Part shown: positions 1 through 64,000 of the stretch, piece by piece
Position numbering within the stretch: the first letter of the stretch is position 1
How the letters are laid out: each line of letters begins with the position of its first letter
From: Fistulifera solaris
Lineage: Eukaryota > Bacillariophyta > Bacillariophyceae > Naviculales > Stauroneidaceae
Direction of reading: 5' to 3'
DNA length: 64,000 nucleotides
Assembly (NCBI GenBank): GCA_030295235.1
Contig: AP026145.1
Location: forward strand, 374,501 to 438,500
Made by a program: the position numbers and the translations under genes
The notes under the pieces: model-generated
Told to the model about the DNA's origin: nothing
Databases searched by the model: none
The model's input: the letters and a program-made list of their open reading frames with translations, nothing else

Positions 1-944
1 CTTGCAAGAAACGACAGTTTCGTCCCAAAATCTGGTCCAACGAGTAACCCGTCAAGTTCAAAAAACCTTGACTGGCGTACACAATGGGGTTGTCCGGGAG
101 AGACGGGTCGGTGACCACAAAGTTCTGCTGGGCCGTTTGTAGAGCCTTGATGAAGGAAAAGTCCGGATCGTCCAAGACTTTGTTGGCGATACCTTGGGAA
201 CTCGCCAAAAGACCGTCGATGCTCGGGCCGTTGTCTTTTTCGTTCAACAACTGTTGGGCCTTGTCGGGTCCCAAGTGAGAACGAATCGACTGGCGGAGTT
301 TCTCATTCTCTTCCTTGAGAAGAGCCACCGACTGCTGAAGCGACTCGAGCAAGAACTTCTTGCGGATACGAGAGCGCTTGGCATGCTCACGATTGCGTTC
401 ACTGAAGAAGAGAAAGAGAAATATGAGTCAATGGCTTTTCAAAAGTATACTAGTTCATGCAACACATATTTTTTTCGTACCGTCGCTCGGACTTTTGCTG
501 CTCACTCATTTTGCGATCCGAAGACTTCTTTTTCTTCGGGACCGCGTATTGCAACTGGTGACTCGCTTGCGGGTTGTGATGGAACGGAATGGCCGCCGTG
601 GTGCCTCCGCTACCACGTCCCATGGTCAGCGCCGGCTTGCCCTGTTCGATCAACTGCGTGGTAGCAATACCGCCCGCGTTTTGCACCGCTTCCGCCGTGC
701 CATCATCACGAAGACGAGTGGCGTGAGTGGCGACGCGATCACCCTCACCCGAGTTCAAAATACCGCCGTCGACGGTCTCTTCCGAGGCGAAGACGGTATC
801 ACCGTCGGGCGTAAACATGACGTCTCCGAAGATATCATCGAGGTTGAGAGCGACCGCGTTGGCGCGAGGTACCGAACGACTCGGTGCGCTATTTCCTCCT
901 CCAACCGAGGTGAAGAGAGGTGGGGCAACATTAGCATCCGTCAT
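1..944 (-). CDS. Aureochrome (bZIP-LOV blue-light photoreceptor transcription factor), 3' end outside window
   Basis: Blue-light-responsive nuclear transcription factor of stramenopiles. Exon 1 (944-481) starts with MTDANVAPPL and contains the N-terminal segment DDIFGDVMFTPDGDTVF. A 79-bp GT-AG intron (480-402) is followed by exon 2 from 401. Across the splice the basic region reads ERNREHAKRSRIRKK, followed by a leucine-zipper heptad stretch. The LOV domain then begins (FVVTDPSLPDNPIVYAS, LTGY) and runs to GRNCRFLQ at the window edge. The Cys in NCRFLQ is the residue that forms the flavin-cysteinyl adduct in LOV domains. bZIP before LOV is the defining aureochrome order. The remaining LOV core lies beyond position 1. 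I cannot tell which paralogue (1a, 1b, 1c or 2) this is. No frame break was found. Confidence 0.93.
402..480 (-). other. Intron of the aureochrome gene
   Basis: On the minus strand the donor is GTACGA directly after CGACG and the acceptor is TTCTTCAG before TGAACGC. Splicing joins CG|T to give the Arg of the basic region. Without it the frame runs into a stop. Confidence 0.85.
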
Positions 945-2037
945 CTTGGTAATGTAAGAAAGAGGAATGTATTATTCTTTCAATGAGAAAGAAAGGATCC
1001 GCAGCTTTTGGAAAGGGTGTCAACAGCACGAGTACGTGAAAAATCACGGCAGTGACCCTATCGAGCGCGGAGAATGACTCGATAAAGGAGCCGGTCATAG
1101 TCATTCGAAGAGAGAACGCAGAAAGAAACCGAAAAGATCCGCTGGCTTCAAGGTGTGGTTGAGCGCGCAAACAAAGCGCGGTCTGTTCGACGTTCGACGA
1201 GCATCGTCAAAAACAATGTCCGCAGATGTTCTTTGCGATTTTTATAGAACTGATTTAAAACGCGATGTCCGCAGAGTATCGTAGTTAGTGTTGTCTCAGC
1301 ATATGATTTCCACAACACAAATGTATCAAACCAGTAATGCCTGACAGTATGACGTCACGGTCATAGTAACAAATCTTGACCCGTGATTGCATTTTAGTCT
1401 TGAATTGTTAGATTTTTTCGTTGCTTTCATTCTTTGAAGCAGTAACTCACGAAACACAAAAGCACCTTGACAAGCACTTGTCTAAGCACATGGTTAGGGT
1501 GCTATGTCAACGAGCTGAAACAAATTTCTCTTGTGTATGAAATTAGCATCTTTGATTAAGGCGTCTTCAAAGGATTCATAGCACGACGACTTTGATTCGA
1601 GTAAAAAGTCAAAATTTTGATTTATTAAAGGTCAATTGTCTCGATTATCAAAAAATTTTCTCGGAAATAGATCTTACGGTAGCCAAACGATCGCGTTGCG
1701 CGGGTCCCGAATGAGTTTTTCCAGTCCCGAGATACATTTCCCTCACTTTTCACGACACTCTCGTCCACTGATTTCGTTCGAAGATTTCAATGCCAGTCCA
1801 TGACGAATGACCGCGCGAGACAAATCTGAGTATACATATTTATGTAGTCTGGGACTCTGAAGACGTTTCGTGCTTAAGCCCCCTCCATCGAACCGGGTTG
1901 AAACGTTTGAAAGCCGCGCACCGCGCTGGTCCGACGACGAGACAAGACAAACAACAAACGAACATAGCAAAGGATAATTATCATCATTTGTGGCCTTTTT
2001 TTTTTCTTAATACCCCAAAAACAACAAGTAAACAAGT
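945..2037. other. Intergenic region between aureochrome and ADF (divergent starts)
   Basis: About 1.1 kb between two divergently transcribed genes, so it must hold both promoters. AT-rich stretches occur near 1610-1660, and a T10 run at 1996-2005 lies shortly before the ADF start. I see no convincing gene, tRNA or repeat. Confidence 0.5.
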
Positions 2038-2754
2038 ATGGTATGTATTTAAATGTTTGAGTCTTTTGAGCGGCCCAATAAGTCGAATGTAGGGACTACG
2101 TTGATTGACTTGGAAACTGGTGAAGCGCGGCCGTAGACGACGGGTCATTGCTGCAAAATTGTCATGCTGCTGGGTTCTCCTTTCGCCTGAGACATGCAGA
2201 CTAGCAATAAAAGCCTTTTTCTTTTTTCGGAAAACGATATTGTGTGACCTGTGCCTTGCCGTTCTCGTTCAGCGACGGTCTTTCGTTTCCATGCTTGACT
2301 TACACGCTGTCATTCATATTTGCCTTTACAGTCAACTGGAGTAGTAGTCGCCGACGAAGTCACTTCCACGTTCAATGCGTTCAAACTTGGACAAGGAGAG
2401 AAGCTGAAGTACATTATCTACAAGATCGAGGATAAGAAGACAATCGTGACCGAGAAGACGGGTGAGAAGGGAAAAACCTATGACGACTTTTGTGCGGATC
2501 TTCCGGATGATGACTGCCGTTACGGTTTGATCGATCTTGACTTCACTACCGATGATGGACGACCGACCAGCAAATTGGTGCTCATCACGTGGAACCCCGA
2601 CTCTGGCAGCATTCGCAACAAAATGCTTTACTCTGGCTCGAAAGAAGCCCTCAAGACGGCCTTGAACGGAGTCGGCATCCACATCAATGCCACGGATCAT
2701 TCCGAGTTAGATTTGGAGGCCTCTGTTCTGCCTATTTGTCGAAAATTCGCGTAA
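2038..2754 (+). CDS. Actin-depolymerising factor / cofilin
   Basis: Small actin-binding protein that severs and depolymerises F-actin in the cytoplasm. The start ATG (2038-2040) is immediately followed by a donor GTATGT. The acceptor TTTACAG ends at 2331 and exon 2 (2332-2754) continues STGVVVADEVTSTFNAFKL, giving a 141-residue ADF-H protein, the usual family length. Family hallmarks include the conserved N-terminal Ser-Gly region, YIIYKI, DLPDDDCRYGLIDLDF and the actin-binding long-helix region LITWNPDSGSIRNKMLYSGSK. The exon total is 426 bases, a whole number of codons, which supports the one-codon first exon. In-frame translation through the intron end (MPLQSTG) would begin with TTG and is rejected. 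Confidence 0.93.
2041..2331 (+). other. Intron directly after the ADF start codon
   Basis: 291-bp intron, donor GTATGT at 2041, acceptor TTTACAG ending 2331. It separates the ATG from codon 2, a position also used in ADF/cofilin genes of plants and animals. Confidence 0.85.
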
Positions 2755-3244
2755 ATGTGTCAGTTTCATTATCTGTTGTCATTAAAGGATTCTAGCAATG
2801 CATTGCGTTGCTGGCCATAAAGACTATTATAGGAGCAATGTTTACGAAGCGAAAGTAACTTGATCTAAATTGTGTCGTGTGTGTTTTGATACTCCGTAGT
2901 ACGATTCTTCGTGCTGCTTTGTCATCAATCGAAGAGTTTTCGTTGCTGGACTCATCGTGCGACTGTCTAGCCATAATGGTGTTCTTTGACGAAAACGACG
3001 AGCAGTATTTCCCTACTCACGATTTGCATCCTTTCTAAAGAGTTGGTAGTCAGCAAAGCGACTAATGGGGGCTTTTTAAAGTTGAAGATGGTGTCTGAAG
3101 TCGGTTCTCTAAGCCACACAAAGATGAGAATCTATCACTAGAAAAGCAGAACAGCAGTGCGCTTTGCATTAAAGATTCGTTGAAAACGTTTCGATTCCAC
3201 TAAGTATATATATAAATATGTATGCTTATCGCTAGTAATCATGA
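2755..3244. other. Convergent 3' region between ADF and ORMDL
   Basis: 490 bp between convergent gene ends. It contains TATATATATAAATATG near 3206-3222 and presumably the poly(A) signals of both genes. No gene seen. Confidence 0.45.
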
Positions 3245-4090
3245 TCAGTTGTCTTTCTTATCCGTCTTGTTCGCCCCTTCCTCCGAGACGTCGTCGTCGA
3301 TTCCAACTGTGCGGTTGATTCCCAAGATACGCACGCCGTTCATGTACGGTGCCTTGGCTAGTAACGCAATGGCCAGCATGATAAAATTCGCCAAAACCGC
3401 CAGAGGCTCATAGTGCGAAAAATGGCATGCGGCGTAACACAAAACCGTCGGAACAATCAACAACACTTGACGAATGGCGTACGCATCCGATCCGCGCGCT
3501 TCCAGTTGCTCCCATATAGTAAGCGCGTTCATTTCTCCCTGTGGATCGAACACGCTGCCCTTCAACCAGTGTACATGTACCACTGTCACCGTCAAGTGAA
3601 TCGCATGTGTCAATGTCAAAGAGGCCCGGCCCAACTGCGACTCTTCCACCGCATCACCCACCGTTACATGGAGCAGCAGAATCACCACCAGTAGAACAAA
3701 AAGAATCAGCGTTATGTACATGAACAGGAACATCAAGACCGAAGGCGGTGAAGCGATGCGTTGCACTTCCAAAGGCAGTAAATCATCCCCTTGTCCGTAC
3801 AAACCGGAATATGTGCGCGAGATATCTCTCGAGTTGATTCGATTCCGGGGACTGCAAGCTTTCACTGAAGGTTCAAGGCTATCGTCAACGGATCCCAGTG
3901 TGGAGATGCCATCCATGGACGCGGCATCGCTGTGATTTGGCTGCATTTGTAGATTTCCTTTCGTCAGTAAGTCTCGAATTCGATTCGGTGAGGATGATCG
4001 TCTTCCGAAGCGCAAAAACCGTTTGCGGGTTTTCTGTCCACTATTGCTATCTGTATCTCTTGAAAAGATCTGGAATCCAGTTATTCCCAT
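3245..4090 (-). CDS. ORMDL-family ER membrane protein
   Basis: ORM/ORMDL proteins are ER membrane regulators that inhibit serine palmitoyltransferase and so control sphingolipid synthesis. Residues about 110-262 carry the family core: a first hydrophobic segment (119-142), HWLKGSVFD (175-182, compare the HTVKGTPFE of animal ORMDLs), the WEQLE box (193-197), two further hydrophobic segments, and MNGVRILGINRT (250-261) at the end of the core. The protein is 281 residues, longer than the roughly 150-residue animal proteins, because of about 110 extra N-terminal residues rich in Arg/Ser plus a charged C-tail. The N-terminal extension is the usual place for phosphoregulation in yeast Orm proteins; whether that holds here is unknown. 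A start at the internal Met-49 is possible. Single intact frame. Confidence 0.88.
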   Translation of the reverse strand: MGITGFQIFSRDTDSNSGQKTRKRFLRFGRRSSSPNRIRDLLTKGNLQMQPNHSDAASMDGISTLGSVDDSLEPSVKACSPRNRINSRDISRTYSGLYGQGDDLLPLEVQRIASPPSVLMFLFMYITLILFVLLVVILLLHVTVGDAVEESQLGRASLTLTHAIHLTVTVVHVHWLKGSVFDPQGEMNALTIWEQLEARGSDAYAIRQVLLIVPTVLCYAACHFSHYEPLAVLANFIMLAIALLAKAPYMNGVRILGINRTVGIDDDVSEEGANKTDKKDN

Positions 4091-5222
4091 AATCTAGATG
4101 TAGTGATGTAGAGTAGCTGACACTCGAAATGCAAGTCAATCGAACGATAGAAGCAGCCAAAATTCAAGCACGGTAAGCCTTCTCTTTTGATACGCGATAA
4201 GCAACTAGTGATTGTCAATGCGATACAAGAGAAAGATGTCGACAATGCTTGTTTAACAAGTGGTATGCAATGTTTATCAGGTGTCAATCAAATATGATTT
4301 CTTGTTTTACTTTCGTGTCGTTGGTCGTTGCTTGTTGCCGTTGTCTTCTTTCATCACGAACGACTCCACGAAGAAGCACGAAGCAAAGCGCAAAGCGTCT
4401 TTATTTGAAGGTCGATCAATTACGAAATGAACGTCAACTTTAACGTCTTTTTACCGAGCAAACCGTATTATTAAGGAATGTCCATATGTATAAAACTTGA
4501 TGTAACGATCGATTACTACGTACAGTAGTTACACCAATGCTAGTTAAATTGCTCAACGGAAAAGCCTACCATAGTCTGTTTCACGGATCAAAGAGCAATA
4601 ATACCTGGTAGTGTCACGGGTCACTGATTGTCACGTGTCACACTGTTTGTGCTTTTGTACCTGGTAACACGTTTCACACGTCACTGGTCACGGGTCAATC
4701 GTCAATCTCGTTAAGTCCGCGTCATAAATAGTACTATCTACTATCGGCAGATTTTTTGTCCGTAGAAACAGAGACCCGGATGCGGGAAGATGTTCCTTAA
4801 GTATCCATTAGCCTTATTAGGAACACTCTATGACCACCAATACCGGTTCAAGCACATCACTTGGTTCGTTCAGCAAGTAATGTTCTCTACACAATATGCT
4901 ATACTTATTATTTTTTTCTTTTACGTTAATGTTTCGGGTTTGGCTTTTTCCGGAATTTGAAAACCAGTCAGGAAGTGATAAAGAAGGATTTGTCATCATA
5001 CAGCACTGTACTGGGCCCAAGAGACTATTATAACTGACTTATTCCACAGCCCACCGTTCACCGTTCACAGTTCACATCTCCGCCGCCAGCGAAAAACAAC
5101 CTTGCAACCAAAGCACATCTCAGGGAAGGAGGGAATACGCATCAATTCTGCAATCAACTATCTCATCGCACGTAAGAAGAAAATTGAATACAAACATTCA
5201 TTGACTATCAGCGCCCGCAACA
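4091..5222. other. Intergenic region with TCAC-rich cluster
   Basis: About 1.1 kb. Positions 4610-4710 carry repeated GTCAC/GGGTCAC words, including GTCACGTGTCAC with a CACGTG core (see finding). CACCGTTCACCGTTCACAGTTCACA at about 5051-5075 is a second short TTCAC-rich stretch. No gene recognised. Confidence 0.5.
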
Positions 5223-5969
5223 ATGTTCGTAGACTGCAATTCATCGAAAGCAGAATCCACTCAATCGGCTGGTTACTCGAAGAAGAGTTTAACGACTCGA
5301 TCGGATGTACCTACCTTGTCATCGAATCGCAGAAAAGCGGTTTCGTTTGTCGATGGCTTCCACACAGTTGCCACCTTACTAGTTCCATTCTACGAATTGA
5401 CCAAAGAAGAGCGCCGCACAATATGGTGGACGAAGAAAGACTTCAAGATCTTCCGACAACACGCCCAATTGCTGGCTTCGCACGATCGACAACTGCGATG
5501 TCAATTCCAAGATCCTAGCACGCCACCTCCTTGCGAATATCAAAGAATGAAGCACTTTGTTGCAACGAATTGTGCAACAGAAGAGGCAACAGAACGCTTA
5601 TTATCCAATTTTCGAGTAGAATTGATAGCTCAAGAACTTAGGTGTTCGGCCGTCCCCGAGTTGAGAGGCTTAGAACAGTGGACGAGTCGTTCGTACTCGG
5701 ATACGAAGAAAGCTCTCACAGAAGAACATCGCAGGACTGTGCTAAGATCAAATCGTAACGCCGTGGCCGACAAGTCGATCGAGAAAAGTCGGGTGTGTCG
5801 GTTGCTGGCGAGATTCTGGGGCGAAGTCGATGCGCAAGTGATGCGAGAGGACACATCCGAAGGACACGAATCACCTTCGTTGAGACCCAAGAGCCCCACT
5901 TCCATTACGGCAAGTCCACCGAAAGCCCGGCCTATCAAGTTACCGCTACAACACCGTGGAATTGCCTAG
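5223..5969 (+). CDS. Conserved-looking unknown protein, 248 aa
   Basis: Single open frame from ATG 5223 to 5969, with no domain I can name. The N-terminus is Ser-rich. The middle is hydrophilic and helical (LTKEERRTIWWTKKDFKIF). A second block, RGLEQWTSRSYSDTKKALTE followed by EHRRTVLRSN, resembles a short motif in many unannotated diatom proteins (RGLE...HR..V). The C-terminus has a basic/proline-rich tail. There is no signal peptide and no membrane segment. Codon use looks like neighbouring genes and the frame is intact. Function unknown. Confidence 0.7.
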   Translation: MFVDCNSSKAESTQSAGYSKKSLTTRSDVPTLSSNRRKAVSFVDGFHTVATLLVPFYELTKEERRTIWWTKKDFKIFRQHAQLLASHDRQLRCQFQDPSTPPPCEYQRMKHFVATNCATEEATERLLSNFRVELIAQELRCSAVPELRGLEQWTSRSYSDTKKALTEEHRRTVLRSNRNAVADKSIEKSRVCRLLARFWGEVDAQVMREDTSEGHESPSLRPKSPTSITASPPKARPIKLPLQHRGIA

Positions 5970-6080
5970 ATGCGGAACGAGAGAGTGTCTTGCTCACAAC
6001 ATGTAAACTTAAATAGTTATATAAAGAGTTATAAAACACAGCTACTACTCCGTACTTAATAAAAAAGCAAAACATCATCT

Positions 6081-7253
6081 TCAGCGAGATCTTTGAGACG
6101 ATGATCCTTTGTACTTTTGATGAATTTGGTAAAACAAGACACCGAACACCACGGCGGCCCCGATTCCGGCCTTGAGGGCAATCACGTGCCCAAAGAGTAA
6201 GGCCGACAAGGAAATGGAAAACATTTGCCGCGTCGTCATAATCACGGTAAAGGCAATTGGCCCAAACTCTTTGATGGTGTAAAAGATGAACAACTGCCCC
6301 GTCGCCGAAGTAATGGCGGTAATAATGTTGTATCGCAAAGCCACGGGGTTGGCTTGCAAGAATTCAAAGACAATCGGTAAATCTCCCGACACGAGCAATC
6401 CGGCGGTGGTGATACAAATCGCCGACGTATTCACTCCCAACATCATTTGATACGGATCGACATTCGCTTTTCCGTAATCCTTGTAGATGCGAGATTGCCA
6501 TTGGGATGTAAACGAATCGAACGAAATGTAGCACAGTAGGAACAGCAATCCGAGAAACTCTGTGTTGGTGTCGGTCTTGGCGTCTTTGCTATAGAGAGAA
6601 AAGATGGCAACACCCGAGGTAATCAAAAGGCTTCCAAGTACTGCGACCAGGGATACAAAGATCCCTGCAACACTTTGCCCATGATCATGACGGGAATAAT
6701 CTTGGATGATTTGAAGACCGTTTGCACGGGAAATGAAACATACTTGAGTGACGCATACTGCGACCAGGAACTCAACGTATTCGAAAGCGCACACGGAGTG
6801 AACGCCAGTAACGGTGCTGCATTATTCGAAAAGAAGGCACCGTGTTTCACTTTGACCGCCACTAAAGCCACCAAGACGGCCAAAAATCGGTTCGAAAAAA
6901 ACACAAAAAGGCCGCCGAAGGGAATTTGCCCGAAGGCACTCGTGCGGTTGGTTGAAACTTGGTGGTCATAATCAGTTCCTGCATGTAACCCCAAATCAAA
7001 TAGGAAGCCTGTAATCCGCCGAAACAAAAGGCAAATTTGACCGCCGAAGCCCAAAAGGCCGCATGTGCTTCTTTGGTCGGACGGCGATCGGAATCTACCT
7101 CGACGGCGGCGGTTTTTCGAAGACTACAAACACGAATTGTACGATAAGAACAAATGCTTTGTCACGAAAGAGAGCATGTAAAGGAAATACGTACCTTTCC
7201 ATCTCTTCCGCTCGTACCGGTGATTTCGATTTACCGGGTCGTTTGATTGGCAT
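6081..7253 (-). CDS. SLC35B-type transporter (PAPS/nucleotide-sugar, UAA family), two frame breaks
   Basis: Golgi/ER multi-pass antiporter of the SLC35B branch, which carries UDP-sugars or the sulfate donor PAPS into the lumen. Exon 1 is 7253-7195 (MPIKRPGKSK), the intron 7194-7124 (GTACGT...TTTGTAG), and exon 2 runs 7123-6081. Family signatures are CFGGLQASYLIWGYMQE, SNRFLAV, and YVSFPVQTVFKSSKIIPVMI before MGK, the diagnostic SLC35B2/B3-like segment; about ten hydrophobic segments follow. The frame changes at a GGG run (6920-6922) and an AAAA run (6625-6628). One extra base at each makes the spliced length 1,104 bases, 367 residues, as expected for the family. I read this as sequencing error, but a pseudogene cannot be excluded from sequence alone. 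PAPS versus UDP-sugar specificity is not decided. Confidence 0.82.
7124..7194 (-). other. Intron of the SLC35B-type gene
   Basis: 71-bp GT-AG intron, donor GTACGT after GGAAAG, acceptor TTTGTAG before TCTTCG. It restores the frame between MPIKRP...EEME and SLRKTAAVEV. Confidence 0.8.
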
Positions 7254-8124
7254 TGTTTTCTAAATAAATCGACGCGTAAAAATTTCGTTGGTTGTTGTAT
7301 GAATATTTTTACCGGCGATGATCCTTCCGTCCTTCACACAGTTAACACAAATGTCTGAGCTGTTTGCTTTTGGCTAAGAACCTGAAATTGCTGCAATAAA
7401 TTGGTTGCAATAGAAATGAACAGGCTCTGTTTCCTTTGAAATAAAACAGTGAAAATGACCAAAGATGCGTGTGCGCTTTATTGCCCAGTTGCACGTTGCA
7501 CCTTTGTAGGTGATTATGTATCTTACCGGTAGTCTTTTTTGATAAATAGGTTCGGTCTCAAAAAAGTAATCTACAGTATCGTTGATATGACAAGGTACTA
7601 TAGGTCAAAGTGTTGGTTTAGGCGCTTCATGACTGAATGTGGTCATCAGTCGTGTGCATTTGCTACGTCCTCCGTCAAATTCTAAGGAGAGCGTATTCTC
7701 TTTCTTGCACCACCAAAATCACATCCTTATTTCGGTACACGTGTCATTGCTTCGGAAAGCCATTCTACCTTACATAAACTATCGAGACAAGCCAGAAAAT
7801 CGAGAGTGAATATGATCTAAATCAATAGAGGTCGAATAGACAACAAACGATCCGGTTTTATTCGTTCTTTTGCCAGTATAACGTAGTCTCTGTAACAATG
7901 AGAAGATATGCCTTGGGCTGCTTTTACATATACAACAATTCTGAACTCTTCACGGTGGCGGAAGTTTGCTCTAGGAAATCAATCATGATCCAATTTCAAA
8001 TGGCACCTTGAGAGATGACTCGTCTACAACACAAGACCGGGCTAGGTAAAGAGTAAAGAGTCATTCGGCACTACTTAACATGTTAATTTTTCTTAACTCT
8101 ATAGCATTTGTAACTCCCGGTGTG
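7254..8124. other. Intergenic region, no feature recognised
   Basis: 870 bp between the start of the transporter and the 3' end of the next minus-strand gene. The nearest 200 bases must include the transporter promoter. No ORF with protein-like composition, no RNA gene and no clear repeat seen. Confidence 0.4.
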
Positions 8125-8715
8125 TTACATTAACTCCATCTCTGGCACCGGGCGATACAGTGAAGCACTTGGTCCGTCAACACTCTCGTAACCTCTAGTT
8201 CGTGATAGCTGCCTGGACTCTGGAAACTTCCACACCATGACGGCAGTCGAGAACCACAAGATAGTGGCAACACCGTTGGACTCTACTAAAAATCCCCGCA
8301 TATGACAAAATTTATCCACTTCGTCGTCTATTTCCTTGCTATGATCGGTTTCGCTGTGAAATTCATCCAAGTGGCGACAAATCCTAGCCGTGTATACAAA
8401 GTATGCCTCTCGTGCACAGAAATAGGCCAAAACAAAGCAGAGGGTCGCCGAAACGGTCAATATGCGCTCGGGGACGGGTCGAAAGGTTGTCGTCATCAGA
8501 ATTCCCCACGCCGTTAACGCAAACGGACCACTGCCAAAGTCAAAAGCAACAATGTTGGCAATTACTGCTAGCTTCATCAATATTATGGTCCAAATGACCG
8601 GTGGATCTCGTCCATGAGGAAAGGAGCTGAAAAATATAGCAACGGCAAGTGATCGGAATGGTTGAGTGACGGATGGCTCAAAAGTAAATGGATAAAGAGG
8701 AGCAGCAACAAACAT
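8125..8715 (-). CDS. Small multi-pass membrane protein, unknown
   Basis: 196 residues from ATG at 8715 (MFVAAPLYPF). Four hydrophobic segments are visible: about residues 40-58 (VIWTIILMKLAVIANIVAF), 62-78, 84-110 (rich in Phe, Ala and Tyr) and 147-163 (VATILWFSTAVMVW). A charged loop (HSETDHSKEIDDEVDKF) separates the third and fourth. The C-tail is polar and ends PVPEMELM. No family recognised. The 5' region contains the dispersed motif CAGTCACGAG at 8909 and 9133. Confidence 0.6.
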   Translation of the reverse strand: MFVAAPLYPFTFEPSVTQPFRSLAVAIFFSSFPHGRDPPVIWTIILMKLAVIANIVAFDFGSGPFALTAWGILMTTTFRPVPERILTVSATLCFVLAYFCAREAYFVYTARICRHLDEFHSETDHSKEIDDEVDKFCHMRGFLVESNGVATILWFSTAVMVWKFPESRQLSRTRGYESVDGPSASLYRPVPEMELM

Positions 8716-9385
8716 CCACTACATACAAGAATTCAACTATCGTGTCCATGTGCTGTTATATTATACCGAAAAGGTCAGGAAGATAAAGAACAATGAGCTT
8801 TTCCGAGAAATGTTTGACCGGTCATTCGCTTTCAATGTTCTTTTTGCCTTTTTGTTGTTGTGGACGAGAAAATTTTGCGGCGCGGTATGACCGCGAGCGC
8901 TTTTAATCCAGTCACGAGTCAGTCTGCTAACTTTTGAAATTACTTACTGGCCTCTAATAATTAGTCGGAAAGATCGATCACCCACAAATGTGTTCTTTGG
9001 AGCAACTTGCTTTATCGTCAAATGCTTAAAGCATGCACGCCTCAGTTCTTGATGTCAATAAATCTGCAATTGAAATAGATGTCCTTTCTACTATCACCCA
9101 AAGTGTATATTACTTTTTCTGTGACTACATTTCAGTCACGAGTTAGTACGTTTGCGAGCGAGAAATTACATCAACAGATTGCCGTGCTCCGAGCTAGACA
9201 AGTAAAAGCAAATAGTTTACATGACGAAGGATACTGCTGAAAAAAGAGCGAAATTGCGTCGTGTCTTCCTACTACCGTTGATGATTTGTCTTGGTAGGTT
9301 AACCGCATTACTCCCGCTGCAATTAAATCATAGATCATTCTCAATTTGCGACGACACAGTTGACAGTCAATACTTGAATATCGGT
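8716..9385. other. Intergenic region with two CAGTCACGAG motifs
   Basis: 670 bp upstream of the small membrane protein. Exact CAGTCACGAG occurs at 8909-8918 and 9133-9142, both close to further AGTCAG or TTAGTA half-sites. No gene seen. Confidence 0.5.
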
Positions 9386-10437
9386 TTATACCTCTTGCAT
9401 TCTGTGTGGATACTCATCTACTTCTTCTCCGTCATCGTCGTCGTCGCCGCCGTCGTCATCGGCGTCATCATCGTCGTCATTTTCAACTGAGTCTACTTCA
9501 TCGGCTGCAGCGTCAACGTAATCCTCATCGCCGTCATCGTCATTGTCGACACTATGGTGTTGCTCTTCTGCAGATGTATCTATACAAGCTGGTGAAGGCT
9601 GCTCCATCCTGTTCGAATCCGTATGAGAAAGCTCCTCCTCCTCGGCGGCAAATTCAATCTCGTGTTCCGCTTCTCGATTGGGATCGTTCGAATCTGTGAC
9701 TCTCTTCTTCTCGCCACTTGGGTAACAAAAGGACGCCAACAACAAAATCACCAAGCCCACTAACACCAACCCACAGGCCGCAAAGGCGATCCACGCAAAA
9801 TGGTCCATACGGTCGACAGTCCCAACAGGGACTCCTCGTCCTCCTTTTCGTTGGTGGACACTACCGGACTACGGGACGGTCGTTCGGAAGTCGGTGGTTG
9901 TGTCGGAAAGAGTTCCGACAATGGAATGTTCGTGGGCGCCGGTGTCGGTGGTATCGTCATGGCGGGTTCGGTCGATGAGCAATCGGCCGCCATGGCCAAT
10001 TCCATGCCACGACACAGGCGCTCCGTATACGCTTCCGGATACACTTGCAGGGGCAAGCGTATCGAAGCCGACCCAGTTCGGTCACAACACAAGGGATCAA
10101 ACGAGCCGGTGGGAGGGTCCAAGGATGGATAATCCAAACAGGCGCATTGCAATTCTTCAAAAACGATTCGGTATGACGAGTCGGTGTTCGACGCACTTTC
10201 AATGTCGGGACAAGTCGGGAAAGGAGACAAGCGGATAGTTGCGTCAAGAAATTCTCCAAAAAATAGCATTTGATCGGTGTTGGCGTCGCTGCTGGTCATG
10301 GCCAGTGCACAGTCTTCGAAGGTAAAGAACAGATAATCGCTGGCATCCTCTGCTGTTGTCATTGTAGGAGAAAAAACGAGTGTGACGACCAGAAACAGCC
10401 GTGAACTACACGCAGGCGAGAAATGTTGTTGCCTCAT
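9386..10437 (-). CDS. Single-pass surface protein with Cys-rich ectodomain and acidic tail (paralogue A), one frame break
   Basis: Predicted type I membrane protein of 350 residues. MRQQHFSPAC leads into a signal peptide. The ectodomain has a calcium-loop-like DANTDQMLFFGEF and a Cys block (CACLDY, LCCDRT, YTERLCRG), then a Pro/Ser/Thr stalk. After the frame break the sequence reads AWIAFAACGLVLVGLVILLL, a transmembrane helix, and then a very acidic cytoplasmic tail with long Asp runs (codons GAT/GAC, 9410-9540). The break is at TTTTGCG (9796); one added G gives 351 codons. The adjacent, divergently transcribed gene at 10886-11834 has the same layout and matching motifs, so the two are an inverted duplicate. 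Ligand and function unknown. Confidence 0.7.
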
Positions 10438-10885
10438 TATAGAATCGTTACAAGGAAGTGAAATCCTGGCACTATAAAATTCTGTTGTTGTCCTGGAAAA
10501 GTACTACTAACAAAGACATCATGCGGCAAAAGACCGCTTATAGTGGTTGTGCCTCTATAAACCTCGGACCTCGGACGCCTTTTTCAAAACGAGAAACCGC
10601 AAGCATTTCATTTTCTTACCTATCTAAACAACGTGAACTGATAATCGCGGTACTCCTTACTTAGTGCTAACCGACGCTTACAATAAGTACTGCAGGCCTC
10701 ACTTTTTTCGACAAAAATTGCTCACAAAAAACTGGCCGAGGACTTCGGAACCCATGAATGCGTACAAGATACCCACATTGTTTTTTAATCACTCCTTAGA
10801 TGTTTCATTTGTATAGACGAGCTCTTTCCCGCCATTTAAGGCAAGTCGGAACCCAAGATTGAGACCGAACGTTTCACGCCGATTA
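10438..10885. other. Shared upstream region of the divergent paralogue pair
   Basis: 448 bp between the two start codons, so a bidirectional control region. It holds TATAGTGG/CTATAAA near 10538-10560 and GGACCTCGGACGCC at 10564-10577. No gene seen. Confidence 0.45.
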
Positions 10886-11834
10886 ATGATGACAATACGT
10901 AACGTGACATACGAGTCGTCACTTCGTGCCCGTCGATTCTATGTCCTTCGCAGCCTCTATTTTGGTATAATGGCGTTTTTACCCTATGTAAAGGGGGAGT
11001 ATTCTTGGTGCATCATCCCATTGTTTCAAAGCACTGCAAAATGCCAACACCAATCAGGACAAAATTCTCACCCGAGACGAATTCAGCACCGTATGGAGTT
11101 CTCTCACCAAACGCTGGTGTTCCGAGGTATCCAGTGAGGTGGATGATGCTTTATTCGAACAATTGTCTTGCTGGTGCATGACATTTGATGTCGGAAAGTT
11201 TGATGCGTGGTGTTGTACAAAGGTGACGTTTGCGGACTCGTGGGCCGGGGTCCGTATGCCCGATGACATGTATCCTAGAGAATATGTGGAATCGTTGTGT
11301 GATCAGATTGAACAACGGATCAAAGAATTGAATTGCACTGACAGCGCCCTATTCAATACACCTCCTCCCAGCCCTTCGACGGGTCCTACTGTTTCGCCTG
11401 TGCTTGTATCGAATAAAGAGAACCCAATGAGAGCCTCCCATGAGGATGGTTTCCTGAGCAAATTAGGAGAGAGTTTGCTTTTAGCTCTGTGTGCTTTCTT
11501 GTTCGTTGCACTGGTGGGAGGAATTTACATGTGGAGGAGTAAACGATATTGGAACTTGAATGACGAAAATGAGTCAATGGCGACGAAACCAGTGCAGTCT
11601 GGCAATTCTAAACATTCTGTCGAATCGGAGCTATCGGAACAACGTGTTCTTGATGACGCTGGACATAATGACCTAATGAAGACAAAACATCATCTCTTAG
11701 AACAAGTCAGCCCGAAAAGATCGCGAGCGGAGTGCTCGGATGAAATGTGTTGCAATAAGGAACAGTTTGTTGAAGAGAGAAAACGGACAGATCAATCAGC
11801 AACCTCGGATGTGGACCCACCATTTTTCATCTGA
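10886..11834 (+). CDS. Single-pass surface protein (paralogue B), one frame break
   Basis: Divergent partner of the gene at 9386-10437. It starts at tandem ATGs 10886/10889, with a hydrophobic leader RSLYFGIMAFLPYVKG. The ectodomain has CFKALQNANTNQDKILTRDEF, an EF-hand-like Asn/Asp loop equivalent to DANTDQMLFFGEF of paralogue A. It continues LSCWCMTFD, DAWCCTK and YPREYVESLCDQIEQR (compare YPEAYTERLCRGME), then a PPPSPSTGPTVSP stalk, a transmembrane helix (ESLLLALCAFLFVALVGGIYMW) and a charged tail. The leader and the ectodomain lie in different frames, the change being between about 10990 and 11030; removing one base gives 316 codons. A short intron there is not excluded but no good donor/acceptor pair is visible. 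Function unknown. Confidence 0.65.
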
Positions 11835-12457
11835 ACAACATTGAGTTTCGGTGACCAGGATCTTCGGTATCTTACCTGGTAGAGCGTGATTGGGTTTTCA
11901 TAATTGGACTGCTTTCATCGCCTCATTGTTGCTCTGGTTCTACCAGATCCATTGCAATGCCCACACAAGACTAAAATCAATAGAGAATATTCTATTTGAT
12001 GATGATGATATCGGTGTTCCTGGTAATGAAGTTTGAGTTATATAGAATGCTTAGTCTAGAAAAGGCAATGTAGGTAACAAGTGCCGGGACTGTGTCTAAG
12101 TTGAGTCACCAGTCACAATTTGTGGACAAAACACTTTAGTATATAGTACTTAGTGAACGGACTTCAAACAACATAGAGACTGTACTAAATTTCTAAATCC
12201 AACGGCTAGAATCGAATTTTCTAAACCATCTTTAGGACCGGTACGACTTATTCCGGAGGGAGACGTTGAGACGATGCGATCATGCCGGCGATATGACATC
12301 CTTCCTGCGTTCAACCGTTCCTCGTCCCCTTCACCAAAACCAACGATAGCCACTCTAGAATGTTTATCGTCTCAACATAGGCATTGGAGGACAAATACAA
12401 TCAATCTACTTGCTTTACTAAGAAGCTTGCTCATTGCGGGTTGCGTTTTTGTTACAG
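11835..12457. other. Intergenic / 5' region of the DENN gene
   Basis: 620 bp. The sequence ends in TTTTTGTTACAG directly before the DENN start ATG, which would make a good splice acceptor, so an intron in the 5' untranslated region is possible. TGCCGGGACTG...TTGAGTCA at about 12083-12108 resembles a segment at 33212-33233. Confidence 0.45.
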
Positions 12458-15400
12458 ATGGATCCGGCGTTTAACCGTCCTTGGCGGGATGACAACGATA
12501 AACTACCTTCTCGTTATGGTCGATCGCGCTCGAAAGAGGATGTAGAGCAAAGCTATAGTGACTCGAAAAGCAATCGAAGAGCAGGAATAATTAACGAAGC
12601 CGTGGTGGATGGTGTACAATCTTCTTTTTCTGGATCGTTTTCCGGCGACAGTTCTCGGGAGAAAAAATCTTCTTCATCATCATCACGAAGAAAAGAAAAA
12701 GAGTTGCCAGAAGACAGAAAAATGAGAGTGTCATCCCGGAAAGATCGCGGTGATGATTTCGAAAGAAGGCACTCTTTGAAGCGACGAAATTCAGACAAGA
12801 AATCACAATCGTCGACAGAGGCAAAGATGTATACCGAAAAGACGTCTCTTCCGGGCCTCGGTCGGTCACACAAAAACTACGATGGTTCCGCCAATCTTTC
12901 CGATCGTGAAGAGCGTAGACGGCATCGTGGAAGTCGCCAAGATTTGTGGTCCGATCCGCCTCCGAAGTCACGCAGCGAAGCCATATCACATCGAGTTTCG
13001 TCGGAAGGTCGAAGCAGTCGCAACCCTATTCAAACAGAGGTAGATTTAGAACCCTATCGCCAACAATCTCAGCTTCATGTACGGGATCGGACTTCATTAA
13101 AGGTATCGGAGACAGCCGATTCACTTCGAACCATGAATTTAGATATTTACTCCGAAGTGAATCGACCCAAAGCCATGGAAGTGGGATCCGATCGCACAAC
13201 AGCGGAATCATCTCGTGAACTTCGGACTCGCCGTCTATTGGAGCAGCAACGAGAACGTCGTAATTCAAAGCAGGCACAGGTGGATACTTCGATACTCAAC
13301 CCAAGCCCCACGCATTTCCCGGCAAGCTCGCCCGCGGTGGAGAAATACTTGTCACGAAAGAATATGATGGATGGTATACAGTCCCGCGCTGAGACAGGAC
13401 GTTCCGGCAGCGGCTCCGATGATGATGAGAGGCTTCAATCTTTGCGGAGATCATCTTCTTTAACGAAAGCTTCACCGCGAGATTTTCTGATGGCGGCTCG
13501 TTCTTCGCAAAAGGCTACGACTACTACAGAATCAACCATGCAAAACACACAAAAAGCACCATCTTCAGGCAATGGATCTCCCGCGAATATTGTAAGAAGT
13601 TCTCAAGAGGCCAACGACGAAATCAATAAAACACTAAGTTCAGCGGTGAAAGGCTGGTCGACGTTTAACAGCCGACTTCGGCGTGCGGTCTCCCTAACGC
13701 GGGGCATTGTGACGCCGCTCTCCAAAGTGGATCAGTATTTAGCAAATCGGCACCAACAGAAACAGCAAACAGCGGACGAAAGTAAAGCCAGTCAATTCAT
13801 TCGCGTTCCTAGCTTTGATACAGATGCGTATTTAGATGGGTTGCAGCCGTCTTCGGAGAGTGGCGAAGATGAGGAAGAAGATGAAAAGGCTTTTATTGAA
13901 AGTTCAGATGATGAAGTGAAGGACGCTGCTACCTGGAGTGTCCGTGTCTGCGTTATTTCTGCTGTGGATTTGCCCGCAAGTGTCATCCCTTCGCTGCCTC
14001 TTAGCCCTGTATTAAAACTCGGGTTGGTGTCTATCCCTGGAACTCAAGATAAGAAAGCTGGTCATCTTGAATTATCGAAGAAAGTGGATAGTGACGGACT
14101 GGCTTCGTTTCCGAGGACCAAAATACGGTGCACCAGTTCCAGAGCCTTGTCACAGCGAGACAATGGCTCCGCTGAATTTCACGAGGAGATGCGATGGGAC
14201 AACGTTCGACGACCTCATCAAATGGCGCTGGCTGTCGAACTTGCATCTCGAGCTGTTTTGACGCCCGCAAATGCTCGTGAAAGTCCCGCGCACGTTGATA
14301 CTTCGTCATCAGGTCGTCCTGCGGGTCCTAGTACTGCTCTTCGCTTCGGTGCTATGTTCCGCAAGCAACAGAAGAAAGGTTCTAACAGTGAGATGGAGCA
14401 AGCTAACGCAGCAGCGGCTCTCGCCAAACTTCTTGTCGAGGATAATGCTCCGGCAGTCACATCATCAGCAGGCGAGCAATCTTCTGAATCACATGAACGT
14501 GGGCCATTGTTCGACTCGCACCCAGCGGTTATGAGGAGTTTAGCAGCAAGTCAGAATGAGGTCGATGTTCAACTTAATCCTCGTAATCGCCAGCGAAGGC
14601 GCACGCGGGTTACAGAGGATTTAAGACTGGGGTCTAGAATAATACCACTGGAAAGCCTAGACTTACGACAGGCTATCAAATCCGGCTTCGTGCGTGTAGA
14701 GCAGTGGATAGAGCTAGACGCGAGCCTGGACACAAATGCGCCGGACTTCGGTAGCCCGCGGCAAAGTTCGTCGAGTAAGCGAAGTCCAAGTGTACTATTG
14801 GAAGTAACTGTTGCGAGACGAGAGGTCCTCGATGATAGTGAGGATGAAATGGAACAGGAAGAGACAGAAGCAGCTTCAATACGCCGCTCATACTCCAAGC
14901 GCGCATCCCTTATCGTAAAAAATCAGCTAAAACGTGAAGCTCCTGTAGCTGAGGTGAAATCTTCGGACGACCCTATACTGGAGCCAGGCATTATTGATTT
15001 TGCCTGTGTTATGGGCGCACGCGACATCGGTGACCAAAAATTAGATGATGGTGGTAGAGGATGGGTGAATTCGAATCCTGAATGCGTTATCTTGGATCGA
15101 TTCCCTGCTACGGACGCTTTTCATCAAGATAGGGGACGCAAAGCTACCTTAGCGGAAAAAATAGAATGGTTTTGTTTTCCCGAGGGAATTAGATTGTGGC
15201 GAGGTACAACTCCTCCAAATGCGGAAGAAATGAATTTGAAGCGTTTCTCTTCTTTGTCTCCTGGATCTACGTCGTCCTCCACAGCCCTTTTCGACGCCTA
15301 TCTTGGATGCACTACATCGTTCTCGTGGTTTGTCATTGCTTCAAACTCAGATGAATATGGTTCAGAACTTGTAAAAACATACGGTGCTGTCATTCGCTTT

Positions 15401-18400
15401 TATGTGCCCGCCCCGATCGGCATAGATCCAAAGCAAGATGATTTTGCTCAATTTATTACAGACGATAAAAGTCAGCGATCAGATCTTGTTGAGCGAAAGC
15501 GTCTTTGGGTTCCCCCTGGCAATTTGCTTGACATCGAGTCTGCCCATCGTCGGAATAATGGAAGCGATGCTGTTGCGGCTCTGTGATGCTTTGTCTATCA
15601 GTGGCATTCCCGAGGATCTTTCATCGTCTGGTATAATGAAAGAGGTTGCGCAGGTTGTTGTGAACTTTCACAGGCCAATTCAAGGTGTGGTGAACTGCTC
15701 TATACCTTTTCTGTCCGGAGACCCATTTCACGTGGCGCTTCCACCAAGCCAAGGTTTGCCTTCGTTGCCACATGGGAATGCAATATCGACGGTTTGCCGC
15801 CTGCTTGGAGCAGATGGTCTCAACACTTTATTAGCTGCTTTGCTGACTGAAAGCAAAATTCTGTTGCACTCAGATGATGTTGCTAATCTTTGCTTGGTCG
15901 CTGAGGTAGTCACTGCGCTAATTTACCCCTTCCAGTGGTCTCTACCTTACGTGCCTGTTCTGCCAGCTGCGATGATGGAGTTTATCGAAGCCCCAATGCC
16001 CTATTTGCTGGGAATTCCGTCATGCAACATGAAGCACATTGATCCTAGTGTTCTGGAGGACGTTGTCGTTGTAAATATAGACCAAGGCTTAGGTGACTTT
16101 TCGGAAAGCGAGCAGGGCAGAAAACAGATGTCTAAAACACCAACACCACTTCCACTCCCTGTCGCCGTCAGCATTGAGAGAGCAGTAAGCAAAGTGTTTC
16201 GCGCAGGCGAGGATGCAGAAGCATTGAATGACGATAGCCGAGTGACTGGGGTCCAAACTTTTCCGCGGATGGAACCCGAAAGTGTCATAGAAAGAGAGTT
16301 TCGACTTTCTGTTGCCATTGATATTTGCGGTCTTACACGGGGCTTGGAAGAATGTTTAGTCTATGCCTCGTCTTCCCAGCCGGTCTTTAATGTCGACAAG
16401 TTCTTGCAAACCGCACCTGCAATGTACGAGGAGCAGCGTGGCTATAGCTCTAAGCTTCACTTTAGAGGAGAGCCTTCTACTCAAAAAGTTGTTTCGCCCA
16501 TGTCAAGGAAATTCTTGTCCACTTTTGTCAACTGCCAACATTTTCATCAATTTCTTGAATTAGTCAACGACGACCGCCTTGCTTTATTCCACGATATCAT
16601 GGAAGTTTGGAAAACAGGAAGGTCACAAAAGACACTATCTTCCAGCCACTTGAATACGATGCTGTTATTTCCCGTTTATCGAAAACCTTGAAGAAACGGG
16701 AGGAAAAAATACCAACTTTTCGTATTCTGAAAAATGTAGATGATAAGAATGAACCAGAACCGAAGTCGGGAACCAAACGTTTTCCATTTGATTTGCTACA
16801 TCACCTTGTTGCTGACGATGCGTCTGCGAATGACGATAACCTTCCTCTGTCGGTCGGCGTCAAACAGGTATCCGTTGCTTACCTTGTCGAACTGGAAAAG
16901 AATCCCTGGCGCTACCGTTCGCTTTTCAGCATAGACACTGAAGATCCAGCGGTGGCCAGGACACTTGTGATTTCGGAGAAAATTAAGCTGCGAGACGCAA
17001 TTGGTGAGCGCCGTTTCCAGGCATGGCAGATGTCGAAAGAAGACGATAGCTTTAGCATGCTTTCAGAAGAGCCGGGAAATGCTTTTTCGTCTGAACCACT
17101 CGATCTGAAAAGTCTTCTACAATACGCCGACTCATCGATTGAGAAAGTTATTGGCACATCTGAAGACAGTCAGAAGAGAAACGTCGTTGAAGATGCCAGA
17201 AGCAGAGACGCCATTCGGAGATGTCTTCAAGATCTCGCTCTTTCCACTGGATCCACCGCGGAGCATAAGATATTCAATGAGAGTCTGGTCAAGCAGGCAG
17301 AAGATGCTATGCGTAACCCTTCTGCTAAAAACTTCTTTCTTAACGTCTTGAGCCAGCGAAAGGGCTCGGATAGCCAGCGAGCGGACTTCAACACAAGACG
17401 CCGCACGACAGTGTTCAACACTGTGTCATTGTCGTCAAAAGTAGAAAATGAAGCATTTGATATTCTGGTGAGGTTGGGGTGCGCTTTGCTTGACGACTGT
17501 GCACAGAGCCGGGACTTTGAAACTGCTGCAGTCCTTTTGAAGCTCACTGCTGGCTTATACACATCAGTCGCGTCCAAAGAAGGTGAAAACGCGGTTGTTT
17601 ATATGACATCTCGTATTGGAGGCCACCATGTGTATGCAGAACTTGGCGTTTGGGAGTCGGTCATGAGATCTCATCTGACTGCTCGTCACGAAACGTTAAA
17701 AGAAGACAAAGCTTCGTCGGGAGAAAGTACTGATGTTGAGGTGGATGAGTATGAGGCAACAATTTCAACGCTATACGAAATGGTTGCGTATGGTATACCG
17801 GCAGAAGAACTAGCAAGGTTTTCTTCTTGGAAAAGCAAGAAAAATGGGTGGTTCAAAAGCGAGAAAGGAATGTCGCTCCTCCTACTCTCAAAGAGACTGA
17901 GTGGCCGCCGGGAGCAGGGCGTGACGACCTCAAGTGGTGCTACCATCAGCGATATCGATTCTTTGGGATTATCAAAACCATATGTGGACAAACGTGTTGG
18001 GAGTCACGACTTCGAGAATATTTCGCTCCACTGGATTGAAACAGGATGGTGCCACCCTGCCGCAAAATCTGCTCGACGACTGGGTGCTTCGGACACACAC
18101 GTGAATGCCAAACGACAAGGGACACAAAATATTCTTAACCTGCTCGACGAGCAGCAAAGTTCACAGCGGCATGAAAAGCGCATGAAACGATCAGCTGTCA
18201 CTGCTATGTCGTATGTTGGTTCTTCCGTGGTTGCAACGGGTGGGCTCGATGGTGGTGTTTTTCTTGCTCGCAGAGTTCGTCTAGACCGTAAAAGCCGTAC
18301 CGTTGACAAGGGTCAGCATGACGAGAAGTGGGATACTTGCCTTGTGAGAGGGATGCATCTTGACTGGGGAAGTTCAGGTAGTCGCTTCGCCTCTGTTGGT

Positions 18401-19753
18401 TCTACAACGGGGGCTGACGGTGAATTTGGCGTTGGGGCTGTTTCCTGCCTTGCCACCACACGCGCTATTTCTCATACCGTTGACTCTCCCACCTCAAAAG
18501 ACACGGCAGAGCCTCCAGACGAGCATGACCTTTTGAGGGAAATGGAAGGATGCCGAGTTATTGCTGGTACAACATGTGGTGATTTGCGTGTCTGGTCGAT
18601 AAAAGATGTATTTTCGGCTGTGTTCTTTGCAAAAGGAAACGAATCAACGAAGTTCGGTGCTAGCGGCAACCAAGGAACTGATTTCGCTGCCGGTAGCTCC
18701 CTTACCCGATTAAAGTTCTCGTTACGAGGAAGGGCTCTTTCTGGGCATCGAGGTGGTGTCTCGTGCGTTGATGTCCCTTCTCCAATATTCAGACCAGATT
18801 CGATAATTACTGGTGGCGCAGATGGGCTCATCAAACTATGGAGCTTAAGGTCGCCCAGTATATCCGGAATTGGGCAGCGCGGAGGAGAAGTGGATCCGAG
18901 TCGCATCGTCCAATCTGCCCTGCCGTCCAGTCCCCGAACAACTGCTGCTCGAAGTGGAGATGCTTTGAGTATACTATCAGGACACGGTGGTCGTATCCTT
19001 TGTGTGAAAACCGCTTGGCATGGCGACCGACTTTTGTCCTGCGGAGCTGATCGCACAGTCAGAGTTTGGGATATATCTGGAAGTGGCGGGCGCTGCATAA
19101 ATACGTTGTCGGGACACTTTGGATGGGTGACCAAAGTCAATCACTGGGGCCCGAATACCATTATATCTGCTTCAACAGATCGCTCTATCGCACTTTGGGA
19201 CACCCGTATTCGAAGCACACCGCTCTTTGCGTTACGACATCATCTGGCGCCAGTGTCCGACATTCTGGTTGGAGCTCGAACAGATCCGATTATTGTGAGT
19301 GCTGGACTGGACGGTCAAGTGGCGGCATGGGATTTTCGAAAGCTCACCGGTAGAACGAACAGCTCTCCTCTTGCGAGTTTGCCTGATAATAAGAAGTCAC
19401 ATCGTTGTCAGGTAATCCGGGATCCCGTCGGGAATTTGAATTTGAGAGATCATGAAAGGCATCGACACGTTGCTGGTACTTTGCTATTAAGCAGAGCATC
19501 GGTTCGAGAAAATATCAATAGTGTTTATTGTCTTGGATCGGAAGGAACCATACGAGAATGGGATACTATGAGCGGAAGAATCCTCTCGGAGCATGTCACT
19601 GGTCATAGTGACGCCATCAGTGGTTTTTGTTCGGTTGGACAAGACGATGCGATGATGGAATCGTCCATCGAAGGTACAAGAAGAGGCTTGGCGACCACCA
19701 CGATCAGCGCATCATGGGATGGAACTGTTCGGTTACGTCGTCTCATTGGATAG
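12458..19753 (+). CDS. DENN-domain Rab exchange factor with C-terminal WD40 repeats (SCD1/DENND3-like), two frame breaks
   Basis: DENN proteins activate Rab GTPases in vesicle traffic. The locus encodes about 2,431 residues. Residues 1-840 are mostly disordered Ser/Arg/Lys-rich sequence. The uDENN module (15000-15480) includes FPEGIRLWRG and FSWFVIASNSDEYGSEL. The DENN core (15515-16100) includes LAICLTSSLPIVGIMEAMLL, LLTESKILLHS and MPYLLGIPS. A dDENN-like helical part follows (16290-16700). From about 18180 to the end lie WD40 repeats (GGADGLIKLWS, LSGHGGRILC, CGADRTVRVWD, STDRSIALWD, GTIREWD, ASWDGTVRL). DENN plus WD40 is the architecture of plant SCD1, which acts in secretion and cytokinesis, and of DENND3. 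The frame changes at a CCCCC run (15512-15516, one base too many) and a TTT run (16606-16608, one too few); they cancel, so the total is exactly 2,432 codons. Start chosen at the first ATG. Confidence 0.85.
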
Positions 19754-21010
19754 TCAAAGAGTTAGTGCAAATGCGCTCGAACGCATGTAGACTTAGAATG
19801 ATGTAATTTACATGGCAATAAACAGTCAAATTATCTTGAACAGCCAAAAGCTTCTGTTCAGGAGACCAAAAGGAAGTCACTTACCACGTTTGGTCGAGCA
19901 AAAATAATAATGGAGTGAGTAATAATGGCAATTTATCCAATATCCGGGTGCCCCCTTTGTCGATAAATTTCCCTACGAGAGCTACTTGAAGTCGACGTAG
20001 ACATTCGAAGCGTTACATCTTTCGTCTTTTGCGTATTGATGTCATTTGGATGTCAATTATCATTCCATGGCACTGAAATTGTATGCCGGAGAAAGCGATA
20101 ATGGCATTGGTCCACCAATGACCTGAAACCTGTTGTGATCGAAATTGTCGCCTTTCAGTCGCGGTCTCCGTAAACCAACACTTAAGTCCTATAGTGATCC
20201 AAGCAGTCAACGATCCGCAAGCATTTCGAAGGCGTATATCAAGATGATGCGTTTCAAATGAAAATCTTGATCTACATTGACACCCATTAAAGACTGAAAA
20301 ATTAATTTTGCATTTAGATACTAGCATCTGTGGCCAACCTTGTCGCCTTTAAAGAGTTTTTTAAAATCAGCCGTGGTCCCTTAGAATGAACACATTGATC
20401 CTATAATGACCCCTGATGTCAACGATCCGCAAGCATTTTGAAGGCGTAAATCAAGATGCTGCGCTTCAAACGAAAACCTTGATCTACCTTGACACCCATT
20501 ACAGTCTGAAGATTGATTTTACATCATTTGCGGCCCAGCTTGGCGTCGTTTCATTCGTATTCCGAAATTAAAACGTGACTGAAAATCAGTCGTGGTCTCC
20601 TTGAACCAACACATTGATCCTATAGTGACCCCAGCTGCCAACGATCGGCAAGCCGGCAAGCAATTCGGGCGTGAAATCAAGATGCGGCGTTTCAAATAAA
20701 CCGTAATCTACATTGACACCAATAAATGCTTGTATTGTCACGGCGTATCCATATCGGAGAAAGCGATGACGGTAGACTGTGAATAAAATCCGTACCCCCC
20801 CTCGGTCGATAAAATTTCCCTACTAGCTGGAGCAACGTGAAATCTACGTAGACGTTCGAAGTGCTGCATCTTTCATGCTTTTCACCTATTGAAGTCAATA
20901 TTTGATGCCAACTATCGTTTACTGGCACGGATTACTCTTGTCGAAGAGAGCGATGATGGTATTGGTGCTCCATAGACCTGAAAAATGGTGTGGTCGAAGT
21001 ATCACAATAT
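19754..21010. repeat. Degenerate composite tandem-repeat block
   Basis: Three diverged copies of a unit of about 215 bp, anchored by CAACGATCCGCAAG-like words near 20208, 20419 and 20639, share ATTGATCCTATAGTGACC and GATCTACATTGACACCCAT. They are flanked by two direct copies of another unit, starting near 19945 and 20790, with TCGATAAATTTCCCTAC and GACATTCGAAG or its variants. The reverse complement of this outer unit matches the 219-bp tandem unit at 59.3-60.6 kb. No coding potential seen. Confidence 0.75.
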
Positions 21011-21138
21011 CCGGGTACCCCATCGATGCGGAGTAAACTCGTAACACTACTGTACTTTTTGATTGGCTGTTTTTGCGTTGCGTACCTTGTTCCTCATTAT
21101 TTGAAAGTTTTTGGTTCGTTCGTCTCAATGCCGCAATA

Positions 21139-21763
21139 ATGGGAAAGAGATCAAATGGATTGTATTTAGCATTACGACACATTTACGAGGGTAAATGGAG
21201 AAGGCCGGCGTTCGAATTGGGTCACCAGCTCTTTTGGAGTGCTCTATTACCCGTCCTGCTCGTGACAACGACTCTTTTCTTCGTATTACGCTTTTATTTA
21301 TGGATTCGTTTACGATGGTTCGCATCGGCACGTGAATTGCATCATGAAGCGCTCTGTGCGTATCAGCAACAGTCGACCAAGAAATCGACACGCAAAGTGC
21401 ACAATCTACTGCATCGGGCCATTCAACGAGACCCCACCTACCAGCCGGCCTATTTGTCGCTCGCGGCGAGCTTTTTGTACCCAGTTAACTATCCTTCGAC
21501 ACGACGAGATCCCGATCAAGCACTGCGAGTACTCGAGCAGTGTCGTAGGAATACTAAAGGAGGAGACGATATCATCCGGGCTCGAATTGGATTGTCAGGT
21601 TGTACAATCCGGTCAGGATCACATGATACTGGATGCTTTGCGACAGAGTGCCTGCCTGAATAGGGCTTTTGCGAAGAAACAAGATGAAAAAGTAGCGTCA
21701 CACGGGGACGGCCCCACTATTGATACAAACGAATCATCACAAGAAAGCAAAAAGGACAGGTAG
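21139..21763 (+). CDS. Membrane-anchored TPR-like small protein, one frame break
   Basis: About 207 residues from ATG 21139 (MGKRSNGLYLAL). It has one hydrophobic segment at residues 35-58 (LFWSALLPVLLVTTTLFFVL). The following helical sequence looks like a degenerate TPR unit (HNLLHRAIQRDPTYQPAYLSLAASFLYP, then DPDQALRVLEQC), then LDCQVVQSGQDHMILDALRQ and a charged tail. The change of frame lies near 21585-21592 (CGAATTGGATTG). Dropping one base gives exactly 208 codons and avoids an unlikely tail. Function unknown. Confidence 0.6.
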
Positions 21764-21944
21764 TCATTGAGCTTATCATCGCTTATCGCTTGTTATTCGT
21801 ACATTTTAGAATTACTTTACTATTCCGTAGACTATTTATCATTCATAGTAATCAGGATCATGGTAACGACGATACCAGGACGAGTACGAGCTCATATCGC
21901 GTTGCGGCGACTGACCCTGCAGGCGACCCAGATTCTGGAATCCA

Positions 21945-22750
21945 TCATTCAATTTCGTCGTTTTCGTCGTACCTTCCCACGGGTTGACGGCAATTGGGAC
22001 ACGTGGGATGACTGCGCTGCTGTTGCAACCAGTGGCGGATGCACTTGGCATGAAAATTGGCCCCACATTGGGTGCGACAGTGCAGGTTATCGGCCGCCGC
22101 CTCCAAGACATCAAAGCAAATCGGACAGTCTTCTTGATCCTGTCGACAGGCGACTTGGGGAGCAGGACCCCGCTGTAGCTTGGCTGTATTCGTTTCGTAC
22201 GACCGACTTGGCCAGGACCGCTCCGCTGACTTGCTGGAATCGTTAAGCCATACAGGCATACATCTCTTCCAATTCTGTCTTGATCCAAGCTTGTTGATAC
22301 ACCAGCGGTGACGACGACGGAATCGCCATGACTTTGAGTAACACAAAAGAATGTGTTTGCATAGATTGCCTTTGGCATGATCCGGGCAACTGCAATGCGG
22401 AGTGCGTTGAATCGTGACGTCGTAGACATTACCCGTCGATCCCAAGACGACAAACGCATTACGACAAGTCATCTTGAACGTCCGATTTCGTCACCAAGTA
22501 CATGGACTGTGAAAGGGCGATCAATGCGCTGTTGAACGTTTTTGGGAGGATTGCTTCGATAGCGCTTGCTGCGCTTCTCCGGTTTTCCGGTGTCCTTGAA
22601 TGCGGCGGCCGAGGGTGTAGCCCCGTTCGACTGTTGCATGCTCACGTATCGCTCTCGGAGCGTGTCCGTAGAACCCGTCGCGGGTAACTTGAACGCTTTC
22701 AAAGCCGCTTGGAGTTCGGCACGAGACAACGTGAAAGGATCTGCTGTCAT
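21945..22750 (-). CDS. SAP-SWIM-RING protein, putative E3 ubiquitin ligase, several frame breaks
   Basis: Three nucleic-acid or ubiquitin modules in order. The first is a SAP-like helix pair near the start (TLSRAELQAALKAFKLPATG). The second is a SWIM zinc finger (HCSCPDHAKGNLCKHIL, the CxCxnCxH pattern). The third is a C-terminal RING-type finger (CPICFDVLEAAADNLHC, CGANFHAKCIRHWL, CPNCRQP). RING proteins transfer ubiquitin from E2 enzymes, and SWIM-RING combinations occur in ZSWIM2/MEX-type ligases. The frame changes at TT 22474-22475 and AAAA 22345-22348 (one base missing each) and near 22243-22247 (one extra). After the second change the sequence reads FVLLKVMAIPSSSPLVYQ, which follows SWIM in relatives. 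A further shift after CRQP would extend the protein to 21839, ending YHDPDYYE; I give the shorter directly read end. Confidence 0.72.
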
Positions 22751-23486
<736 letters not shown>

Positions 23487-23522
23487 CTATGTAACGATTA
23501 AATTTACTTGAAGACTGGGTAC

Positions 23523-23640
23523 CGATCCCCGGGGATCGAGCCCCCGCTTGCGGGAAGGCGGGAAGGGCGAGAACGAAAAAAGCCCCCCGCAGGGGCTAGA
23601 CGCCGAAGGCGGCTAGTAAAAATAACGCCGGCGACCGGCG
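23523..23640. repeat. Cluster of five perfect hairpins in a GC-rich island
   Basis: Directly after the GT tract: CGATCCCC/GGGGATCG (23523-23538), CCCGC-TT-GCGGG (23543-23554), AGCCCC-CCGCA-GGGGCT (23581-23597), CTAG-A-CGCC-GAA-GGCG-G-CTAG (23596-23616) and CGCCGG-CGA-CCGGCG (23626-23640). The stretch 23520-23670 is much richer in GC than its surroundings. It lies 3' of the minus-strand gene at 23831-25018. Role unknown; terminator, structured RNA or mobile-element end are all possible. Confidence 0.7.
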
Positions 23641-23830
23641 ACGAAAGCCACGACGAGAGACGCGGCGCGGCGAAGTCGATTGACCAAGACCACTGCGACA
23701 GAGAACTATTTCCTGCGTGATGTGGCGCTATAAAAACAATAACTTCGGCTATTGCTGCGAAAAGCGCAAGCTACAACTCCACAATAACTCTTCTTTCTCT
23801 TGATACACTCTCTTTATTATTATATCACTA

Positions 23831-25018
23831 TTACAATTCACAAAATGGCGGGAGAATGCTCGCATCAACCTTTCGGAAGGCTCTTTTCGAAAAGAGTCGC
23901 GCATCCACTTCACAAATCCCCAAATTCTCCGCGGACTTTTTCCAATACTCTTTACCTGTACCTACATTGACGGATTTCGTTCGTTTCAAATGAATGAGTC
24001 GCTCACGTACCTCATCGGGGATGGACTGGCAACGACCCCCGTCAAAATGATTCTTCGACATGTTCTGGGCGGCTTGGTAAATCCCTTCCAAGGTCGCTGG
24101 ATAATACACCGAACCCCGGGGACGAGCGTCGTACGGGACTTTGGCGCAATGCACGCACATCACTCCCACCTGACGGGCCGTAATTGGTTTGTTGCGTCCT
24201 TGCACTTTGCCTCCTTTGCGGGCGCGTTCCGTTTCGACGTACACAATTTGTTGTCGTAGATAGGATTGGTACTCCGACAAGACGTACTTTTCGTCTTCGG
24301 AAAAGACGGGTACAATGGAATCGCCTTCACGGCAGGTTTTGGGTAGATTGCGATCGGATTGTTTGGGTGACGGCTTTTTGTCGGGAAGAGAAGCAGGCGG
24401 GATGGCGGGCGACGTGACGGTCTTGGAAAACGGCGGCGGCGACCGAAGGCCATCTCCAGTATCTCCTGTCAGGACTTGAGAAGCAGTGGCAAGTGATAGA
24501 AAGGAAGTAGGAGCACTTGGTGCTTCTGGGATACCATTGAACCGTAACGATAACTCGCGCAGGGAGTTGTTTTGACCCGCCAGGATGTATCGAAGCAACT
24601 CGTTGGGGAGTGCAGTCGACGACAGCGGATTCTCTAATGGCAAAGTCTGACGAGTGTTCAACAAATGTTGCGCAGCAATATTCGCTTGTGAGTTGGAGTT
24701 CAACAGATTCGGCAAGGTGAGATCCGAGGGTGCCAAAAGATTCGAGGTGGGGGCCGTGTTTAAGAGCGTATTTTGCCACGGCACATGCAATTGATCTACG
24801 GCGGTGTTATTTGCTAAGAGATGCCGCAGCAATAAAGTTTGAACCAAATCGCGTTCGTTGCTAGCATGGATTTGATTTTGATTTATCGAATGATGTAAAG
24901 CATGCAAAGTAGCATCGTCCATGAGATCCAGTAATCCCAATACATTCATTGAAGGTAAAGAAGACGACTGTTGACTTCCCGTCCTATTGTGATAGTAAGG
25001 ATTATTCGAATCCGTCAT
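23831..25018 (-). CDS. Unknown protein with C-terminal Cys/His module (diatom-type family)
   Basis: 395 residues in one intact frame from MTDSNNPYYH. The first 200 residues are Asn/Gln/Leu-rich and low in complexity. The C-terminal 170 residues are well structured. VLSEYQSYLRQQIVYVE is followed by GVMCVHCAKVP, then PRGSVYYPATLEGIYQAAQN, NHFDGGRCQSIP and a basic helix. The CxxC, H and C spacing suggests zinc binding. I recall this module from many unannotated diatom proteins, often with a similar low-complexity N-terminus, but I cannot name a Pfam family. A nuclear or nucleic-acid role is only a guess. Hairpin clusters flank the gene on both sides (23523-23640 and 25072-25156). Confidence 0.75.
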   Translation of the reverse strand: MTDSNNPYYHNRTGSQQSSSLPSMNVLGLLDLMDDATLHALHHSINQNQIHASNERDLVQTLLLRHLLANNTAVDQLHVPWQNTLLNTAPTSNLLAPSDLTLPNLLNSNSQANIAAQHLLNTRQTLPLENPLSSTALPNELLRYILAGQNNSLRELSLRFNGIPEAPSAPTSFLSLATASQVLTGDTGDGLRSPPPFSKTVTSPAIPPASLPDKKPSPKQSDRNLPKTCREGDSIVPVFSEDEKYVLSEYQSYLRQQIVYVETERARKGGKVQGRNKPITARQVGVMCVHCAKVPYDARPRGSVYYPATLEGIYQAAQNMSKNHFDGGRCQSIPDEVRERLIHLKRTKSVNVGTGKEYWKKSAENLGICEVDARLFSKRAFRKVDASILPPFCEL

Positions 25019-25071
25019 GGCGCGATTGTAACGAATGGTTATTGTTTTGAAATCAGGCGTATCTTGTTGTA

Positions 25072-25156
25072 AAAAACCGAAGGTTTTTCACAATACGCAG
25101 ATACGGAATGCCGAAGGCGAAACCTTGCCAGCGACCGGAACGAAGGCTCTTTCGTT
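25072..25156. repeat. Second hairpin cluster upstream of the Cys/His gene
   Basis: AAAAACC-GAA-GGTTTTT (25072-25088), GCC-GAA-GGC (25110-25118) and AACGAA-GGCTCT-TTCGTT (25139-25156). Two of the three use the same GAA loop as a stem in the 23.6-kb cluster. They lie 54-138 bp upstream of the start codon. Confidence 0.6.
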
Positions 25157-26654
25157 GGTTGCAGTTTTTCGTTTTTGCAGATAAGGGCTGGTTACTTTTT
25201 CGAAGGTCCCCTCGTTCAAACAGTACATATTTCTACGTTACTACATTATGCCGTTATAGTCGAAACTTGTTTTGGTCAATCGACCTCCGCCGCGATAAAA
25301 GCACGACGACCATGGCGAAACGCCGTTCATGTTGCTATAACTTGTGCTAAAGGCTGCGCATTTCTCTCAAACCTGAGATATATAATTCTCTCACGGTAGG
25401 AACGCATCTCGCCGAAAATGAGAGAAAATGGCGCCACTGGGATGAAGTTTTCGGCTTTCACGTCGATTTTCTACGGTGAAAAGAACGGGTAGAATCGAAT
25501 CATGACCGTCACAACCCAATCGACTCTGACAAAAGTAAAACAGCCATTATAACCGCTTAATTCTAATTATATAATAACAATAAAAACAATGTCAAGAAAT
25601 CATTGTTTAATCGATCGGCGCCCCATCATGTTTAGGCTTGACTTGTGCGTTGTTTTACCATGGTGAGTTTTTTGTTCTATGGATTACTGTAACTCAGAGT
25701 GTACTGATACGGAGCTATCGCGACAGGACCTCTCTGCGTGTAACCAGCCCTTAAAGGAAATGACACTGGAACCTGGTGCTCTGTCTGGAAGAGTATGAAT
25801 TAATCCGCGCTCCAACAGGCCCTATTCCCGGTGCGGCCGCGGAAGACATTTTAGATATATGCGTTGGATTGCGTTACGACGAGAGAAGACATGATTGCCG
25901 TAGGAAAAGAAACTCTTCTCAGACTATAACATTTTAGGTACAGACGTTCAAGATAATCGTGAAGCAAGTATCTAAATCCGAAAGAGCGAAGACAGAAGAC
26001 GGATTTAATTACCACACCGTTTCTATCATCAAGAAGTAGATAGGGAACTTTAGACAGGCTTCTTGCTTCTTGATTTACAGAGCAGTTAGCAGTTAAGTAC
26101 AATGTACAAGTACAACCGCCACTCCCTCCTTCAACGGACTGCCGTGGGCAAATCAAATGCTCTAACCCTCTCCCTTTGGTTTCAACTATGCCCTCGGCCC
26201 AACGCCAAACGCACGCAGAAACGGGACCGCTTACTATACTCGTAGACTGTATAGCTAATTTTTTCTACTATAGCTATGGATAGTACTTTGGACCTTTCTT
26301 CCAAACAATTCTGGCCATCTGTGTCTTGTACTTCTACCGTACAGTGACGAATGTCTGGTTCTGGAGGTCACCGGGTTCTTTTTTGGCACTCGATTCTTGC
26401 TTTGTGCGAGCGCGCCGCGAAATTGATAGGGGCCTTTTTTGGCTAAATTTGTTTTCGTAGAGGGCATTGAGTACATTATGAGCAACAGCTATTTTTCTTG
26501 TATTTAATAAAAAGTAGTTTTGGAGATGGGTTTGCGGGCTGGCGTAGGTTGCAGTGCAGGTGCAGCGCATTGGCTTTGGCTCACCAATAAAAACCCCACA
26601 AAATTTTTCGGTCGTCGCTCAACAACAATAGAAATAACAACAGGTTTTGTCGAG
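25157..26654. other. Intergenic region, no gene recognised
   Basis: About 1.5 kb. It contains an AT-rich stretch (25555-25590), the word CCTCTCCCTTTGG (26168-26180), and otherwise unremarkable sequence up to the acyl-CoA reductase start. I found no tRNA, no protein-like frame and no tandem repeat. Confidence 0.4.
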
Positions 26655-29129
26655 ATGACGGACGCCAACCGAAGCACCATGTCTCCTCCAATGCTCAGCA
26701 TCCTCTTGGTCGGCATTATCGCGCTGAAATCGAGCCCTTATCTATCGGTATTTGTGGTTCCGTTTGGTGTTACGGCGCTCTGTGTCTTCGCCTTTTAGCG
26801 GGCGTCGTACTCTTTGTGGACCGTTACACACGTAAAGAACTGCGTCAGAGTTGTGAGGCTACGGAGCATTTGTGTGAATTGTCCAAAGGCATCCCTCCGT
26901 CGGCGCAAAGCCTCGAAGACTTTGACAGAATTTCCAACGAGATGGGACTTTCGGCGCTCTGGAAAAAAGAAATTCAAGGAAACGAAAAAGTCTTCAAGAT
27001 TCTTCTCACCGGAGTCACTGGATACGTCGGGAAAGCCTTTCTTTTCAACTCTTGCGAGAAATCGCTAACGCTGAGAAGAATGCAAAGAAAAAGCTTCCTC
27101 ACAAGGTCTACGTCATGGCGCGCGGCAACGCTCGCAAAAACCTTTCCGCGGCGACACGACTTTCGATGATTCGCGACGAACCCATGTTTGCTCCTTACAA
27201 GGAACAGTGGGATGCGGTTGTCATGGCGGCCGAGTCGGGGGATTTACAAGATGAAAACTGCGGCATGTCCCGTGAGACGCTCGACATGCTTAGAGCCGCC
27301 GAATTGACGCACATTGTTCACTGCGCGGCGGACGTGAACTTCAACCGCCCCATCCCCGAGGCCGCTGGAATGAATATTTCTCCGGCGCTCAAGCTGCAAA
27401 AAATGTCCAAGGAATGGCCAACCTGCACTCGATTCGTTCATTGCTCGACTTGTTTCATCAACCCCGAGTGTGGCACGGAAGACAATCCTCTTCCCGAAAA
27501 GTTGTATTCGTTGGGAAAATACGATCCTCAAGACATTTATGACTCGATGCGCGGTGACCAAGAACTTGCTTTGAAAGTGAAGAAAGAATTCGACTTTCCC
27601 AACAACTACTGTTTCACGAAATGCGTCGCCGAGCATTTGGTGGCCCGCAACAACGACGACGAAAAAGTAGAGCTTCGTATCGTGCGTCCTGCCATTGTGG
27701 GACCGGCTTGGTTACTTCCCAAGCGAGGCTGGAACGGCGATAAACCCTCGACAATTTCGGGTGTATTTTTGCTGTGGGGAACGCGGGTCATTCGTTTTGC
27801 ACCGGTCGTGACCTCGCCCATGCCGGTCATTCCGGTGGACGTGGTGGCCGCTTGCATCGTCAATGCCATGGTCGCGCCTCCGGCCAAAAAGGTCGCGGAC
27901 AAGTACCCGCTCAGTGTACGTAACATCATCTGGTCACACAAGTCTCCGAAACAGTTCATGTCGGGCTTGCGCATGGCCAAGTCGGCGATTCATGCGGCCA
28001 TGTCAATTGGTCATTTTACTACCACGGAAGCGTCAGTCTCCTACATGCTCTTGGACTTGGTTGTCAAAATTCCGTTCTTGTTTAGCTTCCTTCATGCTGT
28101 ATTCAACTTGGGACCCCTTTACCTGCTCAAGTTTGTGTGTTGGGTCGTCAAAACGGCAGGAATCAAGTCGGTTCTTGAAAAGGTCCCCGTCGTGCAACTC
28201 TTCAAATTCTCGGATATGCTGAACTTGTACAAACCTTTCATGGGCCGCGTCTACAAATTTGCGAGCACCATCGATGTGCCGGAAACGTTCGACAATGATT
28301 GCTACGTTGCTGGTCTAATCACGGCCACCCACTCCTTCTGGGTGAAAATGTTCCCCGGAACTGTGCAAGATCTCCGATTCCTGGAGTTGCTTCCCAAGGG
28401 CCGATTGGATTTCTGGTGGGCCATGACGCAGCCGTCGCAAACCTTCCAAAACAAGATGGTTGGTTTCTTGGCTTGCAAAATTCTACGAGCGACCTGCTCC
28501 AGTGCCGAATTTGACTTTCACTCGGCGGACGAGGTGCTGCGCTTGATGGTACAGTTGGAAAAGTCCATGGCAAGCCAAAAGCACTCACTGTGCTTCGCTT
28601 CTACCCGCAAATCGGTTCTCGACTTTATTCTTGTCAAGTTTCTTGCCTTCAACTTGTCCGCCATGGGATTTGACATCCCAACAGTTTTGTCCAAGACCGA
28701 GTTCGAGGATGCTGGCCTTTCGAAGAAGCTCGATGCCGTATCACGGAACTACGACAGACATGCATCGATCGCGGCCTTTATGGAACGAACAGGACCCAGC
28801 AAAAGCTAAATGCTACTGCTGTACAAAAAATTGCCCAGATGGCAAACGTCGATGACGTTATCATGATACCGACTTGTATGGAGCACCAAGGACTGAATGA
28901 CAGTGAAGTTCTACTGCAAGCTGTTCGAACGAACAGCGATGTTAGCCTCAATGACATGGTTTCTCTTTATTGGAAGATCTGTGTTCTCAAGCAGGCTAAG
29001 CCTGTGTCACTTGGTGATGTCCGAATTTCTTTCGGATCTCCATTTGAGCTGCAGGCTAATTCCGACACCGAAAAAGTTGTTCAAAGAGTGTACTCCGAAT
29101 TGGATCGCGTATCAAGCGCTTCTAGCTAA
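26655..29129 (+). CDS. Fatty acyl-CoA reductase-like SDR protein, three frame breaks
   Basis: Extended short-chain dehydrogenase of the fatty acyl-CoA reductase / male-sterility type, which reduces acyl-CoA to alcohol (or aldehyde) with NADPH at membranes. It starts at MTDANRSTMS with two hydrophobic segments before residue 60. The Rossmann motif is ILLTGVTGYVGKAF. The family boxes THIVHCAADVNF, FVHCSTCFIN and the catalytic YxxxK (NNYCFTKCVAEHLV) are present, followed by IVRPAIVGPAW. The C-terminal half has hydrophobic stretches and ends VSLGDVRISFGSPFEL...SASS. The frame changes at TTTT 26793-26796, TTTT 27043-27046 and AAAA 28801-28804; one added base at each gives 826 codons. Each join is natural (for example GKAFLF then QLLREIANAEK). 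Substrate chain length unknown; a wax-ester or fatty-alcohol role is inference. Confidence 0.8.
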
Positions 29130-29294
29130 AAGCTCGCATTAAATGAGCTTGGTAAAATCTTAATCTATATGTTTTCATCCCTATTCAATCTACTATTTTA
29201 CTACAAAAATTTCTACGTTGGTAATTGAATACTCAATTTAGAATGTGTCGTGCGTTGATCCCACATTTCCCACCAATGACAAGATAGTTAGTGA

Positions 29295-30954
29295 CTACTT
29301 GTTTTTTGACCTCGATGAAGTCCGTTTGTTCGTTGCAACCGTTCTCGGTCGCGAGCTTCCCCTTGCACCGCCCCGAGAAGATGGCCCGAGTCTACTGGGA
29401 CCGCGGCCAGCTTTGGTGCTTGGACTGGTTTGCTGTTGGGCATAATCTGATTTTCGCGACGACAATCCATCAATTGGCTGACCGGACGTGACAGCGCGCT
29501 CGATGGCATTCGCGAGCACTTTATCACGCTTTGCTACTAACGCAGTGACTTTTCCTTTCTGTCCTTGTCGCGCGGTTCTTCCGGTTCTGTGTAAGTAATC
29601 CAGTGCATTCAGGGGAAAGTCAAACAAGACCACATGGTCTACCGTCGGAATATCGAGTCCTCGCGCTGCCAAATCCGTGCACACCAGTACTTGGTTTTGA
29701 TCACTGCTGCGAAACAATTTCAGATTCTCCAAACGAGCAGCCGAGTTGAGTTCTCCATGGTAAGCCAACGATGGAACAGATACTTCTGAAAGTGCAAATT
29801 GCACGGCTCGGCAAGAAGCGGCAGTGTTGCAAAACACCATTGTACGTGCGGACCTTTGTGACGCCAGCAAATCCAGCAATAGATTAATTTTGTCCGAGCC
29901 ACCCACATCGACGAATACTTGCTGCAAATGTGGAACTGTTTGATGTAGTCCTTTCGCTTTTAACACTTTCATTTTGGGAAGAAGCAAGAGTGGTTGATTC
30001 GGGGCCGATGGCTTGGCTGCCGTATTCGTTTGATGGTGCTTCTTCGCGCCCACCAGTTCATCGTCGCCCAAAATTTTTTGGATGGCCTGTGTCATGGTGG
30101 CGGACGTGAAGACCAACCGCGGAGCATCCACCTGCAAGTCCGTAGCGGGGTCGATCCCTTTTGGCCAGCTTGCTTGTGATACATAATCGGATACAGCAAT
30201 TCACGCAAGTCACCCACGAATCCCTGTTCGACAATGGTATCCATCTCATCCAGTACAATGTGTTGCACTCGGCTGAGATATATGTTACCGTCTTTCCAGT
30301 GTTTCAAAAGTCGTCCCGGGGTAGCAACTACAATATCAATGGGACGGTCGAGATCCTGTCGTTGTCGACCATACGACTTGCTACTCCCGTACAGTCCACC
30401 CGCACAAGAAAGCTTCAAACCATGACATATCTGCTTGACAATTCCAGTAATTTGCACAACAAGTTCTCGCGTTGGCGCTAAAATAATGAGTCTCGGTCGC
30501 TTGCTGGGACGTTCGCCATCTGTCGATACGTCATGTAGTTTACACAGTTGCAAGAGAGGCAAGGCGTAGGCGAGCGTTTTTCCCGACCCCGTCGCGGCTA
30601 GAAATGAAACATGATCTTTTGTTTTAATACAGCAGGAATAGCGAGTTTCTGGACCGGCGTTGGAGAAGTGAATCCGAGTTCGTCGCGCACAAAGTCGGAC
30701 AGAAGAGGCCACAAACCCAGACTATTCCATGTGACGGATTTTCCGCCGTCTGTCTCTTCCTGAGATTGCTCTGGATTCGTAAAAGGAGCTCTGCTTTTCG
30801 AGAATGCGGAAGCGTCGTTCGTAGCGAAACATCGAACGCGCGGAGCAGATTGTAACAAGAACGTGTTGTCCGACGGAACGACAATGTTCGCAGCGAGCTT
30901 CCTTCGATCAAAACGTCGTAATGCGGTGAAGCATCGCGCCCTTCCTGCAATCAT
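29295..30954 (-). CDS. Organellar DEAD-box RNA helicase, two frame breaks
   Basis: ATP-dependent RNA helicase of superfamily 2. The N-terminus (MIAGRARCFTALRRFDRRKL) is Arg-rich and free of acidic residues, as in a mitochondrial presequence. Motifs in order: Q-motif region (GFTSPTPVQKLAIPA), Walker A ATGSGKT, Ia PTRELVVQ, ATPGRL, motif II DEMD instead of DEAD, SAT, MVFCNT, ARGLDIP, HRTGRTAR. The C-tail is basic and Ser/Arg/Gly-rich, as in RNA-binding extensions. Frame changes at TTTT 30617-30620 and CCC 30156-30158; one added base at each gives 554 codons. An upstream in-frame TTG is ignored in favour of the first ATG. Probable role: organellar RNA or ribosome maturation (inference). Confidence 0.86.
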
Positions 30955-31794
30955 GACAAATATTATTATCCAAAAGAGGTCATGATCACCAATCAAAGGA
31001 GGAAGATTGGGAAAAATCTTGCAGAATGCAATTTTGAGAGGCTTGCGATGGCGGGTGAGCGATGGCCATCAAGCATTTCTGCATGGACGTCAAGCATTTT
31101 ATTGGCGGCAATTATTTTACGTGAGGCGGTGGTCGAAGGACAGACATCCTTGCACCCGACTAACTAATATTTCAATCACGTACGTTTCTCAACTTCGTTT
31201 CCCATTCACTAGTGATAACGAAGTATTTTTGTTCCTGTCAACCGCTTATTCTTTCGCTGCCTAGTACATCCTTGCTCATCAAGTTTATCACATGCAGGGG
31301 TGAGCAAATATATACGATAAAGCAACGAACTAAAAAAACGTCGAACGCAAATGGAAGGCCGAATATGATTCCATTCTAACTTGCTTTCCGCAAAACTCAT
31401 ATCTTTCTGACTGGCATTTGGCATTCGAGTTTGCTACTTTGGACGTGAGATTCATCAACGAACTGCCACTTTGAATGGGAAATTTCCCCAGATCTCAAAA
31501 ATTACTATAGGCCAAAGTGTTGTCCGTTTTCTCCAAGACTAGTTTCTCAGTCACGAGGTGCATACTGTTTCGATACGTAGAAATGTGTTTTTTCGGATAA
31601 ACGACAATATAATCCATCACAAAGCTATAATAACGATTTTGCTGACCCATGATTGTCGATTGCTGAATACGTTCCATAATGATCACGTAGAGTTGTTGGT
31701 CGTAGCAATTATGGACATTGGACTAATTACCATCATGTAAACAGTAGATTACTTTTTTTGTGACTGAACTGAATGTAATCACGCATATTCACAT
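30955..31794. other. Intergenic region with one CAGTCACGAG motif
   Basis: 840 bp upstream of the helicase. CAGTCACGAG lies at 31548-31557. AT-rich toward the right; no gene seen. Confidence 0.4.
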
Positions 31795-32025
31795 CCCCAG
31801 ATTTTCTGAACGCTCATATTTTCTGGGAACGTGAAAATACCTACGGAGTATTTTCTGGAAACGTGAAAATCAAGGAAATAACACGGTGGGAATACCACTC
31901 GCCCACATTTTCTGGACACGTAAAAACGACTCCTCGCCCATATTTTCTGGACACGTAAAAACGACTCCTCGCCCATATTTTCTGGACACGTAAAAACGAC
32001 ACACCCACATTTTCTGGACAAGTGT
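31795..32025. repeat. Minisatellite built on TTTTCTGGACACGTAAAA
   Basis: Units of 35 bp, CCCAYATTTTCTGGACACG plus TAAAAACGACTCCTCG, start near 31902, 31937, 31972 and 32004, with more diverged copies to the left (31800-31870: TTTTCTGGGAACGTGAAAA and TTTTCTGGAAACGTGAAAA). It ends about 140 bp before the next start codon. Confidence 0.85.
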
Positions 32026-32166
32026 CAAACTGTAACAATTGTTTGGAGTTTATGGACTTGGGATAACCTTATCACAAACGAATAGATCATTATTCGTTAC
32101 TCATCCGACTGAAACTGTCATCTTTCTTTGTTGCTTGATTGACTGAATCGCCCTTTGCACACAAAG

Positions 32167-32709
32167 ATGACGGGGAAAACGAGCCGATACATTTGGATCG
32201 TTTGCTTGATCAGTGGTGTCATGCTGACATCTTCCTTCACCGCGCCGTCCCGGCGGCCGCACACTTCTTTGATCCGACCGCCCTTTTGTAAAGAAACAAA
32301 CTTGCATCTTGCACTCACGGAGTTTTCTTCTTCCATTATCATGGCGGAAACTGAATCGTGGCGTCAGTATGTTCCATTGGCCGTCAGCGCCTTGGTGATT
32401 TTGGACATTCTACTGGGGTCACCGGCAGCGAATTCTGTCATGGATCTCATGCGGGCCCAAGAGAACGATGATGATGCAGAAGCGCCGCGATCGGAAAAAC
32501 GACAAACTGTCGTCAATACGGCGGAACGGGTCGACTCCATGGCGGTAGCCCAGGCAGCCATTGACAAAGCCAATGCTACTCTGGAGTTGAAACGATTTCT
32601 GGAAGAACAGAAAACGGATTGGGATAAAATGGAAGATATACGAAAGAAGATGGATCGACAAATGCAAGAACTGGATGAGAAAATAAAGGAACAGAGGGAA
32701 CAATCGTAA
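32167..32709 (+). CDS. Small plastid-targeted coiled-coil membrane protein, unknown
   Basis: 180 residues from ATG 32167 (MTGKTSRYIWIVCLISGVML). A signal peptide ends at TSSFTAPSRR, similar to the ASAFAP cleavage motif of diatom plastid precursors, and is followed by a basic transit stretch. One hydrophobic segment (YVPLAVSALVILDILLG) is followed by a long charged helix (LELKRFLEEQKTDWDKMEDI and onward) likely to form a coiled coil. Single intact frame. Function not recognised. Plastid targeting is inference from the presequence only. Confidence 0.65.
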   Translation: MTGKTSRYIWIVCLISGVMLTSSFTAPSRRPHTSLIRPPFCKETNLHLALTEFSSSIIMAETESWRQYVPLAVSALVILDILLGSPAANSVMDLMRAQENDDDAEAPRSEKRQTVVNTAERVDSMAVAQAAIDKANATLELKRFLEEQKTDWDKMEDIRKKMDRQMQELDEKIKEQREQS

Positions 32710-33443
32710 TCGAGTCAACTTGTCGATGATTCTAGTGGCGACGTTATATGGGCATGCAACAAAATTCAGCCCGCTATTGCAATTTATTATTTTCAGGAAC
32801 ACACAATACACAAGGGGAACGCTTGTCAAGGACGACAGTATCTACAAGAAATCGTGTTGAAAGGATGAGATCGTACATTATACAGTAGCAAACCAGTTGT
32901 CGAATTGAGCTTTAACAATCATTCTATTCCTTTTAGTATGACTTTCATGCGTATTTTAGTAGCCATCATCGTAGCGTTTATAGTATACTTCACAGGAATG
33001 GTCCCCTTTTCCAATCAAGCCCGTGTTGTAACGTCGCAGAAACAACACAATATAAACGAACTTGGTCCAGGTATATGGCCAAAGACACCGTTAACGACGA
33101 ATTGATCATTTGAAAGCAACACAGTGAACAGGACAGAGTATCTCACTCACATTGTGGGCCCTGGGTCACAGAGATAATATTATAAAACTCCGAAAAAAGC
33201 TACGTAGCAAATGCCGGGACTGAAATTGAGTCAAATGTAGGGACAGTATTATACTCTAAATCGGATAGTAGAAGGGTCACAAAAGACTTCACCCAGGAAA
33301 ATTATGACCTTTGCACTGACGACAACTATTTTTATTCCCCTTCCAAGACAAAAACAAGAAACAAGGATCGGGAACCTTTTTATTAAAAACAAAGTATTTC
33401 ATTTGTTTGAGCCGACCGAAACATTGAAGCAGTAAAAGTCAGC
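32710..33443. other. Intergenic region with a possible small ORF
   Basis: 730 bp. At 32938-33105 an ATG-initiated frame of 55 residues (MTFMRILVAIIVAFIVYFTG) encodes a single-helix peptide. It is preceded by CCTTTTAG, an acceptor-like sequence, so it could be a small gene or a last exon. TGCCGGGACTGAAATTGAGTCA lies at 33212-33233. Confidence 0.4.
32938..33105 (+). CDS. Possible short single-helix membrane protein (55 aa)
   Basis: The frame begins ATGACTTTCATGCG. It has one clear hydrophobic stretch (ILVAIIVAFIVYFTGMV) followed by a polar tail ending PKTPLTTN. Small one-helix proteins of this kind exist in photosynthetic and respiratory complexes, but nothing here identifies one. Could be chance. 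Confidence 0.25.
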   Translation: MTFMRILVAIIVAFIVYFTGMVPFSNQARVVTSQKQHNINELGPGIWPKTPLTTN

Positions 33444-34635
33444 ATGAAACCGCAAGCGCTGCAGGATGCGATCAAAGGACTGGCTCTGAAAAAAGCAAGA
33501 AAAGGGCGAATGGAAGGATCCTTACGTGAAAAAGTACACCATCACGAAAGAAGACTATTTGCGAGAAAAGCAACGCAGCAATCCAATGGCGGCTCGGTCG
33601 TTGGAAGAACCAGCTAGTACTCTTCCCGCGGATCCAATCTTGTTGACCCAGATGCGAGCCTTGTTGGAGCAAATGCAAGCCGAAAAGTACGACTGGAAGA
33701 AGGAACGCGACAGTTTGATGAATGAAATGGATCAAGTCCGAACACAAATGAAGACGAGGATTGCTACCACCAGTTCGAATGCCGATAGTAACAATACTTC
33801 CGCGGCAGAAGTGAGTTCTTTACGAGCCGAAGTCAATGGCTTGAAGCAAGAATTGGAACGATTGCAGATATCGCATGCCAAGGAGACGGAAGCTTTACGA
33901 AAAGAAGTGGCATCAGCTAAATACACTACCCCTAGCACCCCGTCGAGTTCTTATTCTGACACCTCGAAAAGTGAAATAGAAGCTCTTCGACGAGAACTGC
34001 AATCACTGCGATCTGTTGCGAAAGAAGTGGACGAACTCAAAGACGAAATTGCCAAACTCCAAGCGAAAGCATCGACAGCACAAAATGGGTCCACTGGAAG
34101 GGATATCGATGATCTGAAGGGAGAATTGTCTCAGCTAAAGACGAAAGTGGTCAGTTCAAACGATATTATTGACGACCTGCGCAAGGAAATTGCCGAACTG
34201 AAAGGGGCCGATGGCGCGCGACCCAGTACGCCCTCGAGAACCAAGGCCACAGTAGACCTTCAAAACTCACTCAATTCACCCTTGAAGAGAGGGAAAGAAA
34301 AGAGCACGCTTCCATCCTGCAAGCCACATTCGGTGCAAGAACTCTCCGACCGCCAGCGCAAAGATAAGATCTTGAAAGAGTACTTGCTTTCCAAAACCGG
34401 TTTGCCGTTTTCGTACAAGAGCATGTCGATTCCGGATTACAAAAACGAAGAAGGCGAAATTAAACACTTGGTCTGTTTTGACAATCGACTCTACATTCCC
34501 AAAAAGTTACGAGACGTCACCATGGAGTATTACGTGCAGCATCATCCTTATGATTCGTACACCGCCATGGAACGACACTGCATCTGGCCGGATTGCGAGG
34601 AAGAAATGAAGGAATACAAGAAGAATAGATCATAA
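33444..34635 (+). CDS. Coiled-coil protein with an integrase-zinc-finger-like tail
   Basis: About 396 residues, starting MKPQALQDAIKGLAL, then a WKDPYVKKYTITKEDYL motif. The long central region is built from Glu/Lys/Leu heptads (for example LRAEVNGLKQELERLQ, LRRELQSLRSVAKEVDELKD) broken by Ser/Thr linkers. The C-terminal 90 residues (LVCFDNRLYIPKKLRDV, HHPYD, HCIWPD) resemble in layout the zinc-binding H2C2 region that precedes LTR-element integrases. No reverse transcriptase, protease or integrase core lies nearby, so the locus reads as a host gene that may have captured an old fragment. The N-terminal part needs one frame change to be continuous. Function unknown; a scaffold role is plausible. 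Confidence 0.6.
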
Positions 34636-34680
34636 AATTTAATAGGAATGAGAATTGATTTTCTCTTTCTTTGAGATGGT

Positions 34681-35549
34681 TTACTTCCCCGGCCGTTTTA
34701 AAATGAAAACGGAACCTTTATGACCCCTTGTTATCCGCATCGTATCATCAATGTAGACTGTTTTCAACCAACCTGTGGGACCCAGAATGCCCAATGGAAT
34801 GTTCCAATCGAGCAACGACGACTTGATCGTGAAACGACACGCCCGAAATTTGACATCAATTTGTCGTGCATGGATTCGATTCGGTACAAAATCGACCAAC
34901 ACCGTGACCGTGGCTCGTTGTCGTTTCCCAAACAGATTGATGTCGACTGTGACAACATTGATCACCTGCTTCGATTTCATGTCGATTGTTTGTGTGCTTC
35001 GAAAGTCACCGACTGAGGTTGTCAAACCGACTTCTTCTAACTTATCTTCTAAAGCGCGAGGAAGAATAGGGTTGGATCGACCTTCTCGAAAGGGGTTGTT
35101 ACTATACGATTGATTCTCCAAGGGATTGATCCAAGATAAGAACAATCGGTTCGACTCGGGTGTATTGGGGTCTTGCGCCGTCCAGATAAGTTCCCACGGA
35201 CCTAGAACACAAATTGAATCAATCACGTTGAATCAGAAGAAGAAGAAGTCGGCGAACGGCAGTATCAACTTACCGGCCAAGGCTTGCAGAACTTCTGCAT
35301 CAGGCGTGGGACATTCCTTCTCTAACAATCGGACCGTCGTCAAGATATCGGTAGTGAGCTTCTGACTGGTAGGTGTATTCTTCGGAGCCTGTTGAAGGAG
35401 CTCAAAAGACCGTCCTTGGTACTTGTCGTAACTTGAAGACCCTGCTTTGAAACACGCGATGAAGAGCGATGGCGGACGACAAAAGCAGATGCCAATGAGA
35501 GGGCGTGAAAGAAGTATGCCGCCACCAAATACACAACACTTCGAGGCAT
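34681..35549 (-). CDS. Plastid lipid-associated protein / fibrillin (PAP family), one frame break
   Basis: Fibrillins are lipid-binding lipocalin-like proteins of thylakoids and plastoglobules. Exon 1 (35549-35274) starts MPRSVVYLVAAYFFHALSLA and ends the signal peptide at ASA|FVV, a diatom plastid-import motif. It continues through a helical region (TTDILTTVRLLEKECP, LQALAG). A 72-bp intron (35273-35202) follows. Exon 2 begins PWELIWTAQDP, the family's conserved beta-strand start, and ends IDDTMRITRGHKGSVFILKR, the diagnostic C-terminal box. The exon 1 frame changes at CCC 35440-35442; one added base gives 266 codons and the natural sequence GSSSYDKYQGRSFELLQQ. Predicted to enter the plastid. 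Confidence 0.85.
35202..35273 (-). other. Intron of the fibrillin gene
   Basis: 72 bp, donor GTAAGTTG, acceptor TGTTCTAG. Joins GCC-G to GT-CCG to give Ala-Gly-Pro-Trp-Glu. Confidence 0.85.
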
Positions 35550-35853
35550 ATAATTAGTTTGTTTTCCTATCAGGAGATTGAAGTAATGTAATGTTTATTA
35601 CTCCGTAGATACGACAACCTCTTTCTAATAATTTTTTCTTTTTGTGAGAAAGATCGCAATGCGACCGAGCGCAAAACAAACGTAAGTCACGAGTAAAAAC
35701 TGGGGCGCGCGCAAGCGCGCTTACAAGAACCGCCCGTCGTCCGGCACTTGTTTCATCCTCACCAAAATGGACCGCATCTTCTTTGCACACAACATTTTTG
35801 TGAGTTTGCAGAAGACGACGAACTAACATCTTCAAATTATTACATATTGAACG
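35550..35853. other. Divergent promoter region between fibrillin and CCT2
   Basis: 304 bp between divergent starts. Contains GGGGCGCGCGCAAGCGCGCTTAC (35702-35724), with GCGCGC-AA-GCGCGC as a perfect 14-base inverted repeat, and ACTCCGTA at about 35600. Confidence 0.5.
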
Positions 35854-37797
35854 ATGGAACAAGCATACATAACCGAAGGAACCTCTATCGACAAGGTGAG
35901 CCTCTGTGGATTACAGGAAATTAGTCGTTCTGTCGTGTGTCATTTCTTGATTATCCGTTGTTGTTGATGTCGTGGGTGAACTTTTGGTGTACATGAATTC
36001 TACATTCCTTTCTGCTTGTTACCCTGTTTTTGTTTTCGAAGCTATCCGATGGAATCTCTCTCTTTCATTTCTTTCACATTTTTCAAATGCATTGTCTGTT
36101 GAAATTTATTTGACTAATAACAAAACCTTTTGTCTGATGTTTCATCTCAACACGCCTTTCTATTATAATAGGGCGAAAATGCACGCTTGAGTTCCTTTGT
36201 AGGAGCCATTGCGATTGCCGACTTGATCAAAACGACACTGGGACCACGAGGACTCGACAAGATCTTGCAAAAGTCGATCCGAGTGATCAAAGTATCACAA
36301 TCACCAACGATGGAGCCACTATTTTGAAGTCCGTTCATGTCGATAACGCGGCAGCAAAAGTTCTTGTGGATATTGCGAAAGTGCAAGACGAACAAGTGGG
36401 TGATGGGACCACGTCCGTGGCAGTATTTGCCGGAGAATTACTCCGTCAGGCGGAAAATCTGGTCAACAATCGCATTCATCCACAAACCATATGTGATGGA
36501 TGGCGATTGGCGAGAGAAACAGCGCGTAAAACACTCGAAGAAGCTGCGACAAACTCGTCCGAAGATACCGAGGCATTTCGCAAGGAATTGATGGAAATCG
36601 CGCAGACCACGCTTTCGAGCAAAATGCTAACGTTTGAGAAAGCGCATTATGCTAAGCTAGCAGTAGATGCGGTGCTGCGTTTGAAAGGTAGTAATAACTT
36701 GGATCACATTCAAGTACTGAAGAAACCCGGCGGTTCGCTTCGAGATTCGTACTTGGAGGAAGGATTTTTGCTCGACGGAAAATCGCCAGGTGTGGGTCAA
36801 CCGCGCCGTATCGAGAAAGCTAAGATTCTTCTCGCGAATACAAGTATGGACACAGACAAAATCAAAATTTACGGAAGCCGTGTTAAGGTCGACAGTATGG
36901 ACAAAGTAGCTGCGATCGAAAAAGCTGAAAAAGATAAGATGCGAAGAAAGGTGGAGAAAATTCTGGGACATGGGATTTCGTGCTTCATCAACCGTCAGCT
37001 TATCTACAATTATCCGGAGTCATTGTTTGCTGGTGCCGGTGTTATGGCGATCGAACATGCTGATTTCGATGGAATTGAACGATTGGCCGCAGTATTGGGT
37101 GGTGAAGTAGTCAGCACATTCGATCGACCCGATCTTGTGACCCTTGGGGAGTGCGACATTATTGAAGAGGTAAGTCAAGTTTGGACCCTGTATCTGTTCT
37201 CTCTCAAAGTTGTACGTCTCACTTTTTCGTCTTCTTTCGCTTACATAGGTAATGATTGGTGACGACAAAGTCCTTCGTTTCGGTGGCTGCAAGTCCGGTG
37301 AAGCGTGCTCCATAGTCCTTCGCGGTGCTTCTTCACACTTGTTAGACGAGGCGGAACGATCGCTGCATGACGCACTAGCCATTCTGATCGCTACAGTGAA
37401 AGAACCGCGAACTGTTTATGGCGGTGGCTGCACAGAGGTCATGATGGCTGCGGCAGTTGATCGTGCTGCTCAGGAAACACCGGGAAAGAGAGCTTTGGCC
37501 ATGGCTGCGTTCGCCACAGCCTTGCGACAGTTGCCGACTATTGTCGCTGACAATGGAGGCTATGACGCGGCAGAACTCGTTACGGAGCTACAAGCGGCCC
37601 ATGCGGCAGGAAAATCCTCGTTTGGTCTTGACATGGAAAAAGGATGCATAGGTGACATGAAAGAACTGGGAATTCGTGAATCGTTTGCGAGTAAATTGAA
37701 TGTTGTTATGAGTGCATCCGAAGCCGCGGAGATGATTTTGCGAGTAGATGACATTATCAAGGCTGCACCACGTCAAAGGTCTGAAATGGGATATTAG
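35854..37797 (+). CDS. CCT2: CCT2 (TCP-1 beta) chaperonin subunit, one frame break
   Basis: Subunit of the cytosolic TRiC/CCT ring that folds actin and tubulin. Exons are 35854-35895 ([14 protein letters not shown]), 36172-37169 and 37249-37797, with introns starting GTGAGC and GTAAGT. Hallmarks: [50 protein letters not shown] (ATP-binding GDGTT), and near the end [14 protein letters not shown] with the typical closing [13 protein letters not shown]. The AFVGAIAI-type N-terminus and closing segment are those of the beta subunit. The frame changes at 36273 (AAAAGTCG); one added G gives [16 protein letters not shown] and a total of 1,590 bases, 529 residues, the usual length. Confidence 0.92.
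35896..36171 (+). other. CCT2 intron 1
   Basis: 276 bp, donor GTGAGC, acceptor TATAATAG. Longer than the other introns in this window except that of ADF. Confidence 0.85.
37170..37248 (+). other. CCT2 intron 2
   Basis: 79 bp, donor GTAAGT after GAAGAG, acceptor TTACATAG before GTAATGATTGG. Confidence 0.85.
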
Positions 37798-37896
37798 ATG
37801 AATCATCTACTTTATTTCTTTCTGCGTAAACGCGTCTTCGCCATGCTGCTGCCATCTGACATTAAAGTCCTAAAATGCTTTATAAAGAGCATCTTA

Positions 37897-38976
37897 TTAT
37901 ATACCTAGTTGCAGCTGCATCCCTGGTCGACGGTGCACTTGAGCATCTCTTTGCTGTTCGAGTTCTTGAGCGGCGATCGCTTCTTGTCTCGAGTTCCAGG
38001 TACTTTTGTGATCCATATAATCTGTATATACTTTGGTCTGAGAGGTACGTTCCCTATCTCGTGACAGTAACTTGTTCTTCAATTCCAAGGCTTCGGGAGG
38101 AACACTTTGAGAAGGAGAAAAAAGTAGACGGCAAGTTGTCAGCCGAATGGTGGCAAAAATGGGATGCTTTTTGTGTGAAACAACGTACCATTCGATTCGT
38201 ACCGGATCATCTTTTTCGTGCAGCTGATATCGACAACACGGGCAAAACACAATGCCGATTTCGGCGGAACAGCTGATTCTACCGCAGTAAAGGCAGTTGA
38301 CGGTGACATCGTGTCGTGTGCCAAAACAGTCACAAGGTTTAACTTTCGCATCGCCTTGCGGTGGCTTGGGCAGCGACGATAATTTCCGAAAAACAGGTTT
38401 ATGAACTGGTTTTGAAGTTTCATCCGGTATTTGGGAAGATGAAGGCGTTGATGGAGGAATTTCATTGTGAACAGCGGGGGCTTTTGACAATGCTGGTTTT
38501 TCTTTCACCGATAATTTCTGCAATCTATTTTCAACCGCTCTTACGTTAGGAGCAGATTTCGCGTATGTTTTCGGATTTGATGGTTTTGATTGTTGTTTCT
38601 TTTTGTCTGTTGACTTTGTTTGGGTGATTTGTGAAAGAGCTGGTTCAGGATTAGCCTTTGGCTCTTCCACAATCAATGGCTGACCTTGCTGGTATCGAAT
38701 CACATTGTTAACAAAAATGTCGAAAGTCGATTGTTTGCGCGCTGAAGATCCCAACAGTTGTTCCAGATAATCCGATAAATCCTAAATTCGACGGTGAGAT
38801 GTGCTAGAGGATTCATCAGCGCGTTTCGCTACTGCAGCAGCCCAACTTACATCCTTCGAGTCGATCGTAAACAAATGCTCCACAATGTCACTCACGCCAT
38901 CCGCAAAGCCGAACAGTTTCGCCAGCTGGTCACTAAGGAGTGAAAGATCGATAGCCTTCTGTGTATCGGTCGTCAT
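37897..38976 (-). CDS. TRIP4 / activating signal cointegrator 1 homologue
   Basis: TRIP4 (ASC-1) is part of the ASCC complex that acts in transcription, alkylation repair and rescue of collided ribosomes. Exon 1 (38976-38851) encodes MTTDTQKAIDLSLLSDQLAK with a short helical module. A 69-bp intron (38850-38782, GTAAGT...ATTTAG) leads into exon 2 (38781-37897), DLSDYLEQLLGSS. The C2HC5-type zinc finger is clear: CDCFGTRHDVTVNCLYCGRI, then CSAEIGIVFCPCCRYQL. After it comes a helical region (LELKNKLLSRDRERTSQTKV) that follows the zinc finger in TRIP4. The spliced length is exactly 337 codons with no frame break. The C-terminal ASCH domain of animal TRIP4 is not present. Confidence 0.82.
38782..38850 (-). 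other. Intron of the TRIP4-like gene
   Basis: 69 bp, donor GTAAGTTG after TCGAAGGAT, acceptor CGAATTTAG before GATTTATC. Confidence 0.85.
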
Positions 38977-39200
38977 TTTATAAATTTAGAAGTAATTCTC
39001 GATTCAAAAACACTTTGATGTTTGCAACAACGACAATAAAAATCGCCGTCCGCGAGTTCGTGAATCATCATCTCGGTCACGATTTCTGACCTAAATTATT
39101 ACTCCGTACTCCGTATTTCATTATATTTGAAGCATGCTCTGAAAGAATCTACCTAGCCAGAAAATTGTATTATTCTAGACGTCATTACATTCAAAAGCAG

Positions 39201-41603
39201 TTACAGAAAGTAATCATTTGACGCTTTTGCCCCAGGTGGGGTCGTTGTTGTGTTGGGCCCTCGAGTGCTGGACGCACTTTGCAAGGAGTTTGCGGTGGCA
39301 TTGTCGGGCGTAATGTCGTATTCTCGGGGCGGCTCGGGCACAGAGAGATGCGGAGTCGGTGCCTTTTCAGGTTCTTCAGAAGCATAGGCGTTCGACAGCT
39401 GCATGTCGCTGTTCTCACTTGTATAAGCGTCGCTACTAGGCCTCTTGCTCGCTGTGGAAAACGGGGTTAACTCCTTGGGATTTGTTTGGTAGCATGAAAC
39501 TAATGCTACCAAATGAGCTCGGATCTTCTTCTTCAATCATAACATCTTCCTTCAGACTTTCCAAGTAGTGGCTGCTTTTTCGACTTTTGAATTCAATGCT
39601 CGATTGTGACGAATTCATACTTTCTCTGCTATCTAATTTTGCCCGACTTTGCATCCGTTCGCTTTTCTCTTGGAACTGGAAGTCACTGGAGAAACCAGAT
39701 GCGTTCGAGGAACCCGTACCTCTTGTGGATCGACGCTGACGTGAATCTTTTGCCTGGGCTCGGATCGATTCCTGGAGAAGTCGCCGCTGAGATCCCTCAC
39801 TGCGCCCGATAAATCGTTGCGCAAGAATAATTTTAGGCACGAAAATCAGCAGAAGGACAGCGCAAGCAATCGTAAAAATCATAAACACAATGACCAAATA
39901 GAATGCTTGCGGTGACTCTTTAACAACAAAGAGTATCGGAATACCGGAAAGCATGGCCTGGAGAAGCGAAGCCATGGACGTTGCAATATATTTCGATTCT
40001 GAAAATTCAGACTCAATGTAACGCGCTTCGTATGCTTGCCAGTTGGCCGCAGCTAAAAGACTAAGATTCACTCCAGCCAGTGGGAGAAGGAAACGGAGAA
40101 CGTTCTCCGACTGGCACGCGCCATAGGTAGCAATCACACGATCCCAACCATCCAGACCCGGCAAATCTTGTCGGGTATAAGTCAATGGATCAAGAATACT
40201 CCAAAGTGTCAGAATCAATGTATTTGCCATAAGCAAACCAAAGAAAGGCAAAGCGACATCCTTGGGTTTGATCTCAACACGGGCAAATCGAGATTTGCTG
40301 TGAAAGATCTTGTTCACGCGCATCGTCTTAGCAAAGAGCGCAGAGAAGCTGATGGTGAAACCGGTGGAAGCCAACCAAGGAACAGACATGCAGATGAGTT
40401 TGGCTTCTGGGTCCGAGGATTCAAATGGAGTACCATTGTCGTCGAACGAAAGCGGAATGAGAGCAGATGCGAGAACCAACACACCCGCCGCGACCATTAT
40501 CAAGAAGAAAGGTTGCGCAGCTTTAACGATAATCAAGTTTCGGTAAACAAGAACCCAGCATGAGAAGCCAATCGCAGCAGCGGCGATGAGGGCAAAAGAC
40601 AGAACCCAACAATGTTGAGTGAGCCAATAAGGTTGTTATCAACCTCCAGGGGCGGCAGCTCTAGCGGAATCAGTAGATGCGACAGCACGTTCGTCCCAAT
40701 AACATCTCCTTTAATGGGTTTGTCTTGGATCAGCTTCAGCAGCGTATCCACCGACAACAGTCCCATTTCATATGGCAACTGCCCTACGAGACCCTGGACG
40801 TACCCTCTATCGAGAAATTCGAGCTGATTCGGCATTGCATCTCCTGAGACCAGCGTAATGTTTTTATCTCGGTGTTCGTTGACGAAATCCTTCCAGCAAC
40901 AACTTCTCATCGGCGCGCCCATGACCGGAACAATTGCTGTCGGTGGGGGATCATAGCTGGCAAACTCCTGCATTTTCTCAATCGCTATTGACACATTAGC
41001 AGCAATATCAGCAGGAGAGTCTATCACTTCTCTCCACAAAACTCCTTTTTCACGTTTCATTTCCTCCTGGAAGCCGCGAACGCGTTCCTGAAGATTCGGA
41101 CTATCAAACGTCGTCAGTAACGCATAAGTTCCTCCGTTTGGTTGCAATTGTTTGAGAACCTTGGCAATCTGGGCTCCGAAGAAAGTATTGTCTGTGCCGA
41201 TGTATGCCTGTCGATTAGAAAGTCGTGCGTCACTGTCGAAGGTAACGACGGGGATTCCTTTCTCGACCGCACGATTGATGACATCGACAATAACTTCAGC
41301 GTTGCGGACGCTGATCGTTATACCGTCCACGAGGTCATTGTCGATGAGATCTGCGATGATTTCGGACTGCAAAATTCCCAGTTCATCTTCTTCTTCTGTT
41401 TCCGGTCCTACATAACTACAGTTGACCTCCAAGTTCATACGACCCCCGAGAATGAGGGCGCCATCGATACAACCTTCTCGGGCACCGTCGAAGTAAGGGT
41501 TTGTAAGCGCTTTAGTCACCATCGCAATTCTAATCAACCCATTTGCGTCCTGCGCTCGAGCCAGCAGGAATGGAAGGACAGTTATCAATGTCTTAAAGTA
41601 CAT
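39201..41603 (-). CDS. Class C GPCR-like receptor with sugar-type periplasmic-binding ectodomain (copy 1), two frame breaks
   Basis: Predicted plasma-membrane receptor of about 800 residues. A signal peptide (MYFKTLITVLPFLLARA) precedes a type-1 periplasmic-binding domain of the RbsB/LuxP kind (IRIAMVTKALTNPYFDGARE, DGITISVRNAEVIVDVINRA, IPVVTFDSD, AYIGTDNTFFGAQIAK, NITLVSGDA, GLVGQLPYEMG). A juxtamembrane segment LELPPLEVDNNLIGSL leads into seven hydrophobic segments of the class C (7TM_3) type, including VPWLASTGFTISFSALFAKT and the loop KTMRVNKIF, typical of GABA-B-like receptors. The intracellular tail is Ser-rich and ends NDYFL. Frame changes at AAAA 40594-40597 (one missing) and near 39475-39500 (one extra) cancel, giving 801 codons. 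Class C GPCRs are known in diatoms; the ligand is unknown. Tandem neighbour: the copy at 42617-44968. Confidence 0.85.
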
Positions 41604-42616
41604 GGCAGACTTCTCTATTTCTAAATTTGTATTGTTCCTCCTGGACAGCCCTTGACACAGATAAAAACCTCCTTGAAGTCTTCTCTTTTCTCCCTCACGT
41701 TTCCCTTTTTTTGCTTGATTTAGTCAGTGTTTCGTATGAAAGAGAAGTAAGAAGAATGGCACAAGGTTTATCTAAGCGGAACGTGCGTTATACCAGGTAA
41801 ATCTTCTTTTCGTCGTCGCCGTTGTTGCGCTTGTTGCATGTGGCTCTGCTTCATCATTCATCATTCTCCGCCACAGTCAGCATGCGGAATGACCTTCTAC
41901 TCTTTCAATGATAGAACTCAAGCGAATAAGAAAATCTTTATCCTTGATCTCTATGTCCAGCTATTTCGTCATCAACTGTCAAATGCCAGACTCGAAGGAC
42001 CTTTTTCTGTCTCCAAAAACAGTAACGTCAATTCTATTAGGGCGTTCGTATAATTGATAGTATCTTATATCTTATTACATTACAATCTACAATCTCATAC
42101 AGGCCATATGTCCTACAATAGTGATTTCGACAAGCGGCTTCCCCTTCACGTTTCAAGAAAGCATCATCGATCATTGCGAAAAATATTATTACCGGTACGT
42201 CGTCGCTTTACCGATGGCGAGGATGAAGTCAAAATCCAATATTTTGTCAAGTTTTTCGTAAATCATGACTTTTGAAACGCATTTCAGTAGAGGTAGACAC
42301 AATTTCAGATTTTTGTATTAATGTTAACGAAATAATGTAATTTTATTCTATTTCTAACGATGAAAACAGTAACATACGATCCTCAGAATGGCTAAGGTTG
42401 TGAGAATGACATAGGACCGCGAAAAAATGAAACGATGCAAAATTATTGAGCCAAAATTCTTGCCATCAACCTTGAGCAATGAGCAGCACGTGATGATCTC
42501 TCTTTATAAATCTCTTAACGACTAATGATCTCGACTAGCTACGACAGTAACTATGTTATAAAATAGTCAAAGATTAACATGACTCGTCTACGAGGTTGCG
42601 ACAATGGGGTGCCCGT
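41604..42616. other. Spacer between the two receptor genes
   Basis: 1.0 kb containing the copy 1 promoter and the copy 2 3' end. AT-rich near 42280-42360. No separate gene seen. Confidence 0.45.
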
Positions 42617-44968
42617 CTACAAGAAGTATTCGCTCGGCTTTTTCTTCTTCGGCGCTGTCGTACGAGCCGATTCCGGTGAAGCCAGCTTTTGCCCGTGATC
42701 CGCCTTGAGATGAACGTTGCTGATTTGGTGTTCTTTCGGTGGCTCTGGCACCACAAGCTTCGACGCTTTTCCAGGTTGTTCGGTATGTGCGAGCTCCACG
42801 TCGCTGCATTCACTCGGCCACGCCTCGCTGTCGGATGTCTTGTTGCCAATGAACTGGGGCATATCTCGCGGCGCCTCCGGTGACGAGCTATCTTCCTCGA
42901 TCATTACGTCTTCCTTCAAGCTTTCCAAGAAATGGCTATTTCGTTTGTTCTTGCTACCACGAGTGGGGTGCGAAGACTTTAGGTTTTTCTCGGCCGTTCG
43001 CCTTTGCACCGTTGTCATCCTGTCCCTGAGACTCACAGGACGACGCCGCGGAAAAGCCGCCCGATGGATTCGAAAGACCTGAGATGTTGGAGGATCGTTG
43101 GGGCCGCGCGTCTTTGGCACGAGCTCGGATGGACTCTTGGATGAGACGACGTTGCGAACCATCGCTGCGCCCAATAAATGGTTGCGCGAGAACGACCTTG
43201 GGGACAAAGATCAGCAAGAGGACAGCTGATGAAATGATGAAGATCATAAAGACAATGACCAAGTAGAATGCTTGAGGCGACTCGCGAACAACAAACAGTA
43301 TCGGAATACCGGACAGCATGGCTTGGAGAAGCGAAGCCATTGACATGGCGATGTACTTGGACTCCGAGAACTCCGACTCAATGTAACGCGCTTCGTACGC
43401 TTGCCAGTTCGCGGCGGCGAGAAGACTGAGATTTACAGCCGCCAACGGAAGAAGGTAATGAAGAACGTTGTCTGATTGACATGTGCCGTACGTGGCAATT
43501 ACTCGATCCCAACCATCTAGGCCAGGCAAGTCCTGTCGCGTATACGTCAATGGATCGAGTACACTCCAGAGAGTCAAAATCAAAGTGTTTGCCGTGAAGA
43601 GGCCAAAGAAAGGCAAAGCAATATCTTTTGGTTGAATTTCAACTCGGGCAAAGCGAGACTTGCTATGAAAGATCTTGTTCACGCGCATCGTCTTGGCAAA
43701 GAGCGCAGAGAAGCTGATGGTGAAACCGGTGGAAGCCAGCCACGGAACTGACATACACATAAGCTTGGCTTCTGGATCCGAAGGATCAAAGGGAATGCCG
43801 TTATCGTCAAAGGAGAGCGGAATGAGAGAAGACGCGAGAACAAGCACACCTGCGGCGACCATTATCAAGAAGGACGGCTGTGCGGCCTTCACAATTATCA
43901 AATTTCGATAAACAAGGACCCAACATGAAAAGCCGATGGCGGCAGCGGCGATAAGGGCAAATAGGCAGAGGCCGACAATACTGAGTGAACCGATAAGGTT
44001 GTTATCGACTTCCAAGGGCGGTAGTTCGAGAGGAATCAGTAAATGTGACAACACGTTTGTGCCGATAACATCTCCTTCAATATCCTCTTTTGGATCAGCT
44101 TCAAAAGTGTTTCCACAGACAGCATACCCATTTCATAGGGCAATTGTCCTACGAGACCCTGGACGTATCCTCTATCGAGGAACTCCAGCTGATTCGCCAT
44201 TGCATCTCCCGATACCAGCGTAATGTTCTTGTCTCGATGTTCATTAACAAAATCCTTCCAGCAGCAACTTCTCATCGGTGCGCCCATAACCGGAACAATC
44301 GCCGTCGGAGGCGGGTCATAGTTGGCAAACTCTTGCATCTTTTCAATAGCAATATCTATATTGCTTTCGATATCGGCAGGAGAGCCCGGTACTTCTCTCC
44401 ACAACTCTCCTTTCTCCCGTTTCATTTCCTCTTGGAAACCGCGAACGCGCTCTTGAAGATTCGGACTTTCTAGCGACGTAATCAATGCGTATGTGCCGCC
44501 GTTTGGCTGCAATTGCTTGACGACTTTAGCAAGCTGCGCCCCAAAGAAGGTATTATCTGTGCCGATGTAAGCACTTCGCACAGAGTCCGGTGAGTCACTG
44601 TCAAACGTAACGACAGGAATGCCTTTTGCCACAGCACGGTTTATAACCTCAATCAAGGTTTCCGCGTTACGGGCACTCACAGAGATACCATCAACGAGAT
44701 CGTTATCGATAAGGTCGGCGATGATTTCAGCTTGCTGGATACCAAGAATGTCTTCATCATCCTGTAGCGGGCCCACGTAGCTACAATTTACCTGCATGTT
44801 CATGCTATCGCCGAAGATGAGGGCGCCATCAATGCAGCCGTCTCCGGCCACATCAAAGTAAGGGTTGGCAATGGACTTCGGCACCAGCGCGATTCTAATC
44901 AAACCGTTCGCGTCCTGCGCTCGGGCTAGCAGGAAAGGAAAGAATGTTACCAATGTTAGAAAGTTCAT
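42617..44968 (-). CDS. Class C GPCR-like receptor with sugar-type periplasmic-binding ectodomain (copy 2), two frame breaks
   Basis: Close paralogue of the gene at 39201-41603, same strand, about 1 kb upstream of it. It starts at MNFLTLVTFFPFLLARA (44968), which aligns with copy 1; the upstream in-frame codon at 44989 is not needed. The binding-protein domain is nearly co-linear (IRIALVPKSIANPYFDVAGD, DGISVSARNAETLIEVINRA, AYIGTDNTFFGAQLAK, GAPMRSCCWKDFVNEHRDKN). The membrane domain is more strongly conserved than the tails (for example VPWLASTGFTISFSALFAKT is identical). The tail ends SEYFL, against NDYFL in copy 1. Frame changes occur near 44100 (one base missing, giving LLKADPKEDIEGDVIGTN) and near 42960-43010 (one extra); the total is 784 codons. 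Recent tandem duplication is likely. Confidence 0.85.
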
Positions 44969-46179
44969 GTTACTTTTCTTTAGGATCAACTACTTCGTTT
45001 TCTTTTGACAGCTCGGATTGATAATGTCAAAAGTTAAATCAGAAAGGTGATGCACACCTCGGACGAGAAATGAGAAAACAAAAGACATTCATTTCGTGAT
45101 TTTGGCATCAGACATCAAAGGGTTTGCGCTTCGGGTTTTTGACTTCAGAAATAGTAAGGACAATACGAGAATCTGTATCATGTCGCATGCCACAAGAACC
45201 GAAGATGACTCTGTGAAACACACTTCGTACTTCGTGCTCCTAATGGCTTCCTGCGTCAGGTTCAGAGATTTTGTTTTTCTTGCAATTTACTCATGATTGC
45301 TATTGATGTTAGTTTTTCACCGTGTTACAAGTATTAAGAGTTTGAATAAAATTCGTCGAAGGTCTTGGTCAATGGTTGTCAGTGGTTAACCTAGAGCCTA
45401 GTGCCTTGAGCTTTGAGTCTTTAGTTTGCTACCAAAGGTTTTAAATGCCAATTGCCAAAGAAGGAAGAGCATAGATCTTGTCGTGCTGCATGCTGTCGTG
45501 CTGTCGCCCTGCTTCCTAAGATCTTAGATCTTGAAAGGAGGGTATAAAGGGTAAACGAGGACTCTCTCTTAGGAACTGCTATCTGGCATATGACTCCCAG
45601 GGTACGAATGGCACGAGGCACGAGGCAACAGGCTACCGAAGATGGGCGCCCTAGGCCCTAGCTAGAGTCAAAGGCTAGAGTCTCTTGAGTCGAAAATCTA
45701 GAGAGAGAGTGACAGTTGATAAGAAAATGTGATGACAGGTGCAAGAGACAACCTGAGCATTGAAGCAGGCTCTTTGTATCAATTTGCACTATTGCCTTCT
45801 AAATCCTTCCGCCTCTTTCTCCATGACCTTCAAGTTCCAGCTTACCCAAGACTGGAATTTAGTCGCATTATACGCAGTTTCACTATCGTTGCGCGATCCT
45901 CAACAATCGAAGCGGACGACAGGGGGAACTAAAAACAGATTTAATTTGCCGATGACTACATGGCTGTATTCGTTCTAATACACAGCCCATACAGATTCTA
46001 GATACTTTAAATTTTGTGTGATACGAATGCTCTTATTTTGATGCTTCAAGAATGAGAAAACAAGAAGATGCGGGAACCTTGAGAATCTTAGTACGAGCTG
46101 GCTTCAAGCTTAAAGCACATCATTTTTGTGCAATTTGTTCAAGATGATATGTGCAAAGCAAAAGAGAATCAATTCGATT
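44969..46179. other. Intergenic region with CTAG/AGATCT-rich stretch
   Basis: 1.2 kb. Positions 45390-45710 carry repeated short words (CTAGAG, CCTAG, GATCTTAGATCTT, AGGCCCTAGCTAGAGTC), giving internal self-similarity. No gene or RNA recognised. Confidence 0.45.
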
Positions 46180-47331
46180 TCAGCCTATCACAGCATACGG
46201 GCCATTGGAGTTTTCGCGTGGGCAGGCCGTAGGCACATCCCACTGATATATCCAGTCACTCATCGTTTGGGGTGCATCCGACTTGACGTTCACCGCTTGT
46301 GTGGCTCGTTGCTGGCTGGCGGCCTGCAAGTCGAGGCAACGTTGACGACGTTGCGGCGTATAGTGAAGCAGCGGCCCAGTGGCCAACGTGACGGCATCTT
46401 CCAGTGCCAAGCACGCCGATTGTCCGTACGATCCACTCATGCAGTGGGCGGCATCTCCGACCAAAACCACGTTCCCGTGCACCATTTCTTCGGGAATATC
46501 GGCTTGCCCCGAGGGTTGAAAGAATACCTTGTGCGGAGGAGTGGCTTGTAGTAATTCCCGCCAGATTTTTGTCTCGGGACTCGTCAAACGCGCAATGAGT
46601 TGATCGATTGACAGATTCACGGCTTCGGGGTTTTCGGTGGCTAAAGAAATCGCCCAATAGTAATGATGGGGTCCGGCGGGTCCGAGGAAACATGCAACTT
46701 CCGGATTTCCCAAATAGCTGTACGTCGCATGACTTTCGAAATGGGAAGGGAAATTCGAAAAGGAGATAGCGGCTTTTACGTTCAGTCGAGGACTATACTG
46801 GAGAGGAGTCGGTCGAAAGGCAGATTTGCTTCCATCCGCCGCTACTAGCAGGGTGCGGTCCGAAATCGGGTAGCGTTCTTCACCATCCTGCCGAACTGCG
46901 GTTAAAATTCCCGCCGTAAAATCTTTCACAAGAGTATTGAACTCGATACGAAAGCTATCTTTAGGAATGGCTTCGAACAAAAGCTTTCGGAGCATTCCCC
47001 AACGCATCATCAAGGTCCTCGTCCCTTGAGGAGGCAAAGGTGTGATGGTGTCGTACAACTCGTTGCCGCTGGGCAAGACCATGTAATTCTTCTGCACATC
47101 AACCGCATGATGGAAAACTTTTTGTAAGAGGTCCGCAGAAAGAAACTGAAGAGCCTTCAAGCCGTTGTCAGAAAGCTGCACCGCCGCACCGGCTTCCGCA
47201 TCATGAAAGGACTCGTAGGAGGACGCCTCCAAGATAGTAACTCTGGATGCAAACGGCGAAAGGGCGATTGCTGATGCTAGTCCTGCAATGCTTCCGCCGA
47301 TGATAATCACTTCATCGTAATGTTTCGACAT
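46180..47331 (-). CDS. FAD-dependent monooxygenase (UbiH/PHBH group)
   Basis: 383 residues in one intact frame. Flavin-binding signatures are in the right order and spacing: GGSIAG at residues 12-17 with an acidic strand end (VTILEAS), the DG motif in VAADGSKSAFRP (about 163-174), and the GD motif VLVGDAAHCMSGSYGQSACL (about 289-308), followed by LEDAVTLA. The layout is that of single-component aromatic hydroxylases (4-hydroxybenzoate, ubiquinone or salicylate type) and of zeaxanthin epoxidase-like enzymes. There is no obvious plastid or mitochondrial presequence, so cytosolic. Substrate unknown. The neighbours give no metabolic hint. Confidence 0.85.
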   Translation of the reverse strand: MSKHYDEVIIIGGSIAGLASAIALSPFASRVTILEASSYESFHDAEAGAAVQLSDNGLKALQFLSADLLQKVFHHAVDVQKNYMVLPSGNELYDTITPLPPQGTRTLMMRWGMLRKLLFEAIPKDSFRIEFNTLVKDFTAGILTAVRQDGEERYPISDRTLLVAADGSKSAFRPTPLQYSPRLNVKAAISFSNFPSHFESHATYSYLGNPEVACFLGPAGPHHYYWAISLATENPEAVNLSIDQLIARLTSPETKIWRELLQATPPHKVFFQPSGQADIPEEMVHGNVVLVGDAAHCMSGSYGQSACLALEDAVTLATGPLLHYTPQRRQRCLDLQAASQQRATQAVNVKSDAPQTMSDWIYQWDVPTACPRENSNGPYAVIG

Positions 47332-47613
47332 GACTGATTAGTAATGAGAATGTTGCTGGTGATTGTATTGAACGTCAATAATTCAACGTCAGGCAACGCA
47401 ACGTTTTTGACCGTTTTCGGCTCCCCGTTTGTCACTCTACGCAGGACCAGTACACAAGGCAAGCCAATTTTTTCTCACCGGTTCTTTGTATAGCATATTT
47501 GTGTAGCCTCGTGTCTGCCCCTTCTGCCATTTTCTATGATAGACGCAATTTGTATGATGTAGGTAGTAGGTGGAATTCTGCGCAAACCACGTCGTTAGAA
47601 ATAATTTGAAAAA

Positions 47614-48116
47614 ATGACGTCTTTCTCACGAACAGACAGCGATGCCCACGTTCATTGTCTTGTCGATAAAAAATTGGCGTCACATTTTTTACAATCGGTC
47701 AATTCCGAAACGAAAGATACGCTTTATTTCTTCGTTAGAGATCCTGTTACAGATCTTGTCAGCCTATCTTGTGCGTCCTCTTCTGGAAAGCGGACGATTT
47801 TTGTAGTAAACGACAACGAACACCTTCCTTATCCCTTCGACACGTTGAGTAGAGATTATTACACACAAAGCATCTTTAAATTGATAAAGAAATCCTCCAA
47901 GGAACCTTAAAATACAAGAAATATTTCCTAGCCTTCAAATCATTGCTCAAAGCGACAATGAGGCAGCTCGGATGGACAAGCGGATCATCTAAACCCACGC
48001 AAGCAACCAAATGCTTGTCTTTTCTCGTTCCGGTGATACTGTCATCAAAACTCTTTACAGATGACCTTGTGGTAAACAAAACCAGTCAGTCACCTTTCCC
48101 TTTTAAAAAGCGATAG
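47614..48116 (+). CDS. Unknown small protein, probably one frame break
   Basis: ATG 47614 opens a 98-codon frame (MTSFSRTDSDAHVHCLVDKK, then LYFFVRDPVTDLVSLSCASS and FVVNDNEHLPYPFDTL) that stops at 47910. Another frame then stays open for 67 codons from TTAAAATACAAG (LKYKKYFLAFKSLLKATMRQ, LGWTSGSSKP) to the stop at 48114. One base added near 47906-47909 joins them into exactly 168 codons. Given how often this occurs in the window, I annotate one gene, but the second half is inference. No known domain. Confidence 0.45.
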
Positions 48117-48281
48117 TCAATCTAGTTGTCGATTCTCGGGCTGATTCTACAGCGGGCTCAATCCATGGAGGGCAAATTCTTATAGCAAGCAGTCGCCAGA
48201 ATTCAATCTACACACTTGCTAGTCAATAACGTTTTAGCTTCATAATTATGAATTGCCTTTAATAATACTCAATAAACATCA

Positions 48282-49975
48282 TTAGACAAGTCCTATCATG
48301 ACGAGGGCGAGACCGAACGAAATCACGGCGCATCGATAAGCCCCTGCAGATGATACAGGCGGTGTTTCCGTGCCACCAGTCACCGGAGTGGATGATGGTG
48401 GGATTGTAGTGCCTCCTTGTGGTGGGGTCGTCAGCGTGCCCGTGGGCGTGCTCACCGGCACACTAGTCGGTGGATCTGATACATCAACGGTGCCCTCGCT
48501 AGGCGACTCAGTGCCATCCGGAATAGAGCTTGGTATGTCAGACAAATCCGATGCGGATGGACTAGGTGCGGGAGTATCGTTCTCAGTGACTCCTTCTCCC
48601 TCGGTGGGCTCTTCAGGTCCAGTAGGCTCTCCTTCGCCATCGCCAGGGCCATCACCATCGGTTCCATCGCCAGGGCCATCACCATCGGTGCCATCGCCAG
48701 GGCCATCTCCATCAGTACCATCCCCAGGCCCATCAGCATCGGTGCCATCGCCAGGGCCGTCTCCATCAGTGTCGCCGCCAGGACCATCACCATCGGTGCC
48801 ATCGCCAGGGCCGTCTCCATCAGTGTCGCCGCCAGGACCATCACCGTCTGTGCCATCGCCAGGACCGTCTCCATCAGTGCCATCACCAGGGCCGTCTCCA
48901 TCAGTGTCGCCGCCAGGACCTTCACCGTCTGTGCCATCGCCAGGACCGTCGCCATCAGTGCCATCACCAGGGCCGTCTCCATCAGTGCCATCGCCAGGAG
49001 CTTCACCGTCTGTGCCATCGCCAGGGCCGTCTCCATCAGTGTCGCCGCCAGGACCTTCACCGTCTGTGCCATCGCCAGGACCGTCTCCATCAGTGCCATC
49101 GCCGGGACCCTCCCCGTCGGTCTCGCCACCAGGCCCCCGCCTTCGTCGGGCTGATTATCCGGTTCCGGTTCTTCGGGTGTTCCAACAGGAGCTTGCACGG
49201 GTTGCTCATTGCCGGGCTCTTTCACTGGAGCGGCTGCCGGGGCTTTTACTGGAGCGGCTGCCGGGGCTTTCACAGGGGCTGCTACGGGTGCTTTTACTGG
49301 AGCAGCAACAGGAGCAGCAACTGGTGCTTTCACTGGAGCAGCTACGGGTGCTTTCACTGGAGCAGCTACGGGTGCTTTCACTGGAGCAGCTACGGGTGCT
49401 TTCACTGGAGCAGCTACGGGTGCTTTCACTGGAGCAGCTACGGGTGCTTTTACAGGAGCAGCAACCGGTTTTGCTACAGGGGTAGCAACAGGAGCAGCAA
49501 CTGGTGCACCATCTGCTGGACAAAGTTCCACGCATACTTGCGAGATATCGAAAATATTCACTCTCGGACAAGGGCATCCGTTTGGCTGATTAGAGCAGCT
49601 GTCGGTACATCCACCGACATAACAGTCAGCAACGGAGCTACATGTTGAACTATCCGCTGAGTAGGGTCCGTCGCACTGTGTAGTCACTCGGAATGTGAAA
49701 TGCTGGCCACTGCCGCACAAATCCGGGCAATAAATTTGATCGATAGGGTTGGTAGTCGATGCATCATGATCTCCCTCGTATTCACATCCCTGAGGCGTAA
49801 ACAACTGAGGGACAGTGTGACGAAGCTGACGGGCGCTTCGTTTGAAAGCAATACTTGCTTCCCACTGGTCGAAAAGCGTCTCGTCGACACCCTTGTAACC
49901 CAAAAACGAAGAGGAGAATTGGGACGCTTCGACAGCGATAAGCCAGGTGGGAAAGATGGTTGCAAACGTTTTCAT
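48282..49975 (-). CDS. Secreted, probably anchored repeat-rich surface protein, one frame break
   Basis: About 564 residues. MKTFATIFPTWLIAVEAS is a signal peptide; the upstream in-frame Met (50020) is less likely. A Cys-rich domain follows (CEYEGDH, CPDLCGSGQHF, CSSVADCYVGGCTDSCSNQP, CPCPRVNIF). Next come about a dozen Ala-Pro-Val-Lys repeats (APVKAPVA, 49210-49490), then about twenty GDGTDGDGP-type acidic repeats (48640-49115), then a Ser/Thr/Pro stalk and a hydrophobic C-terminus (AVISFGLALVMIGLV) typical of a GPI-anchor signal. The frame changes at GG 49132-49133; one added base gives 565 codons and joins GGG to PGGETDGEGPGDG. Cell-wall, frustule or adhesive role is inference. Repeat number is likely to vary between strains. 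Confidence 0.75.
48640..49115. repeat. Coding tandem repeat, 18-bp unit (Gly-Asp-Gly-Thr-Asp-Gly type)
   Basis: On the plus strand the unit is CCATCGCCAGGRCCRTCW plus variants, arranged in about 26 copies with CCG/CCA substitutions. Higher-order blocks occur in which CCATCAGTGTCGCCGCCAGG recurs (48764, 48815, 48899, 49036). Confidence 0.85.
49205..49490. repeat. Coding tandem repeat, 30-bp unit (Ala-Pro-Val-Lys type)
   Basis: The unit GGAGCAGCTACGGGTGCTTT plus CACT is repeated nearly perfectly five times between 49335 and 49455, with more diverged copies on both sides. It encodes PVKAPVAA in the minus-strand gene. Confidence 0.85.
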
Positions 49976-50764
49976 TGCTTCGGTTTTCGTCCTTGTTGAG
50001 GAAAAATATGAGAGCCACAACTGCCGTGTCCGATGAACGTTTTAAGGTGCGAATAAATAAACGAATGAATACGCTCTCATCTATTTCAAACGATACTCCG
50101 TTCCGTCAACGGTATCAAGCAAAAAATTTAGATAAATAACACGGTCTGTATTATTGTGCAACGGTCCTCGCAAATGGCTACTTGTCGTACTTTTTCAGAG
50201 AGACAGAAAGATCCAGTTTCTGTTTCAACTCCGACCTGAAACTCCAACGCACGCGAGCTCGTGAACGAGCTACTATCACGCAACGTGTGGGGGGACTTCT
50301 CATCGACCCCGACTGAAATCCAGTCACGAGACATTAGCGCATCTCCTGACTCCATTATTTGTACTAATGTCTCCTGACTGCGACTACCTGGTACCCTTGA
50401 CGAACTGCTATAAGGGCATATTGCTATAGTAATGCACACCTGGATGGGTTGAGAATTGACCTGGAGGGTTCTGCTGAGTTACTAAAGCAAACAGCAAAGG
50501 TTTCACACGACTATAAGTCTCAAAACTAAGTTCCCTTCTACTGTATGAGATATCTATTGAGGCTTGCCTCAAATTAAAACTATCGCCAAAATGTATTCTC
50601 CTGTGTTTCTAAACGCTTCAAAATGGAACCATTTCGATGCTTGTTTGGGCGTAATCAGTCGTTTTCGTTTTTTTCCTGAAGCGATAGCAGCCAATCGAAT
50701 ATCCGCAATCCCACGAAGTTTATGTACAGTGCGATTGATATGAGGTCGCTGTCAGTATCTAGTG
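49976..50764. other. Intergenic region with palindromic GACTGAAATCCAGTC motif
   Basis: 790 bp. GACTG-AAATC-CAGTC at 50311-50325 runs straight into CAGTCACGAG (50321-50330). It lies 336 bp upstream of the repeat-protein start. No gene seen. Confidence 0.5.
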
Positions 50765-52107
50765 TTAACCGAAGAAGATGAAGAGCAGGATCGTCTTAAA
50801 ACCAAATCGTGCGTAACGTCGAACCGAGGATGATGCCGGAAATTCATTCAATAGATCCGAAACAACTGAGGGAGATGCTGGCTTTGTTTCATTTTTCGTT
50901 TTGGGTGATCCAGTGGGGACGAGAGACGGTGCTAATGAAGCCAAGGCGGATGGTACCAGGGACGGAAACTCCGAAGGCACGGCGGAAGGTGCCAAAGAGG
51001 GGGCCTGCGAAGGCACGACAGAGGGCTGGTCCGAAGGCGTTGAACTAGGAGCTTGGGATGGAAAACGTGAAGGTACAATGGATGGTGAAGATGTTGGAGA
51101 AGTGGTTACTGGGGTTGATGATGGCGATGAAGTTGCTTGCCACAAAGCCGTACTTTCCGAAGGCATATCTGTGTGGTCACAACGGTACGCATTAGTGCTG
51201 AAACCGGAAGCCTGTTTGGTATTCTGATCAATTCGAACGTACCTATTGGTATTTGCGAGCTCTCAGAAATGTTTTGTGAGCAATTGGCAGGCGGGTTGTC
51301 GGTTCGTGTGCACAAAAATTCATCAATCCAGTCAATGTAGCTGCTGATGCGTGTGTAAACACCTGGCAAGTTCGGCCTAGCACACCCTATTCCAAAAGAC
51401 ACAATCCCATATTGAAGATTCGTATCCTGTGCGTCCACCAGGGGACCTCCCGAGTCACCGCCACAAGAATCTTGGCCACCTTCGGGGTAGCCCGCACAGA
51501 GATGAATATCAGAGACAAACAAGCCCGGCAGCAACATCTCACAAGTGCTTTGCTCAACAATTTCCAAAGTCGCCTGTTTGAGCTCTGTCGAAATATTTCC
51601 TCCTTCAGATGTCAAACCGAACCCCATGATCGTAGCTGGCGTTCCGGCTGGTGGAATGGTGCCGTTCCGATGGAGTTGCACGACTTGAGCATTCACAACG
51701 GGGGTGGCTAACTTTATTAACATGATATCATTCAGTTCCGGACCTGGCGTGTATTCAGGATGCGGGAAATTGTATTCGATGGGATAAAATTCGGATGTGC
51801 TATCGTAACCCATCCAATCCAGCGTACGGAGAATGACTCCAGTGCTATAAGCTTTCACACAATGTGCTGCACTGAGGACAACTTCGGGATGTATCAAAGA
51901 ACCACCACATAAATCACCATCGACGCCGTGCACATAGTATGGGAACACATCCGCACTCGAAACAAAGTCACCTCCGACGATACGCGGCGTGATGGCGAAT
52001 GTATCGTTCCCAATTTTCAACGTCGAAGACAGACCTCGCGGTTCACCTATGGCGCCCAGCGAAGCTATCACCCAGGGACAATACGACAGCCAGATCAGAC
52101 GCCTCAT
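50765..52107 (-). CDS. Secreted trypsin-like serine protease with Pro/Ser stalk and C-terminal anchor, one frame break
   Basis: S1-family endopeptidase of about 447 residues. A signal peptide (MRRLIWLSYCPWVIASLGAI) and short propeptide lead to the activation site R|IVGG (residues 43-46). The catalytic triad is His82 (LSAAHC), Asp127 (LNDIMLIKL) and Ser219 (GDSGGPLV). Asp213, six residues before Ser219, predicts cleavage after Arg/Lys as in trypsin. After the domain (YTRISSYIDWIDEFLC) comes a linker, then the frame change at AA 51236-51237; one added base gives 448 codons. The tail has Pro-Ser repeats (PSxxPS, about 20) and a hydrophobic end (FGFKTILLFIFFG), suggesting membrane or GPI anchoring. 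It was probably an extracellular processing or digestive enzyme; the target is unknown. Confidence 0.87.
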
Positions 52108-53286
52108 CGTCACAGCCTGGACGGAAGAAAAATATAAATGGTCCGGTATTTCGCACGATAAAAGGATGTGTCTTTTCTCCTACCGACTTCCGAGTGAAAA
52201 GGGAACGCAACGCGCAGCTCGTGCAAGGAGCAAGCAATAATTTCGCCTCAACTCCAACAGAAAAAAACAGTAATTTAGATTATAGTGTAAAACAACAAGA
52301 CTACTTTACAACCATATATATATTATTTGGTCTAGATATGAGAGTGTGTTGTCCTGCTATGTTCTTAAGAACTTATTGCGCGTGTCGGTGTCGGGTCTTC
52401 TCTTTTGTTGGTTTTTACTTGTAGTAGAAGTTATGGAGGGAGTTTTTCCGCCTTCCGCTTTTAGCTCTCTTTCGTCATCACATCTAAGTCAGTCACGTCT
52501 TTCCTAGTCTACTACTTTGAACAAGCGTATGATGCGAAATGTTGAGAGCGACTTGCCGTTTACGAAGCACTCATTATGGTCTCTTTGTGACTTCTTTCAA
52601 GCAAGCGAATTATCGGCATAAGGTTCAATGGAAACCCTCTCTGGAATCATATCACTAACTTATTATGCAGCATAAGCTCCTAATGATGGTTCTTGAACAA
52701 AATCATTTGTTAACAGATGCGGGAAAGAATACGTTCATTGCTAGACTACCAGTATAGTGTCGTTGTTTTCGAATTTTTAATCTAAGGTTTTCAGCTGGAT
52801 TGAAATGGGAGACATACGGTTTCACACATATCAGGAAACGATACGCTTAGGATCAACACTGTCACTTTGATTGTGTTATCATTGGCAGCTTAACTTTATG
52901 AGAGACTTAGTCGAATGACATCGAAAATTGCTCAGCCGCCGACGCAGAAACAAAACTGACGTGTAAGTCAAATCATCGCCTCGGTACTCAAACTTACACT
53001 TTATTCTACAGTCAATCCTGTCAGACAATCGTGGAGACGGTCCAAGACAGACGGTTCATTCACGGGCAGCCATCAAGCGTCGAGATGAGCGAGACGAAGG
53101 AAAAGATGGAAGAAAAAGGTTGATGACGGTGGATGAAGTGAAACATTCGAATGATGCATTCACTCCATAGTTAACCCCGAGACAATTGAGTGAAACAAGT
53201 GCCAGGCGAGAAACAAGCCCGCAATCATCAAAGAGGAATTGCTTTTGTACACCAGATATTGTTTCACAGTTGCTACATTGAAGAAA
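52108..53286. other. Intergenic region, divergent promoters of protease and Mfd-like gene
   Basis: 1.2 kb. A TATATATATTAT stretch lies at 52314-52325. No gene, RNA or long repeat recognised. Confidence 0.4.
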
Positions 53287-56200
53287 ATGGAATTCATAAT
53301 ACGACAACCACTCTCGCTTCTATTACTCTTGCTTGTATCTTACGCTGTCATTATTGTTACGCCGTGCTGTCTAGCCTTCACCTCGCCGATCGGTCCGAGA
53401 CAAAGCGCATTCTCAAGGCACACGCACCCGAAAATTGCATCGTTCAGAGTTGATATTGATGTTGACGCTGTATTTGGAAGTGCCAATCAATCTACAGGAG
53501 GCGTAAGCTGGGGCGCCGACGATGATGACGGAGATTTTATTGATCCACAGAAAATCCATCAAGATCGGGTTGCAGAGCTTTTACAAGAGGATAACAAAGA
53601 CTTTAAAGAAATCAGGAGACAAAAGAAGTGGGGGAAGTTCGCCAACATTACGAATACAGATGAGCTACGTAGTGCACTACAGAAAGAAATGGAGCGAGTA
53701 GATGCCGAGCACGAACTAAAAGCCAGTATGGCGGCACTTTCTGGAGTAGAATATTCAGTGTTGGAGGCGAGGGAAACTGGATCTAGGGTATTCGACGAGG
53801 GTGGCAATGTTCACATAACTGCTGGATCAAAGTCATGGTTCGCTGAAGTTGATGATGAGCTAGAAAACGAATGGCAGACTTTAACAGGCGATCAGGGGCT
53901 AGATGTCCAGGTAGACGATACTTCCGGAAAAATTGTAACCAGAGACGCGCTTGCTGGAGTTCGAGTGGGAAGTGCTGGAGGTTGGACGTTGGAGGTATTT
54001 CCAGGGGATTTTGTCGTGCATCGAAAGTACGGAATCGGTCGCTTTGAGAGAACATGTCTTCGGCCAAAGACGAAACTAACACCCGAAGAAAAGAAGGCGC
54101 AAGAAGCCCGTCGAGGAGAGATTTTGACGGCTGAATTGAAAAAGATATCAGGTGGCGTTACTCCAAAAGATATCCAGGACATTAGGTCGAAGTTCGGTAC
54201 GGACGAAGACACTGATCCCATTTCAAATCCCCAATCCACCGTCTTAGAAATATCGTACGCCGACTCAATAGTCCATGTACCTGTGGAACGAGCATACCGT
54301 ATTAGTCGTTATCGAGCTGGAGATGCAGTTGTAAAACCCAAACTGTCCAGGGTTCGCGGAGAAGCTTGGGCCAAGGCAAAACGAAGAGTTGAAGACAACA
54401 CGCTAGAGATTGCTCAAGATGTACTAGCTTTGTATGCTACTAGAGAAATGCTTCAAAGACCCCCTTTCGATCCCTTGCTAGAGGACACAGTAAAACAATT
54501 TGAAAAAACATTCCCGTTTGAACCTACAACGGACCAGAAGAAATGCTTTGAGGATATTGAGAATGATATGGTTTGGAAAAGCCGCCCAATGGATCGGTTA
54601 GTGTGTGGTGATGTAGGTTTCGGAAAGACGGAAGTTGCATTTAGGGCCCTGTTTCGTACTGTGGTAAATGGAAAGCAGGCGGCTTTTCTCGCCCCGACAG
54701 GTGTTCTTGCTGCTCAACACTACAAGAATATCGTGCAACGTATGGCTGGTTTTGACGTCAACATATCTCTTCTTCGCGGAGGCATGACCCGAACCACCAG
54801 AGTCGGTCGAGAAATACGAGAAGAGATTGAATCGGGAAAAATACAATTGATTGTCGGCACACACGCTTTGCTTTCGAATGATCTAAAATTCAAAAATTTG
54901 GGGCTCTTAGTTGTTGATGAGGAGCAGCGCTTCGGCGTGAAACAAAAGAGCGCCTCAAACTAATATCTAGTGGTATTGACGTTTTGACGCTTACCGCTAC
55001 TCCAATCCCAAGAACTTTGCAGATGAGTCTTAGCGGAATCCGTGACACATCAACAATTCGATCGCCTCCTCCGATGCGAAAGTCTACAATCACTTATGTT
55101 CAAGATTTTTCGGAGGAGATGGTAGCAAATGCAATTCAAACGGAACTTGACAGGGGCGGTCAATGTTACTATGTTGTCCCCAGAATTTCTATGTTAGCGG
55201 ATGCTGAGGCACTGATGGTCAAGCTTTTCCCTGATATTCGCATCATTCAGGCTCACGGTCGCATGCAGAGAGGTGGTGCTGAGGAAAATGTAGCAAAATT
55301 CGCTGAAGGCAATTATGATGTTCTGCTCGCAACGACTGTCATTGAAAACGGAGTAGACATTCCGTCGGTCAACACGATCATTGTACAAAACTCGCAAGCC
55401 TTTGGTATGAGTACTCTTTACCAATTAAGAGGTCGCGTTGGGCGATCTAATCAGCAAGGCTATGCTTATTTCTTGCATCGCGAAGACTCGGTGACCGAGC
55501 AAGCTGCAATGCGACTGCAAGCGATTGGCGAGCTTTCGGAACTCGGAGCTGGTTTCGATGTTGCTAACAGAGATCTCGAAATTCGTGGAGCTGGTAGTCT
55601 CTTAGGCACAGAACAAAGTGGAATGGCTGCAAAAGTGGGTTTCGATCTGTATATGCGTATGCTCAAGAAAAGTATCCGTAAGTTGAGAGGTCTCGATTTA
55701 CCTGTTGTTCCCCGGACGAATATTCTGTTGGATACCGGCTGCACCCCCAGCACCTTCAAGCTACCACCAGATTTCATCCCCGACGAAAGTAAACGACGTA
55801 TCGAAGAAAGTAAAGCCCGATTGGCGGAAAGCACTGCAGCTCTCGTGAATATTACCAGTTTTTGGAAAAGTGAATATGGCCAGCTGCCAGCGAGCCTGCA
55901 GTCGCAATTGAAAACCATGCATCTCCATGCATGCACTCGTCGCTTGGGCATCGATCTGGTCGGATTTGTAAAATCAGACGAAGAGGGTATGTTCGATTGT
56001 GTTCTCAGATCACCTGGTCTCAGGCCACGACATTGGGGCATTATCCTATCGGAATTTCCTCGACCAGCTGCCCCGAAGGGTTTGGACGTAGTCTTCCCCT
56101 CTCGTTTTACGCTTTCGGGTGAAGATGAGATGTTCCTAGGAGGGAAAAAGATTGATCTGAAGCTGCTAACGGCCGAAGAAAGCGTGAACGAAGAAGAGGA

Positions 56201-56525
56201 AGAGGAGGTATGGGACGCCATGGATCAAGAAGAGCAAGAAGCATTGAGAGATATTGCTTCTGCAGTGAACGTGGAGAGCATGGATGAGATCGACATAGAT
56301 CAGTATCCGCGGTTTGTGATACGGAATTTTGAATCCGAAAGCAAAGCCGTCGACGCGCTACTCAAGTTGCTCCTTCCTATCTCTAAGGTAGTGCACGAGA
56401 AGCAAGAATCGCAGGCAGAGCAAGCAAAGGCAGCTGTAGAGCTGCGCAAGAAGCAAGATCTGTTGCGAAATCGGAAGGCTACGATGGAAAAATATGACAT
56501 GCAAAGAATGAACTTTGAATATTAA
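53287..56525 (+). CDS. Plastid Mfd-like translocase (transcription-repair coupling factor without UvrB module), one frame break
   Basis: About 1,079 residues. MEFIIRQPLSLLLLLLVSYA is a signal peptide ending at CLA|FTSP, a diatom plastid-import motif, so the protein probably acts in the plastid. A CarD/RID-like RNA-polymerase-binding domain (residues ~238-330: GDFVVHRKYGIGRFERT, LEISYADSIVHVPVE) precedes the RecG/Mfd ATPase: Walker A CGDVGFGKTEVA (~439), APTGVLAAQ, GTHALL, DEEQRFGVKQK, TATPIPRTLQMSL, the helicase C lobe (LLATTVIENGVDIPSVNTII, LRGRVGRS) and the TRG-type motif (ELGAGFDVANRDLEIRGAG). A TRCF-type C-terminal region follows. Bacterial Mfd has an N-terminal UvrB-like module that is absent here. 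The frame changes at 54948 (AAAAGAGC); one added G gives KQKERLKLIS and 1,080 codons. Confidence 0.88.
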
Positions 56526-56605
56526 AATAAAAAAGATAACTATGGTGTGAATCTTTTGAATAAAGCAGCTAGTTGTACCAATATGAAAGTGATGAATCCA
56601 TTCCC

Positions 56606-57735
56606 TTAGTTGCGTTTGCAAAGTCTAATGAAGATACCGGATGGCCGGTTGACTGAATGGACAACACCCACCTCTTTCAACCATTCAATCATCAGCTCAA
56701 CAGGTATTGGTCCCGTTGATCGCTTCAATGATTGTAATGATTTCTCCCCATAGTAGCTTCGTTTGATATTTGCTACAAGCTTGCCGCGCGTTTCTTGCCA
56801 CGCTTTCAAGACAGTTCCCCATTCGGGAAGCCACAGCTGATAGGCGTGAAGCTCGTGGCTGGGCAAAACGACCTGGATCGTTTGCAACAGCTCCATGACG
56901 CGTTTCGGTCCTCGAACACCCACCAGTGGATCGCGACGGAATGATTCTTCGACATCGGCTTCCCGTATATACCTCCCGGTCCAATCACGTACGTGCTGAA
57001 CAAACCAGTCTACGACTTTTGTGATCTCATTAGAGGAATCTGTCGTTTCCTTGATTCGGTACCTTTCATGAGCATCGCGAACTCCCCGTATGTAGTCATG
57101 GGTGGCCAATAATACGGACAGCACCTCTTCCACACCATCCTGAGAAGGAGCTCGTAGTTGGGTCAAGGAACCGTTCATGTTTTTCGAATCCAAAAGGTCT
57201 TGCAATTCGCTACATGTTGAAAAATCTCGCAATCGATTGTGTACTTGACACTCCAACACAGCTTTCAGATAAGGACTAGTCTGTTCCTGGTGCGGAGAAT
57301 GCAAAGGGGTATTAAAATGCACGTTTCCGGATTGTTTTGTAGTGCCTGTATTACCATCCAAGCATCCGATGGAAGATCCATTAGGGCATTATCAACCAAG
57401 TTCGGTTCAAACCCGTTGTCATCAATTTGATTAAATTGAGCGACAGGAGTGCTTTCTGCAAAGAAAGTCCTTGCAGGGATCCCTCTCGAAACAGTCGTGC
57501 ACGTTGGAAAGCGTTGTTTCAACTGCGGGCGTCGTCGTTTGATGACCACAACAGTTTTCTCCCGGGAACATTCTACTGTTCGGCCATTTTGAATTTGAAA
57601 ATCTCCTTCTATTTCAGTGTTTCGTTTGTCCATGATGGTTTCTATTGTGTCGTCCTTCGTTTGGTTTTTGTTGGTTGTTGAGGAATGAGGAGATGAGGAG
57701 TGAGGAGGAGTCGCATTTCCTTCATTGCGCGCCAT
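56606..57735 (-). CDS. Unknown protein, full-length parent of two truncated copies, one frame break
   Basis: About 376 residues from MARNEGNATP. The N-terminal third is hydrophilic (MDKRNTEIEGDFQ, VVVIKRRRPQLKQRFP). A short conserved block (MDLPSDAWMVIQALQNNPET, ILIPL) bridges to a helical C-terminal part (RLRDFSTCSELQDLLDSKNM, VVDWFVQHVRDWTGRYIREA, LIEWLKEVG-like end). No signal peptide, no membrane helix, no domain I can name. The frame changes at AAA 57303-57305. The truncated copy at 58.65 kb has AAAA at the same place and stays in frame there, independent evidence that one base is missing here; the corrected length is 377 codons. Copies of its 5' half lie at 58.64-59.07 and 60.61-60.83 kb. 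Confidence 0.65.
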
Positions 57736-57783
57736 CGTACCGGTACACAGTACCAGTACTTTTGTCGAGGAAGTCGGAATAAA

Positions 57784-58640
57784 GCATCCGTATCGTCGAC
57801 TGCCGTTTTCACTATAATGGTAAAGTGTAAGTTGTACGAGATCGCGACTAAATTTCAGTCACTTGAAACGCCACCGAAGCAGAGAGCACCAAAGACCAAA
57901 ATGGTCCTCAAACAAAAGCTCAAAGTGTATAATCAAATCCCATGGAAAATACAAATTTATGAACTTACTATCATCTTCATTCGAAACGCAATTATTTGCG
58001 TCGGATAGCATCCGTATCGTCGACTGCCATTTGCACTATAATGGTAAAGTGTAAGTTGTACGCGATCGCGACTAAATTTCAGTCACTTGAATCGCCACCG
58101 AAGCAATGAGAGCACCAAAGACCAAAAATGGTCCTCAAACAAAAGCTCAAAGTGTATAATCAAATCCCATGGAAAATACAAATTTATGAACTTACTATCA
58201 TCTTCATTCGAAACGCAATTATTTGCGTCGGATAGCATCCGTATCGTCGACTGCCATTTGCACTATAATGGTAAAGTGTAAGTTGTACGCGATCGCGACT
58301 AAATTTCAGTCACTTGAATCGCCACCGAAGCAATGAGAGCACCAAAGACCAAAATGGTCCTCAAACAAAAGCTCAAAGTGTATAATCAAATCCCATGGAA
58401 AATACAAATTTATGAACTTACTATCATCTTCATTCGAAACGCAATTATTTGCGTCGGATAGCATCCGTATCGTCGACTGCCATTTGCACTATAATGGTAA
58501 AGTGTAGGTTGTACGCGATCGCGACTAAATTTCAGTCACTTGAATCCACCGAAGCAATGAGAGCACCAAAGTGGTCTTCTCAAACAAAAGCGCGAAGTGT
58601 ATACGTAGTAATCAAATGCCATGGAAATTACCAAAATAGA
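57784..58640. repeat. Tandem array R1, four units of about 226 bp
   Basis: Units start with GCATCCGTATCGTCGACTGC at 57784, 58008, 58235 and 58461 (periods 224, 227, 226). The first three units are nearly identical; the fourth diverges after about 120 bp. Each contains AATTTCAGTCACTTGAA and TATAATGGTAAAGTGTA. It lies between the 5' end of the full gene and the first truncated copy. Confidence 0.92.
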
Positions 58641-59068
58641 ATTTGAGAATGCAAAAGGGGTATTAATATGCACGTTTCCGGATTGTTCTGCAGTGCCTGT
58701 ATTACCATCCAAGCATCCGATGGAAGATCTACAAGTGGACAATCATCCAAGTTAGGTTCGAACCCATTGTCATTGTTTTGGTCATCTTGAGCGACAGGTG
58801 CGATTTCAGCGAAGATAGTCCTTGTAGGGATTGAAACAGTCGTGCACGTTTGAAAGCGTTGTTTCAACTTCGGCCGTCGTCGTTTGATGACTACCGCAGT
58901 TTTCTCCCGCGTGCACTCTCCTGTTCTGCCATTAGGTTTTTGTAAGTCTTCTTCTATTTCTGTCTTTCTTTTGTCCATGATGCTTTTTATCGTGTCGTTT
59001 GATTGTGTTGTTATTTTGTGTTGCGTCTTGCGTGTTGTGTTGCATTTTTCTTGGCATTTTTCCGTCAA
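58641..59068 (-). pseudogene. Truncated copy of the 56.6-57.7 kb gene (5' half)
   Basis: Aligns with the full gene from its N-terminal region (MDKRKTEIEEDLQKPNGRTG) through VVIKRRRPKLKQRF, LPSDAWMVIQALQNNPET and ILIPLLHS, then breaks off at the R1 array. The 200 or so C-terminal residues are missing, and the position equivalent to the parent start codon has no ATG. The upstream end reads GATTTCAGTCATGACCAAAA (59092-59111), which recurs at the third copy. Confidence 0.75.
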
Positions 59069-59267
59069 AGTGTGAGCTCAACTTATCCAAAACTGATTTC
59101 AGTCATGACCAAAAGTAACGATTGTCGCTGGTCGCTGACGCCTGTATGGCGGAAAGCTTTACCGGCGTGATAAAATGATCCAATGCGAAAGACAGTCTCT
59201 TTTTGGGCAATCAACGCTTTCACTTTGGAAATCGACTGCACTGCGTCAAACGCATAAAACAATGCAA

Positions 59268-60612
59268 CGCTTCGAATGTCTACGTGATTTCACGTGGCTC
59301 TCGTAGGAAATTTATCGACAGAGGGGGAACCCGGAGATCGTGCAATTTCGATCACACCATTATTCGCTTCGTTTGGACACCAACACCAATGGCACCAGTA
59401 CTTTGTGCACCGTATTTGCTTCGTATCAGGAAGCAATAACATCATCCGACTTGAAAACAAAACGTCGGTGGAACGAATGATGCGACGCTTCGAATGTCTA
59501 CGTGATTTCACGTGGCTCTCGTAGGAAATTTATCGACAGAGGGGGAATCCGGAGATCGTGCAATTTCGATCACACCATTATTCGCTTCGTTTGGACACCA
59601 ACACCAATGGCACCAGTACTTTGTGCACCGTATTTGCTTCGTGTCAGGAAGCAATAACATCATCCGACTTGAAAAGAAAACGTCGGTGGAACGAATGATG
59701 CGACGTTCGAATGTCTACGTGATTTCACGTGGCTCTCGTAGGGAAATTTATCGACAGAGGGGGAACCCGGAGATCGTGCAATTTCGATCACACCATTATT
59801 CGCTTCGTTTGGACACCAACACCAATGGCACCAGTACTTTGTGCACCGTATTTGCTTCGTGTCAGGAAGCAATAACATCATCCGACTTGAAAACAAAACG
59901 TCGGTGGAACGAATGATGCGACGCTTCGAATGTCTACGTGGTTTCACGTGGCTCTCGTAGGGAAATTTATCGACAGAGGGGGAACCCGGAGATCGTGCAA
60001 CTTCGATCACACCATTATTCGCTTCGTTTGGACACCAATGGCACCAGTACTTTGTGCACCGTATTTGCTTCGTATCAGGAAGCAATCAAATCATCCGACT
60101 TGAAAACAAAACGTCGGTGGAACGAATGATGCGACGCTTCGAATGTCTACGTGATTTCACGTGGCTCTCGTAGGGAAATTTATCGACAGAGGGGGAACCC
60201 GGAGATCGTGCAATTTCGATCACACCATTATTCGCTTCGTTTGGACACCAACACCAATGGCACCAGTACTTTGTGCACCGTATTTGCTTCGTATCAGGAA
60301 GCAATCAAATCATCCGACTTGAAAACAAAACGTCGGTGGAACGAATGATGCGACGCTTCGAATGTCTACGTGATTTCACGTGGCTCTCGTAGGGAAATTT
60401 ATCGACAGAGGGGGAACCCGGAGATCGTGCAATTTCGATCACACCATTATTCGCTTCGTTTGGACACCAACACCAATGGCACCAGTACTTTGTGCACCGT
60501 ATTTTCTTCGTATCAGGAAGCAATCAAATCATCCGACTTGAAAACAAAACGTCGGTGGAACGAATGATGCGACGCTTCGAATGTCTACGTGATTTCACGT
60601 GGCTCTCGTAGG
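59268..60612. repeat. Tandem array R2, six units of 213-219 bp plus a 40-bp partial
   Basis: Units begin CGCTTCGAATGTCTACGTG at 59268, 59486, 59704 (one C short), 59922, 60135, 60354 and 60573 (partial). The unit includes TTTCACGTGGCTCTCGTAGG, GACAGAGGGGGAACCCGG and CCAATGGCACCAGTAC. The fourth unit lacks one CAACAC hexamer. Its first 75 bp match, in reverse orientation, the repeats at 19.95 and 20.79 kb. Confidence 0.95.
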
Positions 60613-60832
60613 ACAACAGTTTTTTCCCGCGTGCACTCTCCTGCCTGTCATTGTGTGGATCTCCTTCTATTTCAGTCTTCCTTTTGTTATAGATTTTATT
60701 GTATCCTTCTTCTGGTTTTGTTTTTGTTATTGCTTTTGTTGTGTCAATTGGCCATTCAAAGCGCAGGCTCAACATTTCCAAGACCGATTTCAGTCATGAC
60801 CAAAAATGGTAATTAGTGCTCTCGTCTTTCTC
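60613..60832 (-). pseudogene. Second truncated copy of the 56.6-57.7 kb gene (N-terminal fragment)
   Basis: Plus-strand words TTTTTTCCCGCGTGCACTCT, CTCCTTCTATTTCAGTCTTC and GATTTCAGTCATGACCAAAA match the corresponding 5' segment of the 58.6-59.1 kb copy. Translated on the minus strand it reads NKRKTEIEGDPHNDRQESAR. It covers only about the first 50 codons plus the shared upstream segment, and its coding side ends at the R2 array. Confidence 0.7.
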
Positions 60833-61076
60833 ACTTCCCCGCGATCATCAACTTTCCCATGCAAACAGATGTTTCATACTAGCTGCTTTTAATATGTCGA
60901 TGTACATAGCAATCGTTATACGCCTCTTGCTTATCAAATGCTCATCTGCCATTTAAGTTTAAGCTCGTCAAACTAGTTTAGATCATTCAGTTTTAGTTAT
61001 CTACCTTGTACTCCTGATATTTGATCTTTCCCATCTTCCATTCCACCAACTTGTACTCATCATGGCGAAATCCTTC

Positions 61077-61541
61077 TTACCACCAACCCAGCATACCAGC
61101 CGCAACGGAAATAGTGGCAAAAATAGATCCAAAATAACCAATAAACTTGATAGCCCCACCTTTCGCGTAACGTGCCATCTTGACATCCTTACCCATGTCT
61201 TTGTATCCCAACAAGTAAAGATAACAACCCGCACTATATAGGACGGAACACGCGGTGCAAGTAATCGGGTGACGCAGACCACCAATCAAATTTGCAATCG
61301 CAAACGTTCCGAGAGATTCAAACATGTTCTGATGACCGCGCTGGACGCGATTGAATTCGTCCGCACGCTTGTGAAAACCCGGTGTCGCGTACAGATTCGG
61401 GTACGGAACATCGCATTCCTTGCGGGCCGTCATGACGGAACCGCCCATGATGGTAGGAACAAGAAACATACTTCCCACAACGGTAGAAAGAATCACGTAG
61501 CCGTAGTTATCGGGGACAGTAATAGTAATAGAGACTGTCAT
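61077..61541 (-). CDS. MAPEG-family membrane protein (microsomal glutathione S-transferase 3-like)
   Basis: 154 residues with four hydrophobic segments, the size and layout of MAPEG proteins, which conjugate glutathione to lipophilic substrates or reduce lipid peroxides in ER membranes. Segment 1 is YVILSTVVGSMFLVPTIMGG. The loop contains the family signature FNRVQRGHQNMFES, in which the Arg, Asn and Glu contact glutathione. Segments 2-4 follow, with GLRHPITCTACSVLYSAGCY and a Gly-rich last helix. Single intact frame from ATG 61541. The upstream region is the 206-bp tandem array. Confidence 0.88.
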   Translation of the reverse strand: MTVSITITVPDNYGYVILSTVVGSMFLVPTIMGGSVMTARKECDVPYPNLYATPGFHKRADEFNRVQRGHQNMFESLGTFAIANLIGGLRHPITCTACSVLYSAGCYLYLLGYKDMGKDVKMARYAKGGAIKFIGYFGSIFATISVAAGMLGWW

Positions 61542-61696
61542 GCTGTTGTTTGTTCAAAGATGTCAACAATACTTGTTATAAGTATTGTCCTGAAAGGTCT
61601 AGCGAGTTGCGAGACCTATGCACCGCGTTGCAAGCACGCGGCGAATTTTTTTTGCAAGAAGCACGAAGAATTCATTCATTCGACGTCACATCTCAT

Positions 61697-62160
61697 GACT
61701 GAAATCCAGTCTTGTCGAAAACGGACCACACTTTACGCTATAGTAAAATGAGTTGAACAATCCAGGATCATTTCAAACTGATTGCGCATGTATTGCATCA
61801 GCTCTAATGAACATTCGACATCATTAAAATAGATTTATGAGAAAGATACTTGCCCTTGCAAATTATGAGCAACACAGAAGCAGGCGATACTTCACGTCTC
61901 CTGACTGAAATCCAGTCTTGTCGAAAACGGACAACACTTTACGCTATAGTAAAATGCGTTGAACAATCCAGGATCATTTCAAACTGATTGCGCATGAATC
62001 GCATCAGCTCTACTGAACACTCGACATCATTAAAATAGATTTATGAAAAAGATATCTACCCTTGCAAGTTATGAGCAACACAGAAGCGGGCAATACTTCG
62101 TGTCTCGTGACTGAAATCCAGTCTTGTCGAAAACGGACAACACTTTACGCTATAGTAAAA
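61697..62160. repeat. Tandem array R3, period 206 bp, upstream of the MAPEG gene
   Basis: GACTGAAATCCAGTCTTGTCG recurs at 61697, 61903 and 62109, each followed by AAAACGGACMACACTTTACG and CTATAGTAAAATG. Between them AATCCAGGATCATTTCAAAC and CATCATTAAAATAGATTTATGA are repeated. Two full units and a 50-bp partial. Confidence 0.93.
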
Positions 62161-62603
62161 TGAGGCGAACGATCCAAAAAAATATTATTGCGACGCCAGT
62201 TCCTCAAGTTTTTTTACCCTAGATGTAAAAAGCTAATTCATTATTTTTCAGTGAACAAAAAACGTAGAAAAGAGGGATTGCGATTGACCGTTGCGGAAGC
62301 GAAAATCACAATGAAGACGAGACTTTTTCTCATGACGATGTGGTAAAATCCTGTCTGGGGAACATTGACCGACAATGAAACTCTTTCACCTGCAACTGCA
62401 ACTTCAGCTTATCTAGAATCTCATAAAGTGGACGGTTGGAAGTTCACTGCAAGATATTATTCTGAATGATAGTGTAGGGAACGAAACTGTCATAATATAG
62501 TCCACGGTACTTTTTTTGAAACAGAGGTGTGCATTCCCCTTTTCGCGGCCGTGTCTTCGGAGATAATATTAAAGACAGTAATGAATGAAAAATCTAGTAC
62601 AGT
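62161..62603. other. Intergenic region
   Basis: 440 bp between the R3 array and the next gene's 3' end. No gene or repeat recognised. Confidence 0.4.
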
Positions 62604-63344
62604 TTACAGTTCCGTGAGATAGACAGGTTCACGTCGGACGGTCGTCCCATTTTGCTCCATATTTATGGGATGTACTTGACCTGGTTTCGACGACAGGGTC
62701 TCTACTTGTTCCAGTAGTAAGCGCATAGAAGGGGAGTATTGCTTTGGTGGGGATTGTTCATCGATCTCGTCCTGCACAGGCACCTTTCGTTCTTTGGTGG
62801 GGCTAGTTGATTCGGGAGGCATGAGGACAGGAGCCCGGGGAGGCATGACATTGTCGGCCAAGACGGCTACGGAAAGATCTTTCGGTACGTGGTGCTCCTT
62901 TTTCGAATTCATCAAAGAGACCGGCAACGGAATGGTTAACACCGATTTTCCTCCGGTGGCTGTACTGCGAGATGCCGCACTGTCCATGACCGAACTCGCG
63001 GAATCGTGCGGGAGATTGTCGGTGTTGTCGATAGTTGGTTTGTTGCTTTTCACGTGTACTTTCTTTTGTAGAAGAGTGGAACGGATGATCATTGTGACGA
63101 TCACGCATGTGCACAGTAAGAAAGCGGCTACCATGGCAATGATAGCAAGATATATAAAGAGCTCTTTGTTGTCCTTTCCGTCATCTTCTTGTCCTTGCTG
63201 AGTGCCAAAGATATCAGGGTTGTTGTGGACGGAAAGATCAATGGGTTGCGCTTGAAGACTCTCGGGTGCGTCTTCTTCGAGACGTCGGTGGACGCCATGG
63301 AGAAGAGTTTCGGAATATCCGCGGAGCCTTCTTAATTCAACCAT
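62604..63344 (-). CDS. Single-pass membrane protein, unknown
   Basis: 246 residues from the first ATG (MVELRRLRGYSETLLHGVHR); an earlier TTG in frame is not used. An acidic/polar N-terminal part (LEEDAPESLQAQPIDLSVHN) is followed by one strong transmembrane helix (ELFIYLAIIAMVAAFLLCTC, VIVTMII). A long polar, probably disordered tail follows, with short conserved-looking bits (SLMNSKKEHHVPKDLSV, YSPSMRLLLEQVETLSSKPG). No signal peptide before the helix, so it is likely signal-anchored. No family recognised. Intact frame. Confidence 0.62.
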   Translation of the reverse strand: MVELRRLRGYSETLLHGVHRRLEEDAPESLQAQPIDLSVHNNPDIFGTQQGQEDDGKDNKELFIYLAIIAMVAAFLLCTCVIVTMIIRSTLLQKKVHVKSNKPTIDNTDNLPHDSASSVMDSAASRSTATGGKSVLTIPLPVSLMNSKKEHHVPKDLSVAVLADNVMPPRAPVLMPPESTSPTKERKVPVQDEIDEQSPPKQYSPSMRLLLEQVETLSSKPGQVHPINMEQNGTTVRREPVYLTEL

Positions 63345-64000
63345 TTTGTTACTTGCGCACCTCCTCTTCCTCTGAGACTGTTGATGAATATTTTCACTCA
63401 ACGTGATCAATCAATGCCGTCTTTTGTGCTTTCGAGACAACGATTCCTGTCAAGAAACAAACAGCATACACTTAGATTGCTTTTATTGGAGTCGTAAAGA
63501 CAGTATCACGAACGATCGATTGGTGGAACGAATGAAAGGGAGGCAAATGAAAAATTTCATCCTCTCCGCCGCGCGCTACACCGCCAATGAAACACGCAAA
63601 TTATGCCACCACGGATCTTTGCAACGGAAATTTCGAGCCTAATTGGCTGAAAAATAGACGTTGAGGCGTGTATACGGTATTGAATTGTTAGTACACCTCA
63701 CTATCGAAGATTTGTTTCGTGGACTAACGTTGGAGAATGCGTCGTAGCATTGCGGCGACGCGACACACGCGACACGCGCGCGAACCCTACAACCTCAAAC
63801 CTCAACTCTAAATAAAAGCATACTCTCTTTGAATTGTATTGGGCCTTTTAGACGGCCTAAGTAAAATGGCGCGCCAGTTTCGGTAGTTAGACAACGAACA
63901 GCAGTTACGTACAAGTATCCTGTTTAACTACTTAGCTGAGTACCGTTACGAGTTTATGGCACGAGTCATTGAAGAAGACACATGGTCGGAAGTTTTCGGT
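63345..64000. other. Right edge, no gene recognised
   Basis: 655 bp. GCGACGCGACACACGCGACACGCGCGCG at 63755-63782 is a CGACAC-rich stretch. The last 40 bases (ATGGCACGAGTCATTGAAGA and following) could open a plus-strand gene outside the window, but there is too little to judge. Confidence 0.35.

Follow-up and report, generated by a model that had tools for sequence, protein, structure and literature searches.

Tandem class C receptor genes joining a sugar-type binding domain of a bacterial family to a GABA-B-like membrane domain in the diatom Fistulifera solaris

Does the window, a stretch of 64,000 nucleotides from Fistulifera solaris, encode receptors in which a bacterial-type sugar-binding protein is joined to a class C GPCR, and what would such receptors sense? 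Two genes arranged in tandem, B (44968-42617) and A (41603-39201), both on the minus strand, were found to share one build, in which a signal-like start is followed by a sugar-type domain (Peripla_BP_4), a 7tm_3 domain resembling that of GABA-B receptors and, last, a diverged tail (Table 1). The motifs DSD and YIGTDNTFFGA are present in both genes, the stop codon is preceded by YFL in both tails, and the Pfam scores of both domains in both genes lie far above the curated cut-offs. The coordinates, DSD and GTDNTFFGA motifs and YFL tail ends given in a preliminary description of this DNA were all borne out, and the tandem genes that it reported are real.

Table 1. Parts of the tandem receptor genes, in positions of the window
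Gene	Part	Coordinates	Strand	Evidence and remarks
B	Putative signal peptide MNFLTLVTFFPFLLARAQDA	44909..44968	-	Hydrophobic N-terminus ahead of ectodomain; inferred
B	Ectodomain, Peripla_BP_4, 273 aa	44090..44908	-	Pfam E 2.3e-39
B	Linker and GABA-B-like seven-helix domain; 1-nt frame step near 44088	43161..44089	-	7tm_3 E 2.6e-38; best PDB sequence matches are GABA-B receptors (E 3e-18)
B	Cytoplasmic tail with SEYFL as its last residues; another frame step near 42988	42617..43160	-	In homeolog B′ the frame is unbroken from the linker through the end of the tail
A	Putative signal peptide MYFKTLITVLPFLLARAQDA	41544..41603	-	Hydrophobic N-terminus ahead of ectodomain; inferred
A	Ectodomain, Peripla_BP_4, 273 aa	40725..41543	-	Pfam E 7.1e-37
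A	Linker and GABA-B-like seven-helix domain; frame step near 40597	39796..40724	-	7tm_3 E 6.6e-37; homeolog A′ has no break at the joint
A	Cytoplasmic tail with NDYFL as its last residues; another frame step near 39470	39201..39795	-	

Neither gene is a single open frame as assembled. Each contains two 1-nt breaks, which were placed by comparison with the other copies, and the same tandem pair is carried by contig C22 (copies A′ and B′). A′ has steps of its own, close to the start and within the tail. Its ectodomain and 7tm_3 domain lie within one open frame, as they do at a further locus, C. Introns were ruled out as the source of the shifts of frame in A and B, since at these sites the aligned copies differ by no more than single-base steps. 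All four copies contain frame steps, one of which (near 44088, in a run of four A residues) is common to B and B′, and this could be taken to mean that A and B are pseudogenes with broken frames. However, the steps are single-base and fall mostly at different sites in the homeologs, conserved protein sequence resumes after them up to the common YFL end, three other loci of the same assembly (D, E and F) also shift frame within conserved domains, and locus C is open in both copies. The ratio dN/dS between homeologous copies is 0.015-0.051, and strong purifying selection acts on the ectodomains of both A and B. These ratios led us to reject pseudogene status, which we regard as very improbable, and they point to assembly errors as the origin of the frame breaks.

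Loci combining Peripla_BP_4 with 7tm_3 number at least six in the genome (A-F), two of them in tandem. The genome contains 22 7tm_3 places and five PF01094 places in total, and none of these five adjoins a 7tm_3 place. At the receptor loci, identity between homologous contigs is 86-92%, which fits the description of F. solaris as an allodiploid with paired homoeologous chromosomes, 42 chromosome pairs in all (PMC5935921). The assembly used here has 61 contigs, compared with the 42 pairs of that report. The tandem pair predates the split of the two chromosome sets. The ectodomains of A and B are 82% identical, and the membrane domains of B and A′ are 92% identical; the near-identical membrane domains and diverged tails of the preliminary description were found again. 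Judging from identities in windows and from dS, the start of the membrane domains on C22 has probably been kept alike by gene conversion, with ectodomains and tails diverging. As the membrane domains are alike and the ectodomains and tails are not, the two receptors probably share a signal output and differ in partners or trafficking.

The structure predicted for the ectodomain of B (pLDDT 94.4) has the type-1 sugar-binding fold according to its structural matches, and is two-lobed and of the Venus-flytrap type, as in class C GPCRs. Peripla_BP_4 was the sole domain found in the ectodomain frames, and no ANF_receptor (PF01094) match was detected in them (Pfam, E<=1e-3). A search of PDB sequences with the B ectodomain gave 35 matches at E<=0.01, mostly sugar-binding proteins, and none of the 35 was a class C receptor by name. 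The domain match and the predicted fold thus bear out the sugar-type, RbsB-like ectodomain that had been proposed. The preliminary description had named a different fold, or a pocket lacking sugar-binding residues, as grounds for abandoning its reading; the fold is that of type-1 sugar-binding proteins, and both A and B retain the core sugar residues of RbsB (D89, R141, D215 and Q235). Together with the Peripla_BP_4 match, this core places the ectodomains with the CUT2 monosaccharide-binding proteins. In RbsB, D89A, R141A and D215A lost signalling and Q235A was without significant effect, according to published data (PMC5557919).

Outside the core the pocket has diverged. The RbsB contact positions S9K, R90S, N190M and F214G are changed in A and B, and because the nearest bacterial protein has G and A where A and B have M and G (positions 190 and 214), the pocket of A and B has itself changed. 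A and B carry the same residue at 12 of the 13 RbsB positions examined, the exception being F164, where gene B has S and gene A has A. The altered pocket positions, the two diverged tails on near-identical membrane domains and the existence of six loci with this domain combination would all suit receptors of which one or both had lost ligand binding and served as signalling or trafficking partners of a binding subunit encoded at another of the six loci. GABBR2 is such a non-binding partner of GABBR1. Agreement of A and B at 12 of 13 positions, with the core kept, and strong purifying selection on both ectodomains argue against such a loss, and we consider it unlikely.

Two ligands had been put forward for the ectodomain, a sugar or a signal of the autoinducer-2 (AI-2) kind. 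The sugar-type fold and conserved core favour the first; the second fared badly where the LsrB kind is concerned. The six AI-2 residues described for LsrB are K35, D116, D166, Q167, P220 and A222 (PMC3386761). Only K35 and D116 are kept in A and B, the others being changed (D166N, Q167L, P220V and A222G), and the K35-type lysine is no mark of AI-2 binding because the same residue occurs in 30 of 33 bacterial rows. The NCBIfam LsrB model scored 44.6 bits with B and 30.9 bits with A, against a cut-off of 384. In addition, proteins substituted at D166 and A222 are described as likely rhamnose transporters (PMC3386761). Identity as an LsrB-type receptor was set aside on the four changed residues and appears unlikely from the sequence, and we think it very improbable that the ectodomain is an LsrB- or LuxP-like AI-2 receptor through which the diatom hears bacterial quorum signals.

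The membrane domain raises a different alternative. Its best PDB sequence matches are GABA-B receptors (E 3e-18), and with the 7tm_3 matches this supports the GABA-B-like class C seven-helix domain, fused to the ectodomain, of the preliminary description. A model of A′ (pTM 0.53) shows seven helical spans, with TM2 in pieces. In a simple hydropathy scan of A′, six of these spans rose above the threshold and TM3 fell below it. Cysteines at the top of TM3 and in ECL2, and the FVPK motif in TM7, which are class C hallmarks, align with their GABA-B equivalents. The translated linker contains no cysteine, and hence no cysteine-rich domain lies between ectodomain and TM1. A GABA-B-like membrane domain could suggest a non-sugar ligand such as an amino acid or GABA, in line with the class C receptors of animals. 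The searches of the ectodomain, which gave no ANF_receptor match at E<=1e-3 and mostly sugar-binding proteins from the PDB, speak against this, and we hold it to be quite improbable.

Within the searches made, the closest relatives of the ectodomain outside the genome are bacterial binding proteins. A profile was run against 299 genomes from a single phylum and 121 from a single order, and plasmids were searched by tblastn; a closer relative may exist beyond this range. Four proteins, L057-L060, are 38-45% identical to the ectodomain across nearly its whole length, and together with L084-L086 are here called the L057 type. When alignments from the genome itself were used as queries, no related loci were confirmed in genome contigs or viral contigs; a two-row alignment including 5hqj yielded six loci. 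The operon of one L057-type protein contains homologues of xylose isomerase (xylA) and xylulokinase (xylB), and as the bacterial relative is only 25-26% identical to XylF, RbsB and LsrB, this operon content is the sole hint of its sugar. L057-type proteins share with A and B the pocket core and a pair of cysteines, located at residues 25 and 42 of mature B. In contrast, they are encoded unfused beside ABC-importer genes, and the two adjacent cysteines of A and B (precursor residues 235-236) occur in none of the 33 bacterial rows. Fused to 7tm_3, A and B are not free exported proteins serving an ABC importer as in CUT2 systems.

In a full tree of 50 rows, a direct sister relation between the ectodomains of this genome and the L057 type had support of only 27/4, and locus F lay on a very long branch apart from A-E. 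In a reduced tree, from which six rows were left out (locus F twice, L051, L052, L061 and 6gq0), the A-E rows fell on one side with support of 95/88. Constraining the A-E rows to join the L057 type cost 1.6 log units (p-AU 0.18), and for locus C by itself the cost was 7.0 log units (p-AU 0.10); neither arrangement was rejected. With locus F placed so far from A-E, a single origin of all six loci is at most possible.

The implied novelty of the fusion was overstated, as the architecture is already known from Phaeodactylum tricornutum, in which Port et al. (2013) reported three class C receptors with N-termini like ABC sugar transporters (PMC3727952). By their published description these combine 7tm_3 with a sugar-ABC-type periplasmic-binding ectodomain, as A and B do; three are reported there, compared with at least six loci here, two in tandem. 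The close gene numbers of P. tricornutum GPCR3 and GPCR4 (Phatr3_J44131 and J44133) only hint at a matching pair. Expression of GPCR1A or GPCR4 in P. tricornutum is described as giving oval, more adhesive cells (PMC7452957). In the literature searched, no report of a ligand for a diatom class C receptor was found. The solved GABA-B receptors resemble A and B in the membrane domain, in a whole-model Foldseek match and in lacking a cysteine-rich domain in the linker. Unlike GABA-B receptors in the strict sense, which have an ANF_receptor ectodomain, A and B have a sugar-type binding protein of about 270 aa in its place. Class C GPCRs of anaerobic gut fungi are described as carrying putative bacterial-type sugar-binding SBP domains (PMC5168858); these are of SBP type II, whereas the ectodomain of A and B is of type I by structural matches. 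Dictyostelium class C receptors likewise join 7tm_3 to an ectodomain of the Periplas_BP clan, but this is reported as BMP (PF02608) and not Peripla_BP_4 (PMC3251606).

On balance we favour the reading that A and B are sugar receptors, in which a CUT2-type ectodomain binds an aldose and signals through the GABA-B-like seven-helix domain to a G protein. The Venus-flytrap ectodomain would close most likely on an aldose, either a hexose or a pentose (xylose and arabinose are examples), and closure would be relayed through the short linker to the membrane domain. The receptor is probably a dimer, and would pass the signal on to a heterotrimeric G protein. The genome contains a G-alpha match that spans positions 3-333 of 333 if three stops are read through; a search of it for RGS gave no match, and the control was equally silent.

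More tentatively, a diatom lineage may have captured the binding protein of a bacterial pentose operon and fused it to a GABA-B-type membrane domain, giving a eukaryotic G-protein receptor for a simple sugar (for example xylose from algal or bacterial polysaccharide) that spread to at least five related loci. The tandem pair would then be a two-subunit receptor, with gene conversion preserving the likeness of the signalling halves as the ectodomains and tails become specialised. We regard this fuller history as possible but doubtful.

These genes are a further case of class C receptors whose binding domain belongs to a bacterial family unlike the animal ones. To the known architecture they add the bacterial subfamily of the ectodomain, the presence of six loci encoding ectodomains of this kind in a single genome, evidence of purifying selection, and signs that gene conversion has acted on the membrane domain. 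Because the ectodomain can be placed in a subfamily of bacterial sugar-binding proteins, and a bacterial relative can be assayed cheaply, the question of the ligand is directly testable. A simple sugar in the surroundings is probably what the cell senses through these receptors, and they may serve to detect polysaccharide breakdown or exudates, perhaps during surface attachment.

Genes A and B lie on contig C21 of a presumed diatom assembly of 51.7 Mb (61 contigs), the window being G000:C21:374501-438500. Each has a hydrophobic N-terminus, and Pfam matched both Peripla_BP_4 and 7tm_3 in A and in B (E 2.3e-39 to 6.6e-37), confirming the preliminary description of a sugar-type ectodomain joined to a class C membrane domain. 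The same description had near-identical membrane domains and diverged tails with a common end. The tails indeed align poorly and both finish in YFL, and membrane-domain identity is 92% between B and A′ (the homeolog of A on contig C22), against 82% for the ectodomains of A and B.

Positions of the receptor genes and of other features in the window
Feature	Positions	Strand	Remarks
Gene B	44968-42617	minus	head to tail with A
Gene A	41603-39201	minus	head to tail with B
Region of local skew	22001-24000		strong GC skew, 0.24; AT skew -0.22
Repeat-bearing open frame	48455-50041	minus	long PVKAPVAA-type repeat; in the 2-kb bin with the window's highest GC content
Trypsin-family protein	51109-52179	minus	E 2.5e-49
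Two adjacent open frames	53194-56522	plus	first frame resembles bacterial Mfd, with a DEAD helicase match and a weak CarD/TRCF interaction domain

The repeat-bearing frame gave no Pfam match at E≤1e-5, and its product is perhaps a wall or adhesion protein. Elsewhere in the assembly, plastid-type Photo_RC gave four matches on contig C60 (232,645 bases), forming two opposite-strand pairs whose members score the same or almost the same. A further match lies on C61, which at 116,223 bases is half the length of C60; this may reflect a doubling in the assembly.

The open reading frame is interrupted in both A and B. A four-way alignment with A′ and B′ (the homeolog of B on C22) showed single-base steps, several of them in short homopolymer runs and mostly at different places in each copy. 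A′ is open for 728 codons from stop to stop, across the joint between ectodomain and membrane domain, with frame steps near the start and in the tail; B′ is open for 506 codons, from the linker through the end of the tail. One step, near 44088, is common to B and B′, and is most simply, though not certainly, explained by a sequencing error that recurs systematically at this run. Nei-Gojobori dN/dS was 0.051 (A-A′) and 0.015 (B-B′) in the ectodomain, and 0.028 and 0.034 respectively in the membrane domain. These low values, 0.015-0.051, indicate that the A and B proteins are strongly constrained.

Since C21 and C22 both carry the pair, and each gene groups with its own homeolog, the tandem pair arose before the two chromosome sets split. 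Identities were also compared in 200-column windows. At the start of the membrane domain A′ and B′ were 96.0 and 94.0% identical, whereas A and A′ were only 86.4 and 84.0% identical; in ectodomain windows the values were 66-84% for A′-B′ and 86-96% for A-A′. Between A′ and B′, dS was 0.60 in the membrane domain and 1.92 in the ectodomain (rough values, the latter near saturation). Judged by window identities and dS, the likeness of A and B first noticed probably stems in part from conversion between the C22 tandem copies.

The B ectodomain was modelled with a pLDDT of 94.4 and a pTM of 0.86. In a second look with VIA-align it scored 28.4 against AraP, 27.8 against 3g1w, 27.5 against both CbpA and the Thermotoga glucose/xylose-binding protein, and lower against XylFII (26.7), LsrB (25.8) and RbsB (2dri, 23.4); neighbouring values are ties, and a common fold does not identify the ligand. 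The A′ model (598 aa; mean pLDDT 84.9, pTM 0.53) has seven helical spans, with TM2 in pieces; in a hydropathy scan six spans passed the threshold and TM3 fell below it. Linker pLDDT was <50 and domain placement is uncertain. Bacterial binding proteins were included in the alignments used for both models. Foldseek matched the entire A′ model with human GABA-B (E 5e-17, TM-score 0.40, rmsd 23.6). In sequence comparison, the first match of the membrane domain is GABA-B.

Pocket residues were compared with E. coli K-12 RbsB and LsrB. RbsB N13, D89, R141, D215 and Q235 are kept in A and B, with aromatics at 15 and 16. Both differ at S9 (K), N64 (S), R90 (S), N190 (M) and F214 (G), and in the F164 column gene B has S and gene A has A. 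In the alanine scan of RbsB described in PMC5557919, signalling was lost with D89A, R141A and D215A, and at 1 mM ribose no significant effect was seen at F16, F164, F214 or Q235. The suggestion of an AI-2-like ligand of the LsrB kind was not borne out, only two of the six AI-2 residues named for LsrB in PMC3386761 being kept. No named bacterial specificity could be assigned, because all NCBIfam models matched (RhaS, LsrB, rhizopine, allose, xylose and others) fall far below their cut-offs.

A profile built from the ectodomains of A, B and C (C to F being further own-genome loci with Peripla_BP_4 and 7tm_3) matched, at E≤1e-25, 21 of the 299 genomes sampled from a single phylum and, at E≤1e-45, 9 of 121 from a single order. 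Four of the 21 were far ahead, at 245-259 bits against 148 for the next. By tblastn these four relatives (L057-L060) share 38-41% identity with B and 42-44% with C, as near as C is to B (39%). Named plasmid records reached 35% to C (Bosea) and 33% to B. The operon of L057 (locus L078) encodes a LacI-type regulator, a kinase and an isomerase that share 51% identity with E. coli XylB and 59% with XylA respectively, an ATPase and a permease with 36% identity to RbsA and 37% to RbsC, the binding protein, and aldo/keto-reductase-like and amidohydrolase-like proteins; the regulator and the last two were named by eye. Translations give the same gene order at a second locus, L079. The L057 binding protein itself is 25-26% identical to XylF, RbsB and LsrB. 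In an alignment that excluded locus F and two bacterial rows, L051 and L052, a cysteine pair (mature residues 25 and 42 of B) was common to A, B and C and to 28 of the 33 bacterial rows, whereas 5hqj, 6gq0, RbsB, LsrB and XylF lack it; in D and E the second cysteine alone is kept.

A tree of 50 ectodomain rows united A, B, D and E (97/95) and joined C to them (79/93), all within a set holding 28 bacterial rows (100/100). Support for the sister of the own-genome set was low in this tree (27/4), and locus F had a branch length of 3.9. In a tree without six rows, A-E formed one side at 95/88. On these trees the ectodomain is likely, but not proved, to have come from bacteria.

Genome-wide, 7tm_3 was matched at at least 22 places, which we grouped into 10 loci, and Peripla_BP_4 at at least 12 places in six loci, all adjoining a 7tm_3 match. 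ANF_receptor, the usual ectodomain of animal class C receptors, was matched at five places on C3 and C4 (88-109 kb), none of them found near the 22 7tm_3 places. Locus F (L039/L040), a class C receptor locus at about 199 kb on C7 and about 137 kb on C8, appears to carry two tandem binding modules ahead of its seven-helix domain; of these, the second has a Peripla_BP_4 match and the first was read by eye from the translation. On C17 a G-alpha match, in which three stops were read through, runs from position 3 to position 333 of the 333-position model; C18 holds pieces of another.

Seven class C receptors of diatoms whose N-termini are of the periplasmic-binding kind were described by Port et al. 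2013 (PMC3727952); three, all from P. tricornutum, resemble ABC sugar transporter components. On solid medium, Fu et al. 2020 (PMC7452957) found higher expression of five GPCR genes already known and of three predicted ones, and cells expressing GPCR1A or GPCR4 became oval and attached. Class C receptors with sugar-type domains of type II occur in gut fungi (PMC5168858). The portions of the literature covered by our search report neither a ligand nor a pentose-operon link for such receptors. From the diatom and gut-fungal precedents, therefore, the architecture of A and B is already known in kind, and the two genes add members to it.
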